Under the pieces are notes generated by a model. It saw only the letters and a list, made by a program, of their open reading frames with translations, was not told the DNA's origin and did no database searches. Shown here one piece after another: positions 1 through 64,000 of a DNA stretch of 64,000 nt (positions are counted from its first letter, which is position 1; each line of letters starts with the position of its first letter). Both the position numbers and the translations under genes were made by a program. Source of the stretch: Endocalyx cinctus (Eukaryota; Ascomycota; Sordariomycetes; Amphisphaeriales; Apiosporaceae); NCBI GenBank assembly GCA_001600455.1, contig BCKC01000009.1, positions 992,001 to 1,056,000 on the forward strand, in the 5' to 3' direction.

Positions 1-1918
1 GATTAGAATTGCAGCATCTTCATGTCATTCTGACTTGTTTGGGTCGGTCTCAAATTTCCTTGCATGTGGCGTTTTTCTGCTGTATTACCACAGTTCTAAA
101 AGGTCTGGAAAACTGGCGTTCACGGGAATACTTGCTTTCAAGTCGTACTTTGATACACGATACTAATCATGAGTACCTTTTGCTGGGGATGATTGTATCA
201 AATGGTCTAGACATAGGAACATAGGCACATAGTACCAAACGGCTCAACTGAATACATCTGAAAACTATTCGATAATGATTAAGATTCTAGTTGCTTACTT
301 TTTACTTGTAGCTTCAAATTCTTAACGAGCGTAATGAGAGAGATATGGGCAGATGGGTTACGTATAATTACCAACGGACGTTATGGCGTTTCTGCCCTAT
401 CAAATGGTTTAAATTAGCGCCTGCACCCCACTAAATCCAGTACCCTACTAGCGTATTTACAGCACATAATACCCTTGAAATTATGTACTATGCTAGCCCT
501 GTACGGTACAGTAGTATCCAGCACAATAGCACTAAAAGTAAGCGCCCATGACTTAAGCTTTCCAAGCTACTGAAAGGCATTCTGCAAGATGCAACTTTTC
601 TATCACCTATCACCGTCACATCACTTCTCCATTCTTCTATCCAGCTGTCAAGGTCTACCCTAATATCAATCAATTGACCAGTGAAATTACTTATGCGTCG
701 ATTCTCTTTTGGCCTTTTTCGTCAACCGCTCCAATACCACATGTTGGTTACACCGTTGTTACCTTCTACAGAGAAGAATGCTGCAATATACCTTCTATAT
801 GGATGTCTCGGTGGAATTATAGCATAAACAACCATCACGATATACTCTGTCGAATGACATAAAAAAATAAACTTGTTTACTGACCGAATAGTCTTGGCCT
901 GTCTCGTACGGTTTCAATACGATTGTTTCCTCACTATTACTGAGCATAGTCAAAACAAAGATTTCTCTCTGATATCTAGCAACTCGAATGAAATCTTCGT
1001 TACGAAAGTACTCATCCATCATATTATCGAGTACTAACTTAAGAAACAGTACTAATTACTCGGTACTTACTTGAGTAATGCGTATGCTAACCTAGCACAT
1101 GCCTTTAACCCAACGGAGTGTTTCTATTCTCCTAGCAAACCTCCACGGGAGCTAGACGACGTACCTGCATCATCTACCGTCTGAACTATTCGGATCTAGA
1201 CAGCTTTCGTCCCCCTTGTTCCGGTGGTCGCCGAGTTTGCCGCTGGCGACCTTTCTTCAGGCCAAACCTCCCCACCCCCCAAGGTTGCAGTCAGCAAATC
1301 ACAAGCGCCTAGCGATGGATGGAGTGCATAGCTCTCCTAACTTCACAGGCTTACTTCGATGTGATAGGTGATCTTCTTTGATTCTTTCCCTTTTCTTTCC
1401 TGATCGGAGAATTTCTTTCAATAATGTGAGCGCCAGAAGATTGTGAACAGTTCCCAATGCTACCCACTCGATCCAAACAAACACATGTAATCAATCTTCA
1501 TCAACTACCGCATTCAAGTGACTATTGAACTGTAATCGCGCAATGCGTCGGTTTCTCGTAATAAGGTGGGTTACTACTAGTATAGATCTAGATATATGAG
1601 CTACGCGTCCGTCTATCTCTTATATGATGTAGACTCGCCTCAAACATAATTCCCATCCCTCTTATCCTTTTCAACCGTGTGAATTCATTTCTTTCGTTAG
1701 CCTTCGCTAGGTGTCTCTCATTCAAGATATTCTTATCCTTCCCTCGTGGCTACATTGTCTATCCAGCTGGCTGGCAGTCAATGCTTTGAAAATATCATTA
1801 TATTAATTTAATACCTATATCTATATATACACAAACATTCACTTACTCGCGTAACTACTCACTAATATTTACTAATCTCTATTTGTTTTCAATTATTGGT
1901 TTCATATCTCCAGGCGAG
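1..1918. other. Intergenic, no supported gene
   Basis: AT-rich spacer. Only short open frames without family resemblance are present. The last 120 bases before the first gene contain a TATA-like stretch near 1815-1830 and a pyrimidine-rich run ending in a possible acceptor AG at 1912-1913, so a 5' UTR intron just before the start codon is possible. Confidence 0.6.
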
Positions 1919-3605
1919 ATGTCTTCTCTCACTTTCCTTCTCGTTTCTATCCTTGTCAGACATATCACTGCTCTGCAGGTCACACCAAATTCCCCATGTG
2001 CATCAGTCTGCGTCGACTCTAATGATCTCGACTTCTCCGACCCAAATTCATCAACTACTACAAATGACGACATAACGTGCTCTGATGCCGATTACGCAAC
2101 TTCACCCGCTGGACAGAAGTTTCAGAGGTGCATCAGCTGTCTGCAGGACAGTACTTTCTCCCAAGGAAGCGAGAGCGATCAGCTCTGGTTCCTACGTAAG
2201 CCCAACTTCACTACGCCTCAGATCTTTTCGAGGTCTTCTGACAAAATCAAAACAGATAACCTCAGATATACTTTTGGATATTGCATTTTTGGCTTTCCAA
2301 ATGCTACCGATATCCCATCTACTCCTTGCTCAACCTCCACGGCATGCGGGGAGCTTGAGAGCGCGATGACGGATGGGATCGTCAATCCCGAAAACCCCGA
2401 CTATTCGTTTTGCTCCGCCGGTGGCAGCGCCCTTACCGGAGACCTTGTGCCTAAGTGCTCATCATGCATAGCCGCTTCGTCCGATCTGGATTATTTGGCC
2501 AACTGTAAGACCGGTCACCGTAATATTATGTCGTTGTATTCTAACACATCGTATAGATCTCACGGCCTTGGAGGCAGGCTGTACGCAGCAGCCTTCTGCT
2601 GGTACTGTAATAGGCCTAAGTGATACAGTCTTCACCACAACAATGATATCGGCAGTAGATCCTACGTCCGAGACCGAGGATCACGACGACAAGTCCGCCT
2701 TGTCTACAGGTCAAATCGCAGGCATTGCCGCTGGTGGTGTTATTCTTATTCTGGCCGTGGCTGGATTCTGGTTTGTATGGTACCGGAAAAGACGCAATCG
2801 AAGCATCCGACTGGAAGGTATCCTACCGTCTGGATCTCGGTCGAAAGATAACCGTCGACCGGCCTCACCCCTTTCCTTCCGCTGCCAGACGCACCTCTCT
2901 CCTCGATCGCCGGCATTCTTCCCGAATTCCACCGACGGTGTTATCGAGGAAGAGAAGGAGTACACGGGACCCAACGCCGCTCTCGGATCCCACCCTATCT
3001 CCCCGCGTCTGTCCACGTTCCAGGCAAGCACGTGGCAAGAACAACTACAACAACAACAACAGCAACAACAATCCATTTACGGTTCCCGCGCGGCGGCGTC
3101 TACGTACAAGGCCTCCTCGAGACCGCCGAACATGAACCTTCCGCTGCATGCGATCATGACGGCCGCCCCGACCGTCCCCGGCAACGTGTACATCTCCACC
3201 TCGCCGAAAGCCTCCCGCTTCTCGCCCGTGGACGAGACCCCGGTGAGCACGACCAGCGTCAAGAGCACCGCCCAGCTGCTCCCCGTGAAGCCGTACAATC
3301 CGGCCGAGTACGCCGTCTCGTCACCGCAGCTCGGCGGGCCCGTTCGCGAATACTCGGCTTCTTCGCCGTCTACGTATACGAGTCCGATCTCGGGCTCGAC
3401 GAGCAGCCCTTTGCTGAGTCGAGTCTGGGAACAACAGCAGCAGAGAAGCGGATCCCAGCCCGTGTGGGACTTGCCTCCTAGAACGTCGTCCGCGAGTCCA
3501 GGAAAGGTGGGACTTGGCGGAGGGAGGCGCGTGAGTAAGACGGGGAGCCCGGTCGAGTCTAAACAAATCAATACCACCTTCCCGGGACCGCCTACGAGGC
3601 GGTAA
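1919..3605 (+). CDS. Secreted-then-anchored Cys-rich single-pass surface protein
   Basis: Three exons close one 524-residue frame: 1919-2195, 2256-2504, 2557-3605. The first intron is 60 bases, so the frame stays open through it. Splicing restores WFLHNLRYTF and YLTALEAGC, which read like the fungal family often annotated 'LPXTG-domain-containing'. The ATG at 1919 is chosen because it gives a clean signal peptide (about residues 1-19, ending ITALQ). Residues 20-190 carry many cysteines in a C-x2-C rich ectodomain with N-glycosylation sites. Residues about 229-250 are a strong transmembrane helix followed by the basic stop-transfer YRKRRNR. The cytoplasmic tail is about 270 residues, low-complexity, Ser/Pro-rich, with a polyglutamine run near residue 340. 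This suggests a wall-sensing or adhesion protein. The function is inferred and no catalytic motif is seen. It is convergent with the next gene, which has the same overall topology. Confidence 0.8.
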
Positions 3606-3929
3606 TTTAACGTGTATATGATGAATTAATACATATATGGATATTGGTCTTCGGGTTTGGTAAGGGGGTTACGGGCGTTGAGAAGTATGATTCACGAACT
3701 GTATATTCTGGAGCAGGAGACGAATAACGAATATAGTGACATCGTCTCGTTAAGCAAATAAAATAAGTATCTAAACTAAAATACGTTTAATATATTAAAC
3801 AACCATTACCTCTATAATGAGAGAAAATCGGTTTTCCATTTTGATATTGTACATTTACGAGTTGAAGGCCACCGAAGTTAACCTCGCTCGTATCCCTTGA
3901 TGATATTAGCGTCTGTATATTCATAGCAG
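3606..3929. other. Convergent 3' spacer
   Basis: AT-rich 324-base space between two convergent genes. It probably holds both 3' UTRs and no other feature. Confidence 0.6.
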
Positions 3930-5932
3930 TCATCCTTTGCGATAAGGTCGCCATTGATATATATTATGTTCAATACTCTTATCATGTCCAGTATTATGCC
4001 GGTTGGTGGATGTGTCATGATGACTAGCGGCATTATATATCTCACGACCGTAATCCTGAGCCGGCATCTCATATACAGGCGGCGGCTGAGATTTCCGTTG
4101 TAGGCGCGGATGCGGACGGGCAGGCAAGCCGACGTTCCTCCAAGCCCTACGGTCCTGCCTCGCGCTCCGTCCCCGCGCGGGCGCCATCCACTCCCTCCTC
4201 CCTTCTCCTCCGCCGTCGACGGAACCGCCGTAAGCGGACATGGGGAAAGAGATCATAGACGCCGGCTTGTTCGCCCTCGCGGTCGCCTTGATCTCTAGCT
4301 CGGACCTCCTCCTCTCCTCGCGCCCCTTTTTTCGCTGCAGGAGGACGTACGTGAGGAAGGAGATGATGGCGATCGCGCCGACGCTCGCGCCTACGCCTAT
4401 GCCGACCTTCGCGCCGGTAGATAAAGAATTACCGGAACCAGAACCGGAACCGGAACCATCCCCTGAATCCGGCCCCGAAGAGCCGAACGCGCCCTCGGAG
4501 ACCGCCGCCGCCGGCAGCCAGGCCCCGCCCTCGCGCCGCACCTGCGTCACGCGGCCGCCGTCGGCGTAGTAGTAAATCCAGACGGACGCCGTGCTCGCGT
4601 CGTACGCGACGGCGCAGGGCGCGTTGGGCTCGTCGGCGGCGGGCCAGACGGACGGGTCCTGGGGCGGCGAAGGCGAGGGCGCCCAGGCGCCCCCGGCGTC
4701 CTGGGAGACCTCGTGCAGGGCCGAGTCGTTCCCGACGTAGAAGAGGGTGCGGGCGCCTTGGGCGTCGAGGACGAGCCCGAGGCCGCGCGCGGCGCCGTCC
4801 CAGCCCTCGAGGGCCCAGGTCGCGGTCGGGTTGGCCGCGTCGAGGGCGAAGGCCGAGGCCGGGGTCGAGTTTGACGGGGGGGCGTTGTTGATGGGTTGGA
4901 GGGGGGTGGGGAAGGTGGCTGTTTTTTTTTTTGGTATGGTTAGCTAATTAATTTAAATAGACTTTTTTTTTTCTTTTCTTTTCTTTTCTTTTCTTTTCTT
5001 TTCTTTCTTTCAGATTAATGATTTTTTTTTTCACCGGCGGTTAAGTGCGTGGAGAAAGTTCATTAAAAAAAAAAAAGGGGGGGGGGGGTGGGGAACAGAC
5101 AGATATCCCAAGTCCCGTCCGGCTGCAGCCCGGCAATTTCGATATCCCCGCTTCCCCTAGGCGTCGCGACGGTGACGGTCCGCCGGTCATCTTTATCGAA
5201 AAAGGCGGCGGTCAGGGCGGGGCCGGCGAGCCCGTCGAGGGAGACGGCTCCGTCGACGTCCCAGCTGTTCGTCGCCGGGGTGTACTTGAGGACGCGCATC
5301 GCGTTCGAGCCGTCCCCGTCCCGGTAGTAGACCCGGATGCCCTCATCGGCGCCTAGGACTAAGGAAGCCAGACCGGTGTCCGGGTTCGCGCTGGTGCCCG
5401 CGGGCGAGATCGGCCAGGGGCCGTCGTTGGAGAGGGTGTATAGCCCCGTGGAGGCGTTGCAGGTATACAGGCCGTGGATTATCGCGTTGGCGGCGTTGAG
5501 CCAGTTGACGATGATCTGGGGAAGAGAGTAAAAGGAGGGATGGTAAGTAAAAAAAAATGTTAAAGTCTCAGAGAGAGATAAAAGAGCCAAAAAAAAAAAG
5601 ACAAGAAAGATATGCGGTAAGTAAATCTAACGTCGACTTACCACGTCGGACTGGCCGTCGTAATATCCGTAAGCCCCGAGTTGGGTACCCTTCTTGGGAA
5701 GCACAGCGTCGTGCGGTACCGGCAACGATGCCGACTCGCTCGCTGGGAAAGTTAGGGTATTACCGTTACCGCTGCTGTTACAGAGGCTGTGGAATAGCTT
5801 TCCTGTCGCGTCGTCTTGCACGATAAACTGAGCCCCCGAGCCGGTCATCCAGCTTGCCATCGATCCGGCCGAGACCGTGCCCAGCCATGACCAGTAGCAT
5901 AGGAAGAGCGATAAATGTGTCGGTATCAACAT
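3930..5932 (-). CDS. Lectin-like beta-propeller membrane protein
   Basis: Exons 5932-5642, 5515-5101 and 4918-3930 join to 564 residues. The start at 5932 gives a signal peptide (about residues 1-22). Residues about 25-390 have repeated W/Y-G-D/N blade-like units (for example IRVYYRDGDGSNAMRVL and SVWIYYYADGGRVTQVRR). These resemble fungal fucose-specific lectin (AAL-type) six-bladed propellers. A Gly/Ser linker follows, then a transmembrane helix (about 407-429) and a basic cytoplasmic tail of about 135 residues. Intron 1 has a GTAAGT donor. Intron 2 has the weak donor GTCTGT, chosen because it gives a phase-1 junction reading WDISTFPTPL. The lectin assignment rests on the blade pattern only, and sugar-binding residues were not verified. 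A carbohydrate-sensing role is inference. Confidence 0.72.
4962..5012. repeat. CTTTT microsatellite inside an intron
   Basis: About seven tandem CTTTT units lie within intron 2 of the lectin-like gene. On the coding strand this is a purine-rich AAAAG tract. The same intron also holds a run of about a dozen G (plus strand, near 5077-5088). Confidence 0.85.
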
Positions 5933-6940
5933 CGAGCCGGATGAGTTGGGTGGGTGATTTTAATGGTGATGCTCTCTATTAGCATCCGGGCCCTCCAGCA
6001 CTGGCCTTTTCAGCGATATGAGTGTGACATACGAATATATACGTGTGTAAAATATTTATGTTCTTATTTGAACGATTTAAATACGAACAATGAGAGGAGA
6101 ACAAGAAAGAAAAAAAAAAAAGTCACGGGAAACATCCACCCGAGACACAAACTATATATGATTTATAAACATCTAGAGAGGTCGTGTCACCGATTAACCA
6201 ATCGGGCACGCTCGAGGCAATAACTAAAACCGCCATCTTTCTTTTTCTCTCTTCATGACGGCTAAATCTTTCGGTCCCGCTAGTTGATTCTGGTGACACA
6301 ACAGGTATATAGAGTATGCAGCTTGCCGTGGCTTGTTGGCCGAGGGAGAAGAAAAAGAAAGCTCATCCCCGACGGAGGAGCAATTTTTTCTTTCTTTCTC
6401 TAAATCTGCATATAGTCTCCCTTCAAACCAAGAGCGGAACGATAATAAATCCTAGCCACAAAACCTGCAAATCCTTTTTTTGATATTCCAGCTTTCAGCT
6501 GTGCTGCTTTGTAAGTGTATATGTCCTATACTGCAATATTGGGGAGAAATGATGGGATTCATGAAACATATTGAAATAAGCCATGAAACGCGTTACATGG
6601 AAAACCTGGATGTATTGCAAAGAGGAGGATCTCATGGTTCGAATAATAAGCTTACCTACGTTACGGGCTTGGCATGAGAGATACAGTCGGCTCTTAGAAT
6701 CGAATCTAACCAACTTACATGTACTTCAATATATCGCCACTATTAGGAAAGGTATAGCTCTTGGTGCTCAGGGTACCCATATACCGTCTCGGATTATGAA
6801 TGTTAAGTGTGTAGATTTGAATAACGAATATTTAAAGATCTTACGCATACCCATTTAGGGTATTTACCTCGGTAGAGAGTCGCCTAGCGCACAATAGTAT
6901 ATATACACTATCATGGACCCTAAGATCTACACTACAACAT

Positions 6941-6968
6941 GTACATATATATATATATATATATGTAC
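6941..6968. repeat. 28-base perfect (AT)n palindrome
   Basis: GTAC, ten AT units, then GTAC. It is its own reverse complement, so it could extrude as a cruciform and is a likely length-variable site. Confidence 0.85.
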
Positions 6969-7363
6969 ACGTAGCTAAGGAAATAAGTCCTTTGTGGTAG
7001 TCTGGAGAAGGGTGGGTTGGCTGATCTTGGCTATTATAAATATATACTTGTATGTAGATAACTTCGTATATGTAGGTAGTATACACATCCACGGATATTC
7101 CAGCCCGATATTCCACTTTAGTACCTGTCCCAAAACACCCCCGACAGGTACATATACATTTATAACGGGGGATATATATTTCTCGAAGTTTATGGAGTAT
7201 CAAATAGACTCTATCCTTTTGTATCTGCCAGTCAGCCAACCAGTCATCCCAGTAAAACATCAACCAGACCGAATTCGAGCCATATCTTTGGGATATCTTA
7301 CTTCATTTATACTATAGATAGATGTAGTAGAGGGAATAAAAACCCCTTACGTAGGAACCAAAA

Positions 7364-7370
<7 letters not shown>

Positions 7371-7396
<26 letters not shown>
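7371..7396. repeat. 26-base poly(A) tract
   Basis: Uninterrupted A run just downstream (in gene orientation) of the minus-strand protease gene that ends at 7450. It may be a slippage tract, or the tail of a retroposed sequence, but no element body was recognised next to it. Confidence 0.8.
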
Positions 7397-7449
7397 CCCA
7401 AATTCACTCAAAACCTGGAATAGAGAGGTCTCGACTGAGCCACAAGTGC

Positions 7450-9167
7450 TTATGCTAATCGAGGCTGGAGGCCGGTAAAATGACGAATGTCATTTAACAC
7501 CCAGTCTATTGGAGCAGCAAATGAGACGTCTGTTTCGCGGCTCGCCTCAAAAAGTTCCTCCCGAGATGTCACACTAGCTTCCTCTGGCCTCGAGTTCTCG
7601 CCAGGGTATTTTTTCAATTGAAGCGACTCGGACTTCTTGTCCGGAAAGCCTCGCCACTCGCCCAGAGAGCCGTTGTTACTACCAACGATTATCCCAATAA
7701 CCTGGCCGAACACGTTAAAGACGGCAGCACCCGAATCACCGCCTTGCGAGAACTTGAAACAGTTTCGTTCTTGTGGAGATGAAAATTTATTTACTTCCGG
7801 GATGATGAGAATCTCCCATGTATATTCAATTCTTCCCGCCATCGGTCTGCGAACAACGGCTTCGACGCCGTTCTTCATCCCAGCCGTTTCACCGGTAGTG
7901 GCGCCCCTCTTGAAGACTATGAATGTCTTGGGAAGCTCTAGGGGCTCCGGCTCGTCTTCTAGGCCTAGCTGGAAAAAGCCGTCTGTTGAAAGGCATTCTG
8001 TTTCGTCGCTTATGTATATCTTATTTTCGAACCCGTGAATATACTTTTTAGGGTCGAGTTCGATTAGCGCCCAGTCCTTGAGATAGCCAGGCTGATTAGA
8101 AGACATTTCGTAAGTCGGATGAAAAGCTAAATGCCCGATAATCCTTTGATCCTTGTTGCTTATCTCCTTCATGAATTTGATCATCTTTGAAATGTATTCC
8201 ATTTTAGTTTGACCTTTTTCAAACGATTTTTTTTTTCCTTTTCGGTAGGCTCTTTCTCTTTATAGCTCTCGTCGAATGAATAGAAATCGTTCCATTTCTG
8301 AATTTTGGTTTGTACAGATCCAAGGCGCCATTCTATAGATGAGTGTTTGGATTCTAATTTGTGCAAACAATCACCGACTGTTGATTCTCGTCCTTGGATA
8401 TGCTTTTGATGAATTTCTTGCTCTCTCGAAATTTTATAGCATTCCTCCTTTTGGCGGCCGTTGTCTACTACATGACGGCACGTAAGACCGTAGACCGCCA
8501 GGTCGTTATCTCCCAGCTTTAAATATAAGCCTAATGTACCCTGTCTCATTCCATTTGGCTTCTTATTCAAGTCTTCGTCATCCAGATAAGCGACGGGAAG
8601 TCCGGGATAGGATAGCATCGGGCAAATATGTTTATTAAGGCAACCGTTACTAGTATGCCAATAATCTGATTCGACGTTTGCTTCGAGCTCTACGGAAGCG
8701 GCGTGCGACTCGTATCTCCCCTCTCGAATCTCGACTTCGACTCCGGAAATTTCGAAAGCTTCTAGTATCTGGCGGCATTTCATGGCGATGCAAATACCCT
8801 CTTCCCACCGAAGGCTATCTTTTTCGACGGCAATCATTAGGACGGTGGGATGTTCCGGTCGCGGCATACTCGGCGCTTCTCCTTCGTAGTGCAACCAGGT
8901 TCGGATCGGGAAGAAGTACGACCACTCGCACTCGTCCAAAATCTTAATTATCGCAAGAGACAAATCCCGTGTCCATTTGGATTCGAGTTCTCTTTCCACC
9001 ACAGAATATCTCTTTCGAGCCTGCGTAAAAGCTTCGCCCCAGCCGCTTTCATATTGTGGCTTTGACCAGGTATTGGTACTCGTTCTCGCGACTAGCCTAG
9101 ATTTTCCGGAGAACCCGTAATAGTATCCGTCTCGTTCTTGTTCAGTTGGCTTGTACGGCGTTGCCAT
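7450..9167 (-). CDS. Trypsin-fold serine protease-like protein, frame broken at a homopolymer
   Basis: Two overlapping frames make one protein of about 570 residues. The first frame starts at ATG 9167 and contains the His motif LTCRHVV (His at about residue 232). The second runs to 7450 and contains DWALIELD (candidate catalytic Asp) and GGDSGAAVF (candidate catalytic Ser). The order His-Asp-Ser is that of chymotrypsin-fold peptidases, and fungal intracellular trypsin-like proteins share these motifs. The frames part at a ten-base run (T 8227-8236 on the plus strand). The second frame is open back to that run and one more base there would make the coding sequence continuous. No good splice pair explains the shift. 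The gene may be a pseudogene, the run may be miscounted in the assembly, or the break may be polymorphic. There is no signal peptide, so the protein is probably cytosolic. Confidence 0.68.
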
Positions 9168-11296
9168 CTCGATGTGTAAATCAGGGGGGAAAAAATCAAT
9201 GTGTAAATATCAATACTCTGAAATATGTGCTGTTTAGAAATGGCTTCCCATGAGGATGCTAGAAGATATAAGATACTTGTAGGGCAGCTCAACTGCCTAA
9301 AAAAGACGAGACTACCTAATATCTCCAATATGTAGGTAAGTACCTAGGTATATATATATACGTAAGTCCTCAACTTTCTAGCAGTTCAACAAAAAGAAAC
9401 TACAAGCCAGTCATTATTTTAGTTAGCTTTAGTACATAGAGATAGCACTGAAAGCTAAAAGAAGAATACATTCCTTATCAAAGTTAATACCACCAGGCAA
9501 TTGCTAAAATAGATGGCGGAAGCAAAAAAACAGGGGAGAAGGGGAAAACAGCGCTCCCTTCTCCCTTACTTGAACCTCTATTCACCACCTTCCACGTTTA
9601 GGATAGTCCGAACTAATCAGGACAGCGGTAGTAAGGAAGGCAGCGACGGAAAGAGCATTGATCCATTTAACCTTTGATGGGTGGATTTCTAGGAAGAACA
9701 CGTTCTTTATCGGGATTAATGCTCACTTCGTCGATGAAAACTGGAAGAAATGGTCCATCTTGCTAGGGCTTGTTACAGTTCAGTCTAGACTCTATCTGAC
9801 TGGTACTCGGACTTGATTTTTTGAGATAATAAGAAGTGAGAGGGTGCGAAGGCTTTGTGAAAAATATTCCAAGATACTCCATCTATTAGGGAATAGATTT
9901 AAGTTGGAAGCTAGAGATAGAATAAAACTAAGAGAATGAAAGAAAGTAATCCCAATCCTTTTATATTATTCCGTACAACAGACCTAGTAGCGCCGAAGTG
10001 TAGATGGGAGCAATCGCCGGGACGTTGATTAACCTATCCCTTCTTGTATTGTGTACTCTTATCGAAAGGCGGCCGTTGTATAGGTTATTGAGTATGGGCT
10101 CAAGATGAAGCCGGATTGTCCAGTCTTGCGAGAGTCGAAGATAACAATAATATGAGTTTGTGATTGCCACTTCTCGATGTTAAAGTTTATTCGCGTGAAT
10201 ACCCGCGTAATCCTATCTTGCGCGGATGATTTTATCATTATGATTTGTTAGGTCTCGAATGTCATTTAGAATAGTAAGGAGTTTCTCGTTTCGTGCCCAG
10301 TTGGTAAGTACTTTGCTAGTCAACCTCACTTTGCCACCTGATAAAGTCGTGTAGTGACTTGCTGAGACTGTCCTTTACTGCCGGGATAGATTAGACTTGT
10401 GCAGGTACAGTGGCGGCCAAGAACGTTGTACATTGAACAACAATGCATGAGTTTGTGTGTATAAAACAATACATAATTATTTCCGTAAAGGACACATTTT
10501 TATGTTTAGATTTTAAAACAATACGCTTCATCACGTGTTATTGAAGTCGACTATCCAATTTATGTTTGAGGTAGTCCTTGGTCTATTGAATTCATATCCT
10601 TGGTGTTCGCCTTCCACTTAGCTTTGATTTGAAGAGTGGTGGTTGCGGCTCGCTTTCAGATTCCGTGTATGCAGGGTTGGTCCCATTGTTGCAGGAAATC
10701 CGCGTCGTCAAAACAGCGGGTATAGTCCTTCGATAAACACTTGTCGATAGGATTGCACTTTTCCCTCGTCTTCTGCAGGTTGGGTGCCCCCCGGCTACTG
10801 CTGATGCTATCTGGTCCTTCTCTATTGGGATACCACCAACATATCGATCTCTTGCGTGTTGGAGCAATTCTTCACATTTTGAGACTTAAATTAACGTCGA
10901 TCAGATAAGGATACGTGATAAAAAAGAGGGTTTGTGCAGGTAGGCTGGATGTGAATAAATCTCCCGCAGCTTGCCTAGCAATGTGCAGTAATATATGCAC
11001 CTGCCTAGCCACATCAAGAAATCTATTATAGATTCAATTTCTCTTGCTCGGCTTTTAGGCCGGTAAATAGACCATAGTATTAGAAAGGAACGGATACTTG
11101 AGTCTGCTCAGATTGTTTGCTGAGAAAAAAAAAAAAAAACACCCCGTGGCCCCCTCGATTTAAACCCTTTAATAATAGACTCGGACGTTTCTATGTGTCT
11201 TCCAGGCTCACGTTTGTTTATCTATGTGTTCTGAAGATGTTGCAACACCAATAAATGCACGCAGGAGCTGTGCGCACAGTCCCATTCTTACAACAA
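9168..11296. other. Intergenic, no supported gene
   Basis: About 2.1 kb of AT-rich spacer with short fortuitous frames only. An A15 run lies near 11126-11140. Nothing here resembles an RNA gene or a transposon. Confidence 0.55.
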
Positions 11297-12620
11297 TCAA
11301 ATGAGACCATCATCTAGGTGAGGCACAATTCGAGCTCCAGTAAGCGATGGATCCATACTTGGATCGTACTTGTCGATGCTGTCCAAAGGGGCATACTTCT
11401 CACAGAGATAGCACATATTGTTATAGGCCCTAAATATAGTTTGTTCTCAGTGGGGATAAGGTGGATGGAATGTTAAATAAAACTTACGTTTTTCTTAAAG
11501 GGGAGCCTGGATGTCCAGCGGCGTAATTTATGGCTCCCTTCAGGCTATACAGTCGATTCCGGTCCTCAAATTCATCTCTTGGCTCGGCTGGTGGATACTT
11601 TGAGAAGTAGTGACTGGTATATAGTTTAGAACGGAAGACAGAGCTGAACTCGCATCTCCAGTGGCCCAGCTCCATCTCATTATGAGCGAAGTAGGAGCCG
11701 GCATCAAAGAGGAGGCTATCGCCAGTCTCCATGTTTATTCCCATGTTTCCCTCCCAAAGATCCCCGTGAATGATACAAGGCTTGAGTTGGCGTCCTTCGG
11801 ATTGAAGAGGTTCCAGGAGACGTGGTATCACTTTCCATGCTACTTGTTGGATAGCTCGTTCATACTCTGGCCAGGGTCCATTTCGTTTTATATCCAGGTC
11901 GCAGACACCGAGAAATAAAGCTCGAAAGAAAGCAGCCCAGCTTTCCTGCCATTCGACCACATGAGCTCGGTCGCCATCACACGTTTGGACGTGAAACCCA
12001 AATTTGCCGTTCGGCGACTGACTAGTCTTGTGCAGTTGTGCCAGTCTACTTGTAAACTCGGCGGGATCTGGAGCTGAGGCGATGTCCATGTTGACGAACT
12101 TGGAAAGGTAAAAGTAAGTGGCTGGGCCCGGGCCTTTGTATTTACCGAACCCAAACGGCGTAGGAATGAAATCCGACATGGTATCATGGATTAGCTTGGA
12201 CGATTCGAATTCGCCTCCAAGCATGATCCTGCCGGTCTCGCCATACGCAATCTAGAGAGTCCACCCAAATCAGGCACATCCCATATTGAACGAATTCACT
12301 TGCGATGTACTAACCTTGACGAAGTAATGTTTCTCTTCTTTATCGGCGTCAAGAGCTATAAGTCGGCCCGTGATTGTCCAGGCGCTCGTCCCGAAGTGCT
12401 CAACGGAGACAAAAGTATTTCCCACCGGGAGCGCTACCAGAAACCCAGTCAGCTTGTTTATGTTAAAAATGGCAGGGGTTCTTTCACCATCAATTATAGC
12501 CTCATCCATCGGAAAGACGCCGTCAAGCTGGGCTAGGATCTGCTTGATGGTCATGGGCGTCTTTTCCTGCGAGGTCGTTCCTGTGGCAAGGGAAATAACT
12601 GCCTCGGTTGGCGTCGCCAT
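11297..12620 (-). CDS. Fructosamine/ketosamine-3-kinase family protein
   Basis: Exons 12620-12315, 12251-11488 and 11429-11297 close a 400-residue frame with junctions VK/IAYGETGRIMLGG and RKT/AYNNMCYLCEKY. The last exon is 133 bases and easily missed. Kinase-like signatures are the catalytic loop HGDLWEGN and the Mg-binding-type DAGSYFAHNEMELG, both typical of the fructosamine kinase family (aminoglycoside-phosphotransferase fold). The C-terminal FN3K motif Y-D-P-S-x-D also matches. Known members phosphorylate sugars attached to protein amines, triggering deglycation. The exact substrate is not predictable here. The length is somewhat longer than the roughly 300 residues of bacterial and animal members because of an N-terminal domain. 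Probably cytosolic. Confidence 0.85.
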
Positions 12621-13184
12621 TGGAGATATTTGGTTTGTTAAAGGAGAATATAGTGTTAGTATAATTGGCTTGAATTTGTGCTTGTCCCGCTGACGAAAGT
12701 GAAGGAAAGGAGTTGTGAAGAAAGATGGTGATTGCCATACTGTGTAGATAGGTACCTAGCAGTTGGTATATAACAAGTCCGGGGCTTAGCTTATGATAGC
12801 CGCTCGACTGCTTGAGAGCTGGGTAAACGCCGGGATGACTGTCCAGGTATGTTTCAGCCCTATACTGGGCACTTTTGCAACGCCCCCCGCTGAGTCCCTG
12901 TGAAGTCATCTTTTTTCAATCCATATTCTTGCTGTTACATTTATTCATTGCGTTCTCCTTCCACAAAGCATTTATTCTAATTTCCCTATCTTTCCTGATA
13001 TTTTTCATATGAACCGTACTGCCATTCGGTCGCCAATTGGGCTCAAGATTGAGTTAAAGATCCTTTCTAACGTGCGCCACTGAGCTAGAGCACTGGCGAA
13101 CTCAGCGATCCCCGACCATGGTGTTAATCTATCCTCTTCCCGACCGCGAAACCTGAAGTTCCTCAATTAACTTATTTTTTCAAC
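12621..13184. other. Divergent 5' spacer
   Basis: Spacer between the minus-strand kinase gene and the plus-strand NLR relic. No gene was recognised. It probably holds the kinase promoter. Confidence 0.5.
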
Positions 13185-14985
13185 TTGTCTTCGAAGTTCA
13201 AGAAGCCATTTTCTTTCCGCTCTAAGAAAGGTGATAACAGAGACGACTCTCTAGACTATTATGCGACTCAAAATGCCGAACACCCATCCCCGGTACCAAG
13301 AACGATTTCGTCGTCGTCGTCGAGTACGTACGGTGTTGTGAGCCCTCGTCCTCGAAACCGGTCGACAGGCACAGAGCCAGGTTTAAACCGTTCCAACACC
13401 ATAGACCGTCAGTTATCGACCTCCGAAAGCACAGCATCATATCGCGGACTAGAATCTTCCAGTAAAGATCCTCTTGGCTTAAAGGTCGTGCATCGACCGG
13501 CGGGACAGCGACGAGCAGATATAATCTTCGTTCATGGACTAGGGGGTAGCAGTCGCATGACATGGTCCCATGATCGCAATCCGGAGTTCTTTTGGCCAAT
13601 GAAGTTCTTACCACTTGAGCCGGATATTAATGAGGCCCGCATTCTGACCTTCGGATACAATGCAAATTTCCGACCGGGAAGCAGCAAGAATAAAATGTCT
13701 GTCCTTGATTTTGCCAAGGATCTCCTATTCGATTTAAAGCACGCTCAGGATGAATCCATACCAGAGCTAGAGGACTTGCACATGGGGGAGGTGAGGCTAG
13801 TCACACCTTGAACTCTTTTAGGGTTTTGCTAAAAGTGGATGTAGCGGCCCATCATATTCGTGGTGCACTCCATGGGTGGACTTATCGTTAAAGAGGTACG
13901 TGTCGCCTACCACCAAGAAACTTCATGTAGCTCTTCTAACCAAGGCGCTTTCATCTCCCTTCGGCTTACATGCAGGGACAAAATGATCCTGTCTATGAGT
14001 CCATAATCAAGGCCATCTAGTCAATAGTTTTTCTCTCCACCCCCCACCGTGGTACGAACCTTGCGGACACATTAAATCGGATTTTACAGGTATCTTTTAT
14101 CGCTAGTCCGATGCAGTTCATCGCCAAACTTGCAGCTGGTTCCCAGACTTTGCAGAAGCTGAATGAGCAATTCAGACATGCAGCCCCAAAACTACAGGTT
14201 GTGTCGTTCTACGAGACTCGGCCTACGACCATGCTCAAAAAGTCGCAAATAGTATGAAAAATTGACTATCACGTTTACATGAAGGCCAATCTAAAATTTT
14301 CCTCTTAGATGGTCCTGGAGAAGGACTCGTCTATGCTAGGCTACCCCGGAGAGATCTCGAAACGACTTGACGCAGATCACCACGGAGTTTGTAAATATGC
14401 AAGCCCCGGACAACCCCCGGTATATAACCGTTAGAAACGCTCTCAAGACATTAATCATCAAAGCCAATATGGATTGTAAGTAGACCAACTTTTCATCAGT
14501 CAAACCTCACGCCTGAACTTCCTGATAACAAGGGGGTCTAAATCGCCAACGAGCTGACGCCTCCAACATTTAGTGCAGCCCCCTAAAAAAAAAAAAAAAA
14601 GTGGTCTACCTGTCACTAGTTTCGAGGAGTACCTTTCCATCTATGATTCCCCCGACGTCGACTACAATTTTTTTCGCGACCGCTGGACTCCAGGAAGCTG
14701 TGCATGGCTAGGCAAGTTGCTGCGATCTCTAGCATGTCAACTTGCAAATTCGACGCCAGCATATGGAGGAAAGCTTCGACAGCTCGAGGCGCTTTCTTAA
14801 GTCCTAAAGACTGCGGACCATCGCACAATTTGGCAGTGGATATTCAAGCAGGCACTATTCCACTTGAACCACGACTCCCCCTTGTATTTCGTCATTGATG
14901 GCTTAGACGAAGCGGAACGGCAGGCCACGGTAATTCGGCCTTTATCGGACCTAGACCAAGCCAAAATCCCCCTGCGATTATGAAA
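13185..14985 (+). pseudogene. Decayed NLR: alpha/beta-hydrolase plus NACHT
   Basis: The N-terminal part is intact over about 200 codons: a Ser-rich leader, then IIFVHGLGGSSRMTW (lipase-like alpha/beta-hydrolase of fungal NLRs). Further on are VVHSMGGLIVKE (nucleophile elbow, 13861 onward), STPHRGTNLADTLNRIL, and a NACHT region ending in LYFVIDGLDEAE (Walker B, near 14880-14915). Lesions: the expected ATG is TTG at 13185 and no in-frame ATG precedes it; the VHSMGG frame has an upstream TAG near 13840; TAG at 14018-14020 interrupts the hydrolase; a one-base shift lies near 14410; and about 60 residues including Walker A are deleted between TPGSCAWL and LLRSLACQLANS. No C-terminal repeat domain follows. 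Fungal NLRs act in allorecognition and programmed cell death. This copy cannot bind nucleotide normally and is a relic. Confidence 0.82.
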
Positions 14986-15095
14986 TGCCATCTCGTTCTT
15001 TGAGGATAGCCGCAATGCCGTATTTCGTAATACACCAACAATCTTCCTATTATTATTCCACCTCTCGCGAAAAAATAAACCTGTTACTGGGAATA

Positions 15096-16595
15096 TTAAG
15101 AACATCTCTTCTGTCGCCACCGTGCCCCCTTTATCCGACTTATTAGCATGCAGATTGACCCAAAAACTCCGGTAAAGAGAGCGAAAAGCGTAAAGTACCA
15201 GCCGTAACCAAGCGCATCGACAAGTGGCTGGAGCACCGCGGCGGAGACCGCGCTCACTCCGCACCTCATAATTTGGCTAGAAGCGTACGCGGTGCTTGAT
15301 TTATCCGGAAATACGTCGACCAGCAAGGCGCTCGCCGTATGGCTCAGTAGCGTCGACGCCGCACAGATGAAGAATTGTAGCACGATGGGAACCGCGGCGT
15401 GCACGCGATAGTGCACTGCCCAGCCGTAGCCGACGACGAGGAGGGCTTCGCCGAAGACGAAAACTAGACAGTTCCGATACCTAGCCACTTCAATCGGAAA
15501 TTCCGATGAGTCGTGCTGGTTACCATCCGGAGAGTAGTTGTTCTTTCTCGCAACCGCCGCGTAGTTCACATCCATTAACTTTCCGGCAACAATGCCGCCA
15601 ATCGTCATCCCCGCCAACCCGGGAAGAAAGACGAGGCCGATCTCGAGTTCGTTATACAGGTAGACCTCCGCGAAAATAACGGGGATAGCGACCTGGAAGG
15701 TGTAATAGATCGAGTACGTCAAGGCCACCGTCCATAGTATGACGGAGGCATCTTTGAAGAGAATAATCCGGAGAGAGCCGAACACTGTCCGAAACTGCCA
15801 TTTTTCCCTCTCTGCAATTGGTCCGTGGGCAGGGGCGCACGGATACCCCGGTTTCTTGTTACTCCCGTCTCTTATCATAGACCACCACGTTTTCCAGATA
15901 CCCGTAGCGGGCTCGCTACCGTTGCCAACAATACGGCGCGATGTCTCGGCCAGGGTAAAACCGCCCACCAGGAAGCACAGGACGGAGATGAGAAGCAGGG
16001 CCAGGAAAATGTACTCGACTCCGTTCGTGCCGAGAGCTATGGCACCGCCAATCACGGGCCCCACGGCCGAAATCCCGTTGCAAGTCGACAGCATCGGACC
16101 AAGCATACGTCCCCGTTCCGCGATAGGAGCTACGTCGGCGGCGACTCCGTACGCAAGGGTCGGCATGGCCGAGCCACCGACGCTTTGCAAAGCACGCAGT
16201 ACCAGAAGAGCGGCGTAGTTGGACTTGGTGAGAGTAAGACCCAGGCTACCTAGGGCGTACAGCGCAGCCAGTAGCAAAAACACGGGGCGGCGCCCGAACG
16301 AGTCGGCAACGGATGCGAATATTCCCGGCGATACACCCTGCACGACGGCATAAACGGTGATGGTGAGGTTTATGGCCTGGGTGGAGACGCGGTACTGGTC
16401 ACTGAGCAAGGGGATTAGAGGAAAGTATATGGTCGCCGTCAGGGTGGAGAGAATCATGGCGAAGCCGAGAAAGTAAATCAGATAGATTCGGCTCGCCGCC
16501 GAAAAAACCGAGTGGGGTATCTGAATCTCATGGCTTGCCGCCGATGCATTTGTACCTGCATCGGGAGCCGGAGTGGACTTCTCTGGAACTGCCAT
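15096..16595 (-). CDS. MFS transporter, DHA1 drug:H+ antiporter (Qdr-like)
   Basis: An intronless 499-residue frame with about 12 hydrophobic helices. Key motifs are ASVADSFGRRPVFL (MFS signature A, loop 2-3), LRALQSVGGSAMP (helix 4) and GPVIGGAI (motif C, antiporter signature in helix 5). A long central cytosolic loop separates the halves. These features match the DHA1 family, closest in style to yeast Qdr/Dtr exporters. The ATG at 16595 (MAVPEKS) is preferred over an upstream in-frame ATG at 16700, because the extra 35 residues look like leader sequence. Located in the plasma membrane, it would export small organic compounds. It lies 5.8 kb from the first enzyme of the metabolite locus, so a role in export of that product is only a possibility. 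Confidence 0.9.
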   Translation of the reverse strand: MAVPEKSTPAPDAGTNASAASHEIQIPHSVFSAASRIYLIYFLGFAMILSTLTATIYFPLIPLLSDQYRVSTQAINLTITVYAVVQGVSPGIFASVADSFGRRPVFLLLAALYALGSLGLTLTKSNYAALLVLRALQSVGGSAMPTLAYGVAADVAPIAERGRMLGPMLSTCNGISAVGPVIGGAIALGTNGVEYIFLALLLISVLCFLVGGFTLAETSRRIVGNGSEPATGIWKTWWSMIRDGSNKKPGYPCAPAHGPIAEREKWQFRTVFGSLRIILFKDASVILWTVALTYSIYYTFQVAIPVIFAEVYLYNELEIGLVFLPGLAGMTIGGIVAGKLMDVNYAAVARKNNYSPDGNQHDSSEFPIEVARYRNCLVFVFGEALLVVGYGWAVHYRVHAAVPIVLQFFICAASTLLSHTASALLVDVFPDKSSTAYASSQIMRCGVSAVSAAVLQPLVDALGYGWYFTLFALFTGVFGSICMLISRIKGARWRQKRCS

Positions 16596-17085
16596 TAGTG
16601 AGAAATGAGAACAGCTGGTTTGTTGGGCGAAGAAGAGCCTGAAATCTTTTGTAGTGGGATAATTAGGTGGGTGTCTGGCATTTAAGAGATATCGGGGCAA
16701 AAAAAATGAAGAAAGTTACATTTTCCATCTCTTGATAGGTCGATATGCAGCGGTGTGTCACTACTCCGCACGAGATCTTCATTCCGACAAAGAAGAGAAG
16801 TTTGCGGAGATCGGAGGTACTAGCCACATAGCCTCGGAGAAATACCGAGTGCAAGGAATTTCATCTTTTCTGTGCGCCATCCCTCCACGCGCCACGTTAA
16901 AAATGAGTACAAAACGCGACTTTCTCACAACCACCCTCTAATTTTACTCTCTTTTCTTGTCACCTTACACCTCCAAACCATCCACATGCCATTTACAGAC
17001 CTCCAAAAAAGAGCACTGGCCGCTTGGAAGGATACCAAGCTAGGGTCACCTGTTCGCGCGGCCGCTCGCAAATGAGACAACGAAC
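16596..17085. other. Spacer between MFS gene and LINE debris
   Basis: No gene supported. A 29-codon frame at 16986-17075 (MPFTDLQKRALAAW...) vaguely recalls the N-terminus of pogo-type transposases but stops at once. Confidence 0.45.
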
Positions 17086-17357
17086 GAACCTACCTCCAGC
17101 GCAGAATGGCTAGGTACCGACTCGCAAGGAGTGGAACCAAGGCCGCCAGAAGCTGAAGCAAGGCTAGATAGGAGAGTCCCCTCTGCGTATTTCCCAGCCT
17201 TTGCAGACCCATGAAGGCTTTCTGCGCCGAATTGATCTTCGTCTCTACGTGCGCTTTGGACTTCAGTCTCCGATCAAAGAAAATGCCTAGCGAACAGACT
17301 ACTTCAGATGGATGTACCAGATCGTCGCCCGATTCTAACTAGTTCGGTGATCTTTTC

Positions 17358-17394
<37 letters not shown>

Positions 17395-17725
17395 ATGAAT
17401 CAGTTCTGTTTTTACCGAGGTCAAATTCGGTACCTTTCCCTTTGGCGAGAGTGTATACATCAGAAAATGATTTCCTCCGAAGCCTTACAGTTCTTTCTTC
17501 CCGATTTCGAAGAGATCGTGGTCTGAAATTCATCAATGAAAGAGAGCTGGTATCCTCTCCTCGCTACTATTCCTGCGACATACAGGAGGAATAGGATGGG
17601 CGAGCCCTAGGGAAGACTGGCTGGAAATTTCACTGCATCTTGTATTCGGCCCTCAAAGGGAGTTCCAAACCCTCCAGAACATGGCTACAAGACGCATCCT
17701 GGCTGCCTTCAAGAAGGGGATATAA
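17086..17725. mobile_element. Rearranged non-LTR (LINE) reverse-transcriptase remnant
   Basis: On the minus strand from about 17590 to 17086, frames in slightly different registers read SFIDEFQTTISS (resembling the RT active-site region), then LAKGKGTEFDLG, KTELIHF, and after a CA tract SLGIFFDRRLKSKAHVET and MGLQRLGNTQRGLS. These match the RT palm/thumb order in fungal Tad/I-type LINEs. The expected YxDD is FIDE, so it is inactive. On the plus strand, 17620-17725 reads EFQTLQNMATRRILAAFK. This resembles the segment that follows RT in such elements but lies in the opposite orientation, so the element was broken by an inversion. No poly(A) end or target-site duplication was found. Confidence 0.65.
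17361..17391. repeat. (GT)n microsatellite
   Basis: About fifteen GT units. On the minus strand the CA tract begins directly after the KTELIHF codons of the LINE remnant, in the middle of former coding sequence. Confidence 0.95.
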
Positions 17726-17984
17726 GCAGTGAACCTGTCGGAAACCATATTTGTGGTGAAGAACGAGAACGAGAATAAGAACGGTAGTGGTGAAGATAAA
17801 CATTTCTAGAATAAGAGATATCAAATAATTTATATCCATCTTTTACCATTGTCCTTCCTAGCATATACGCTCCTCTTCCTAGACAGATTTATTTACAGGG
17901 TCCCTGATTTGAGCAACGCCAAGCTGAGCTGTGGCTAGGATGTCCTGAGCAAGGCTGAGCCGAAATCGAGCAGGATCACGTTCC

Positions 17985-19325
17985 CTATAATGGAACTGGA
18001 ATTCGATGCTGGCCGAAAAGGGATACTTGAGGTGGTTCGTTTTTTAGGCAGAATAGCGAAACAAGCCTCTCTAGTCCATAATATACATTTTTCGACCTGC
18101 CCCAAATCATTATTAGTACCATGTGTGTTATGGGCCAATTCGCGAAGCAAAACTCATGCTTTGCCCTGACTAAATCCAGTACAAGACAACACGACACATG
18201 GAATGGATAAACTTTAGAATGACTTACCAAAAAAAAAAAAAAAGTCTCGCCCTTATAACTAGTTGAAATCAAAAAAATTAATCTTATGCATGCGACGGAT
18301 GAATCTTGAGGGCGTACTTCGTTTTTTTCCTAGAGAGTATTTGGTTTATTAGATGTATAACGACTTGCATGTTTTTTCCCCCCCAAGACAGAATCGACTT
18401 ACCCTTTTCCTTTGATCTAGGAGCTCCTATGATTACGGGTTAGTTGGTCGGTCGTAAATGATAAAAATGATTTACTTACATCAATCTCTGAATTAATGTT
18501 CTGAAGGACGAATGAGTATGGTATTTTCTAAAGGATGATGCGAGAACTTACTGGGGATTGCTCCCACTTCTACGCGCTAGAAGTCAATGGCTTGAACAAA
18601 TGGGTATGGAGAGGGGGTAATATACCTCAAGCTTGTCTGACCACTCCTACCATCTAAATCAGTACTGTGGACTAAGACCACTAGTTCACATTTCTACTCA
18701 CCTCCAGTGCGGCCAGCTGGTTCTACATAAGTAAGTTATTAGCGGTAGTGAAAGGTGTATTGAGCGACCGTATGATGTTACCTGTTTTCGAAACTCCAGA
18801 TTCTAAAAAACATAAGTCAGTCTTTGTTATAGCCAGCAGGGGTATGTCTTGCAGAGAAAGAGATTAATTACCCTGATCGACGTGATTGTATCCTTCAAAT
18901 AAATGTTAGCATAGATAGTTATCTCGAAGGCTATTGATTATTATATTATTACTCACGGTCAGCTGCTTTCTGATAGCCTGTTTCGAAGTAGATATTGATA
19001 AGTCGATGATCCATCATATAGTAACAATAAATATATCTTTGTAAAGACTCACCTCGACCTTGTGTTCACAATACTATGCCTGGTGTTAGTATCCATCATT
19101 ATATATAGTGAATGACTATGTTATACTTCGCGGGTGCCCGGAGGCGGCGGCAGTGGTTGCTGTTGTTGTTATTGTTGCTGAATTCGTCTCTGTATCAGGA
19201 AGATATTCAGTTACTATAAATCAGATTTCTATTTGGGTGAACAAGTCTTCCGCGTGGGGCGGTATCCTAATGAGGCATTGATAGGTGAACTTACCCGGAA
19301 CTCGCTTGGAATGTCACGGTATGGT
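17985..19325 (-). CDS. Unrecognised micro-exon gene: one coiled-coil heptad per 21-base exon
   Basis: Inferred from splice sites. Exon 19325-19295 reads PYRDIPSEFR. Next comes 19159-19127 (QPLPPPPGTRE) or, from an earlier acceptor, 19189-19127, which includes an in-frame TAA at 19171-19169. Then come nine consecutive phase-0 micro-exons: 19073-19053, 18977-18957, 18892-18872, 18802-18782, 18722-18702, 18646-18626 (21 bases each), 18569-18552 (18), 18500-18480 (21) and 18426-18403 (24), then a last exon from 18329. Each 21-mer gives seven residues with hydrophobic positions 2 and 6, for example YCEHKVE, NQLAALE, EWSDKLE. Together they make one continuous coiled coil. Introns are 51-75 bases with GTRAGT-like donors and CTAAC/CTGAC branch motifs. 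The 5' end is unresolved (further exons probably lie up to about 19730). The 3' end is uncertain: the last frame runs to 17985, but a GTAAGT at 18227 may end the exon. I do not recognise the family. Confidence 0.6.
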
Positions 19326-22300
19326 CTATGATATGAACGAAGAATCGAATTATCGGCGAAAAGAAAGACGAAGAATTGATTGATCAGTTACTTAGACTAC
19401 CTCCGATACTTTTGTGAATAGTATCAAGACCAATCCTGAAGGATGAAGATAGTAGCGAAAGTGGTAGCGAAATGATGATGTAGAAGTAATCGTTCTGGTC
19501 CAATTCTTCCACAAGTGTAATAATTTAATATATTTTGAGAAGTGGGATACTTAATAATTAGTAGGTCCCTGCTTCCCTCAATATGGCTGTAATACACCAT
19601 TACCGACAGATGACGATCAACAGCGCCATTTAGTTGAAGATAAGAGGATTAATATTAGAAGGTATGTTCAAATTACAGACTGCTTACGATTCGTAGTTGC
19701 TCTGTTTTTGATCTGTTAACTCAATGAAGATGCACCTTTGGCCAAAACTCGAACTCACGCATGATGATCGAGACTAAAGTTATCATAAAGTTGATTAGCG
19801 ACGTATTGAAACTCCGATCGAACAAAACTAAGGGATGTTTATAGAAGGTATAGGTATGGTGTATTAAAAGTGAAGGCTTCTTCAAATAAAGCACTTTACA
19901 TTTCTGGAAGGTTATGAGAATCAACGGTGATGTTACGGCGTATGTGACTTCCCACTTACATCACTTACTTCCTTTCTCACTCATATCACCTAAGGTTACT
20001 TCCCTTCCGTCCTCAACCTTATTATTAGAAGAATTATACCAGTTATGGATTTTTCAAACGGTATGCTCCCAGTACAGCTGCCGCGAGAGGTATACTAATA
20101 GGGGTAGTAGGGGCAAAGGGGTTATCGTTATTATTCAGTTCCGTTATACGCATAGTAATTCACTATACGGATATTATACTATATAATACGGTATTACGGA
20201 ATATACGCATTCTTATTATACGTATCCGAACCCTAGGACCAATCCAGAACAGGAACCCTCGACAGCGACGCAAATATTTCAGGACCTATCTAGTATACCG
20301 AGGTAGGTAGCCTATCTCACTGTATATATAGTACTTGGTACCGATCAGTAGCCAGTAATACATCACGTTAATCGTTCGTATCCATGCTATTTATTTACTT
20401 AATAGTTATTTAACTCGCTCAGATATCGTCATACCTTTATCTATTTATCGTTACCGCGCCTACTACGAAATAGTTCTAATATATATATACGTATGATATC
20501 TGAAATAATTAGTATCCATATGGTGTCGCATACTTCAGTGTTTATCTGGACTTCTTTCGTCTTAAGTAGTGCGACCAGGTACGATACTATGTAGATTCTC
20601 CCGTTTTTAACACAGCCCCGCCCCCGCCCCCACCTTCTCGCTACGTAAGTAATAACGAATACCTAGGACACTCCCAGTACACTATATTTGTCAACAACAA
20701 GGTAGAAACCTAGACAACTAGGATATATCAAAGTAATAACAATCCAATACCAGCTTCACGTTTAACTACGTGCATACTACGCATATTAAATCGTTCCGTA
20801 TCTCTATGATAAAGTGGGCTCGGTGGAGATTTATATGGATACTTGTCAAGTTCACGTGTTTACTCTTAAACCGAACCTGGTATGGTGTAGAATATACCCG
20901 CCTACCTTAATCGGACGAGATCAACAGGACTTGAAGCTACTTTTGAACTACCATGGAACCTCTTTTCCTATCCTAGATGCCTGTTTTCAGATCCTATCTT
21001 CCACATGTTTTACCTACCTTTCATGCTACCGTAACGGTTATAGGTATACCACCTGTATATCCTCACGACGAAGATGAAGTACTTATTTATCTCCTTTCAA
21101 ATTCCGAATGATTCATCTGTAGCATAGGTACAATGATGCGATATACCTAGCGAATTCACACCGCAAGTTATATATCACGTTCCAGTTACACATCCATTGT
21201 AAGCTTATACCTACGTATACACAGTAGGTAATGATGATGATGACGTCAGCTACGTAAAATCCTACTTATATCCGTACAAGTATACAATATATGTACAAAG
21301 TATATGAATAAAGGGTCAATTAACGTTCTACGTTGTGTATAAACAGTACAAGCTAGGTTTGAGATCCATCTGCAAATATAATCCTCCCATTTACGTATAT
21401 TTATTAGCAAGACACCAGACAATCCCGGCGATGTCCTGCATATTTTGCTGACGGACCATCTTTATCGGATTTTCATTCGTAATTGTACACAGTAACCCGA
21501 ATCATGCTTCCTACTGTGTGGTATGTGGATGTTACAATTAGTGTAGAAGGTCGGTTCCAATATACCCGTCCAGCCGTGGACAATCCTATTCCACGCGGTC
21601 GACAAGCTGACAAGTAGTGTACCGCGTAGTCACATTGCAGGGTTCCAGTATACATACTCTCGGATTAGGTTAGCTACGTGTAAAAGCAGCAACTTTTTAT
21701 TTCTATCTCTCTCTTTCTTTTCTTTCTCTCCCCACCGTTATGTGCTACCTAATTCAGTTATTTGCATTTGCCCCATGGTTATCCCCGTGTGTATGTATCT
21801 TGCCTTTCCTCATCGCCTATACATACACTAGCAGACAAGGATCAACTCTCATTATTTGTATTTGTATTTACTTCACAACTTTAAATTCATAGTGTAGTTG
21901 ATGCCATGATCCATCGATCGCCTTAACTCCCAAACCTGCCCCTATTTCCTGCAGAGAAATCGCCGAGCGGGACCCTTAAATGTACCAACCGCATATACCC
22001 CTCCAAAGACTGCTTCTTAGCTAGCATATCTCCTATCTCCTCCCCTATGTTACCTACTGTAGTATGCGCCGCATTGTAATACTCAGGGTACGTCTGCCTT
22101 GGAAAGGGGCCGCCCTTAGCGTAGCATCCAGTTATGCATTGTAAAGGTTACTTAACGTAAGGGTGAGGCTATTAAGACAATATTCGAAAATTGGGGATGT
22201 AACGCGTTCGAAGGATGATCCTTTACAAGTTCTATTAGACTTTCGGGAGTAACCCCTCCCACAGCAGTACCGCCCAGCCTCCTAGCCTTTCGGCATCGTC

Positions 22301-22427
22301 GGGGTAGTTCTTCACAAATACCCCCCCTTAACTCCCAAATCGTAACGGCTTACTTTTTTTTATTTCTTTTTCGTTCATTTCTCGTTCTACTCCTATTTCC
22401 TAGATTACATTTCACTTGATACCAGCC
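19326..22427. other. AT-rich spacer, may hold 5' exons of the micro-exon gene
   Basis: On the minus strand 19394-19630 has donor and acceptor signals and short plausible exons (for example ATG at 19629 followed by a GTAATG donor), but no assembly was convincing. From about 19900 to 21700 the DNA is very AT-rich with many GTATA/TATAC words and no coding signal. A CT-rich tract (21697-21733) and a T-rich run (22350-22370) precede the GMC gene and may be part of its promoter region. Confidence 0.5.
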
Positions 22428-24344
22428 ATGTCAGACAGTTTTGACATCGTTATCGTCGGAGGTGGTGTTGCGGGCCTGGTGCTAGCTGCACGCCTCACGG
22501 AGAACCCTGACCTGCAGGTATTAGTCATTGAAGCGGGTGAAGATCGAACGGCCGATCCTAGAGTTAACGTCCCTGGCATGTGGGCAGCTCTAGTTGACGA
22601 GGCGAATAACTACTGTTTCAAAACTCTCCCTCAAGTAAGTCCCACGTGGTGCTTGCCATCTTCATACCCCGACGGCGCATTCGACCTAGCAATAGTCCCT
22701 TTACGAGCGATATCGGGATAAGTTGCTGTTGCTCAAGTAATCCCCTTTCTAACCCGAAATGACCTATAGGAAGGCCTCGGAGGTCGGGAGCTCCCTTTTC
22801 GTCAGGGTCGCATCCTAGGAGGTTCAAGCGCGCTCAACGGCCTCGTGTTCAGCGGTACGACGCAGGCCAACGTCGATGCCTGGTCTACCCTCGGGAATCC
22901 GGGATGGGACTGGGCGAGCTTTTCCAAGTCCTTGAGGAAGTCATTCAGCCTGACCACGCCGGGTAAAGAGACTAGCGGTAGCGGTCCGCTCCAGCTTACC
23001 GTCCCGGAGGATGACTCGGAATGGCCTAAGATCTGGAGACAGACGTTGGAATCCCTCGGATTCTCGTCGATCGAAGATCCCTTCGGTGGCCAGCTAGCCG
23101 GTTACTTCACCGTCCCAGACTCGATCGAGCCAACCGGGAGGACGCGAAGCTTCGCAGGCAACGCGTACCTTTTGCCGGCGCGTTCTCGCAGCAATCTTTC
23201 CGTGTGGACTTCTACCGTCGTCGAGAAAGTTCTCTTTTCGACCGATTCGGGAAGCGTACGTGCCACAGGCGTACAATACACCAAGGATGGCCAGACAGCC
23301 ACAGTCACGGCGAAGAAAGAGGTCATTATTGCCTCTGGCGCTCTCAACAGCCCTAAACTACTCGAACTTTCCGGCGTGGGTGACGCGAACAGACTGAAGT
23401 CGCTTGGCATCGACGTCGTCATCGACAACCCGAATGTCGGCGAAAACCTCCAGAACCACCCGTTGATCGGCGTTTGCTTCGAAGCCCAAGATAAGCCCGG
23501 CTTCGAGACGATGGACCTGCTGATGCACCAAGACCCGGATACGCTCAACGCCGCCATGGCGGCCTACGCCAAACAAGCCGGACCGCTGTCGAAGAGCAAT
23601 ACCAACTTCGCCGCCCAGCTACCCTTCCCGGGAGTGAAGACTCCCGAAGGTGCCGACGTCATAAACAAGCTGGTGGAGAAATTTATCCCCGAGTCCAGCT
23701 CCGACTCGCCCTCTTCTTTCAAGAAGCATCACGAGGACTTCGTCCGCTCCAACCTCAAGTCGCCCACGGAAGCCTCGGCCTTCTACCTCGGATGCGCCGG
23801 CCACATCGGGTACGAGCCGGACGGATCGAACGCGGTCGGACCCCCGGGCGGGAAGTTCTTCACCATCGTATTCGTGCTCTCGTACCCGCTATCGCGGGGA
23901 TCCGTCCACGTCACCTCGGCCTCGAGCGCGGACCCGCCGGCGATTGACCCGCGGTACCTGACGCACCCGCTCGACGCCGAGGTAATGGCGCACCACCTGC
24001 GCTTCCTCGAGTCGCTCGCGGGCGCCGAGCCGCTCGCGAGCCAGCTGAAGCCCGACGGCCGGCGCAACAAGGCGGCGCCGGCGCCCGGCAGCTTCGCGGA
24101 CCTCGACCGGGCCAAGGAGTACGCGCGCGCGGGCTCCGTCGGTGCGTATCACTTCACGGGTACCTGCGCGATGATGCCGCGCGAGACGGGCGGCGTCGTC
24201 GGCGCCGACCTGCGCGTGCACGGGTGCGCGAACTTGAGGGTTTGCGACGCGAGCGTCATCCCCATCACGCCGCCTACGAACCCCCAGTGCACCGTCTACG
24301 CTATCGCGGAACATGCCGCGGATATCATCAAGTCCGGCTTGTAG
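22428..24344 (+). CDS. GMC-family FAD-dependent oxidoreductase
   Basis: Exons 22428-22634 and 22770-24344 join in phase 0 to 593 residues. The N-terminus carries the Rossmann FAD motif IVIVGGGVAGLVLAARL (residues 7-23) and VLVIEAGED (FAD ribose Glu). GRILGGSSALNGLVF is the GMC signature 1 region. The C-terminus has GAYHFTGTCAMM (active-site His, about residue 532) and PPTNPQCTVYAIAEHAA (second active-site position is Asn, as in many alcohol oxidases and aryl-alcohol dehydrogenases). There is no clear signal peptide, so it is probably intracellular. GMC enzymes oxidise alcohols to aldehydes or act as dehydrogenases, and several serve fungal metabolite clusters. The substrate is unknown. GC content rises sharply in the last 700 bases. 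Confidence 0.92.
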
Positions 24345-25177
24345 TAAAGTAACAAAAAAAAAAAAAAAGGTTATTTCATGTAATAATGCTTTGTAGATGA
24401 ATTAGTCCTAGCAAAGTCGATGTTAAAAATAATCTATCCAAATGACATGATGTCGAACGACACTACGGTAGAGATCTAAATTTGGTGACAATATATGTAC
24501 GATATAGAGAGCACAGGCTGAATACGAAGTCTATTACACGTGTATGTGCGGAGTACACGTACGGAGTACTCCGTTCACGATGAAGATCTATACTATATCG
24601 TATACCTAGGTATGAATACAACTGAAACGCACTGACGCCGCCATGTTGCCAGCCAGGTATATAACCCTTGTATTATTTAATTACCGGTGGATACAGGGTA
24701 GTACTTACGCATGGGGTATTCCTAAATTTAGGATCTTTAAGGACTCTGGCACTTTTGTTTAATACCATATATTATACACGTACTATAGTACTGTTACAGA
24801 ATAGTATAGTACTCCGTGCTCCGTAGTATACCTGGTATATCTTAATCCTCAAACTGGATGTAAACTTAATTTTTATCTTTAATTCCCTTTATAGTGTACA
24901 AGTACAGCACGATCGGACCATCCTAAGCCCTATTTCGATCGTTGCCTTTTGTTGGGTATCCCTAATTACATATGTTATGTAAGTATCGTAGAAGAATAAT
25001 ACAATATTTGATATTATGAATTAAACTTCCAATTCTTATACATGATTCGCTTATCATGATAAAAATGTAGAAGTTAGAAAATAAGAAAAGCACGTCGCTG
25101 TTGTTGCCGAAAAAAATCCTCCTCCGGTCCTAGCTTACATTAAAAAATAAAGCATGCACATGTTTTAACGTAAAATC
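24345..25177. other. AT-rich spacer with palindromes
   Basis: No gene. It contains the 14-base palindrome ACGGAGTACTCCGT at 24561-24574 and near-copies of the same word around 24549 and 24808. Confidence 0.55.
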
Positions 25178-26487
25178 TCATACCCTATCATCCCATCTAG
25201 AATAATAGGCAGAGGGTGCTGGACGAGACCTTCCATCCTCCGTAGGAGACTCGATACGTACAGTAAATTCCTGGTCCTTTATGATGCCCCTGTTATTGTA
25301 GATAGGGTCCGTATCATCATGAAGGACGTGGAAATCGTTATCTGCTACCCTGGACTGACCGCCGGATCCGAAGGTCTTGAGACTGATCTTTCCTCCGGTC
25401 GGGCGGGTTACGCCTCGCGCGGGTTTGGTACCCGAGCTGCGGCTCCAGTTGGTCAGGTTCTTGATGACGCCGATCTCCGCGAGTCGGGTTAACAGCGGAG
25501 CGAGCGTCGGGAGGTTGGCCGCGAGGATTCCAAAGTACACCTCGAGTTCGCTCTGGATCGCGAGCACGTAGATTTGGTACACGAGATCCGAGTTATGCGT
25601 TGGCGAAGCGGTGGTGATGAGACGCCAGATCATGGCAGCGATGACTCTACGAGGAAAAGTTAGCGTCTCTCCCGCCAAAAAAAAAAAAAAAGAACAATCG
25701 GATGAACCACTTACCCGCTACCTAAGCCAAACATCAAAGTAACACCAAGCTTTTTCTTGGTAGGCATGTGCAGCTGCCACACTACCGGGAGTGGCAAGAA
25801 GATGATAGTGGTGTCCAAGATCAGGTTAATCGACACCGAAGCAATCTCCACCGGTATGTCCTTGCAGTTCGTAGTCATCAAAACCGGATCCCACATCGCC
25901 CATATCGGGGAGCACCGCGTCATCACGACGATGATAAAAGCCGGCGCGAAAGACGCCGTGAGGAAGGCCAGGACGTAGCAAACCCATTTGAACGCCTTAT
26001 TCGACCCAAAGAGATCGACGTAGAAGTAAAGGACTGCGAGCTTGCAGAGACAGGTGGCGATCGTCCAAGTCCAAGCGGCCGAGAGGACCAACTGCAGGAA
26101 CGTGCATCAGAAACCGGAACACAACCGAAGAAACTCCCCGAATTATACGATGCTGCGGTTAACTCACCTTGATCTGTACGACCGTATCTTCCCATGGTAC
26201 CTCTAGGGTATGGGCACCGAGACTGTTGGAGATAGCTTTTTGCCTCTAGTTAGATAAAACGTTTCGTGCGAGGGAGAATCATGAGAAAAAAAAAACTTAC
26301 CCCAGAACACCGTGCCATCTAGCGATAATAATGAAGCGAAGGATAGAAGAATTAAGTAGTCGTCGACTCGTAACTTCCTCCTCTGAATAACTCTGGCGGT
26401 ATAGAATCGTAAAAATACGGACACGAAGATGATGGCGGTGCCTATGACGGTGAAGGCCGTTAACCTACGACCACGATCGGTAATCAT
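25178..26487 (-). CDS. Rhodopsin-domain integral membrane protein (SAT4/PTH11-like family)
   Basis: Exons 26487-26301, 26235-26168, 26091-25715 and 25646-25178 close a 366-residue frame. Junctions restore SLGAHTLEVPWEDTVVQIK and FGLGSGVIAAMIWRL. The protein has about seven hydrophobic helices in the order typical of the fungal Rhodopsin_fungal family: RVDDYLILLS after TM2, CLCKLAVLYFYVDLF in the middle, a Cys-containing loop (TTNCKD), then LPLPVVWQLHMPTKKKLGV. A hydrophilic C-terminal tail of about 120 residues follows. There is no retinal-binding Lys signature, so this is not an opsin. Functions in this very large family are mostly unknown; some members are G-protein-coupled-receptor-like (Pth11). 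The weakest splice call is the 26236 acceptor (AAAAAG). Confidence 0.82.
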
Positions 26488-28588
26488 CTTGCCAAGGACT
26501 TAATAGTAACGTTGTTTGTGTTGGAACTAAGTATCAAAAGAAACGAAAGAAGGATTCGATCGAACTTTGGAATTTTTTCCTTTTTTGCAGGAAAGACCAG
26601 TTTTGCATGTCCTATTGGATCATTAAGGCATATGCATCTGTATATGTAACCAGCGTAGGTATGAACCAGCTAACGGGGGGTGGGACATGGCATATGTAGG
26701 ACATTGAAAGTTATGATTGGCGAGTTCCCGATATAGTGGTAGCGTTCGACATGATGCAACTGTGAAGAGGAGTACAACCTCACCCGCATGAAACCCACGC
26801 TGCTTTAAACACCCAAACTCTGCTAGTGTTTATGTAGCATGTTCAATAAGTAATATTTTTATTACTCAGGCAAGAAACGAATATCTACATAGTATGTACG
26901 TAGTAGTAGTGTGTGTCCTCCACCTTGTACTGCAACCTTGATCCATTTGAAATCCTACCCCCTGATTATTTTTCCTTCCAGGCGATACTACATCTGTAGT
27001 TTAGAATCCCGGTCGGTCACCTTCCAGCCGTGCCCTTGTTCCTGGTAAGCGGGTCACATATTCCGTAAGCGTGCACTGTGTACAGAGTGGCTTCTACGGG
27101 GCAGACGGGGTAAGGGTAGACAAGTCGGCGGCCCCACAACGTTGATAAGTTCAGATCTGCAGAGTCCTAATCAGACCTTGAGAGAATTTGCGAACGACGG
27201 TTTATACTCGAAGGTAGGATTGACATCTACGTTATACTACATGTGGCGAGCTCCTACGACTTAGTGTGTATACGGTAATATCAGGCGAGGCGATAAAATG
27301 TAACACTCTCCTCAAACCAAACCTTATCAGCCCCAGCCAATTTGATGCTTTTCTTTCATTAGGGGTAATAAGATCACCCTCTGTATATTCCATACGTGGC
27401 AACCTTTTCCGCGAAAGCGTAATCATGAAGGGATCAGCTCTCTCTCACATAAGACTTCCCACGTATGTAATACTCTAGTGCGCATTCCTTGAAAGACTAC
27501 ATGTACTACATCGTCTTATCCCTCGGTAGACAAGAACGTGGGTGGTATCCCGGAACAACCAGTCAGATCGCTATAATCCCCAAATAGAAAATTTGTTGGA
27601 GCATATGGGGGGCTATGTCGTGCGCTCTGGATCGAATACCAAGCCAAGCCAATAATAAATCTTTTTTATCTTACAGAATCCAGGAAAATTTCCGTCTTTC
27701 GTGACCACCCTCGCTTAGCCTACTACTTTCTTCTTCTGCATGTCATCCTCTAGGACTTGCTTCAGCTCGAGCTGGAAAATCATGTACCGTGGTTATACAT
27801 ATATAATCTAGACCGTTATAAAACACTTAGCCTCCTCCCCAGGGATTCATATCTATTCGGCACATCGTTCTTCTAAATTTAATACCCAGCTCCTTCCGGG
27901 AAATCAAAGCACGGGCGGATTTGGCGAGACTAGTATAGCGTAGGTGAATAATACGTGTAAAGTGATCTCTTAATAGTAGCTGTCCGGTACTTTAAAATTA
28001 AGCGCAGTTCTCTCTCTCTGTCTTACGGCCAGCTACTTTTACCCACAGGATTCGCACCCCGGTGATTTCTTGAATTTTCATGTGCGACAGTTCAAATGCA
28101 ACGTCTTTTCTCCGCCGAAAGATACGGATTAAACGGTTAACCTACCATCGTTTCCAATTCTTTCACTTATAAGACCGTTATGTGGAGTCCTTACTGGTAG
28201 GATCGGACCGGTAGGTACCAGAGTACTTTGGTCAACAATGTGGAGGTAAGGGAGTGTCTCTGGAGGGGGGGGTGTAAATAACGTGTATAATAACGAGAGA
28301 AAAAAACAAAGGCGTTATCAAGACGTTGACGGCGGTTTTGTGGGATTAAGCTTGAATTCGGGATTTGTAACCTAGATGGACCGAATCACCCGGGGTCAAA
28401 TTCTCATGCCCCATGCCTTAAGAGATAAAAAGCCAAGTAGGAAAAGTCCATAATATGGATATGGTGCACTGAAAGGGGTTAGAAGTTGTAGCTTATGATA
28501 TGACGACATCCTCTCTTTGAGAAAAAAAAATATTCCACAGTTATCTCCTAGGTAGATCATCATATAGTATCACAGATTAGTGGAAATT
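26488..28588. other. Intergenic, no supported gene
   Basis: 2.1 kb of AT-rich spacer with only small frames and a G-run near 28265. It lies between the membrane-protein gene and the UbiA gene, which are transcribed divergently, and so contains both promoters. Confidence 0.55.
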
Positions 28589-28739
28589 ATGAAGGTGAGA
28601 AGCTTCAGTGCGAATATTATATACAAGAAATCTAACGAAATTACAGGCTTCCAAAGCTAAGAGAACCTCAAAAAAGACGAGAATCTCTAAGAGATCCTCC
28701 GAGAGCACTCCCAAACGAGTAGAAGGGGCACTTAACAAG

Positions 28740-29624
28740 ATGCTGTTCCAAGCGAAGACCTTGTGGTTATTCACTTTCAGTGATCTCAAGACCATCGTGT
28801 TCCCTAGCACCATCTTCGGCCTCATCAACGCATTCGCGGCTCCTCACTTCGATCTTCCCCCCGAGTACCGGTTAACCCACCTCGAGCTGGTCTGGAGAGC
28901 ACCTATCGTGCTCTTCTGGGTATGGATCAACCTCCTCCCGTTCGCGATCAACAACCAGCGGACGCCCCTGGCGATCGCCGAGGACGCGATCAACAAGCCG
29001 TGGCGGCCGTTCCCGAGCGGTCGACTCTCGCCGACGGAAGCCAAGCCGGTCATGTTCGCGCTGTACGCGACCGCGCAGCTGGTCAGCGCCTTCGGGACGG
29101 GCGGGATCAGGCAGAGCATGGGTCTGGTCTTCCTCGGGACCTGGTACAACAACTTCGGCGGCGCCGACGTGCACCCGATCATCCGGAACGGCATCAATGC
29201 CTTGGGGTACGCGTGCTTCACCTCGGGCGCCATGGAGGTCGCCTTCGGCCACCCTCTCCCCCTATCCAGCGGCCTCGCCCTCTGGTTCTACATGATCATG
29301 GGCATCATCGCGACCACGGTCCACTCCCAGGACATGTACGACCAGGAAGGCGATTCGGCCAGGGGTCGGAAGACGGTGCCTCTCGTCATAGGGGACGTCC
29401 CGGCTCGGTGGACCATCGCCGTGGGCACCCTCATTTGGGGGGTCCTGTGTCCGACCTTCTGGGACGCGAAGCTCGTCTCGAGAATGGTTACTCTGGTTCT
29501 TGCGGTTATAGTGGGATCTCGTACGATGCTTTACCGAGATGTCCCTAGTGACAAGAGAACGTTTATACTTTGGAATATCTGGATTTCTTCTGTTTACAGT
29601 CTCCCGATTTGTGCTTGGATTTAA
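28740..29624 (+). CDS. UbiA-family prenyltransferase / terpene-cyclase-like membrane enzyme
   Basis: The conservative start at 28740 (MLFQAKTLWLF) gives 294 residues. The frame is open upstream, and an exon ATGAAG (28589-28594) spliced over a 52-base intron to 28647 would add about 33 basic residues. About eight hydrophobic segments are present. First polar motif: NNQRTPLAIAED followed by NKPWRPFPSGR. Second motif: DMYDQEGDSARGRKTVP, an intact DxxDxxxD that binds Mg-diphosphate. The NKPWRP block is typical of fungal UbiA-type enzymes related to the fumagillin bergamotene cyclase and other specialised-metabolism members. It would act in the ER or another membrane on a prenyl diphosphate, either transferring it or cyclising it, and sequence alone does not decide which. 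The neighbouring P450 is on the same strand 1.85 kb downstream. Confidence 0.87.
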   Translation: MLFQAKTLWLFTFSDLKTIVFPSTIFGLINAFAAPHFDLPPEYRLTHLELVWRAPIVLFWVWINLLPFAINNQRTPLAIAEDAINKPWRPFPSGRLSPTEAKPVMFALYATAQLVSAFGTGGIRQSMGLVFLGTWYNNFGGADVHPIIRNGINALGYACFTSGAMEVAFGHPLPLSSGLALWFYMIMGIIATTVHSQDMYDQEGDSARGRKTVPLVIGDVPARWTIAVGTLIWGVLCPTFWDAKLVSRMVTLVLAVIVGSRTMLYRDVPSDKRTFILWNIWISSVYSLPICAWI

Positions 29625-31472
29625 TGAACTAGCCCGGCGTGAAACTTTTACGAATACCAATTACTACGATCAGAAAAAAAAAAAAAAAGAAAAAAAGGAG
29701 AATACTACGTCTAGATAGATTCTTGTTACTTAGTCGGAGTTTCCTAGATTAAAAGGTCTCTATAAGTTCGCGATGATAATGAATACACACACATACACAC
29801 ATACCCAACCTCTCGAAGAATGGTCGCTGTTCTCTCACCTTTGGGATTGATTTCACCCATCTTTGTTTGTTCCTCAATCAGTTCCGTCGGAACCGCATGA
29901 AGGATGCGCTTACGACAACGGCAGCGACATAATTCAGGACAGAATTTTACCCTCCTTGCGTGATTCGTCATATTACGCTCTTTTGCTAGGTTAAAGGACT
30001 CTACATTATGACTAAATTTGGCCATGTCATTTATTCCCCTTATGTTCCGAAGATAACGACCGGGTCCCTTGCTGGTTAACGTTAGGTCCTTTTTTGACGA
30101 GGATTTCTTCGCTCTAAAATTCCGCCAAAAGATTTAACCTTAACTATACTTTATATGTATGGTACTTCAGCGTAACTATTTCCGGATAGCTTCAACGGTG
30201 ATCGTCCATCTACTTTGCTCTCGAGAGGTCGTTTAATCGGTCAGATTTAATTGATCCCACTTGGAAAATACGCTAGCGGAAGAAATATCGATAGATCCGC
30301 TTGAGAAAGGGGTGGGGTTAATTCAAGATGTGAACCTTTTTCCTTTCTAAGTATATAGTTGTCGTAGTAAGTTGAAGTTATCCTGTGTTTCCTACTCCGT
30401 ACTTTTAGCAATAATCACAGAGATACACGAGATGATGACGAGTATTTTTTATGGATAAATACTTCATGGTTCATGGGTTCTTAGATTGGACAAGGTATAC
30501 CCTTGACTGTCTTTATACCTTGTATACATTGTATACCGGCACACTATCTAGGAGTCTTACTACCTAACAGCCCAGCTGTCCAGGTAGTTATCCATCCTTC
30601 ACAGCCTCGGTAATGGCGTCTACTTTTTAAAAAGGGATACTAGATATGCATCTTTAAAGTAAGGGAAGAGGGAAGAAAAGGGAAAAAGCCTGTGGGTTTG
30701 AAGTGCCGTCTGGTGAACTAAGTCCCATTCAGTAATCCTGATAACGGTATTTCTCGGCAACTTCTATTTCCCTTGACCGAGTTCATTCCGCGTCTTCTTT
30801 CGCCACATGCCGTCCTATCATTTATACCATGTTTTGATGAACAATGCAAAAGGTCCACACAAGACATAAAAGAAGAGAAAAAAAAGAGGGAAAAAAAACT
30901 GCCACCATTACTTAGTAACCATGTCGAGTTACATTGATCAGTCACATGAATGTGTGCTGTTTTCTGTATGCTATACGTCAATAGATTGTGAGCGTCCTAT
31001 GGGCCGCAAATGCTGGTCGTTTCTTACAATACTAATGTACGGTCATTCTGCAATGCAACTCAATATATGAATCCTTCTTGTCGGATCCGAACCCGTAAAG
31101 GTCTTAGTATAGGTACCGTACATGATATGATTATATATTCATTATGCGACGATATCGGGCGGTAAGTAGTATACGTAAATATACCAGGCTATGCAATGGC
31201 CCGTCAGTACACGTACATGGTGTAGTATATACGTACATATGATATTACTAAAGTCACACCCTAATCTTTCCACATTACCTCGATCCTTCGTAGAAGGTAC
31301 AAAGTGGGCCCGTATTATGAGTTCTAGTATTGCGGACGCATATGCATTCGATTTATATGTAGTTCAACCTCGGGGCCTAAAAGTATTATATGAAAAAAAA
31401 AAGAAGGAAAGAAAGAAAAATTCTCACGGGGACAACCTACTGTCTTGATCAATCTATAAACGATCAGGAACA
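29625..31472. other. Spacer between UbiA and P450 genes
   Basis: A-rich run at 29672-29698. No gene supported. Short frames here have no family resemblance. It contains the promoter region of the P450 gene. Confidence 0.55.
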
Positions 31473-33579
31473 ATGATGATGAGCTCGCTGTCGACGAATG
31501 CCGCCTTTGGCTTTGCTTGGGGCATTTTCATGCACCTCGCCTTCTTCATCCGCGGAGAGTGGCACCTGTGGGCTCCCGTTCTCCTCTTCACTCACCTCGG
31601 CGCCTACTTCCTACTCGGCGTCGCGTATTGGCATCTCAGTCCCGCTACCCAGACGCCGCCGCTCGGCGAGATCGCGCTCCAGATCTCGGTGCCGTACGCG
31701 ACGTACCTCGCCGGCTTGTTCCTCAGCATCGGCACGTATCGCCTCTTCTTCCACAGGCTGCGCGCGTTCCCCGGACCGAAGCTGGCCGCCTTCTCGAAGC
31801 TTTGGCACGTTTGGCAGTGTCGAGATTCGCGGGGCCACCTCGTCGTCACGGATCTACATAAGAAGTACGGCACTTTCGTCAGAACGGGTAAGCTCATACG
31901 TCTCTGCTGCTTTGCGGCTTTCGAAGTCTCTTTTTTTTTTTTTTTTGGTTTTATGCTAATGTGAGAATTTCAAGGACCGAGTGAGATAACCATGTTCCAT
32001 CCTGCGGCATATGATATTATGGATGGCCCAAAAAGCCGGAACACGCGTTCGGACTGGTATGACTTGATTCACCCAAGGGTCTCTTCCATTTTTACGAGAG
32101 ACAAGGCAGTCCACGATGCGCGGAGAAGAATGTGGGATCAAGCGCTCAGCAGCGCATGTAGGTCCAAACTGTCTCGTTACGCTTTATATCCTCGCCGTCT
32201 GCTAACAAGGTTTAAAAGCTCTAAACAAGTATTACGAGAGAATCAACCGCCAAGTTGAGTTTCTGGAAGATATCATCTACGACTACAATGAGCGCCCCGT
32301 AGAGGTCAATGAGCTCATGTACTGCTTTGCCTTTGACTCAATGGGCCTCTTCGGCTACGGGCACGACTTCGGCATGCTGAAAAAGCAGAAGCAAGACGGG
32401 GGCGCCTGGTATATGCGCTCGGCGATAACTCTCATGGGACCTTTTGGACCTGCGAGCTGGCTCCCGAGGATAGCGTTCGCTCTGATTTCTAGCCAATGGA
32501 AAGTCAGGCATTGGTTTAAGATGCTGGAGTTCTCCGACGAGATGATGGCCCAGCGTATGGCGGTAAGGACGCTTCCCCGTTCACTCCCCAACCCCCCTCT
32601 CCCTTTAACTCACCTTATATCGTGTCGAAGAATTTTCACTCACGCTACGGAACAGAGAAAACCGGACGAGATCGATATTGCTACCGCTTTTATCAAAGAG
32701 TACGACAAGGCCAGCAGGGACGAGACCAGTCGTCTTCTGCTCAGCGGAGACGCCGCCACTATGCTTGTGGCCGGAAGGTATGCCACGCGCGCGCGATCGG
32801 TGACCCAATCGAACCTGGAATCACTCTAGCTAACTTTGTTCACTAGCGACACAACGGCTCCCAGTCTGATCATGCTCCTGTACCTCCTAGCCCGCCACCC
32901 CGAAGACGCGGCCAAGATCCAGCAAGAGCTGGAGACGGTCGACATCACCAGCGTCAAGGCCCTGACCGGATTGCCCCATCTCCAGGGCGCTATCAACGAG
33001 TCGATGAGACTGCTTTCCGCCATCCCTACCTTCAGCTCGAGAATCACGCCGCCCGAGGGCATCTACGTCGACGATACGTTTATCCCCGGCAACACGACGA
33101 TTGCGGCTCCGCGCTACGTTGTCGGCCGACGTAAGTACTCCGGCGACGAAATCAATTTTTTCATACAACCTTATTTCCGAAGATACTAATGCGAGTAAAA
33201 ATGCAGTGGAATGCGCTTACGAAGATCCTCACTCCTTCATCCCAGAGAGATGGTACAGCCGACCGGAACTGGTCAAGGATAAGCGGGCGTTTGCCCCCTT
33301 CGGAGTCGGTGAGTTAACCACATTAACGCTGATCCGCTTCTTAAAAAGCATGCACGTATTCATTTAATTAACCTTTTTTTCCGTCTTACAGGTCGTATGA
33401 GTTGTGTGGGTAAAAACTTGGCGCTTGCTCAGCTGAGACTCGTTACCGCTGGCCTTCTAAGCAAATACCACATGAAATTCGTACCCGGGCAGGGTGATGG
33501 TCGAGCCGTCGAGGAGGATATGAAAGATCAGCTTACCGCCAACCCCGGCAAGCTGGAATTAGTGTTTGAAAGGCGATAA
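31473..33579 (+). CDS. Cytochrome P450 monooxygenase, microsomal
   Basis: Seven exons (31473-31887, 31975-32157, 32219-32562, 32656-32777, 32847-33130, 33207-33308, 33392-33579) close a 545-residue frame with every phase consistent. The N-terminus has two or three hydrophobic helices (membrane anchor), then the proline hinge FPGPKLAAFSKLW. The I-helix oxygen-binding motif is AGSDTT (353-358). The K-helix ExxR is ESMR. The heme loop is FAPFGVGRMSCVGKNLAL with the thiolate Cys at about 488. All essential P450 elements are present, so the enzyme should be active with a CPR partner. It resembles fungal P450s of specialised metabolism (pisatin demethylase / tryprostatin hydroxylase style). The family number cannot be assigned by eye. 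It lies downstream of the UbiA gene on the same strand, consistent with oxidation of its product. Confidence 0.93.
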
Positions 33580-34723
33580 AAGAAAAAAAAATAATCTTGA
33601 AAAATCCTTAAAATAGCATTATTAGTCAGAAAAGAATCTGGTTATACCCGCGGAATTCGTCCTATGGTACATACCTATCTAGCGCTTACTTTGTGCATCC
33701 TTGGCTATAAGTTGTCTTGATTGACGAAAGAAGTACTGTGTAATTATTTCTAAACCATTTCTAGATTCACTACCTAGAAGCGTAGCATTTCGGGCGGACG
33801 CGTAGGAAAAAGCTATGCTAATCGTTTTGCGCATTAATGTGGTGTGTTGTCAAAAGTAAGACATCAAAGGATGCAGTTACATTAAAGGGACCAGGTTTAC
33901 CATACCTTACTCATTCATTCGAGAAGTCTCAGCAGTCAACCTTATCTGAATTTTGGTGCCACGGAGTCGCAGGTAGACCTGAGGACTAGGCAACCCTCGC
34001 CTCTTCACTGCATTATGCCGAGCATTAAGAAGTATCGGGTACAAAGGTTCCAATAGCCTATAGTTCCGAAGAAAAAAAAAGGACTATATGTATGAGCAGA
34101 GATAAAATGATGACTTTGCGGTCATGTGGCACAGTCGTTGAATGCGACGTGGATAAGAGATATCATTGCCCGGCAGTCCGGGTAGGACGGTAGAGATGCG
34201 ATAAGCGTGTATCCCTCGGATATGTAACGTATTACTACTTTATCTTGCGGAGTGAGCGCACCGCGAGATTCAAACAAGATAGGTAATACAATAATTACAG
34301 CCATCGGATTTGTAAGTTACACAATTCCGTCCACCGATTTTGAGACCGGACCAGCGTAACACCCCTACTTTGGGGGCCGCCGTACTCGGTTTTGAGATAA
34401 TTATCGAAGATAACAACTTCTGGAGGTTACACCCCCTAGTCGATTGCAGGTTCCAACTTCTCTCGTATCCCACCGAAGTTTCTTGAAGCATATTGAAAAT
34501 ACGAAGAAAAAAAAAAAAAAAAAAAGAAGGTAGATCTCACAATATGAACTTTTTTTTTACATCATGATGTTCAAATTTAAACTTACCCTTCCGTCCGAGA
34601 AGATCAAAACTGTGCACAAAATTCCGGCGTATCTGTATCCGTCTGCAAATATCGATCACCAACAACCAAGAATTTGATCGGACTACGATTCTCTAAACTT
34701 GTGATCGCATGTTGGTTTTCTAA
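33580..34723. other. Intergenic
   Basis: No gene supported. A19-type run at 34507-34525. Confidence 0.5.
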
Positions 34724-34955
34724 GAAGAAAGTGCATAAATCCCACTCTCTCAAAGCTGCACGTCAAGATTCACGTTGGCGGCGTCGACAACAGCTCCGAA
34801 GGGCCGATAGGCGGTATGATCAACGTCTTCGTCCTCGAGTATGAGCACAATGATGACGGAAGGATTACGGCGAGAAGGATCCCGAGTTCATAGGGAGTCT
34901 CAATGACATCAACGGGGAAGCCCTAGTCGTTGATTTCACACCCGGTGCGTTTTGA
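34724..34955 (+). pseudogene. Coding relic of unknown family
   Basis: Inside AT-rich DNA, a GC-richer patch reads coherently on the plus strand: INPTLSKLHVKIHVGGVDNS, then GGMINVFVLEYEHNDDG. The frame then shifts near 34861-34863 to DYGEKDPEFIGSLNDINGEA and ends VVDFTPGAF at TGA 34953-34955. Two good-looking frames joined by a shift suggest the 3' end of a decayed gene. I do not recognise the family, and no upstream exons could be joined. Confidence 0.35.
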
Positions 34956-35561
34956 GATATTTGGAATCGGAGATGTGGCGATATGTCAAACGATCAAGGC
35001 GATGATGACGTGGTAGGAAGGATCTATCACCTCTCGTAGTTGGTGAAGGAGTTGAAGCTTTGCATACATGAAATACATGTATGCATTTGGTATAAACTAT
35101 CACCAACTTGTAGGTATTATCGCAGTTACTACTGCGTGCTTCTTTACCCCAATTATCTACTTTGATTGTTAGTTTCACAGGAAGTAAGCGGGTGGAGAGA
35201 TAAGAGAAAGCAGACATGGCGACCACGGGAAATCGGATGTAAGAAACTATTCTGAACCATCGTGCTACTTTCTGTTTTCATGAGCAATTCTTTTCCGACG
35301 GTTTCACGAGGTATTATCTGTCTATCTCTTATATCAATCAGGGGTAAGCAAAGCGCTCGCAGTAGATTCTGATAAAGTCAGCCAACTCTTTAACAACGAG
35401 ACTGAATAGATCTTTATATAGTGTAGATAGAATATGAATACGTATTAAACGGAAAGAAAAATGTAAAAGGAGATAAGCAAACAGTTATTTCAGAGGAATA
35501 TCGAAAATAAAGGGAACAAAGAAGTCAAAAAAAAAAAAGAACTTCGAGGACGACAAAAAAT
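34956..35561. other. Spacer upstream of tRNA locus
   Basis: AT-rich, no gene supported. Confidence 0.5.
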
Positions 35562-35655
35562 TGGACGCACTGGGAATCGAACCCAGGACCACCTCTATAT
35601 TGGATATTTGTAGATCTCATGCTAAAGAGGTATTATACCACTAAACCATGCGCCC
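35562..35655 (-). tRNA. tRNA-Ala (anticodon AGC) with intron
   Basis: Cloverleaf read on the minus strand. The acceptor arm GGGCGCA pairs with TGCGTCC and contains a G3-U70 wobble, the alanine identity element. Anticodon stem CCTCT pairs with AGAGG. The loop starts TT-AGC-A and is followed by an intron of about 22 bases in the canonical 37/38 position. The T arm CTGGG-TTCGATT-CCCAG is perfect. Total 94 bases including the intron; about 72 mature. The discriminator base is A and CCA is not encoded, as expected in eukaryotes. The D stem is weak (three pairs including a G-U). Confidence 0.88.
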
Positions 35656-36738
35656 ACCAATGATTTCTGACTTTTGTCGGAATTTCCTATTCTGGTTATG
35701 GTGGCGAACCTCTTATTCTATATTATAATCACAGGATGAAAGTATAAGAAGCTGTGGGAAAAAAAGGTTAATGAAAATTAATTTTGTGTGGAATAAAAGA
35801 GGACGGGAAAATTTTATGTGGGTTTATGTGGCATGTGGGTCTTTTATGCACGGACCACTTACTAGATCAAGGTACTGTAAATAGTACACCTCTTCCAGGA
35901 TTTTGAATGTTAGTGCGCTACTTGCCCCACACAACCTCCATCAAACAACATATTATTGGTAATTGACCAGGTAAGTACTTTCTCACATATTTACTTAGCA
36001 AAGGTACTTACATTATAATATCAAAAAAAATATCAGCTTTTTCTAGTATTTTCTAGACCTTACATCGACGACAACCTTGACGATACCTTCCATATTTCTA
36101 ACAACTTCTAATAACTTCTTTTTTTTTCCGTATATACGTATATATATCTATCACATCACCATACATCACCATACCTAGATTGGACCCCTTCAATACTCTT
36201 ATGCTGTTCTCTTCTTTTTACCTCTCTTGTTATCTTATACAGCACCGTCTGAAACCAACACGGTCTAAGTTCGTTTCTCCTGGGTCGAAACAATTAGTCA
36301 TACTTGAATTACCGTTACGTCAAAGCTGTCCGTCATAGTACGTCAGTCCAGACAAGTCGATACCATCATAGATACGTCACCATTAGCTTTTAAGTTTCTT
36401 TCTCCGTCATTATTCGGAGGTTTTCATAGCAGAATTCGTCATAGTTCAACTGCGTTAGCCGGTTGATTTTCGTACTAACCTGGATCGGATCTGTCGGTTA
36501 GAAAAAGAATTGGGTTTGTAGAAAACATACCTGACTTCGATTCTTGAAAATTGACGGAAAACATCCCCATTCTCTTATCCTGCTCTTTTATATCACTATG
36601 AAGCCCGTCTTTTCTTCCTCTCGTTGCTTATCGAATCGTAAAACTGCCCTCTCAATTGCCAATTCATCTCAGTGTATTCTCAATCAATCCGATTTGTTAC
36701 ACCTTGTTCCCCATTGTCCCCCCATCATGGACAATTAA
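35656..36738. other. Spacer / possible 5' leader of retroelement fragment
   Basis: No gene. From 36544 the frame of the retroelement is already open (64 codons, stop TAA at 36736-36738), so the last 200 bases may be its 5' part. No clear LTR was identified. Confidence 0.45.
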
Positions 36739-37710
36739 CCTCGGTTCGTCGGTCGTCCGGGTGAGGATCCGAATGAATACATCGAGGAAATCGATTTGCT
36801 CACGCGAGAGAAACTGGGTAAGGATATAGCCGCATCACACCAGGATCGGATTAATCAACGCTGCCGACTGACCTTTCGGAAGGGATTGAAATCAGACATG
36901 ACCCGTTTACTACAGTTGTCGACCTTACCAGAACATCGTCTGGGGAAATGATTGGCCAAGTCAACCCGTAAACCCCGAAAGGTTCGTTCGGCCATTAGCA
37001 CGTTGGAGGAAGATGAGGCTAACACAGTCCCATCTTTATTAGGATCAGCCGTGCCCCAATCGGACTATACCAGTCAGGAGCACGCTGCATTGGTGGCCAA
37101 CACGGAGTATATTGATGTCTCGTTGAGTGATGATGGTCAAACGTACCTCGGATACGTTGAAGCAGCAATCGATGGTGTCGCTGTGGCTCGAGTCCTGATT
37201 GACTGCGGATCATTGATTGAATTGATGAGCTACCCTTTTGCCCTCCAGCTGGGGCTCGCACCCTCCCTCATTCGTGGAAGATCATTGCATCTTCGTTTGG
37301 CAGATGACTCGTCAACTCCCACCACCCACTTCGTGAAATTCCCATTGGTGGTTGGCGGCATCTTGTCAATTATCACTGCGTATCTGGTTGGTGAGAGCCA
37401 CACATATAACCTCTTGTTGGGCAAAGGTTGGTTGAAGCGCAATCAAGCTACCATCGATTTTGCATCATATCAGATGGTCTTGTTGGGCACAAATGGACAT
37501 CGATTTGCAACCAGACTGATTCCAGAACCTCCCACTGGACAAAAGGTGGTCGAAACAGGAGACCCTACCCCGCGCAATCCTGTTCAAACCTCTAGCTACG
37601 GCGGCAATAAGGGAACAGGTAAGGAGCTGACACCTGCCCAAATCATTGGCAAACGTATCGACCTGCCAGCTGAGGCTACTCCAAAATTAACGACCCGATC
37701 CACCCTGTAA
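36739..37710 (+). mobile_element. Ty3-like retroelement fragment: Gag plus aspartic protease
   Basis: One continuous frame with a single internal stop (TGA 36949-36951). The first part reads FVGRPGEDPNEYIEEIDLLT, like the capsid region of fungal Ty3/Gypsy Gag. After the stop, 252 codons include a retropepsin-like domain: VARVLIDCGSLIELMS (flap-strand DxGS active site with Cys in place of Ser/Thr) and LLLGKGWLKRNQATIDF. No reverse transcriptase, RNase H or integrase follows, and the frame ends at 37710. A purine-rich stretch AAGGAGGGAAG near 37767 may be a polypurine tract, with possible LTR sequence after it. The fragment is incomplete and immobile. Confidence 0.75.
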
Positions 37711-38079
37711 GAGATTGGTATGAGATAGGTTTCTTATGGAGTATTTCATAACATAGATTAATGCTTAAGGAGGGAAGTTTCTAGCTATCAGAATGTGCTA
37801 TGAGAAGGCCCCTAAGTAGGCCTGAACTAGCCCTGATTCAACTTTAGTTCTAGTTCACTGCCTAGGCCCTTACAATAAAAATACTTATATATACCTTTTT
37901 CTTATTGGTTGATGCAAAGGTGGTACCAAAGTGCCCAATTTCAGGTCTCAAGGGGATAGTACAGAGTACGGAGTTTGTTATCACTGCCTAGGTGATTAGA
38001 CTTTCATGACTTCAACTACTGTATATATTACACAGGCATTCAAAAATATCTATATCTACCCATCTATCTATATTAAAAT
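37711..38079. other. Spacer, possible LTR remnant
   Basis: Begins with the possible polypurine tract of the retroelement. The rest is AT-rich, with the TACGGAGTT word near 37963. No gene. Confidence 0.4.
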
Positions 38080-39552
38080 CTACTTCCAAGATGTATGTTT
38101 TTCTTTCAAAGATTCATAAGCCCTTTTCCAATCATCGTCCATACCCTGAATCGGCTCTAACCCAGCCTGAGCCAAATCACCGTTCACCCATCTAGCTACC
38201 TCATCAATATATAGATCTTCCTTTAACATCAAGCCATGGAACTTATCTCCCTCTTTGTGTAGAGACTTTCTCTTCTTATGCTCTTCTCTCATAACAGATT
38301 CTGGAGGTAGTTGTACCTGACCCGCTAACACTTTGGCTACCACTTTGGCCTGGAAGTCGAAGCAAGAGAACGTGGAAACCATCTGAGTAACCCCGACGAA
38401 TGCCAGCGTAGGGTCCGGAATGTAGAAAATATCCTTGTGTAGGTTATGAGTGATACTTCCGTCGCCCGTAATCACCACATTATCGTCCGCTTCTTTCAGC
38501 GGTACTAAGGGTTGCTCTAGCCCTCTTAGAAAGGGATAGGACGTGATGTATCCAGTCGCTACTACGACGTAGTCGATATCCCCCATAATCTTGCCGTCCG
38601 ATAGAACAATCTTTTCAGGTATATGATCGTCTTCTTCAAGATCTTCCGGGTTACATCCGCCGTCGGTAACGAATTCTTCCGGCATGGCCACTCTGATCAC
38701 CTCCGGCGGTAATCTTCCAACGGATAAATCTCTCTTAGTCTCGCGTCTCGCAAGATATATCTTGCCGCCCAACGCGTCGACCTCTTTGCAGATGTCTATG
38801 GCGGAAGCGCCAGCTCCGATAACCAGTATCGTTTTCCCGGCGAACCGGTCGGCCGTCCGATACTTCTTCGCGTGCCACACCCGATCTGGGAACCGTCTCT
38901 TCCACGCCGAGAGCCCCCGGATATCCGGGATGAACGGGATGTGGTAGTGGCCGCTTCCGACGACTATTGCATTAAATTGAGAAAACCTTTTCTCGATAGA
39001 GTGTCCGGTATCTGTTCTTGAGAACGTCGTCGTCACGATATCCCAAGTTGAGCCTCCCTCGGGCTTCGAGACGTCTTCGACGCGCGTATAGAAACGTATC
39101 CTCTCTATCATATCGTGCGTCGTCGCGATATCCTCGACGTACCGCCTGATCCGCTCCTGATCGATATACTCTTCCGTCCCCTCGGGCCAGCGGAGCAGCG
39201 TGCTCTTCATGAGCGTCGTCGACACGTTATTCCTCAAGCCCGCGTAGCACGGGCCCGGCGGCGCGTGCAGCAGCGCTACCTCTTCCGCGGTCAGCCCTTC
39301 GGCGTACACGTCGTCCCAGTTCGCCTTCGGGGGCGCGGTGCTAGGGAAGGGCGGCTCGGCGTCGATTCGGGGGTCGAATACCCACGCGCCTCCGATCGTG
39401 CCGGATCGCTCGAATATCGTCACTTCGACGCCTTCGCGCGCAAGATACACCGCCGAGGTAACGCCGCTGATCCCGGCCCCGATGATGGCTACGCTTTTGA
39501 CGGGTTGCCCGGAGGGCCCCTTTCCGTATACGCCGGTGTTGATGGATCCCAT
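38080..39552 (-). CDS. Flavin-containing monooxygenase (FMO-like)
   Basis: An intronless 490-residue frame from ATG 39552. The N-terminal FAD-binding site is VAIIGAGISGVTSAVYLA (GxGxxG at residues 25-30), with IFERSGTIGGAWVF. The second dinucleotide fold is ILVIGAGASAIDICKEV (NADPH). VVVATGYITSYPF is the ATG-Y motif of N-hydroxylating and class B flavoprotein monooxygenases. Gly-Ser-Gly-His (VVGSGHYHIPFIPDI) stands where FMO/BVMO fingerprints sit. It would hydroxylate N or S, or perform Baeyer-Villiger insertion, in the cytosol or on the ER. Placement between the P450 and the 2OG dioxygenase suggests a tailoring role in the same pathway, which is inference. Confidence 0.92.
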   Translation of the reverse strand: MGSINTGVYGKGPSGQPVKSVAIIGAGISGVTSAVYLAREGVEVTIFERSGTIGGAWVFDPRIDAEPPFPSTAPPKANWDDVYAEGLTAEEVALLHAPPGPCYAGLRNNVSTTLMKSTLLRWPEGTEEYIDQERIRRYVEDIATTHDMIERIRFYTRVEDVSKPEGGSTWDIVTTTFSRTDTGHSIEKRFSQFNAIVVGSGHYHIPFIPDIRGLSAWKRRFPDRVWHAKKYRTADRFAGKTILVIGAGASAIDICKEVDALGGKIYLARRETKRDLSVGRLPPEVIRVAMPEEFVTDGGCNPEDLEEDDHIPEKIVLSDGKIMGDIDYVVVATGYITSYPFLRGLEQPLVPLKEADDNVVITGDGSITHNLHKDIFYIPDPTLAFVGVTQMVSTFSCFDFQAKVVAKVLAGQVQLPPESVMREEHKKRKSLHKEGDKFHGLMLKEDLYIDEVARWVNGDLAQAGLEPIQGMDDDWKRAYESLKEKHTSWK

Positions 39553-41430
39553 GGCTGTTGGGAAACGATGAGCGATGGTTCCTAGAAAGATAATACGTAG
39601 GACCTCGCTGTATTTTGTTAAAATATATGTTCATCAAAACGAGTACGTACCACTGGTTTTATTACGCAAATTCCAGGCAGTTTATCATACCCCTTTTACA
39701 GTATGGTATAAGGAAAGAACTTACTCGGACTGGCTCGAAATGGATACGAGCAACCTCAATAATTGGTAGACGGAGCAGCAAGCCGAAAAAGTATCGGCTA
39801 TGATATACAGGTTGAGAAACACCAAATAATCAGGGTAAATCTTAAGGAGGCGTTAGCCAAGACGTATCTACCCCCTTTATATTGGCGTGGTAGAACTAGA
39901 GATATGTTGCGAGTAGCTCAATCAAATATCGCATTGCTGATTACCATACCGTCTTTTATTTATTTAAACTATTATATTTACAAGCAGAACAGTATTGGCC
40001 ATCGTATTATGTATGGTATAATCAATGAAGTCAGTAGTCACGCAAATTACGTGCTCTCTCTGACCGAGAAACCCATGCAGCTGGTTTTAGCACAGTACCG
40101 CCCATCTTCTGAACCTCTTCCACTACATCCGCGTTACATCCGTGTTCTACACTTGATCCGATATGTATTTCGCCAATGCTCACTGTTGCTGACTAGATCA
40201 TGCACCGCACTTACAAGACAGACAATGCAATGGGTGTGGTGGCGTAAGGTATGCTTGGTCGATCTCGACAAAACACCATCTGAGGTGACAGGTAAAATAG
40301 GAAGAATAAATATATAAGATGTTACAGACATTTCTATCAGTTTCTCATCGGTTTCTACAGGTGCAACTACCACTTGGATCGTAAGCTTATTCAGAGAAAC
40401 AGTAATTACTGACATTACTGACATTGAAACATTAATAAAAATCCTCAAAATAAATGACAGCTAGCTAGTCAACAGACTGGGATATCTCTTTCGACAATCC
40501 CAATGCGGGGTCTCCGGGTGTATTGAACCGCAGACAGCAGCGACGTCGCCCTCGTTTACATGGCAGCAGAATCTCTCGGTATATCTCCGAGTCTTCGATC
40601 TAGATCGCTGCATATCGTGCCTAGAGCTATTTCCTAACAGGGCTAAGGATGCATCCACGAATATGTCGCCGAACCATGTTTCGAGCTTTTTCTCGTTCGT
40701 TGTTATCTCTAACCGGTATGCCAATACGATCAAAGGTACAACGAGGGGGATAGTCCACTCACCGGCAGCGACGAATACCACATATTCCTAATGCTATAAG
40801 ACGGTCACGTCATTTCCCCCTCAGCAAAGCTAAGTTATGTTCCGTACAGGAGCAGACGATTGATTTGGTCGAACGGAGAGGGGAAATGAGAGGGGGGGAG
40901 AAATAAAGCTTTAAAAAAAGGCAAAAAGGCATCTCGCGCCATAATGTCGATAAATCGCGAATTGGGATGTGGGCACCAATAAATATTGCGATAACTGACG
41001 CGACTGAGGAGAAATTCTCCAGTTTAAGTCGATTCCCATCACGATTTGGAGTAGAAGAGGCCATCCATTGCATGGTCACAAGCAAGTATGTCGACGATGC
41101 CTACGCGTTTTTATCGCACCACGGTAGGGTATTGGATGATTTAGGATTTCTAATCCGGACAATTTCTAATCAGGTGAACGAACACAAACGGTCGTTATCT
41201 TTGTCGTGCTCGTGAAAAAGCGATGCGATCACGGAGTTCGAGTTCTTGGTTCGGGTTGCCCACAAATGCATATATCTAGTGCATATAGAGAGCGAGTAGG
41301 ACGTATAACAATCATAAATCTTGATACTTTCAAGCTTAGGAACTGTAATAGACCTTGGGAAAAAACAAATTCTCCACCCTATCAACCACCACGTAAAAGA
41401 CCACCTGTAAACCCATCCCATCTTCCAGCA
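39553..41430. other. Spacer between FMO and dioxygenase genes
   Basis: Mostly AT-rich. A minus-strand stretch at 40461-40781 (RFCCHVNEGDVAAVC...) is GC-richer and may be a relic exon, but no gene model closes. A plus-strand 82-codon frame at 40967 is also unsupported. Confidence 0.45.
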
Positions 41431-42818
41431 ATGGCACCAGCCCCAATTGACGAGCGCATCACCGACGTGGCCGAGCCGCGAAAGGACACCCTAGGGCTCC
41501 CGGAACCAGCGCTGCAGCGACTCAAGAAAGCCGGCGTGGACCTATCCAAAGGGTATCCGTACCGGCCGTCGCGACCTCTCTACCTGCAGGACGTGTACCA
41601 GATCCGCAACAAGGAATGGGTCCACGTCGAGGCCGGCGCGCGCGCCGACAAGTCCAAGTCCGCCCTCTTGTCCGCCGCCACGAAAGTCACCGACCTCACC
41701 ACCCACATCGGCACCGAGATCGAGGGCCTCCAGCTGAAAGACCTCTCCGATAAGCAGAAGGACGAACTCGCTTTGCTGATCGCCGAGAGGAGCGTCGTCT
41801 TTTTTAGGGATCAGGATATTTCCCCTCAGCAGCAGCTGGAGCTCGGAAAGTACTATGGGGTACCTGAGGTGCACGTGAGTTTTCTTCTTTCTTTCTTTCT
41901 TTCTTTATTTATTTACGATCACGAAACCCGAAAACCCCGTTGTTAAAAAAATTTTTTTTTTTGACATATCCTCTCTAATAGGTATGTACGTACTTATACT
42001 GACCCCTCCCTTCTTTCTTAGCCCCAAGTCCCCCAAGTCCCCGGCGAGCTCGGCGTAACCGTGATCTGGCCGGACCTGCAAGCGACGGAGCGCGCGGCGC
42101 ACTTCCGAAACCCGGGGGGCGCGTCTCGGTGGCACACGGACCTGGTGCACGAGCTGCAACCGGCGGGGATCACGCACCTGCACAACGACACGATCCCGCC
42201 CGTCGGCGGCGACACCCTCTGGGCGAGCGGGTACGCGGCGTACGAGAAGCTGTCTCCGGGGTTCCGCGCGATCGTCGACGGCCGGAGCGCCGTCTACCGG
42301 TCGGCGCACCCGTACCTCGACCGCGACGACCCGGGCGCCGGGCCCAAGCATATCGAGCGGACGCACCCTCTGGTCCGCGTGCACCCGGCGACGGGATGGA
42401 AGGCGCTGTGGGTCAATCGCGCCATGACGCATCGCATCGTCGGTTTGGATAAGGCCGAGAGCGACGTGATACTGGGTTACCTGTGCGACGTGTACGAGCA
42501 GAACGTCGATATCCAGGTTCGCTTCAAGTGGACGCCGGGTACGAGCGCGCTTTGGGATAATCGGTAAGTTCCCCTATATTTAGGACACCTACCCGAAGAA
42601 TGGATATGTAGCGAAAAAAGACGTGACAAAAATACTGACATTTTTGAAGCATTACGATACATAACGCAAGTTGGGATTACGGTGGCAAATATCCGAGGCA
42701 TGGAACTAGGGTCACTTCACTTGCGGAGAAGCCATACTTCGATGCCTCCGCGCCCACGAGACGTGAGGCCTTGGGGCTGGTAGACGAGTCAGAGAAGCAA
42801 ATTGATGGACCGATTTAA
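41431..42818 (+). CDS. TauD-family Fe(II)/2-oxoglutarate dioxygenase
   Basis: Exons 41431-41874, 42022-42563 and 42650-42818 close a 384-residue frame. The iron-binding facial triad is visible: SRWHTD (His186, Asp188) and TIHNASWDY (distal His333). Arg residues in KYPRHGTRVT can hold 2-oxoglutarate. VVFFRDQDIS is the typical TauD helix. The family performs radical hydroxylation, desaturation or C-S cleavage. Fungal members include sulfonate dioxygenases and many metabolite-tailoring enzymes. The ATG at 41431 is chosen because the upstream in-frame extension (from 41206) has no family-like sequence. Located in the cytosol. The first exon and second exon are strikingly GC-rich. Confidence 0.92.
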
Positions 42819-43075
42819 GACTCTGTAATTCTATTGTATATAACTATGTCGATGGTGAACATGAAAAATTCGACGATGAAATTGGCGCGATAATCTGTAA
42901 AGTTGTAACTTCATAGGAAAATCACCACCTGATAAAATCAACCAAGTGCGATGAAATATAAAGATGTCTTTTCATCTAATTCAGATCTAGGCATTTTGCA
43001 AACAGCAAACGCATCTCGTGACCACACATTTATCCGACGATGGCAACGAGTATGCGATCTTTTCCGATAGCTTGC

Positions 43076-44613
43076 CTACTGTGTGTTGACTTCGGCGAAG
43101 CCTTTCTTATCTAAGTCTTTAGCATCTGTGTCGGGAACGATTGGTGTTTCATTGCCCTGCGCGGCAGCTCCCGTCACAGCGAGACCTGCCATCTCCCCAG
43201 CCAGGGCAGAATCCTCAGTTCCGTTGGCTTCGTATTTCCCCCAAGCAGGCTGATTTATCTTGGCCTGCCTCCCGATGCTGTTGAACTGGTAGCCTCGAGC
43301 CCGAGGTCTCTCTCCCGTGCACTTCGGCAGCTCCGAGTCGTACGTTTGAGAGAACGACGAACAAGCTTCTTCAAAGCTTGACAGGCCTGTTGCGAGGGAA
43401 GCGCGAATGCCTTTGAAGAAATCGCTCACGGTCTGGTAATTATGTATCTGGAGTAAAGTCCATCCAAGCATCTCGCGTGCATTTAACAAGTGATGCAGAT
43501 AGGCACGATGGTGTTTGGTGCAAGTATAGCAGGTGCATCCTTCCACCAACGGCTTCACAGAAACTTGGTGCTCCGGGGACCACATATCAATACCCATCGG
43601 TTGAACGCCCTCGGCTATATCAGACGGAGGTGGGAATGCAAATGTCAAGGCGACCCCGCTATCTGACGTGTTGTTCAGAAATGGCAAAGTGAATATATCT
43701 ATTCCCAGTCGAATTTGTCGAAGAATATCATGCGGTGACATAACATGGTCTACAGATAGACGAGGAAGACCGGTCAAGTTGTCGTAGTTACCGAGATCTG
43801 GAAGTATATCAACATCATATACGGCAAGACCCGAGATTTGGTCTATATGATCTTGCGATATCCGGTTGAGATATTCCCATTGCGTGGCATAATCAGTTGG
43901 TAAGAGCGGGGCATATATCGATATGCTCGAATCTTCTTTCTGATCTTCATTGCCAGCAGCTCGAGCCTCGAGAAAGAGAGCAAGCCAATCTTGAGTTCTA
44001 TCGGCCATGCGTATCTTCCGTTTCGCAGTAGCATGTACCGATTTGGGAGCAAACGTCAGGTCTGCCAGCGGAATGACTATGTCTGGTTTGAGAAAGTCAA
44101 TAGCGCTTTGGTAATAGTCTAAGGTAAGTTTGTGGAACCCCGTGGCAGTGAGCGTAGAGATATAGTTATGGCCATTCCCCATGGGCGCCACGACGGCAGG
44201 ATGCCTTCGAGCGCCGATGATAGTTGTAACATGAGGAGGCGTGGCGGTAAAAGCATGGAGGCGTTGCTGATCGCTGTAATCTATGGAAAGAATGGCAGGT
44301 TTAGACTGTTTGGGAGATGTTTCTAAAACTGAAAGACGTAGTTAGACTTACAAGGTTAGTGAGAAAAAAGAAGGGAGACATACCCACAGTCCTCAAGTGC
44401 CATGTACGTGCCGCACAAGTCTGTGTGTTTGATGATATTGTCTGTGGTCATATGAGGCACGGCTCCTCTTGATGTCAGACTAAAGTAATTCGGAGTGTCG
44501 ATGGGCTTTCGCTTTGGGAGAGCTAACCTGCCCAGTCTACACCCTACGCCGTCTTTCACAACATCTTGTAGTATCTTGAAGACAACCGCCTCAGATAATT
44601 CTGGAGCGGGCAT
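43076..44613 (-). CDS. Queuine tRNA-ribosyltransferase accessory subunit 2-like (QTRT2)
   Basis: Exons 44613-44388 and 44328-43076 close a 492-residue frame. The junction reads YMALEDFLETSPKQSKP, which needs the unusual donor GTGGGT; the more canonical GTATGT four bases on breaks the frame. The TGT-like barrel motifs include VTTIIGARRHPAVVAPMGNG and KPDIVIPLADL. The zinc site is C-x-C-x2-C-x25-H: C340, C342, C345 and H371 (CTCYTC). In animals QTRT2 pairs with catalytic QTRT1 to put queuine into tRNA anticodons at the mitochondrial surface. The catalytic subunit is not in this window. Confidence 0.87.
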
Positions 44614-45510
44614 TTTTGTAACTTTTCGACCTTGCCTTGTAACAACCAACCTTAAGAGATGAGCTGGTAAATCAGAATTCCAGCTGCTAGTCTCAGTAGC
44701 AAAGGACTTATTTCGTACAAAATGTCTCTAATTTAATTCGTATATACCAGTAATTTATCCAGGGATTTTGTCTTCTCCTCCCTCTCTTCCTCTCTCATAT
44801 ATATATCGTGATGGATGTTCTTTATTTCTGTGTTGCTTCTTAACCCTGAAAATCTGACATATCGTTTGATAAGTAATTTGGCTAGATCTGTTAGTGCGCT
44901 TTACCTATTCTTTAGGCGGTATTAGGTACGCCAGCTGGCCTGACAGTTGTTACAGTATGGCTACTATGTGCTATGTAAATGGCCTGAATGGGTAACGGCA
45001 AAGTCTAACCTAACTAGCCTAAGTTAGGAACTGCACTGCCCCGCCCTTACGCATTTCTAGCTTAAAGATCCTCTGCACCAATGACTGTTAGATGCTGCTA
45101 CACGGTGGTGAGCGTTGGAGTGTCAGCTTAGCAGTTACAGGTTCATCGCCAACAGCAACTTAAGGGATGGCTGACTGAAAATATATCACCTTCTATTTCT
45201 TTTATTTGTTTTCGTCCAAATATGCTGATTGGTCTGTCATCTATTTTCGCTATGTATATATTTTTTGTCGCATATTAAGTATACTCTGGAGTATCTGTCG
45301 TTTATGTCGAAACCACTTGCGCAAAGTACATCAAGTATCATCTCGAGGTCAATTCCGTTTCAAATTCGTGCAGTAAGTAAAACAATTACGACAGCTTACT
45401 ACCCCTGCTTTTCTCGACATCTTTGTTTTTCCCCCCCCTTCTTCTTTACTTTGCTCCAAACTTATACATTCGTAGAAACCTTTGAATTCATTTCAAAGGC
45501 TAGATTGACG
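44614..45510. other. Divergent spacer
   Basis: Promoter region between the QTRT2-like gene and the LCCL gene. A pyrimidine-rich stretch (44773-44796) is seen. The frame of the LCCL gene stays open upstream to 45229 without a convincing alternative start. Confidence 0.5.
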
Positions 45511-47508
45511 ATGAGCGCACATCGGACGGAACCTCGTTCAATATCTCCCGACCTCGAATATCAGCAAGAAGAACTTCGATCAACTCGCTCGTCCCCGGCT
45601 CATCCGGACGCTCCCCTCGAGGGCTCGAGAGACATCGGTTACAGCGAAAGCGATTTCGACGACGACAGCTCACCCACGCCGCGCTTTATGCAGGACCAAG
45701 GCGCCTGGAAAAATTTTAAATGGGTGCCCTACCCGGCTAGGAGGGCGGGCGCGACCGTCGTGCGGTGGATTCAGGGTCCAGAGAATCCCAAAATACACAA
45801 GATCGAGCCTATACTTCCACTCGTCCAACATGCACCTCCCCATCTCGTACAAAAGCTCTTGCCGCAGCGGAAGCATCGCGTCTGGCTGTTCTTGGCTTAC
45901 ATGGCCGCCTGGATACTCACGTTTTCTCTCGTCTTGTGGCATGGACAAGTAGAATCGGAGATTCCGGGTTGGGGGATGCCGAGCGACATCAGCTGCGGCG
46001 CGACGTACTGGGCCAAGAATAATGGTTGCGGCGTCGACGGGGTGGACTGCAGGCCCTTCGATAATTCCAGCTTTGCTTTTCGCTGCTCCGCGAGTTGTGC
46101 CAGCTATAAGACGCTGAATCCTCGCGCGGTCGGCACCCAAGAAGTCGTCTACGCTCCTTTGATTGTCGGCGGACCGCCGGATACGGATAACGATCTTGAT
46201 CCCGTCTATCGGGGCGATTCCTACATATGCGGGTCGGCCATCCACGCTGGCCTCATTTCCGACTCTACGGGAGGCTGCGGTGTTGTTACTTTGATAGGTG
46301 AACAGCAAGATTACGTTGGCTCCGATCGGCACGGGATCAGCAGCGTCGGGTTCGATTCCTACTTCCCGTCCTCTTTCACCTTCCTCCCCGACATCAAGTG
46401 TAAAGCGAAAGACAACCGATGGTCGCTGCTAGCTGTTTCGGTCGTTTTTACCTCGATCTTGTCGCTGTTCACGGCTTCTTCGGCCGCCTTCTTTTTCGGT
46501 ACTTTTATCATCGCCTTTTGGCAGGTCGGCATGGCTTCCGACCCGCCCTCGTACACCACCATCGGCGGCTTGTTCTCTACCAATTTGGGGAACTTCTTAC
46601 CCGCCATGTTTTGCGCTTGGGTATTTTACGATAAAATGGGTGTCCGGCACACCTTGAGGGGATTGACCGCGCAGGTTGAAAAAACGATCTTATGGCTAGG
46701 CGGATTATGGGTTGGTGCCTTGACCAACTACACGTTTGATTTTATCCCGATCCAGCGATTGACCGGGCACGACCTTGAGCAGCAACCTGGCGCCAAAGCG
46801 GCGCTTGCGGTTATTGTTATTGTCTTGTTCGTTATCGTTGTCTATCAATTATGGTGCTTCCAGAGGGAGGCTCGGCTAGTGCGCTACTTGAAGTTATATG
46901 CCATCTTCCTCCTTGCGATTATCATCTCATTAGCGTTGCCTCTCAACCTACGTATTCACCATTATATCCTCGCACTTCTCCTCCTACCGGGGACCGCCAT
47001 ACAAACACGGCCGTCTTTACTGTACCAAGGCATTCTGATCGGGTTCTTTGTCAACGGTATTGCCCGATGGGGCTTCGATCCCTTCCTCCAAACTTCGACG
47101 GCGCTTCAAGGGGACGCGCAACTAGGATCCCCACTACCCACCATTTTAGCCCCGATAATTAACACCAGTATCCCCGCTATCACCTTTCAATGGAATGTAT
47201 CGGATGCGATTCGCTACGACGGTATCAGCATCTTGGTAAATGATGTCGAGCGCTTCCGTGGATTTTTCGACGACGAGAAAAGCAACGAGTTCACGTGGTC
47301 CCGGGATAACGGGTCGGACTACAACGAATACTTCCGCTTTGGTTACGTCTCGGGCACGACGGCGGGCGATTTTTCCAAAGCCGGAACATGGACGGCGGAT
47401 CTGGAATGGGTTGATCCGCTGCCGGGCGCATCGAAGGTCAAACGGTATACGTCTGAGATAGACGGTGCTAAACTGCTACCCCGAAGTCTGCGGGAACGCC
47501 GTTATTAG
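45511..47508 (+). CDS. LCCL-domain polytopic membrane protein
   Basis: An intronless 665-residue frame. The Met at 45511 (MSAHRTEPRS) is preferred, since sequence upstream in the same frame looks untranslated. The first 115 residues are acidic/Ser-rich and cytosolic. A helix near residues 130-150 (FLAYMAAWILTFSLVLW) leads into a luminal Cys-rich LCCL domain (SDISCGATYWAKNNGCGVDG to SAIHAGLISDSTGGCGVVTL). About eight further helices follow, then a C-terminal domain with several Asn-x-Ser/Thr sites. This layout is conserved in fungal LCCL-domain proteins of unknown function. The domain is thought to bind lipids or polysaccharides in secreted animal proteins. Located in the secretory pathway or plasma membrane. 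Confidence 0.9.
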   Translation: MSAHRTEPRSISPDLEYQQEELRSTRSSPAHPDAPLEGSRDIGYSESDFDDDSSPTPRFMQDQGAWKNFKWVPYPARRAGATVVRWIQGPENPKIHKIEPILPLVQHAPPHLVQKLLPQRKHRVWLFLAYMAAWILTFSLVLWHGQVESEIPGWGMPSDISCGATYWAKNNGCGVDGVDCRPFDNSSFAFRCSASCASYKTLNPRAVGTQEVVYAPLIVGGPPDTDNDLDPVYRGDSYICGSAIHAGLISDSTGGCGVVTLIGEQQDYVGSDRHGISSVGFDSYFPSSFTFLPDIKCKAKDNRWSLLAVSVVFTSILSLFTASSAAFFFGTFIIAFWQVGMASDPPSYTTIGGLFSTNLGNFLPAMFCAWVFYDKMGVRHTLRGLTAQVEKTILWLGGLWVGALTNYTFDFIPIQRLTGHDLEQQPGAKAALAVIVIVLFVIVVYQLWCFQREARLVRYLKLYAIFLLAIIISLALPLNLRIHHYILALLLLPGTAIQTRPSLLYQGILIGFFVNGIARWGFDPFLQTSTALQGDAQLGSPLPTILAPIINTSIPAITFQWNVSDAIRYDGISILVNDVERFRGFFDDEKSNEFTWSRDNGSDYNEYFRFGYVSGTTAGDFSKAGTWTADLEWVDPLPGASKVKRYTSEIDGAKLLPRSLRERRY

Positions 47509-49383
47509 AAACACGGGCGTGCCGTGTGGGAATAGAGTAGATTGCGTGGGAAACTCTACATATATAGATCATGAGTAATTTCTTTTGGGAACTATAAGTA
47601 AGCTTAAGCGAAAACGAGAACTTTTCAGCGTTCCGTAGATGTTTCCTATTGTCGGGTTCTTGTAGTATATAGAATTACTACGTTTTGAGGACGTGCATTC
47701 ATTCTTTTACCATGGGATTTATATGGATCTGTTTCGAAATGATTTAGTCACCATATATCGATCTGAACTATTTAGATATTAATTGTCCGTCATATGAAAA
47801 CCCTATTCTCCGCCATATATCAGTTCCCCGTTCCTGGAATTCTTGGCATGAAATAAAAATAAACGGGCTAGATGGTGATATAGTAGCTACCTCCACTTTC
47901 CGCCTTTTTTGTTTTCTTTTTTCTTTCCCTCGGGCCTTAACGTCTATTCGCTAATTCCAAGGTTCTTTCTAGCGCCTGCCACGGCTATTAAACGTAACGT
48001 CAGATTTGTGAAATTACCTAATACGTAAGTATGGAGTACTTGTACATGGTAGTTATCAAAAGTGCGAGTTTCATCTTAACTTGTAGTACACAGTAAAGGC
48101 TTTTGAGGAATAATCTTGCAAGTATCAAATACCGTAAGTCTAGTTTTAGCAACGCTATTTGTTTACGACGTGATTCGTTGAGGAGTTTTCTTCTTCCCCG
48201 TCCTTTTTCTAGTAGAGTCGTATACCTGGTCTTTTCCTTCCATTGACGTGAGGGTTTTTCACGATGATTGAGTACACGCTATAATTAGTGCAGGCAGTCG
48301 TAGGGATCACTACGTATGCTAACTTACCTTATTAACGTTAGTCTCAGTTATTAGTATAGGTGGATAGGTGGGTTTTTAGGCAAGTAATATATAAAATATA
48401 GCAGGTTTTAATACGAAATACCTCCTACACCTACCTATCTTCTGGTGTATACGGTCTGACGGTATCTGCCCCATACGATGGCTCCGGCGGCAAAAAAAAA
48501 AGGTAACACAACAGACGGGTATGCATGAAACTAGGATACAAAAAGCTTGTTTATTTACTAAGTGGGCCTCGTCCCCATTAAAAGTGTACGACGAAGTTCA
48601 GAACTTCAGGGGTCTTAGCAATCAGACAATATCAACTGATTTATTAGTTGAGCATTGAATTGGATTGAACCAATTACCCATGCGAATATTAAATAGTTGA
48701 GGGCTGTGATAGGTACAATAGATCCATGGATACAAGAGGTAAAATTCAGTCTAATTAGTTGATTATTCCAGTTCACATTCCATTAGCAATTGTCGAATAG
48801 TTCTGGATGAACGAGAAAAATTCCTACTAACCTACAGTAGTAGGACATATCCCTTACTATGCAGGCATTAGATAGAGTAAGAATTATTTTTTATTTATTT
48901 TTTTTTCTGAGGAAAGACCTTTCCTTTTTTTTTTAGTTTCATTTTTCTTTCCGTCTCCCTTTTATACCTCACGTCAGCTTTTAACATTCTTAGAAAAGGG
49001 ATCCATTATATGTCAACTTTACTTGTTTCTAAAAAATCACGTCGTGTCCCAGTTCTTAAACTATCCTATTCCTATTCCTATTCCTATTCCTATTCTCTGT
49101 TATTGTTCTAGTTTCTGACATTACACTGACCTTTCCATCTTCTTCTTCAATCTTGAAACTAAATGAAAAAGCTATGCTGAAAACCTAAAAGCACATCAAA
49201 CTATGCTGTAATAATATGCTCCCTTAAAACAGCTCAGTACGAGGCTACGAGTTATTTTATTTCGCTTCTCTCTCTATCCCTCGCAATTTTTATTGCGAAA
49301 TTCCTTTTTTACTACCATTTATTTAGATATCCTCTTTATTTCCTCTACGGCCTCTCCTAGTATACCCGGTCAACGTCGCAACG
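47509..49383. other. Intergenic, no supported gene
   Basis: AT-rich spacer with a hexanucleotide repeat at 49065-49094 and T-rich runs near 48890-48935 and 49300. No gene-like frame. Confidence 0.55.
49065..49094. repeat. (CCTATT)5 hexanucleotide repeat
   Basis: Five tandem CCTATT units. It is not the fungal telomere unit (CCCTAA), so it is an ordinary microsatellite. Confidence 0.9.
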
Positions 49384-50903
49384 ATGCTCCTCAGGCGAAC
49401 AGGACCCAATAATTTCACCTTGGCCGTTTCGGCTCTCTGTGTTTTCTTAGTTGTTCTCTACTTCGATGTCATTATGGATGGGGTCGGTCCCTTTGCCAGA
49501 GCTGCTATTTGGGTATCTTCTGCTGGAAAACGCACCCGACTAGACGTTTATAACTCGACCCTTGGCGTACGTTCTCCGCCACCTTGTAAATAAGCTAACC
49601 CAACTAATCCTTACCGTTTATATAATCGCTCTTAGTTCGAGAAAGTGTTCGTCGTCAGCTTACCCGAGCGGTCCGACAAACGGGATGCTCTGAGTTTAAT
49701 GGGCGTTTTGACGGGTATCAAACTGACCTGGATAGACGGTATACTTGGTTCGAGCATACCGGATAAGGCACTTCCTTTGGTACGTCTTTCTCGCGTTACA
49801 CCCACATTTCACTCGCGTGTATGCCGACGAAAAGGGAAAGGAGAAAGAAGAAAAGAGCGAGAAACTAATGCAGGGTCTTTTAATTTTTTCCAGGGATGGG
49901 ATAGGGAGAAGATGCAAGATAGCAATCTTGGCTCTTGGCGAGGGCACGTCAACGCGATCAGACGAATTGTGGAACAAGGCCTCTCCTCCGCTCTCATCAT
50001 AGAAGACGACGTGGATTGGGATGTGCACATCAAGACGCAGCTGGCCCAGTTTTCATCGGCCGCGCGTCAGTTACAGGCTACGCAGTTCCATCGCAACCAC
50101 ACCCTCACGTCGCGGAGCCCGTACGGACAGAATTGGGATATGCTTTGGGTCGGCTCCTGCGCGACGACGTTCGACGAGAACCTACCGGACCACCTGAAAA
50201 TCCCCGAAGCGGATCGCGATCCCCGTCAAGTGTTGATCAAAGACGATCCCACCGTCCCCTTGAAAAAGCATCTCACGGGCAACCTGTCGTTCAGCTGGGA
50301 TGCGTATCCTCCGCGCACGCGCGTCGTGTATCGTCCGGGGGATAACATTTGTAGCTTCGCGTACGCGCTGAGCGCGGCCGGGGCGAGAAAGGCATTACAG
50401 TATATGAGCCTCGAGGGCCAGACTAAGGCCTTTGATAACCATTTGAGTGACCTGTGTCGGCTGCGGATCAACGGCATGCGCTGCGTAGGCGTCGTGCCGA
50501 GCCTGTTCGTGCATCATCGTAAGAAAGGCCGAGTTGCTGACGATTCGGTAAGTACGGAAATATCCCACGACAATATTCTCTCTCTCTCCCTTCTCTATAT
50601 TTATACATTATAATCTTCTTGTCCTAAACTAAAGCTAACTTGTTGATGGCAGTAAGTACCCGAACCCCCTTCACTCTAGAATATCCTCGGCACTATCCAA
50701 GAAGATAAAGGGCTCAAACAAATTACTAACGTAGGACTTTCTCGACTACCAGGGATATACAAATCGACAAGATCGCGGACGGCGAACAAAACAACAACGA
50801 ATTGCGAGAGTTCGGATTCACAGAGAATATCCTATGGAGCACGCATCTGAACTTGAAAAACCTCGTTATGGGGCTGGATCTCGAGAAACAATGGAAGGAG
50901 TAG
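49384..50903 (+). CDS. Glycosyltransferase family 25-like type II membrane protein
   Basis: Exons 49384-49566, 49636-49779 and 49894-50547 join in phase 0. Residues about 13-32 are a signal anchor (LAVSALCVFLVVLYFDVIM). The GT25 core follows: KVFVVSLPERSDKRDAL, IKLTWIDGI, SNLGSWRGHVNAIRRIVEQG and SALIIEDDVDWD (DxD-like metal site). Downstream are GDNICSFAYALSAAGARKAL and SLFVHHRKKG. Family members transfer galactose or glucose in the Golgi. The 3' end is unresolved: the natural-looking tail ILWSTHLNLKNLVMGLDLE ending at TAG 50903 lies in a frame that no canonical junction from 50547 reaches without a one-base discrepancy. Confidence 0.8.
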
Positions 50904-52394
50904 GTGTACAGGGTTTAAGATTGTGGTGGTACTCTTGTAAGATATATCTGTGATACCTAAGCCGAATTATGATAATATTTGTAACGCTTGCCGTTCCTTT
51001 TAACGTTCGAAGTGCTCGTACAAAACAGACTTCAACCTGATAACTGGGTAACTTGTGTACCCACCTTGGAGAGCGATTTGGGGCTTTTTCTTGTTTCTCG
51101 GCACTCCGGCTTGGCATATTTAACTCCGCAGCAAGTAGCAAGAGCATTACTTGTACGGATTCGGCGGGACGGAATTTATCAATAATTGGACGATGCTATA
51201 TGTATGACCTCTTCTCATTATTACTAAACGACGGGACTATTTTGCTTATTAGATGATTATGAGCGGCAGAGGCTCTGGGGAAACGTATAATTGGGTACGT
51301 ATACCCTCTCCGCGCAGTATTCCCTTTAGTAATTTCCACATAATAATTGGTGATGTTGTATGCATTTGAAATCGGAATATAAGTTTTATAAGTGGGTTGG
51401 TTACCTACATACGTTGTCAGCTGCGAGTCGTTGCAGTCGCTTACCATTAAATGGACCGATTGATCGTCATCGAATGAAATATCGCTTGCTGTTCCGATTT
51501 TCGCATGATGTCTTGGTTGAGAATCTTCTGTGAAGCCTATGCCACTTTTCAAACTGCAACAGTGCAGCTGACCACCCTGACAACGGGCTACGATCTGTCT
51601 GAGGAAAACCAAAGTACGTAACTTCTACCAGGGTCTGGTGTTACAGTAAGAAATCAGCATTAGGATTCGCGATGTTCCGGTTCGGTGCGACTATTAATGA
51701 TTCTAACCCGAGCATAACTTCAAGTCTAGAACGATAGTAAGGTGAATGATCAAGCCGTCATTGAAGTCGTTTCTTATTTAAGTTATATATAATTATACCA
51801 ATCTGTCCACGCGTCGAATTCCTATCTTGGATAGTGACACATGGAATTATATCAAGCGTTATTCTGCGGTATTGCTGAGAGATGATTACATATAAAAAAA
51901 TTAATGTGAAGAAAAATAAAAGACTGGTGGGACGGAATAATAAGAAGGCCTTGATCAGCAACCCCTCCCATCTCCACCCCTTTACCCCTGACCTTGTCAA
52001 AATTCGGGAATCGCTTTTCTGGGGAACCATCACGTGATATTCCCTTTTCCAGCGTTAGTTTTTTAGTTCCAGATCGTCGAATTTGAAGAGTGAAAAGACT
52101 TAGAAGCACGTTAAACGGTACGCGTTGAGTGGGGCAAACCTCTTATTTTCAAAGCTTCAAAACTTGCCTAATTTCTTCTTTATATCTTCATTTAATACAC
52201 TTTTATCATATCATCTTCATACTTTCTTTTTTTTTGGTTTTTTTTATTTCAAACATATACGAGCTTAAGTATCTTTGGAGGAATAATGCATTATCATTAT
52301 CGAGGGTACTGATAAATTACGAAGTTTTGAAAATTATCCCTCACCGCACTCGCTATATCTATGGCCTCGATTTCCTCACCGTGATGAGCTGGTC
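50904..52394. other. Intergenic
   Basis: A 138-codon minus-strand frame (51196-51612) includes a CQGGQLHCC motif slightly like small secreted Cys-rich proteins, but it has no ATG or signal peptide, so no gene is called. The rest is AT-rich. Confidence 0.45.
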
Positions 52395-55334
52395 ATGTCA
52401 GAATCCGTAGCATCAAATTCAAAAGGAGACGCCAAAGACGACGAAAGACTTGCCGCCTGCTTTAACTGCAAGAAATCGAAATTGAAATGTGTTAGGGCAA
52501 ACGGGTCAACCACATGCGTGAGGTGCATACAACGTCAGCTTGATTGTGCTGCCCCCCAATTTCATGTTGGCCGACACAAGGGAGTAAAAAAGTGAGACTC
52601 ATATATCTACTCTGCCCAAATATCCCTCTGGCCCTTATATCCTTCGTCAAATTGACTACTTGGCTAATCACTACTGCTATTATTTTTATTATGTTCACAG
52701 CAAGCATTCCGGGCTCGAAAAAGCGGTTTTCCAAATAGAGCAAGCCCTGAAGAAGTCCAATTCGGGATCGGACCAGGGGCAGAATGCCGAGCAGTCGAGC
52801 GAGCTGCAGTACCTCCTGGAGCGGAGCCGCGAGCTGCTCAAGGCGGAGCGCCGGCACCGGCGCCGGATCTCGACCTCGAACGGGAGCGTGAGCCAGAGCC
52901 AGCGGGACCAGACCGAAGCGTCCCCGCCCAACTCCACCACGACCCTGGGCACCTCGCCGTCGCAGGCCGGGTCGCGCGACGACGGCACGACCGTCGTGTC
53001 CCAGAAGATGGACGAGGACCACCACCTCAACCTCGACGACGCCGAGAACCCGCTGCAGCTCCTCGCGCGCACCTCCGAGCTGCTGTCGTCCATCTCGCCC
53101 CAGGTTCGGGGCTTCGACGGCATCGGAGGCGGTGGAGTTGGAGTTGGAGTAGGGGGAAGTGGTGGTAGTGGTGGTGCTGGTGGTCGCCTCCCTTCCAAAT
53201 CCCTCTCGGATCGGAGCCTGCTGCCCGACGACGGCGATCGCGACGGCGATCTGCAGAAGTTCTTCGGTCGCATCCAGCCGCGGCTCGACGTCGGGGAGGA
53301 ATTGGATCCGGTAGAACTCGGTCTAGTTACGTTACCGGAAGCCGAGGCTTTGTTTGCATAGTAAGTCCGTCCACAAGAAAAAAAAAAAAACCTTTCGGAA
53401 GGACCCCCCCCCGATTCTGTCGCCGAAGTTCTCACGAGATATATATATATATCTATCTAGTTTCTTTGAGAAGTTGGCCCATACGAGATGGGGTATAGAT
53501 CCGATAATACACACGGTACCGTTCGTCCGGAGCCGGTCCGCGTTTCTCTTCACGTCGATAGCGGCCGCGTCGGCGCTTTTTTCGCCTTCCCTCGAGTCGC
53601 TGTATAAGCGGTTATCGGACCACCGGCAGAAGCTCGCCGGCCTGATCATGTCCAAACGGTACAAATCCGTCGAGATCGTCTTGGCCTTCATGGTCAACAT
53701 TCCTTGGATTTCGGCCGGCGAGCATTGGGCCGACGACGAGACCTCGACGTATATATCGATGGCGCTGAGCATCGCGTTGGACCTGTCCTTGAACAAGATC
53801 ATCCTGCCCGCGTCCACCGAGTCCCCGTTTTCGAGGGACAGCGTCGCTACTTCGGATCGTATATCCGCTCGGAGGGCCCTTTCTATCGACGGATTTACCG
53901 AGGTGGATCCGGAGTCGGTCACGGGTCGGAGGTTATTGAGACGGAGGGAGCGAACGTGGCTGTCTCTGTTTGTTCTTGAAAGAGGGTAAGGTGACCCGAC
54001 GTTATCGCTCCGTGAATTTACATGACTAACTTACGTGGCTTTCGATAGTGTATGCTTGGCCCGAGGTCGAAGCTACGTTCTGCCGATGTCCCCTTTAATC
54101 GAAAATTGTGATCAGTGGCACCTATGCGACATGGCCGATAGATGGGATGGTTCAATTGTCTCCGTTGCTGTCTTGAGACGAGATTTGGTAAGGTGCACTT
54201 CATCGCTCATTCGGCGCATCTACGCTAACACGGACAAAGGCAAATTTGATCACAAACCTCCGAGTTATATGTGATAGTTATGTCAACGGTATTAGTGAAT
54301 CAGCAGTGGTTGACAGGTACAATACATGGCTTCATTCCAATTTATGTCAAGCTAATAGTTTGTGACAGATTGAAGAACGAGACGACGATATTTTTTGATA
54401 GATGGTATCAAACTTGGCCGTTGCAAATCGGCGATAGAGAACGTAGGTCAATGTTTATAATGAGCGTACTATCACCATCCACTCACAAACTATTCTAGAA
54501 CTGGCTCTGCCTCCGTATGTAGAGATTCTCGCCTCGCATACCCGACTGTCCATGTACTCTAGCGTCATCAATCACGGCACCGCACCCGTAGCCGCTCGCC
54601 ATTACTTTCGCGCCGCCGGTCTCTCCTCGGCGTTGAACGTGCTGCGCGTAGCCGTTCAGGGAGAAGGGCAGCTCCGATCTATGCCTAACAACACGGCGAT
54701 CATGATCTCGTTCGCGGCCTGCTTCGCGCTGCGGGTGAGTGCGGTGGTGGACGGGCGGGGTTCCGGCTTAGCGCCGAGCATCAGAACCTTGATCGCGGAA
54801 ACGACGGATGTGCTGGAGAGGATAGGGTCGAGTCCGATCCAGCGCAAGGGACTCTCTTGCCTCTTTGCGCGCCAGCTGAGACAGATCCTGAAGCTCGCAT
54901 CCCGGTCTTCGGAAGCTTTACGAGGAAGCAACGTCGGGGAGAATAGTAATGGGAATATGACGGATTCTAATAATAGCTCGTCTATATTTGCCGACATAGG
55001 TTCTACAACGACGACACACCTCCCATCGAACCATCATCGCCAACAGCAAACTGGGTCATTAGCACAAATACATCAGCAGCAGCAGCAGCAACAACACCAA
55101 CACCAACGACAACAGCAGCAACAGCAACCCCCGCAGCAACATATACCAGCTACCTCTATGCCATCCGATTACATGTTGTTTTCCACCATGTCTAATGACC
55201 AGCTGAACGAGGCGATTAATAATACCGACGTAGGCGTCGGGCAAGATGCGGTATGGGAGGATTTTCAGTTTCAGCATACTACCGAGCTCGACTGGATGGA
55301 TTGGACCAGCTATATGTTGGATGGGTTCCATTAA
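52395..55334 (+). CDS. Zn2Cys6 fungal transcription factor
   Basis: Seven exons (52395-52591, 52701-53360, 53461-53985, 54049-54187, 54240-54316, 54369-54442, 54499-55334) close an 835-residue frame. The binuclear zinc cluster is C22-x2-C25-x6-C32-x8-C41-x2-C44-x6-C51, followed by a basic linker and a coiled-coil-like segment. A Gly/Val-rich low-complexity stretch lies near residues 215-230. The middle homology region runs from YFFEKLAHTRWGIDP through FVLERGVCLARGRS to FFDRWYQTWPLQIGD. The tail has two polyglutamine runs with His and an acidic, aromatic end (TELDWMDWTSYMLDGF) that looks like an activation domain. It acts in the nucleus. It is 9.6 kb from the nearest putative metabolite enzyme, so a pathway-specific role is possible but unproven. 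Confidence 0.9.
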
Positions 55335-56058
55335 AAAAGAGCCTTTTCTTTTTTTCTACCCACTCTGGTTGATATAAACAGAGACCCGGAGTTGAATCAA
55401 ACGTTTTTCAGTTTATATAAATGTATAACCCATCATATGTTTTTGGCAATTGGCATAGCAGGTTGATTTTTATCAGGCTTTATCACTTTACACTAGGTAC
55501 AATAACTAACGTTACTTAAATAATTAACTATTACATACGTATTATTTCAGGTGTTTTCTTTGAAATATGAATTCTATAATATACTTCACTGCGCCAAGAG
55601 TAACATGCAGGTTTGCAGCATACTATCTACCTAGGTACCTAGGTAGGTACTTTAAGTATGTACCTAAAGCAACCGAGATAGATCTGAAGCTAGGATGTTA
55701 ATCCACTATAGCGTCAGGTCATGCCAGGTTATATCCACTAAGAATTCGTTCTTCGGGAGTTTTTTTAAATCAGAAAAATGCCCGAATTTCTTCAATCTTT
55801 CCATGTGCCCGCGGCAATACCATTAAGCCCCGCGGTACGTAAAACCAAAAACCGTCAAACCGTTTGGTTTGATTTCAAGTGTATATACATTTCCTTTTTT
55901 TTTTTATCTTCTTATTTGTTAGCATAATTTATTTCTATTTTTATTTTTGGTTTGAATAGATGAAGTGAAAAACTTAATTTTCTTTTAACATAAAGAGGCA
56001 AAGAGAGAACGAGAGAGAGAGGGAAAAAAAAAAAGTGACTGCGTAAAGAAAGTAGAAA
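55335..56058. other. Intergenic
   Basis: AT-rich spacer with a run of overlapping TACCTAGG words (55630-55650). A purine-rich stretch (55998-56033) lies just before the next start codon. No gene. Confidence 0.55.
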
Positions 56059-57083
56059 ATGTCGAAATTATCAGAAGCCGTCAAGGCGCTCATCAACGCC
56101 AGCCACGCCAATCCGGGATTGACGCGCGCGCCTACCGTTCTACAGCCCACGCTGGCGAGATTTGCTAAAGATGCGACGGAGAAGAAGGTCGGATTACCTG
56201 CTTGGGTGACGCTGTCGGTAAGGAATTCTATCCCTCCCCCCTTCCCCTACCTTCTCCCGTCAATGATTTCGAAAGAACCTTAGACGGAAGGAGAAGGGAA
56301 AAAAAACATTGGTGTGTCGCGGCGAGCTTACAGACTTTATATGATACATAGACCGCCGTCTCGGTAACGATGAACTGCCCAGAAGCCATGAAACAAATCC
56401 TCGACCTCGCCAACGCCGAGACCACCTCCTCTTCCTCTTCCTCTTCCTCTACCTCCCCTCCGCGAACGCCCACCGAAAACGCAGAGCTCATCCGCGAGGT
56501 CGGCCTCAAGTGCATCTCCTTCAACGGCATACCCCGCAGCATCAACACCCTCAACGCCTTCCACGCGAGCCTCTCCCCCGAAGTGACCTCGACGCTCTCG
56601 CGCCGCCCGACGCGCGAACTGACCGCCTCGAATCTCGAGGAACGCAAAGCCCGCGGCCTGGCCCTCTGGGACGGCGTATACCGCGGCTTCGAGCGCAAGC
56701 TCCTCGACAAGCTGGCGCTCTCGCACCCGGACTTGCCGGTGCACATCCTCGCGGGCCACTACTCGAACCTGCTCGCGAACCCGCCCGACGCGGCCGATAA
56801 GCCCGGCAAAGTCGGGCGGGTCCTGACGAGCCTGGTCGCGATCGCGTGCCTGAGGGCGCAGTCCGGCGTCGGTCCCCAGGTCGTTTCGCATATCTTCGGG
56901 CTGAGGAAGGCGTACGAGAGCGGGGACGCGAGGGCGCGGGGCGAGGACGAGGTCAAGGGGGGCGAGTGGTTGGCTACGGACGAGGGTAATATTTGGATGC
57001 TGGAGAATGTGGATCGGTTGGTGGGTGTTCTGGGGGAGGGGAGGGGGACGACTTTTGCGCCGGGATTAAGGGCAAATCTTTAG
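56059..57083 (+). CDS. AhpD/carboxymuconolactone-decarboxylase-like protein
   Basis: Exons 56059-56217 and 56352-57083 join in phase 0 to 296 residues. The core contains GLKCISFNGIPRSINTLNAFH, which fits the CMD/AhpD helix pair (G-x-P-x2-I-N-x-L). The CxxC redox pair of AhpD is not seen, so peroxidase activity is doubtful. A Ser run encoded by TCC/TCT repeats (about residues 78-87) is a low-complexity loop. The C-terminal part (ILAGHYSNLLANPPD to LVAIACLRAQSGVGPQ) is helical. Fungal proteins of this type are common and largely uncharacterised. The localisation is unclear. Confidence 0.8.
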
Positions 57084-57537
57084 GAGGAAAAAAAAGGGGG
57101 AAACAAGGTATTTCTGGAAAATAGAGTGTTGGAAGATCATTCGCGAAGAAGTTAGTTAATGATAGATCGCATAGATGAAGGCGTGTTAGTAGTCTCTTGG
57201 TTCTGTTGTACATACATATTTTTATTTTCCTTCCATCTACAATTGCATACTTACTCAGATATGTTCTACTACAACAGAAGTCTTATTAGATGAAAGGAGG
57301 ATGCGAAAAAAGAAAGCATTTGCAAATATCAATTATTTACATATCTACAGACCGTAGAAGCTCTATATTAAACAGAGGAAAAAAAAAACACACACACACA
57401 CATATATACCACCCAAATTTTCCATCATGACAAAATAGTATATAATCCCAATATATCAAAAAGTCAACGCCTAGTTAAGCCAAAGAAAAATCATCTAACC
57501 TCAGTTCAGCTCTTTAACTCATCAAAACTTTCAGACC
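57084..57537. other. Convergent 3' spacer
   Basis: Space between two convergent genes. A short CA run lies at 57389-57402. No gene. Confidence 0.6.
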
Positions 57538-58472
57538 TTAAAAAGTCTTCACATCCTTCGCCACGGCGAATTCAGCGTCGGTATTCCGCCTCACGGTCTC
57601 GATATCGACGCCCTCGGCCAGCTCGGTAAGGGTGAGTCCGCCCCCGCCTACGCGGTCGACCTGGAAGACGCACAGGTCCGTGATGATAGTACTAACGACA
57701 CCCTTACCAGTAAGCGGCAGCTTGCAATCCTGGACGATCTTGCTGCGGCCGTTCTTATCGACGTGCTCGGTAGCGACGACGATCTTGGTCCGATCCGGGT
57801 TCGATACGAGGTCCATGGCCCCGCCCATACCCTTGAACACCTTTCCGGGTATCATGTAGTTCGCGAGGTCGCCGGCGGCGGAGACCTGAAAGGCGCCGAG
57901 GATGGAGACGTCGACGTGGCCGCCGCGGATCATGCCGAACGACTCGGCCGAGTCGAAGGTCGAGGCCCCCGGGAGGAGCGTCACCGTCTCCTTCCCGGCG
58001 TTAATCAGGTCCGCGTCCACGTCCGCCTCCGTGGCCGGGTAAGGGCCCATCCCAAGGATGCCGTTCTCGCTCTGCAGCCAGACTTTGGTATTCTCCGGCA
58101 GGTACGAGGCCGCGAGCGTCGGGATTCCTACCCCGAGGTTCACGTAGTACCCGTCCCGGAGCTCCTGCGCCGCCCGTTTGGCGATCGTGTTCCGCGCGTC
58201 CGGCTTGGTCGCAGACGCCGCTTTGGCCGGGTCTCTCGACGGCGCTAGCTTGATCGATTCGATCTGCTTCTCGGCCGTCGCCGGTACGATCCGGTCGATA
58301 AAGATTCCTGGTAGGTCGACTTGGTCCGGGTCTATGGATCCCGTGGGAACAATGTTCTCGGCTTCGACGATGGATATGCGAGCAGCCTTAGCCATCAGTC
58401 CCGCGTACGTCTTGGTTGTGTATCTTTTTTTTATTTATCATTAGTATATATGCCTCTTTTCTTTTATTTTCC

Positions 58473-58509
<37 letters not shown>

Positions 58510-59496
58510 ATAGAATCGGATAGGTACTCACTTGAAGACGCAATTGCCTTCCTCGTCTACCTTCCACGCTCTCAATATCGCCACGTCGCCCGGTAACGCC
58601 TCTTCCATGATGTAGGACTTTCCGTTAAAAACCCTCGTTTCCCTTGGTTTACCTTTCTCTAGGACGGCCTCTGGCGTAAATCTAACAGGTATTTCGCCGG
58701 TTTCAATGAACGTCTCTTTTCAATAAATTGTTAGTAACCCTTAGTATATATGGCGCAGCCAGAAACCCCGCGCCTAGGGAGAAAGCAAAAGGAAAACTCA
58801 CTTCCGCCGGTAGACGTGTAAAACGCGGGTATACCTGCGCCCGCGGCGCGCAATCTCTCGGCTATCGTGCCTTGCGGGCATAGTTCCACGGCGATCTGAC
58901 CGGTCAGGTACTGCTTCTCGAGCGTCTTGTTGGAGCCTAGGTAGGAGAGGATGATGCGACCGAGCCGACCGTCGTTCGTGAGTCTCGCGAGTCCGCTGTT
59001 GCCCAAGCCCGCGTTGTTTGAGACGGCCGTGAGGTTTTTCAGGCCCTTTTTGTGAATGGCTTGAATGAGGGTTTCTACGCGTGCGTGTATTCGGCGTCAA
59101 TGTTCGCCAACTTCGTATTAGTCTCAACCCAAAAACAACATTGTGTATATATAGAGATATCATCTCAATGCTAGACATCGTTCATTCTGCCTATCTATAT
59201 ATGTATCTTTCTTGTCTTCGCAGACAAGATCAGGATGGCGCACACGTACCGGCTACCCCGCACAGACCGAACCCGGCGCTAAGTATCACGTCGCCATCTT
59301 TCAAGTCCGCGATGGCGTCGTCGGCGGAATCGTATAGCTTGGAACCCGCGCGCGCGCTCTTCGGCTTGGGGTCAATTGAATACTGGCGGGTGAAGTAGGG
59401 GGAAATTTTCGCGTAGTGTCGTGCAGGGCTCGGCGCAGCCCAGCGATAGGAAAATTGCGCCGACGCCCTGACGAAGAGACTCCGCGGTCGTGCCAT
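57538..59496 (-). CDS. Succinyl-CoA:3-ketoacid CoA transferase, mitochondrial
   Basis: Exons 59496-59250, 59074-58802, 58715-58532 and 58423-57538 close a 529-residue frame. The N-terminus is Arg/Ser/Ala-rich with few acids (MARPRSLFVRASAQF), a mitochondrial targeting peptide. The alpha domain has GDVILSAGFGLCGVAGETLI and NNAGLGNSGLARL; the beta domain has VNLGVGIPTLAASYLP. The catalytic Glu lies in WLQSENGILGMGPYP (about residue 354). GAFQVSAAGDLANYMIPGK is also conserved. It moves CoA between succinate and acetoacetate in ketone-body use (family: OXCT1). Intron 3 contains a 33-base T run (58476-58508). All motifs are intact. Confidence 0.95.
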
Positions 59497-60324
59497 CTTT
59501 TCTGGAGGTTTAACTTTGAATATAACCCAATTACTAATTCTAATTCTAAAAGACGTGGTTAAGAAACATTCATAATTCTATTCAGAAACTGTTTTAGGCC
59601 ACTTAGAGAAAAAAAGAAGAAGAAAAGAAAGGATATAATATTTATTTATTTATTTTCCCCAAAAACTGTTAAGACTAGAAGCTCTTTATCCCATGATGTC
59701 GGCTATGGTCGAAAGATGGATTGGAACTTTCGGCATTTCTTCTACACCCGCGGTAATAGGTATTTCGCCTTTAAATCCCCCATTTTCCCTGATCTAACGT
59801 CATAATGTACTTAAACTTCGTTCCTGGTTTAGGCCATACCGACAAAAGTTTAGCGTGTCTCGGGCCTACAAGGATCTATGGTAAAGCGCTAAAAGACGTA
59901 AGTATCAACTATTCCGAAACCTTGGAAGTGAACTTTAGGGCAATGGACATTAAAAAAACACCACTCTTAGATAAAACAGCGAATTTATATTAGAATAGAG
60001 AAATGGTATCTCGATGTTTAGGAAAAGAGAAATAACGAGAAAAGTAAAGATGGTACTTTTATCTACCATCTATAACGAAACATGAACAAGGAAAGGGAAT
60101 GGGCCTTCCCAAGTAAAAATGCATCTCATGCTAACCAATCTATCGTGACGTTAAGTAACGTGGAACCACCCCCGGGAAGAGAAGGAAATGTAATGATGAT
60201 GATAATGATTTATGGACCACGCAAAACAAATATGAAAAGGAAACAAAACAATAAAAATATCACCCTCCCGCGCAAGTAATTCATATCTCGTGTACTAACA
60301 AACCTATCCTGCACCACAGCCTGT
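59497..60324. other. Spacer between CoA transferase and UDP-glucose dehydrogenase genes
   Basis: No gene. The last 250 bases are A-rich and hold small fortuitous frames. Confidence 0.55.
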
Positions 60325-62493
60325 TTAATATCCCTGGCTCTGGCGTCCGACGCTTTCCACCCTAATACCAAGTTTCGTCATCGAGTCGACGTCAATGATT
60401 CCCTTGCCGTCAAATAACCATTTAGGTTGTCGCATGTTGTACGAAATCTTGCTCCAGTCGAGACTTTGCTTCTCCCGGTGCTCGTTCGCGGCCTGGCCCG
60501 CCGCGCTCGAACCGCTCGTCTTCAAGAGGCCGCAATCGGGGCAATCTTCCGCGCAATCCGGCTGCTCCTTGAACCGCCGCAGCGGATCGTCGCGTTCGCA
60601 CGCGGAAGCGTGCGACGATTTGACCAGGAACGCGTGAAGGGAATGAATATCCGTCTCCGTCGGCTCCAGCCGGTTGAACGGCCTCGGGTCGCTCTTCCTC
60701 GTCGACTTCGATTTCGGCGTCGAGGCCGATGACGGAGAGCGCGGCTTGGCGTTCCGGAATTCGTCGAATTCGGTCGTGATGAGGACCGCGTTGCTCGCCG
60801 CGCACGCCTCGTACGCGTTCTCGTAAACGACGATTGGTCCGCCGTCCTCCTTCAAGGCGTCCTGACCTCGGAGAAGCATCTTGATCTCGTTCTTGGTGAC
60901 CACCGGGTTGCAGCAAGGGTCGAAAACGGCGATTTCTTTGGGCCCTTCTTCCAGGAGCGTCTTGATAATTTCGAGGGCGGGTGATTCTCGCGTGTCTGAC
61001 GTGTTCGCTTTGAAGGCGTAGCCGAGTAGGGTGATCTTTTTCCCGACGAGGGTGTTGTTTAGCTTCTGGATCACCCGTCGGGAGAACCTATCGCGTTGGT
61101 ATTCGTTCATCTTGACAACTTGTCGCCAATACTCTCCGACCTCTTCTAGGCCGAGAGATTCGGCTAGGTATACCAAGCTCAATATGTCTTTTTTGAAACA
61201 GCTGCCACCGAACCCTATTCCAGCTTTCAGGAATTTGTCTCCTATTCTCGGGTCGCGACCGATCGAGGCGGCTATTTCATCTACGTCTGCGCCCGTCTTC
61301 TCGCATATGGCCGATATCGAGTTTATGCTACTTATTCTTTGTGCGAGCATCGAGTTCGCGACAAGCTTAGCCAACTCCGACGAGAAGACGTTTGTCGTGA
61401 CGATACGCGAGCGCGGTACCCAGGCCCCGTATACACCTGCCAGAGCTTCGGCGGCTCGGCGACCCGAAGGTGTGGTGGATGATCCGATAAGCACGCGATC
61501 AGGCTGCATCAGGTCTTTCATGGCCGTCCCGGCGGCAAGAAACTCCGGGTTTGAGAGAATCTCGAAGTGAACACCTGGGCGATGGACAGCCATCTATTCG
61601 CCACGGTAACTTGTTAGCTATATCTTTCACATGTGATGTGGCTTTTCGGCCCTTAAAAGTGGTTTACGAACCGTTTCTCGGACTAGCTCGGCAGTCCTAC
61701 AGGGGACGGTTGACTTCTCTACAACAATAGTACCGGGTCGGGCACTTCGCGCAACCTCGCCGGTCACGGCCTCGAATGCCGTCATATCAGTCGCGCTACC
61801 TTTACCTGCTCCCTTGTACTTGGTGGGCGTATTGACCGCGATTAGAACTACGTCGGCTTCGCCAATACACTTGGCTACCTCGGTGGAGAAGAAAAGGTTG
61901 GGCTCTCTCGCGGCAACCACGGTTATTGCCATGCGGTGCTCAAAGCAGTGGGGTTCACACTCGGACGAAGACGCCGACGCATCGGAGATCTCGTCATCAT
62001 TTAGCTTCACGGCCTCGTTAGTGAAAGAGAACTCTTTAGACCCATCTCTAGCAACGCGTAGGATATCTTGTAGGCCGGGTTCAAAAATAGGTAAATGTTT
62101 CGAGTTCCATCTTCGAATGCGACGTTCGTCCTTGTCGACTACGGTGACACGTAGATGGGGGTTTTGATAAGCGATGACGGCGGCCGTGGGACCTCCTGGA
62201 CATTTATCTTCAAGTTAGACCATCATAATGATTTGAAACCAAGTAGGAATAGAATTTGTTTGTAAAAACGTATAATACGAACCAACATAACCAGCGCCAA
62301 CGCAGCATATGTTTTGAATCGGACGGGTCTGCGCATCAATATCTAAACTATCAATCTGTCTCTCTAGCCTAGCTCGGAGCATAGGGCTAAAGGATAAGCT
62401 GCCATCTGGCGTTGTCGGAGCTGTCGAAACCATGTCGAGGTAGGCGCCGTCATCGGTCTCTACGGAGACATTGGTAATGATATGGTCTGTCAT
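60325..62493 (-). CDS. UDP-glucose 6-dehydrogenase family, enlarged by insertions
   Basis: Exons 62493-62283, 62195-61672 and 61593-60325 close a 667-residue frame. Both introns use GTTCGT donors. The NAD site is CVGAGYVGGPTAAVIAY (GxGxxG at residues 66-71). VVEKSTVPC is conserved, and the catalytic Cys is C377 in GFGGSCFKKDIL. LLGYAFKANTSDTRESPA and MRQPKWLFDGKGI follow. The enzyme makes UDP-glucuronate from UDP-glucose for wall or capsule glycans. Two insertions lengthen the usual 390-490 residues: an acidic Ser-rich segment after SKEFSFTNEAVKLND, and about 100 residues after TTEFDEFRNAKPR that include a CAEDCPDCG cluster. The insertion boundaries are approximate. Cytosolic. It may feed a glycan pathway that also uses the GT25-like enzyme, which is inference. 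Confidence 0.92.
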
Positions 62494-64000
62494 TGTGTCT
62501 AGATCGGGGACCTATATGCGTTTTCTAACGAAAGGGTTTCGGACATAGGCCAACTAATAAACTTATAAGGAGTCACGAGGACAAGCTGTGACTGCACGGT
62601 TGGTGTAATTCACAGCTTTAAGGTGAGCTCTCGGTGAAGGATGCCAAGGTTGAAGTTCGTTGTTTGGTGTGCACTCTGTACGATAGATAAGAGAAGATAT
62701 GTGGATTCACTTAGGGGATCAGGTTGAGTTATGACTGATGTATACGTGAGGGTGACTGAACTGAGCAGCTGAGCAGGGAACGAAGGTCAGGCGAAGAATA
62801 GGACCAAACAATTCTAGTGAAAAAGGTGGCTGGAAAGAGCAAATGGGTGTGCAGACATGTGGAGGGGAGAGCTCATATTAGAAGGATACCTCCTAGGTGG
62901 AACGGAAGTCAGGTTTAGGATTAAACGGTATACAGGAGGTATTTGGGAAGGGGAAGGGACGGGGTGAAAAGAAGAAGAAAAAGGTAAGAGGATTAGCATA
63001 AAAAGAGAAAATTAAGTAACATGTCACGAGAAGGCGTGAAAGTGTGGATGGAGTTCAAATTAGTAGTACGATGGTTCCCCAATGTGTTCTCCAGGGTTAC
63101 TGATAACAGTCAATTTTAAGTGACATTACACGCGATCATATCAAAGACGTCTTTCCGGTAATAGCTCGTTGAACAGGCTTGAACTTTCCGTCCTGTACTA
63201 CTCACTAAGCGATTTGGTAGTCAATGAAACGTGTCTTAATGATTTGCCACTTTATTCTTACTATGTAATTTGACTCTATCGTGATCATGTGTATCAAAAA
63301 GATATCAAGATCCATGGATGGTACCTACCTCGCGGATGTATACCGCGAATGTACACATCGAATGTACACCCTCGCTAGTATGTCCGTCGTTTGATGTTGA
63401 TAAATATTTCGTTTATCGTAGACTGATTTAGACTAATAGTAATAATAATAAGAACAAGAAAAGAGACGAGGGAAATAGAAAATGCTGAAAAAGGTAAAGA
63501 TCCTGTCAAGGCCATTGTAGATCTGAACTTCTAGATTTAGTTTGTAAGCCGTTTTTAAATGTATTCGGTGGAAGGATAAACCCAACAAATGTGTTAATAT
63601 TAAACACGGGGGTCAAGAGAAAGATGCTCATTCGTACAATTATTCCTTTTACTTCTATTTTTGTTTATTAAACAAGAGTATAAAGCTAGTATATACTAGT
63701 AGATTCAATCTTCTATTCTAGTATAGAGCGGAAAACCAGTTATTATTCTTATTCTTCTTCTTTTTCTGTTTGGCATATCTTTGCCCCTCCCTTCGTAACT
63801 GTACTACTCTTTATACCCCTCCATTTTTTCACGTGTACGAACGGAAGGGTTCTAGGAATTACGTTGACCTTTTTTTTCGACTAATCAGGAATAGCGCATT
63901 TGCTGCTTTTACTCAGGCTTGGCTCAGTTACTCATCAGTTAAGCGTTTTGAGTAGTGGTATTTATGCATATTTATGAATAAATTATGCGGAGAAAACGGA
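62494..64000. other. Upstream region of the dehydrogenase gene and window end
   Basis: No gene supported. Purine-rich tracts at 62960-62990 and 63440-63480 and AT-rich DNA to the end. Confidence 0.5.

Follow-up and report, generated by a model that had tools for sequence, protein, structure and literature searches.

In this work, a run of nine consecutive predicted micro-exons was found on the minus strand (19073-18403) of the window, the 64,000-nucleotide stretch of Endocalyx cinctus DNA analysed here, which comes from an assembly of 44.8 Mb in 15 contigs. The run probably belongs to a protein-coding gene that gives almost every heptad of a short predicted coiled coil a micro-exon of its own and whose introns are spliced by intron definition. 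The array lies between a repeated element and an open frame starting at 18329. Seven of the exons are 21 nt long, one is 18 and one is 24; all of them are in phase 0 and multiples of three, the introns that follow them measure 51-75 nt each, and the joined exons comprise 189 nt or 63 residues. The first-pass annotation had proposed nine consecutive minus-strand exons with this phase, these lengths and the same range of intron lengths, and the chain scan recovered them beyond the controls. The interval it gave, 18329..19073, is right at the start of the array (19073), but the ninth exon ends at 18403, and the following exon begins with base 18329. The features are, in the direction of the predicted transcript:

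19940-20097, second repeat, matched twice in L008 and each time in the opposite orientation
19314..19583, no strand assigned, repeated element a short way upstream of the array; six other places in the genome (L002-L007) match parts of it at 68-83% identity
19127..19159, minus strand, doubtful upstream exon from the chain scan, 33 nt, QPLPPPPGTRE, with a weak donor GTATAA (score -2.2)
19053..19073, minus strand, micro-exon 1, 21 nt, YCEHKVE, with a CTAAC branch motif 16 nt upstream
18957..18977, minus strand, micro-exon 2, 21 nt, AIRKQLT, preceded by an intron with no clear branch motif and an acceptor score of -1.7
18872..18892, minus strand, micro-exon 3, 21 nt, DTITSIR, followed by the weak donor GTAATT
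18782..18802, minus strand, micro-exon 4, 21 nt, NLEFRKQ, followed by the weak donor GTAACA (score -2.1)
18702..18722, minus strand, micro-exon 5, 21 nt, NQLAALE, with a second possible acceptor 6 nt inside that would leave 15 nt, LAALE
18626..18646, minus strand, micro-exon 6, 21 nt, EWSDKLE, followed by the weak donor GTATAT
18552..18569, minus strand, micro-exon 7, 18 nt, KWEQSP, with a proline in a core position; the next intron has no clear branch motif
18480..18500, minus strand, micro-exon 8, 21 nt, NINSEID
18403..18426, minus strand, micro-exon 9, 24 nt, ELLDQRKR
18318..18329, minus strand, predicted start of the exon after micro-exon 9, EKNE, from the chain scan; its 3' end is ambiguous, at a GTACGC donor or beyond it, continuing as EKNEVRPQDSS in an open frame to 17985

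Chains of splice sites were scored as the sum of donor, branch site and acceptor in bits, with generic ascomycete weight matrices that were drawn from general knowledge and are untrained on this species. With exon lengths of 18, 21 or 24 nt, the array scored 49.2 bits over ten introns, and 48.7 bits without the stop filter. The best simulated control with these lengths had 11.5 bits (from 40 first-order Markov sequences, each 64 kb long and scored on a single strand), the best without the stop filter 15.4 bits (60 second-order Markov sequences), and the best from the same genome 12.6 bits. The same-genome controls covered 259,406 bases on both strands, namely six 9.9-kb stretches around copies of the repeat and, away from these, 20 stretches of 10 kb, which is 0.6% of the genome. 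When the exon length could be any multiple of three between 9 and 60 nt, the window reached 54.1 or 53.4 bits, the simulated sequences at most 17.4 and the same-genome stretches at most 22.3; no other array above 12.6 bits (18/21/24) or 22.3 bits (multiples of three, 9-60 nt) was found in this 0.6% of the genome. Among single exon lengths from 9 to 60 nt on both strands, 21 nt on the minus strand came first with 26.6 bits and 7 introns, the runner-up had 18.2 bits and 2 introns, and the best length set {L-3, L, L+3} without 21 had 22.7 bits and 3 introns. With free, unpenalised lengths of 6-120 nt, the window scored 101 with 49 introns and the top five controls 54-71, which does not discriminate between them, and therefore the significance of the array rests on the regularity of length together with the splice sites. 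A first scan with hard-coded consensus sequences did not pick up the array: it accepted only introns with a consensus donor and branch motif, and some introns of the array lack these. It is very unlikely that the nine-exon run arose by chance. In the general sense of several exons in a row none of which exceeds 36 nt, the locus is predicted from its DNA to be a tandem micro-exon gene.

Frame 0 of the joined exons is free of stops over all 63 codons, as had been claimed for each exon, and the other two sense frames contain 2 and 5 stops. The GC content by codon position in the joined frame is 0.51/0.30/0.60. Compared with eight neighbouring open frames, codon usage weakly favoured frame 0 (p = 0.029); one antisense frame was equally good (p = 0.017), but it has 3 stops. 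The best independent sign of coding is the heptad pattern. The hydrophobic exon positions 2 (C I T L Q W I) and 6 (V L I K L L I), already pointed out in the first-pass annotation, gave p = 0.00035 for the seven 21-nt exons in a within-exon permutation that was maximised over position pairs and left out the 18- and 24-nt exons. Furthermore, the power at a period of 3.5 residues was significant for the first 42 residues (p = 0.010) and for 68 residues, i.e. the nine exons plus EKNEV (p = 0.021), with peaks at 3.55 and 3.45, respectively; the five other frames, with stops removed, gave p values from 0.10 to 0.98. The joined peptide also matched the Pfam model Nuf2_DHR10-like (E = 1.9e-4) with 21.9 bits, below the curated cut-off of 28.4, and we take this model to represent a coiled coil. 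None of nine shuffled peptides matched it, and one of the nine matched an unrelated family at 0.046. The check for a coiled coil in the joined peptide, which had been proposed with the exons, is thus positive in the period and in this weak match, and the predicted peptide has the hydrophobic heptad pattern of a coiled coil. The weak evidence from codon usage and the lack of discrimination with unrestricted exon lengths would also suit a non-coding RNA that is spliced, or sites that line up by chance. Both are highly improbable given the gap in score to every control at restricted lengths and the independent heptad signal in the sole open sense frame.

From position 6 of one exon to position 2 of the next is a step of three residues, and from position 2 to position 6 within an exon it is four; therefore, position 6 corresponds to a and position 2 to d. 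Throughout the regular part, exons meet between positions b and c, where the coil is exposed and faces away from its core. The first six heptads are continuous. KWEQSP is one residue short and its core proline breaks the run, and NINSEID with ELLDQRKR forms a second short piece. Thus, the coil probably consists of two segments, because the 18-nt exon carries the core proline and the register changes at the 24-nt exon, and the earlier remark that these two exons disturb the register agrees with this. A recent tandem duplication of the units was considered and rejected, since neither the alignment scores of the exons (p = 0.10) nor those of the intron cores (p = 0.955) stood out against shuffles; the units are unlike each other at the DNA level, as had been stated before.

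The donor is GTRAGT in six of the nine introns, and in the other three it is GTAATT, GTAACA and GTATAT. A branch motif (CTRAY or TTRAC) is located at -16 to -23 in seven of the nine introns, or in eight of ten when the intron before exon 1 is included. The standard donors and branch motifs that had been described for the array are therefore present in most introns, but three donors deviate from the consensus and two introns have no clear branch motif. The GC content is 0.47 in the exons vs 0.36 in the introns. The array of sites, the open frame and the periodicity can be read directly from the DNA. We hypothesize that each intron of 51-75 nt would be recognised and excised as one unit, and exons of 21 nt could work because each short intron is removed in this way. 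In Pezizomycotina, splice sites are described as pairing across the intron, i.e. by intron definition, in the accessible part of PMC6616335. The array would be transcribed and mostly constitutively spliced, and its product may act as a small self-associating coil. As for the heptad register of the introns, one idea is that they were gained at AG|R sites offered by surface Glu and Gln codons. That the codons of the coil supply evenly spaced splice sites is borne out partly at best, because AG|R is present at just four of the eight exon junctions.

Because each of the nine exons is in phase 0 and has a length divisible by three, any of them can be skipped without loss of frame, as the first-pass annotation had noted. 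It had gone on to propose a ruler tuned by splicing, in which alternative skipping of these symmetric exons would give coils that differ by whole heptads. Weak donors follow three of the exons, and related events are reported: the skipping of 15-nt and 33-nt exons of rtnA in Aspergillus niger and Neurospora crassa (PMC6616335, in part) and, in the excerpts on Tuber nank genes, alternative splicing of codon-sized micro-exons. However, splice sites in these fungi are said to pair across introns in the same part of PMC6616335, where the rtnA skip is put down to a stwintron, and in one study, the RNA-seq of Trichoderma longibrachiatum, intron retention accounted for 9369 of the 10034 alternative events (PMC4324775, as excerpted). 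Retention of any of the ten scored introns here would introduce an in-frame stop (8/10) or a change of frame (2/10). With such weak donors, dead transcripts would thus be a likelier outcome than the clean skipping of a heptad, because retention dominates in that study and the introns, if retained, lead to a stop or a frame change. A splice-tuned ruler is therefore unlikely, and constitutive splicing is likelier than regulated skipping on account of intron definition, the effect of retention on the frame and the dominance of retention in T. longibrachiatum. We also doubt that the array represents a class of genes in which the exon equals the heptad unit and coil length is set heptad by heptad, either by splicing or by gain and loss of exons in evolution.

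The repeats lie immediately upstream of the array, and a RIP-like dinucleotide bias is present at 20001-21000 (composite index 0.65-0.81), while the index of the array is 0.0. No start chain that reaches exon 1 was found with introns of at most 250 nt, donors of at least 0.5 and acceptors of at least 1.0, so no first coding exon was found within these limits. A start chain of 17.3 bits with introns of up to 650 nt was rejected; its last intron has 614 nt and one of its exons is inside the repeat at 19940-20097. Start chains in 40 simulated upstream sequences reached at most 8.2 bits under the same intron limit. Loss of the 5' part of the array is possible because of the repeats and the RIP-like bias in the upstream region. 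The array could then be a remnant of a decaying gene that has lost its 5' part or been separated from it by insertion of the repeat at 19314-19583. The adjacent repeats, the bias, the start exon missing within reach and the three weak donors agree with decay, but nine exons have kept their frame with no stop or frame change and the array itself is free of RIP bias, so we regard decay as rather unlikely and favour the heptad-per-exon gene described above.

Other features were noted in the window. Genes for a UbiA prenyltransferase, a P450-like piece (below the cut-off), an FMO-like and a TauD-like protein are situated within 14 kb at 28599-42567 and perhaps form a biosynthetic cluster. A tRNA gene of about 95 nt at 35561-35656 on the minus strand presumably contains an intron. 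Two open frames had no Pfam match: 17090-17338 on the minus strand, which we take to resemble a LINE reverse-transcriptase remnant, and 36952-37710 on the plus strand, which we take to resemble a retroelement aspartic protease.

The search for relatives of the joined peptide gave no match at E <= 1 in the own genome, in a six-frame search that is blind to introns and cannot detect seven-residue exons. No match at E <= 10 was obtained in the protein database for proteins of about 41-130 and about 132-420 aa, among 1 and 13 candidates, respectively, and this search misses gene models that skip exons this short. Among the PDB sequences, there were 3 matches up to E = 10, the best of which (0.39) was a GCN4 chimera. 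As a control of the database, the neighbouring LCCL-domain protein (45529-47508, plus strand) had 1722 matches, many of the 120 listed being from named fungi. The best relatives among these 120 of 1722 came from Xylaria, Hypoxylon, Daldinia and their kin, and the best listed match was that of Xylaria multiplex, with 75% identity over 92%. Judged by these relatives, the fungus would be a xylarialean ascomycete. Another reading is a secreted micro-exon gene that evolves fast and works as the effector families do in schistosomes or aphids. It would fit the many tiny exons sharing one phase and the fact that no relatives were found, in searches that detect such exons poorly. Phase 0, the short introns and the result that no second array of this type appeared in the scanned 0.6% of the genome speak against it, and this reading is quite improbable.

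Exons equal to a structural period are a classic question of intron evolution. For a coiled-coil gene of the kind preferred here, the run of nine near-heptad exons, in a fungus whose introns are short, offers a compact test between introns settling where the codons of the coil allow them and introns kept for modular change of length. Moreover, the array may stand for genes that go unrecognised in ordinary annotation. No described fungal gene with tandem heptad-sized exons was found in searches of an open-access library, a scope that mostly excludes subscription journals.

The closest known systems share some properties with the array. Single micro-exons occur in filamentous ascomycetes, in Xlr2 of Trichoderma virens (PMC11121469) and as exon II of rtnA (PMC6616335), but the accessible parts of these sources describe one micro-exon in each gene and no tandem array. 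In the Hypoxylaceae, which belong to Xylariales, the order of the listed relatives of the LCCL neighbour, sister stwintrons provide a route for the gain of new introns (PMC8469720, in part). Those stwintrons are similar to each other, whereas the introns of the array are not (p = 0.955 for their cores, as above), and the terminal inverted repeats of 45-55 nt of the ancestral stwintron were not found here, as a repeat search of 18300-19130 gave one inverted pair, a 12-nt palindrome.

Tuber melanosporum nank, likewise of an ascomycete, has many codon-multiple micro-exons (PMC4986451, PMC10197012, PMC3689799, each in excerpt), but these are codon-sized (3 bp) and lie in NACHT-ankyrin proteins, whereas the array has exons of 18-24 nt and encodes a predicted coiled coil; Pfam turned up neither a NACHT nor an ankyrin domain in the joined exons of the array, the part of the gene to which this result applies. 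The micro-exon genes (MEG) of schistosomes, a secreted multigene family, likewise have runs of short exons, but in the accessible text of PMC10526429 their introns extend up to 5 kb, against 51-75 nt here. The bicycle genes of aphids are likewise rich in small internal exons that nearly all share one phase, and they have little similarity to other genes. Their phase is 2, however, and that of the array is 0, no heptad-sized unit is mentioned in the available sections of PMC9168663, and the CYC motif that characterises bicycle genes is absent from the 63-residue joined peptide, which has one cysteine. As far as these sources extend, nank, MEG and bicycle genes, like the single fungal micro-exons, have in common with the array the principle of tiny exons, and nank, MEG and bicycle genes each differ from it in at least one of the defining features compared.
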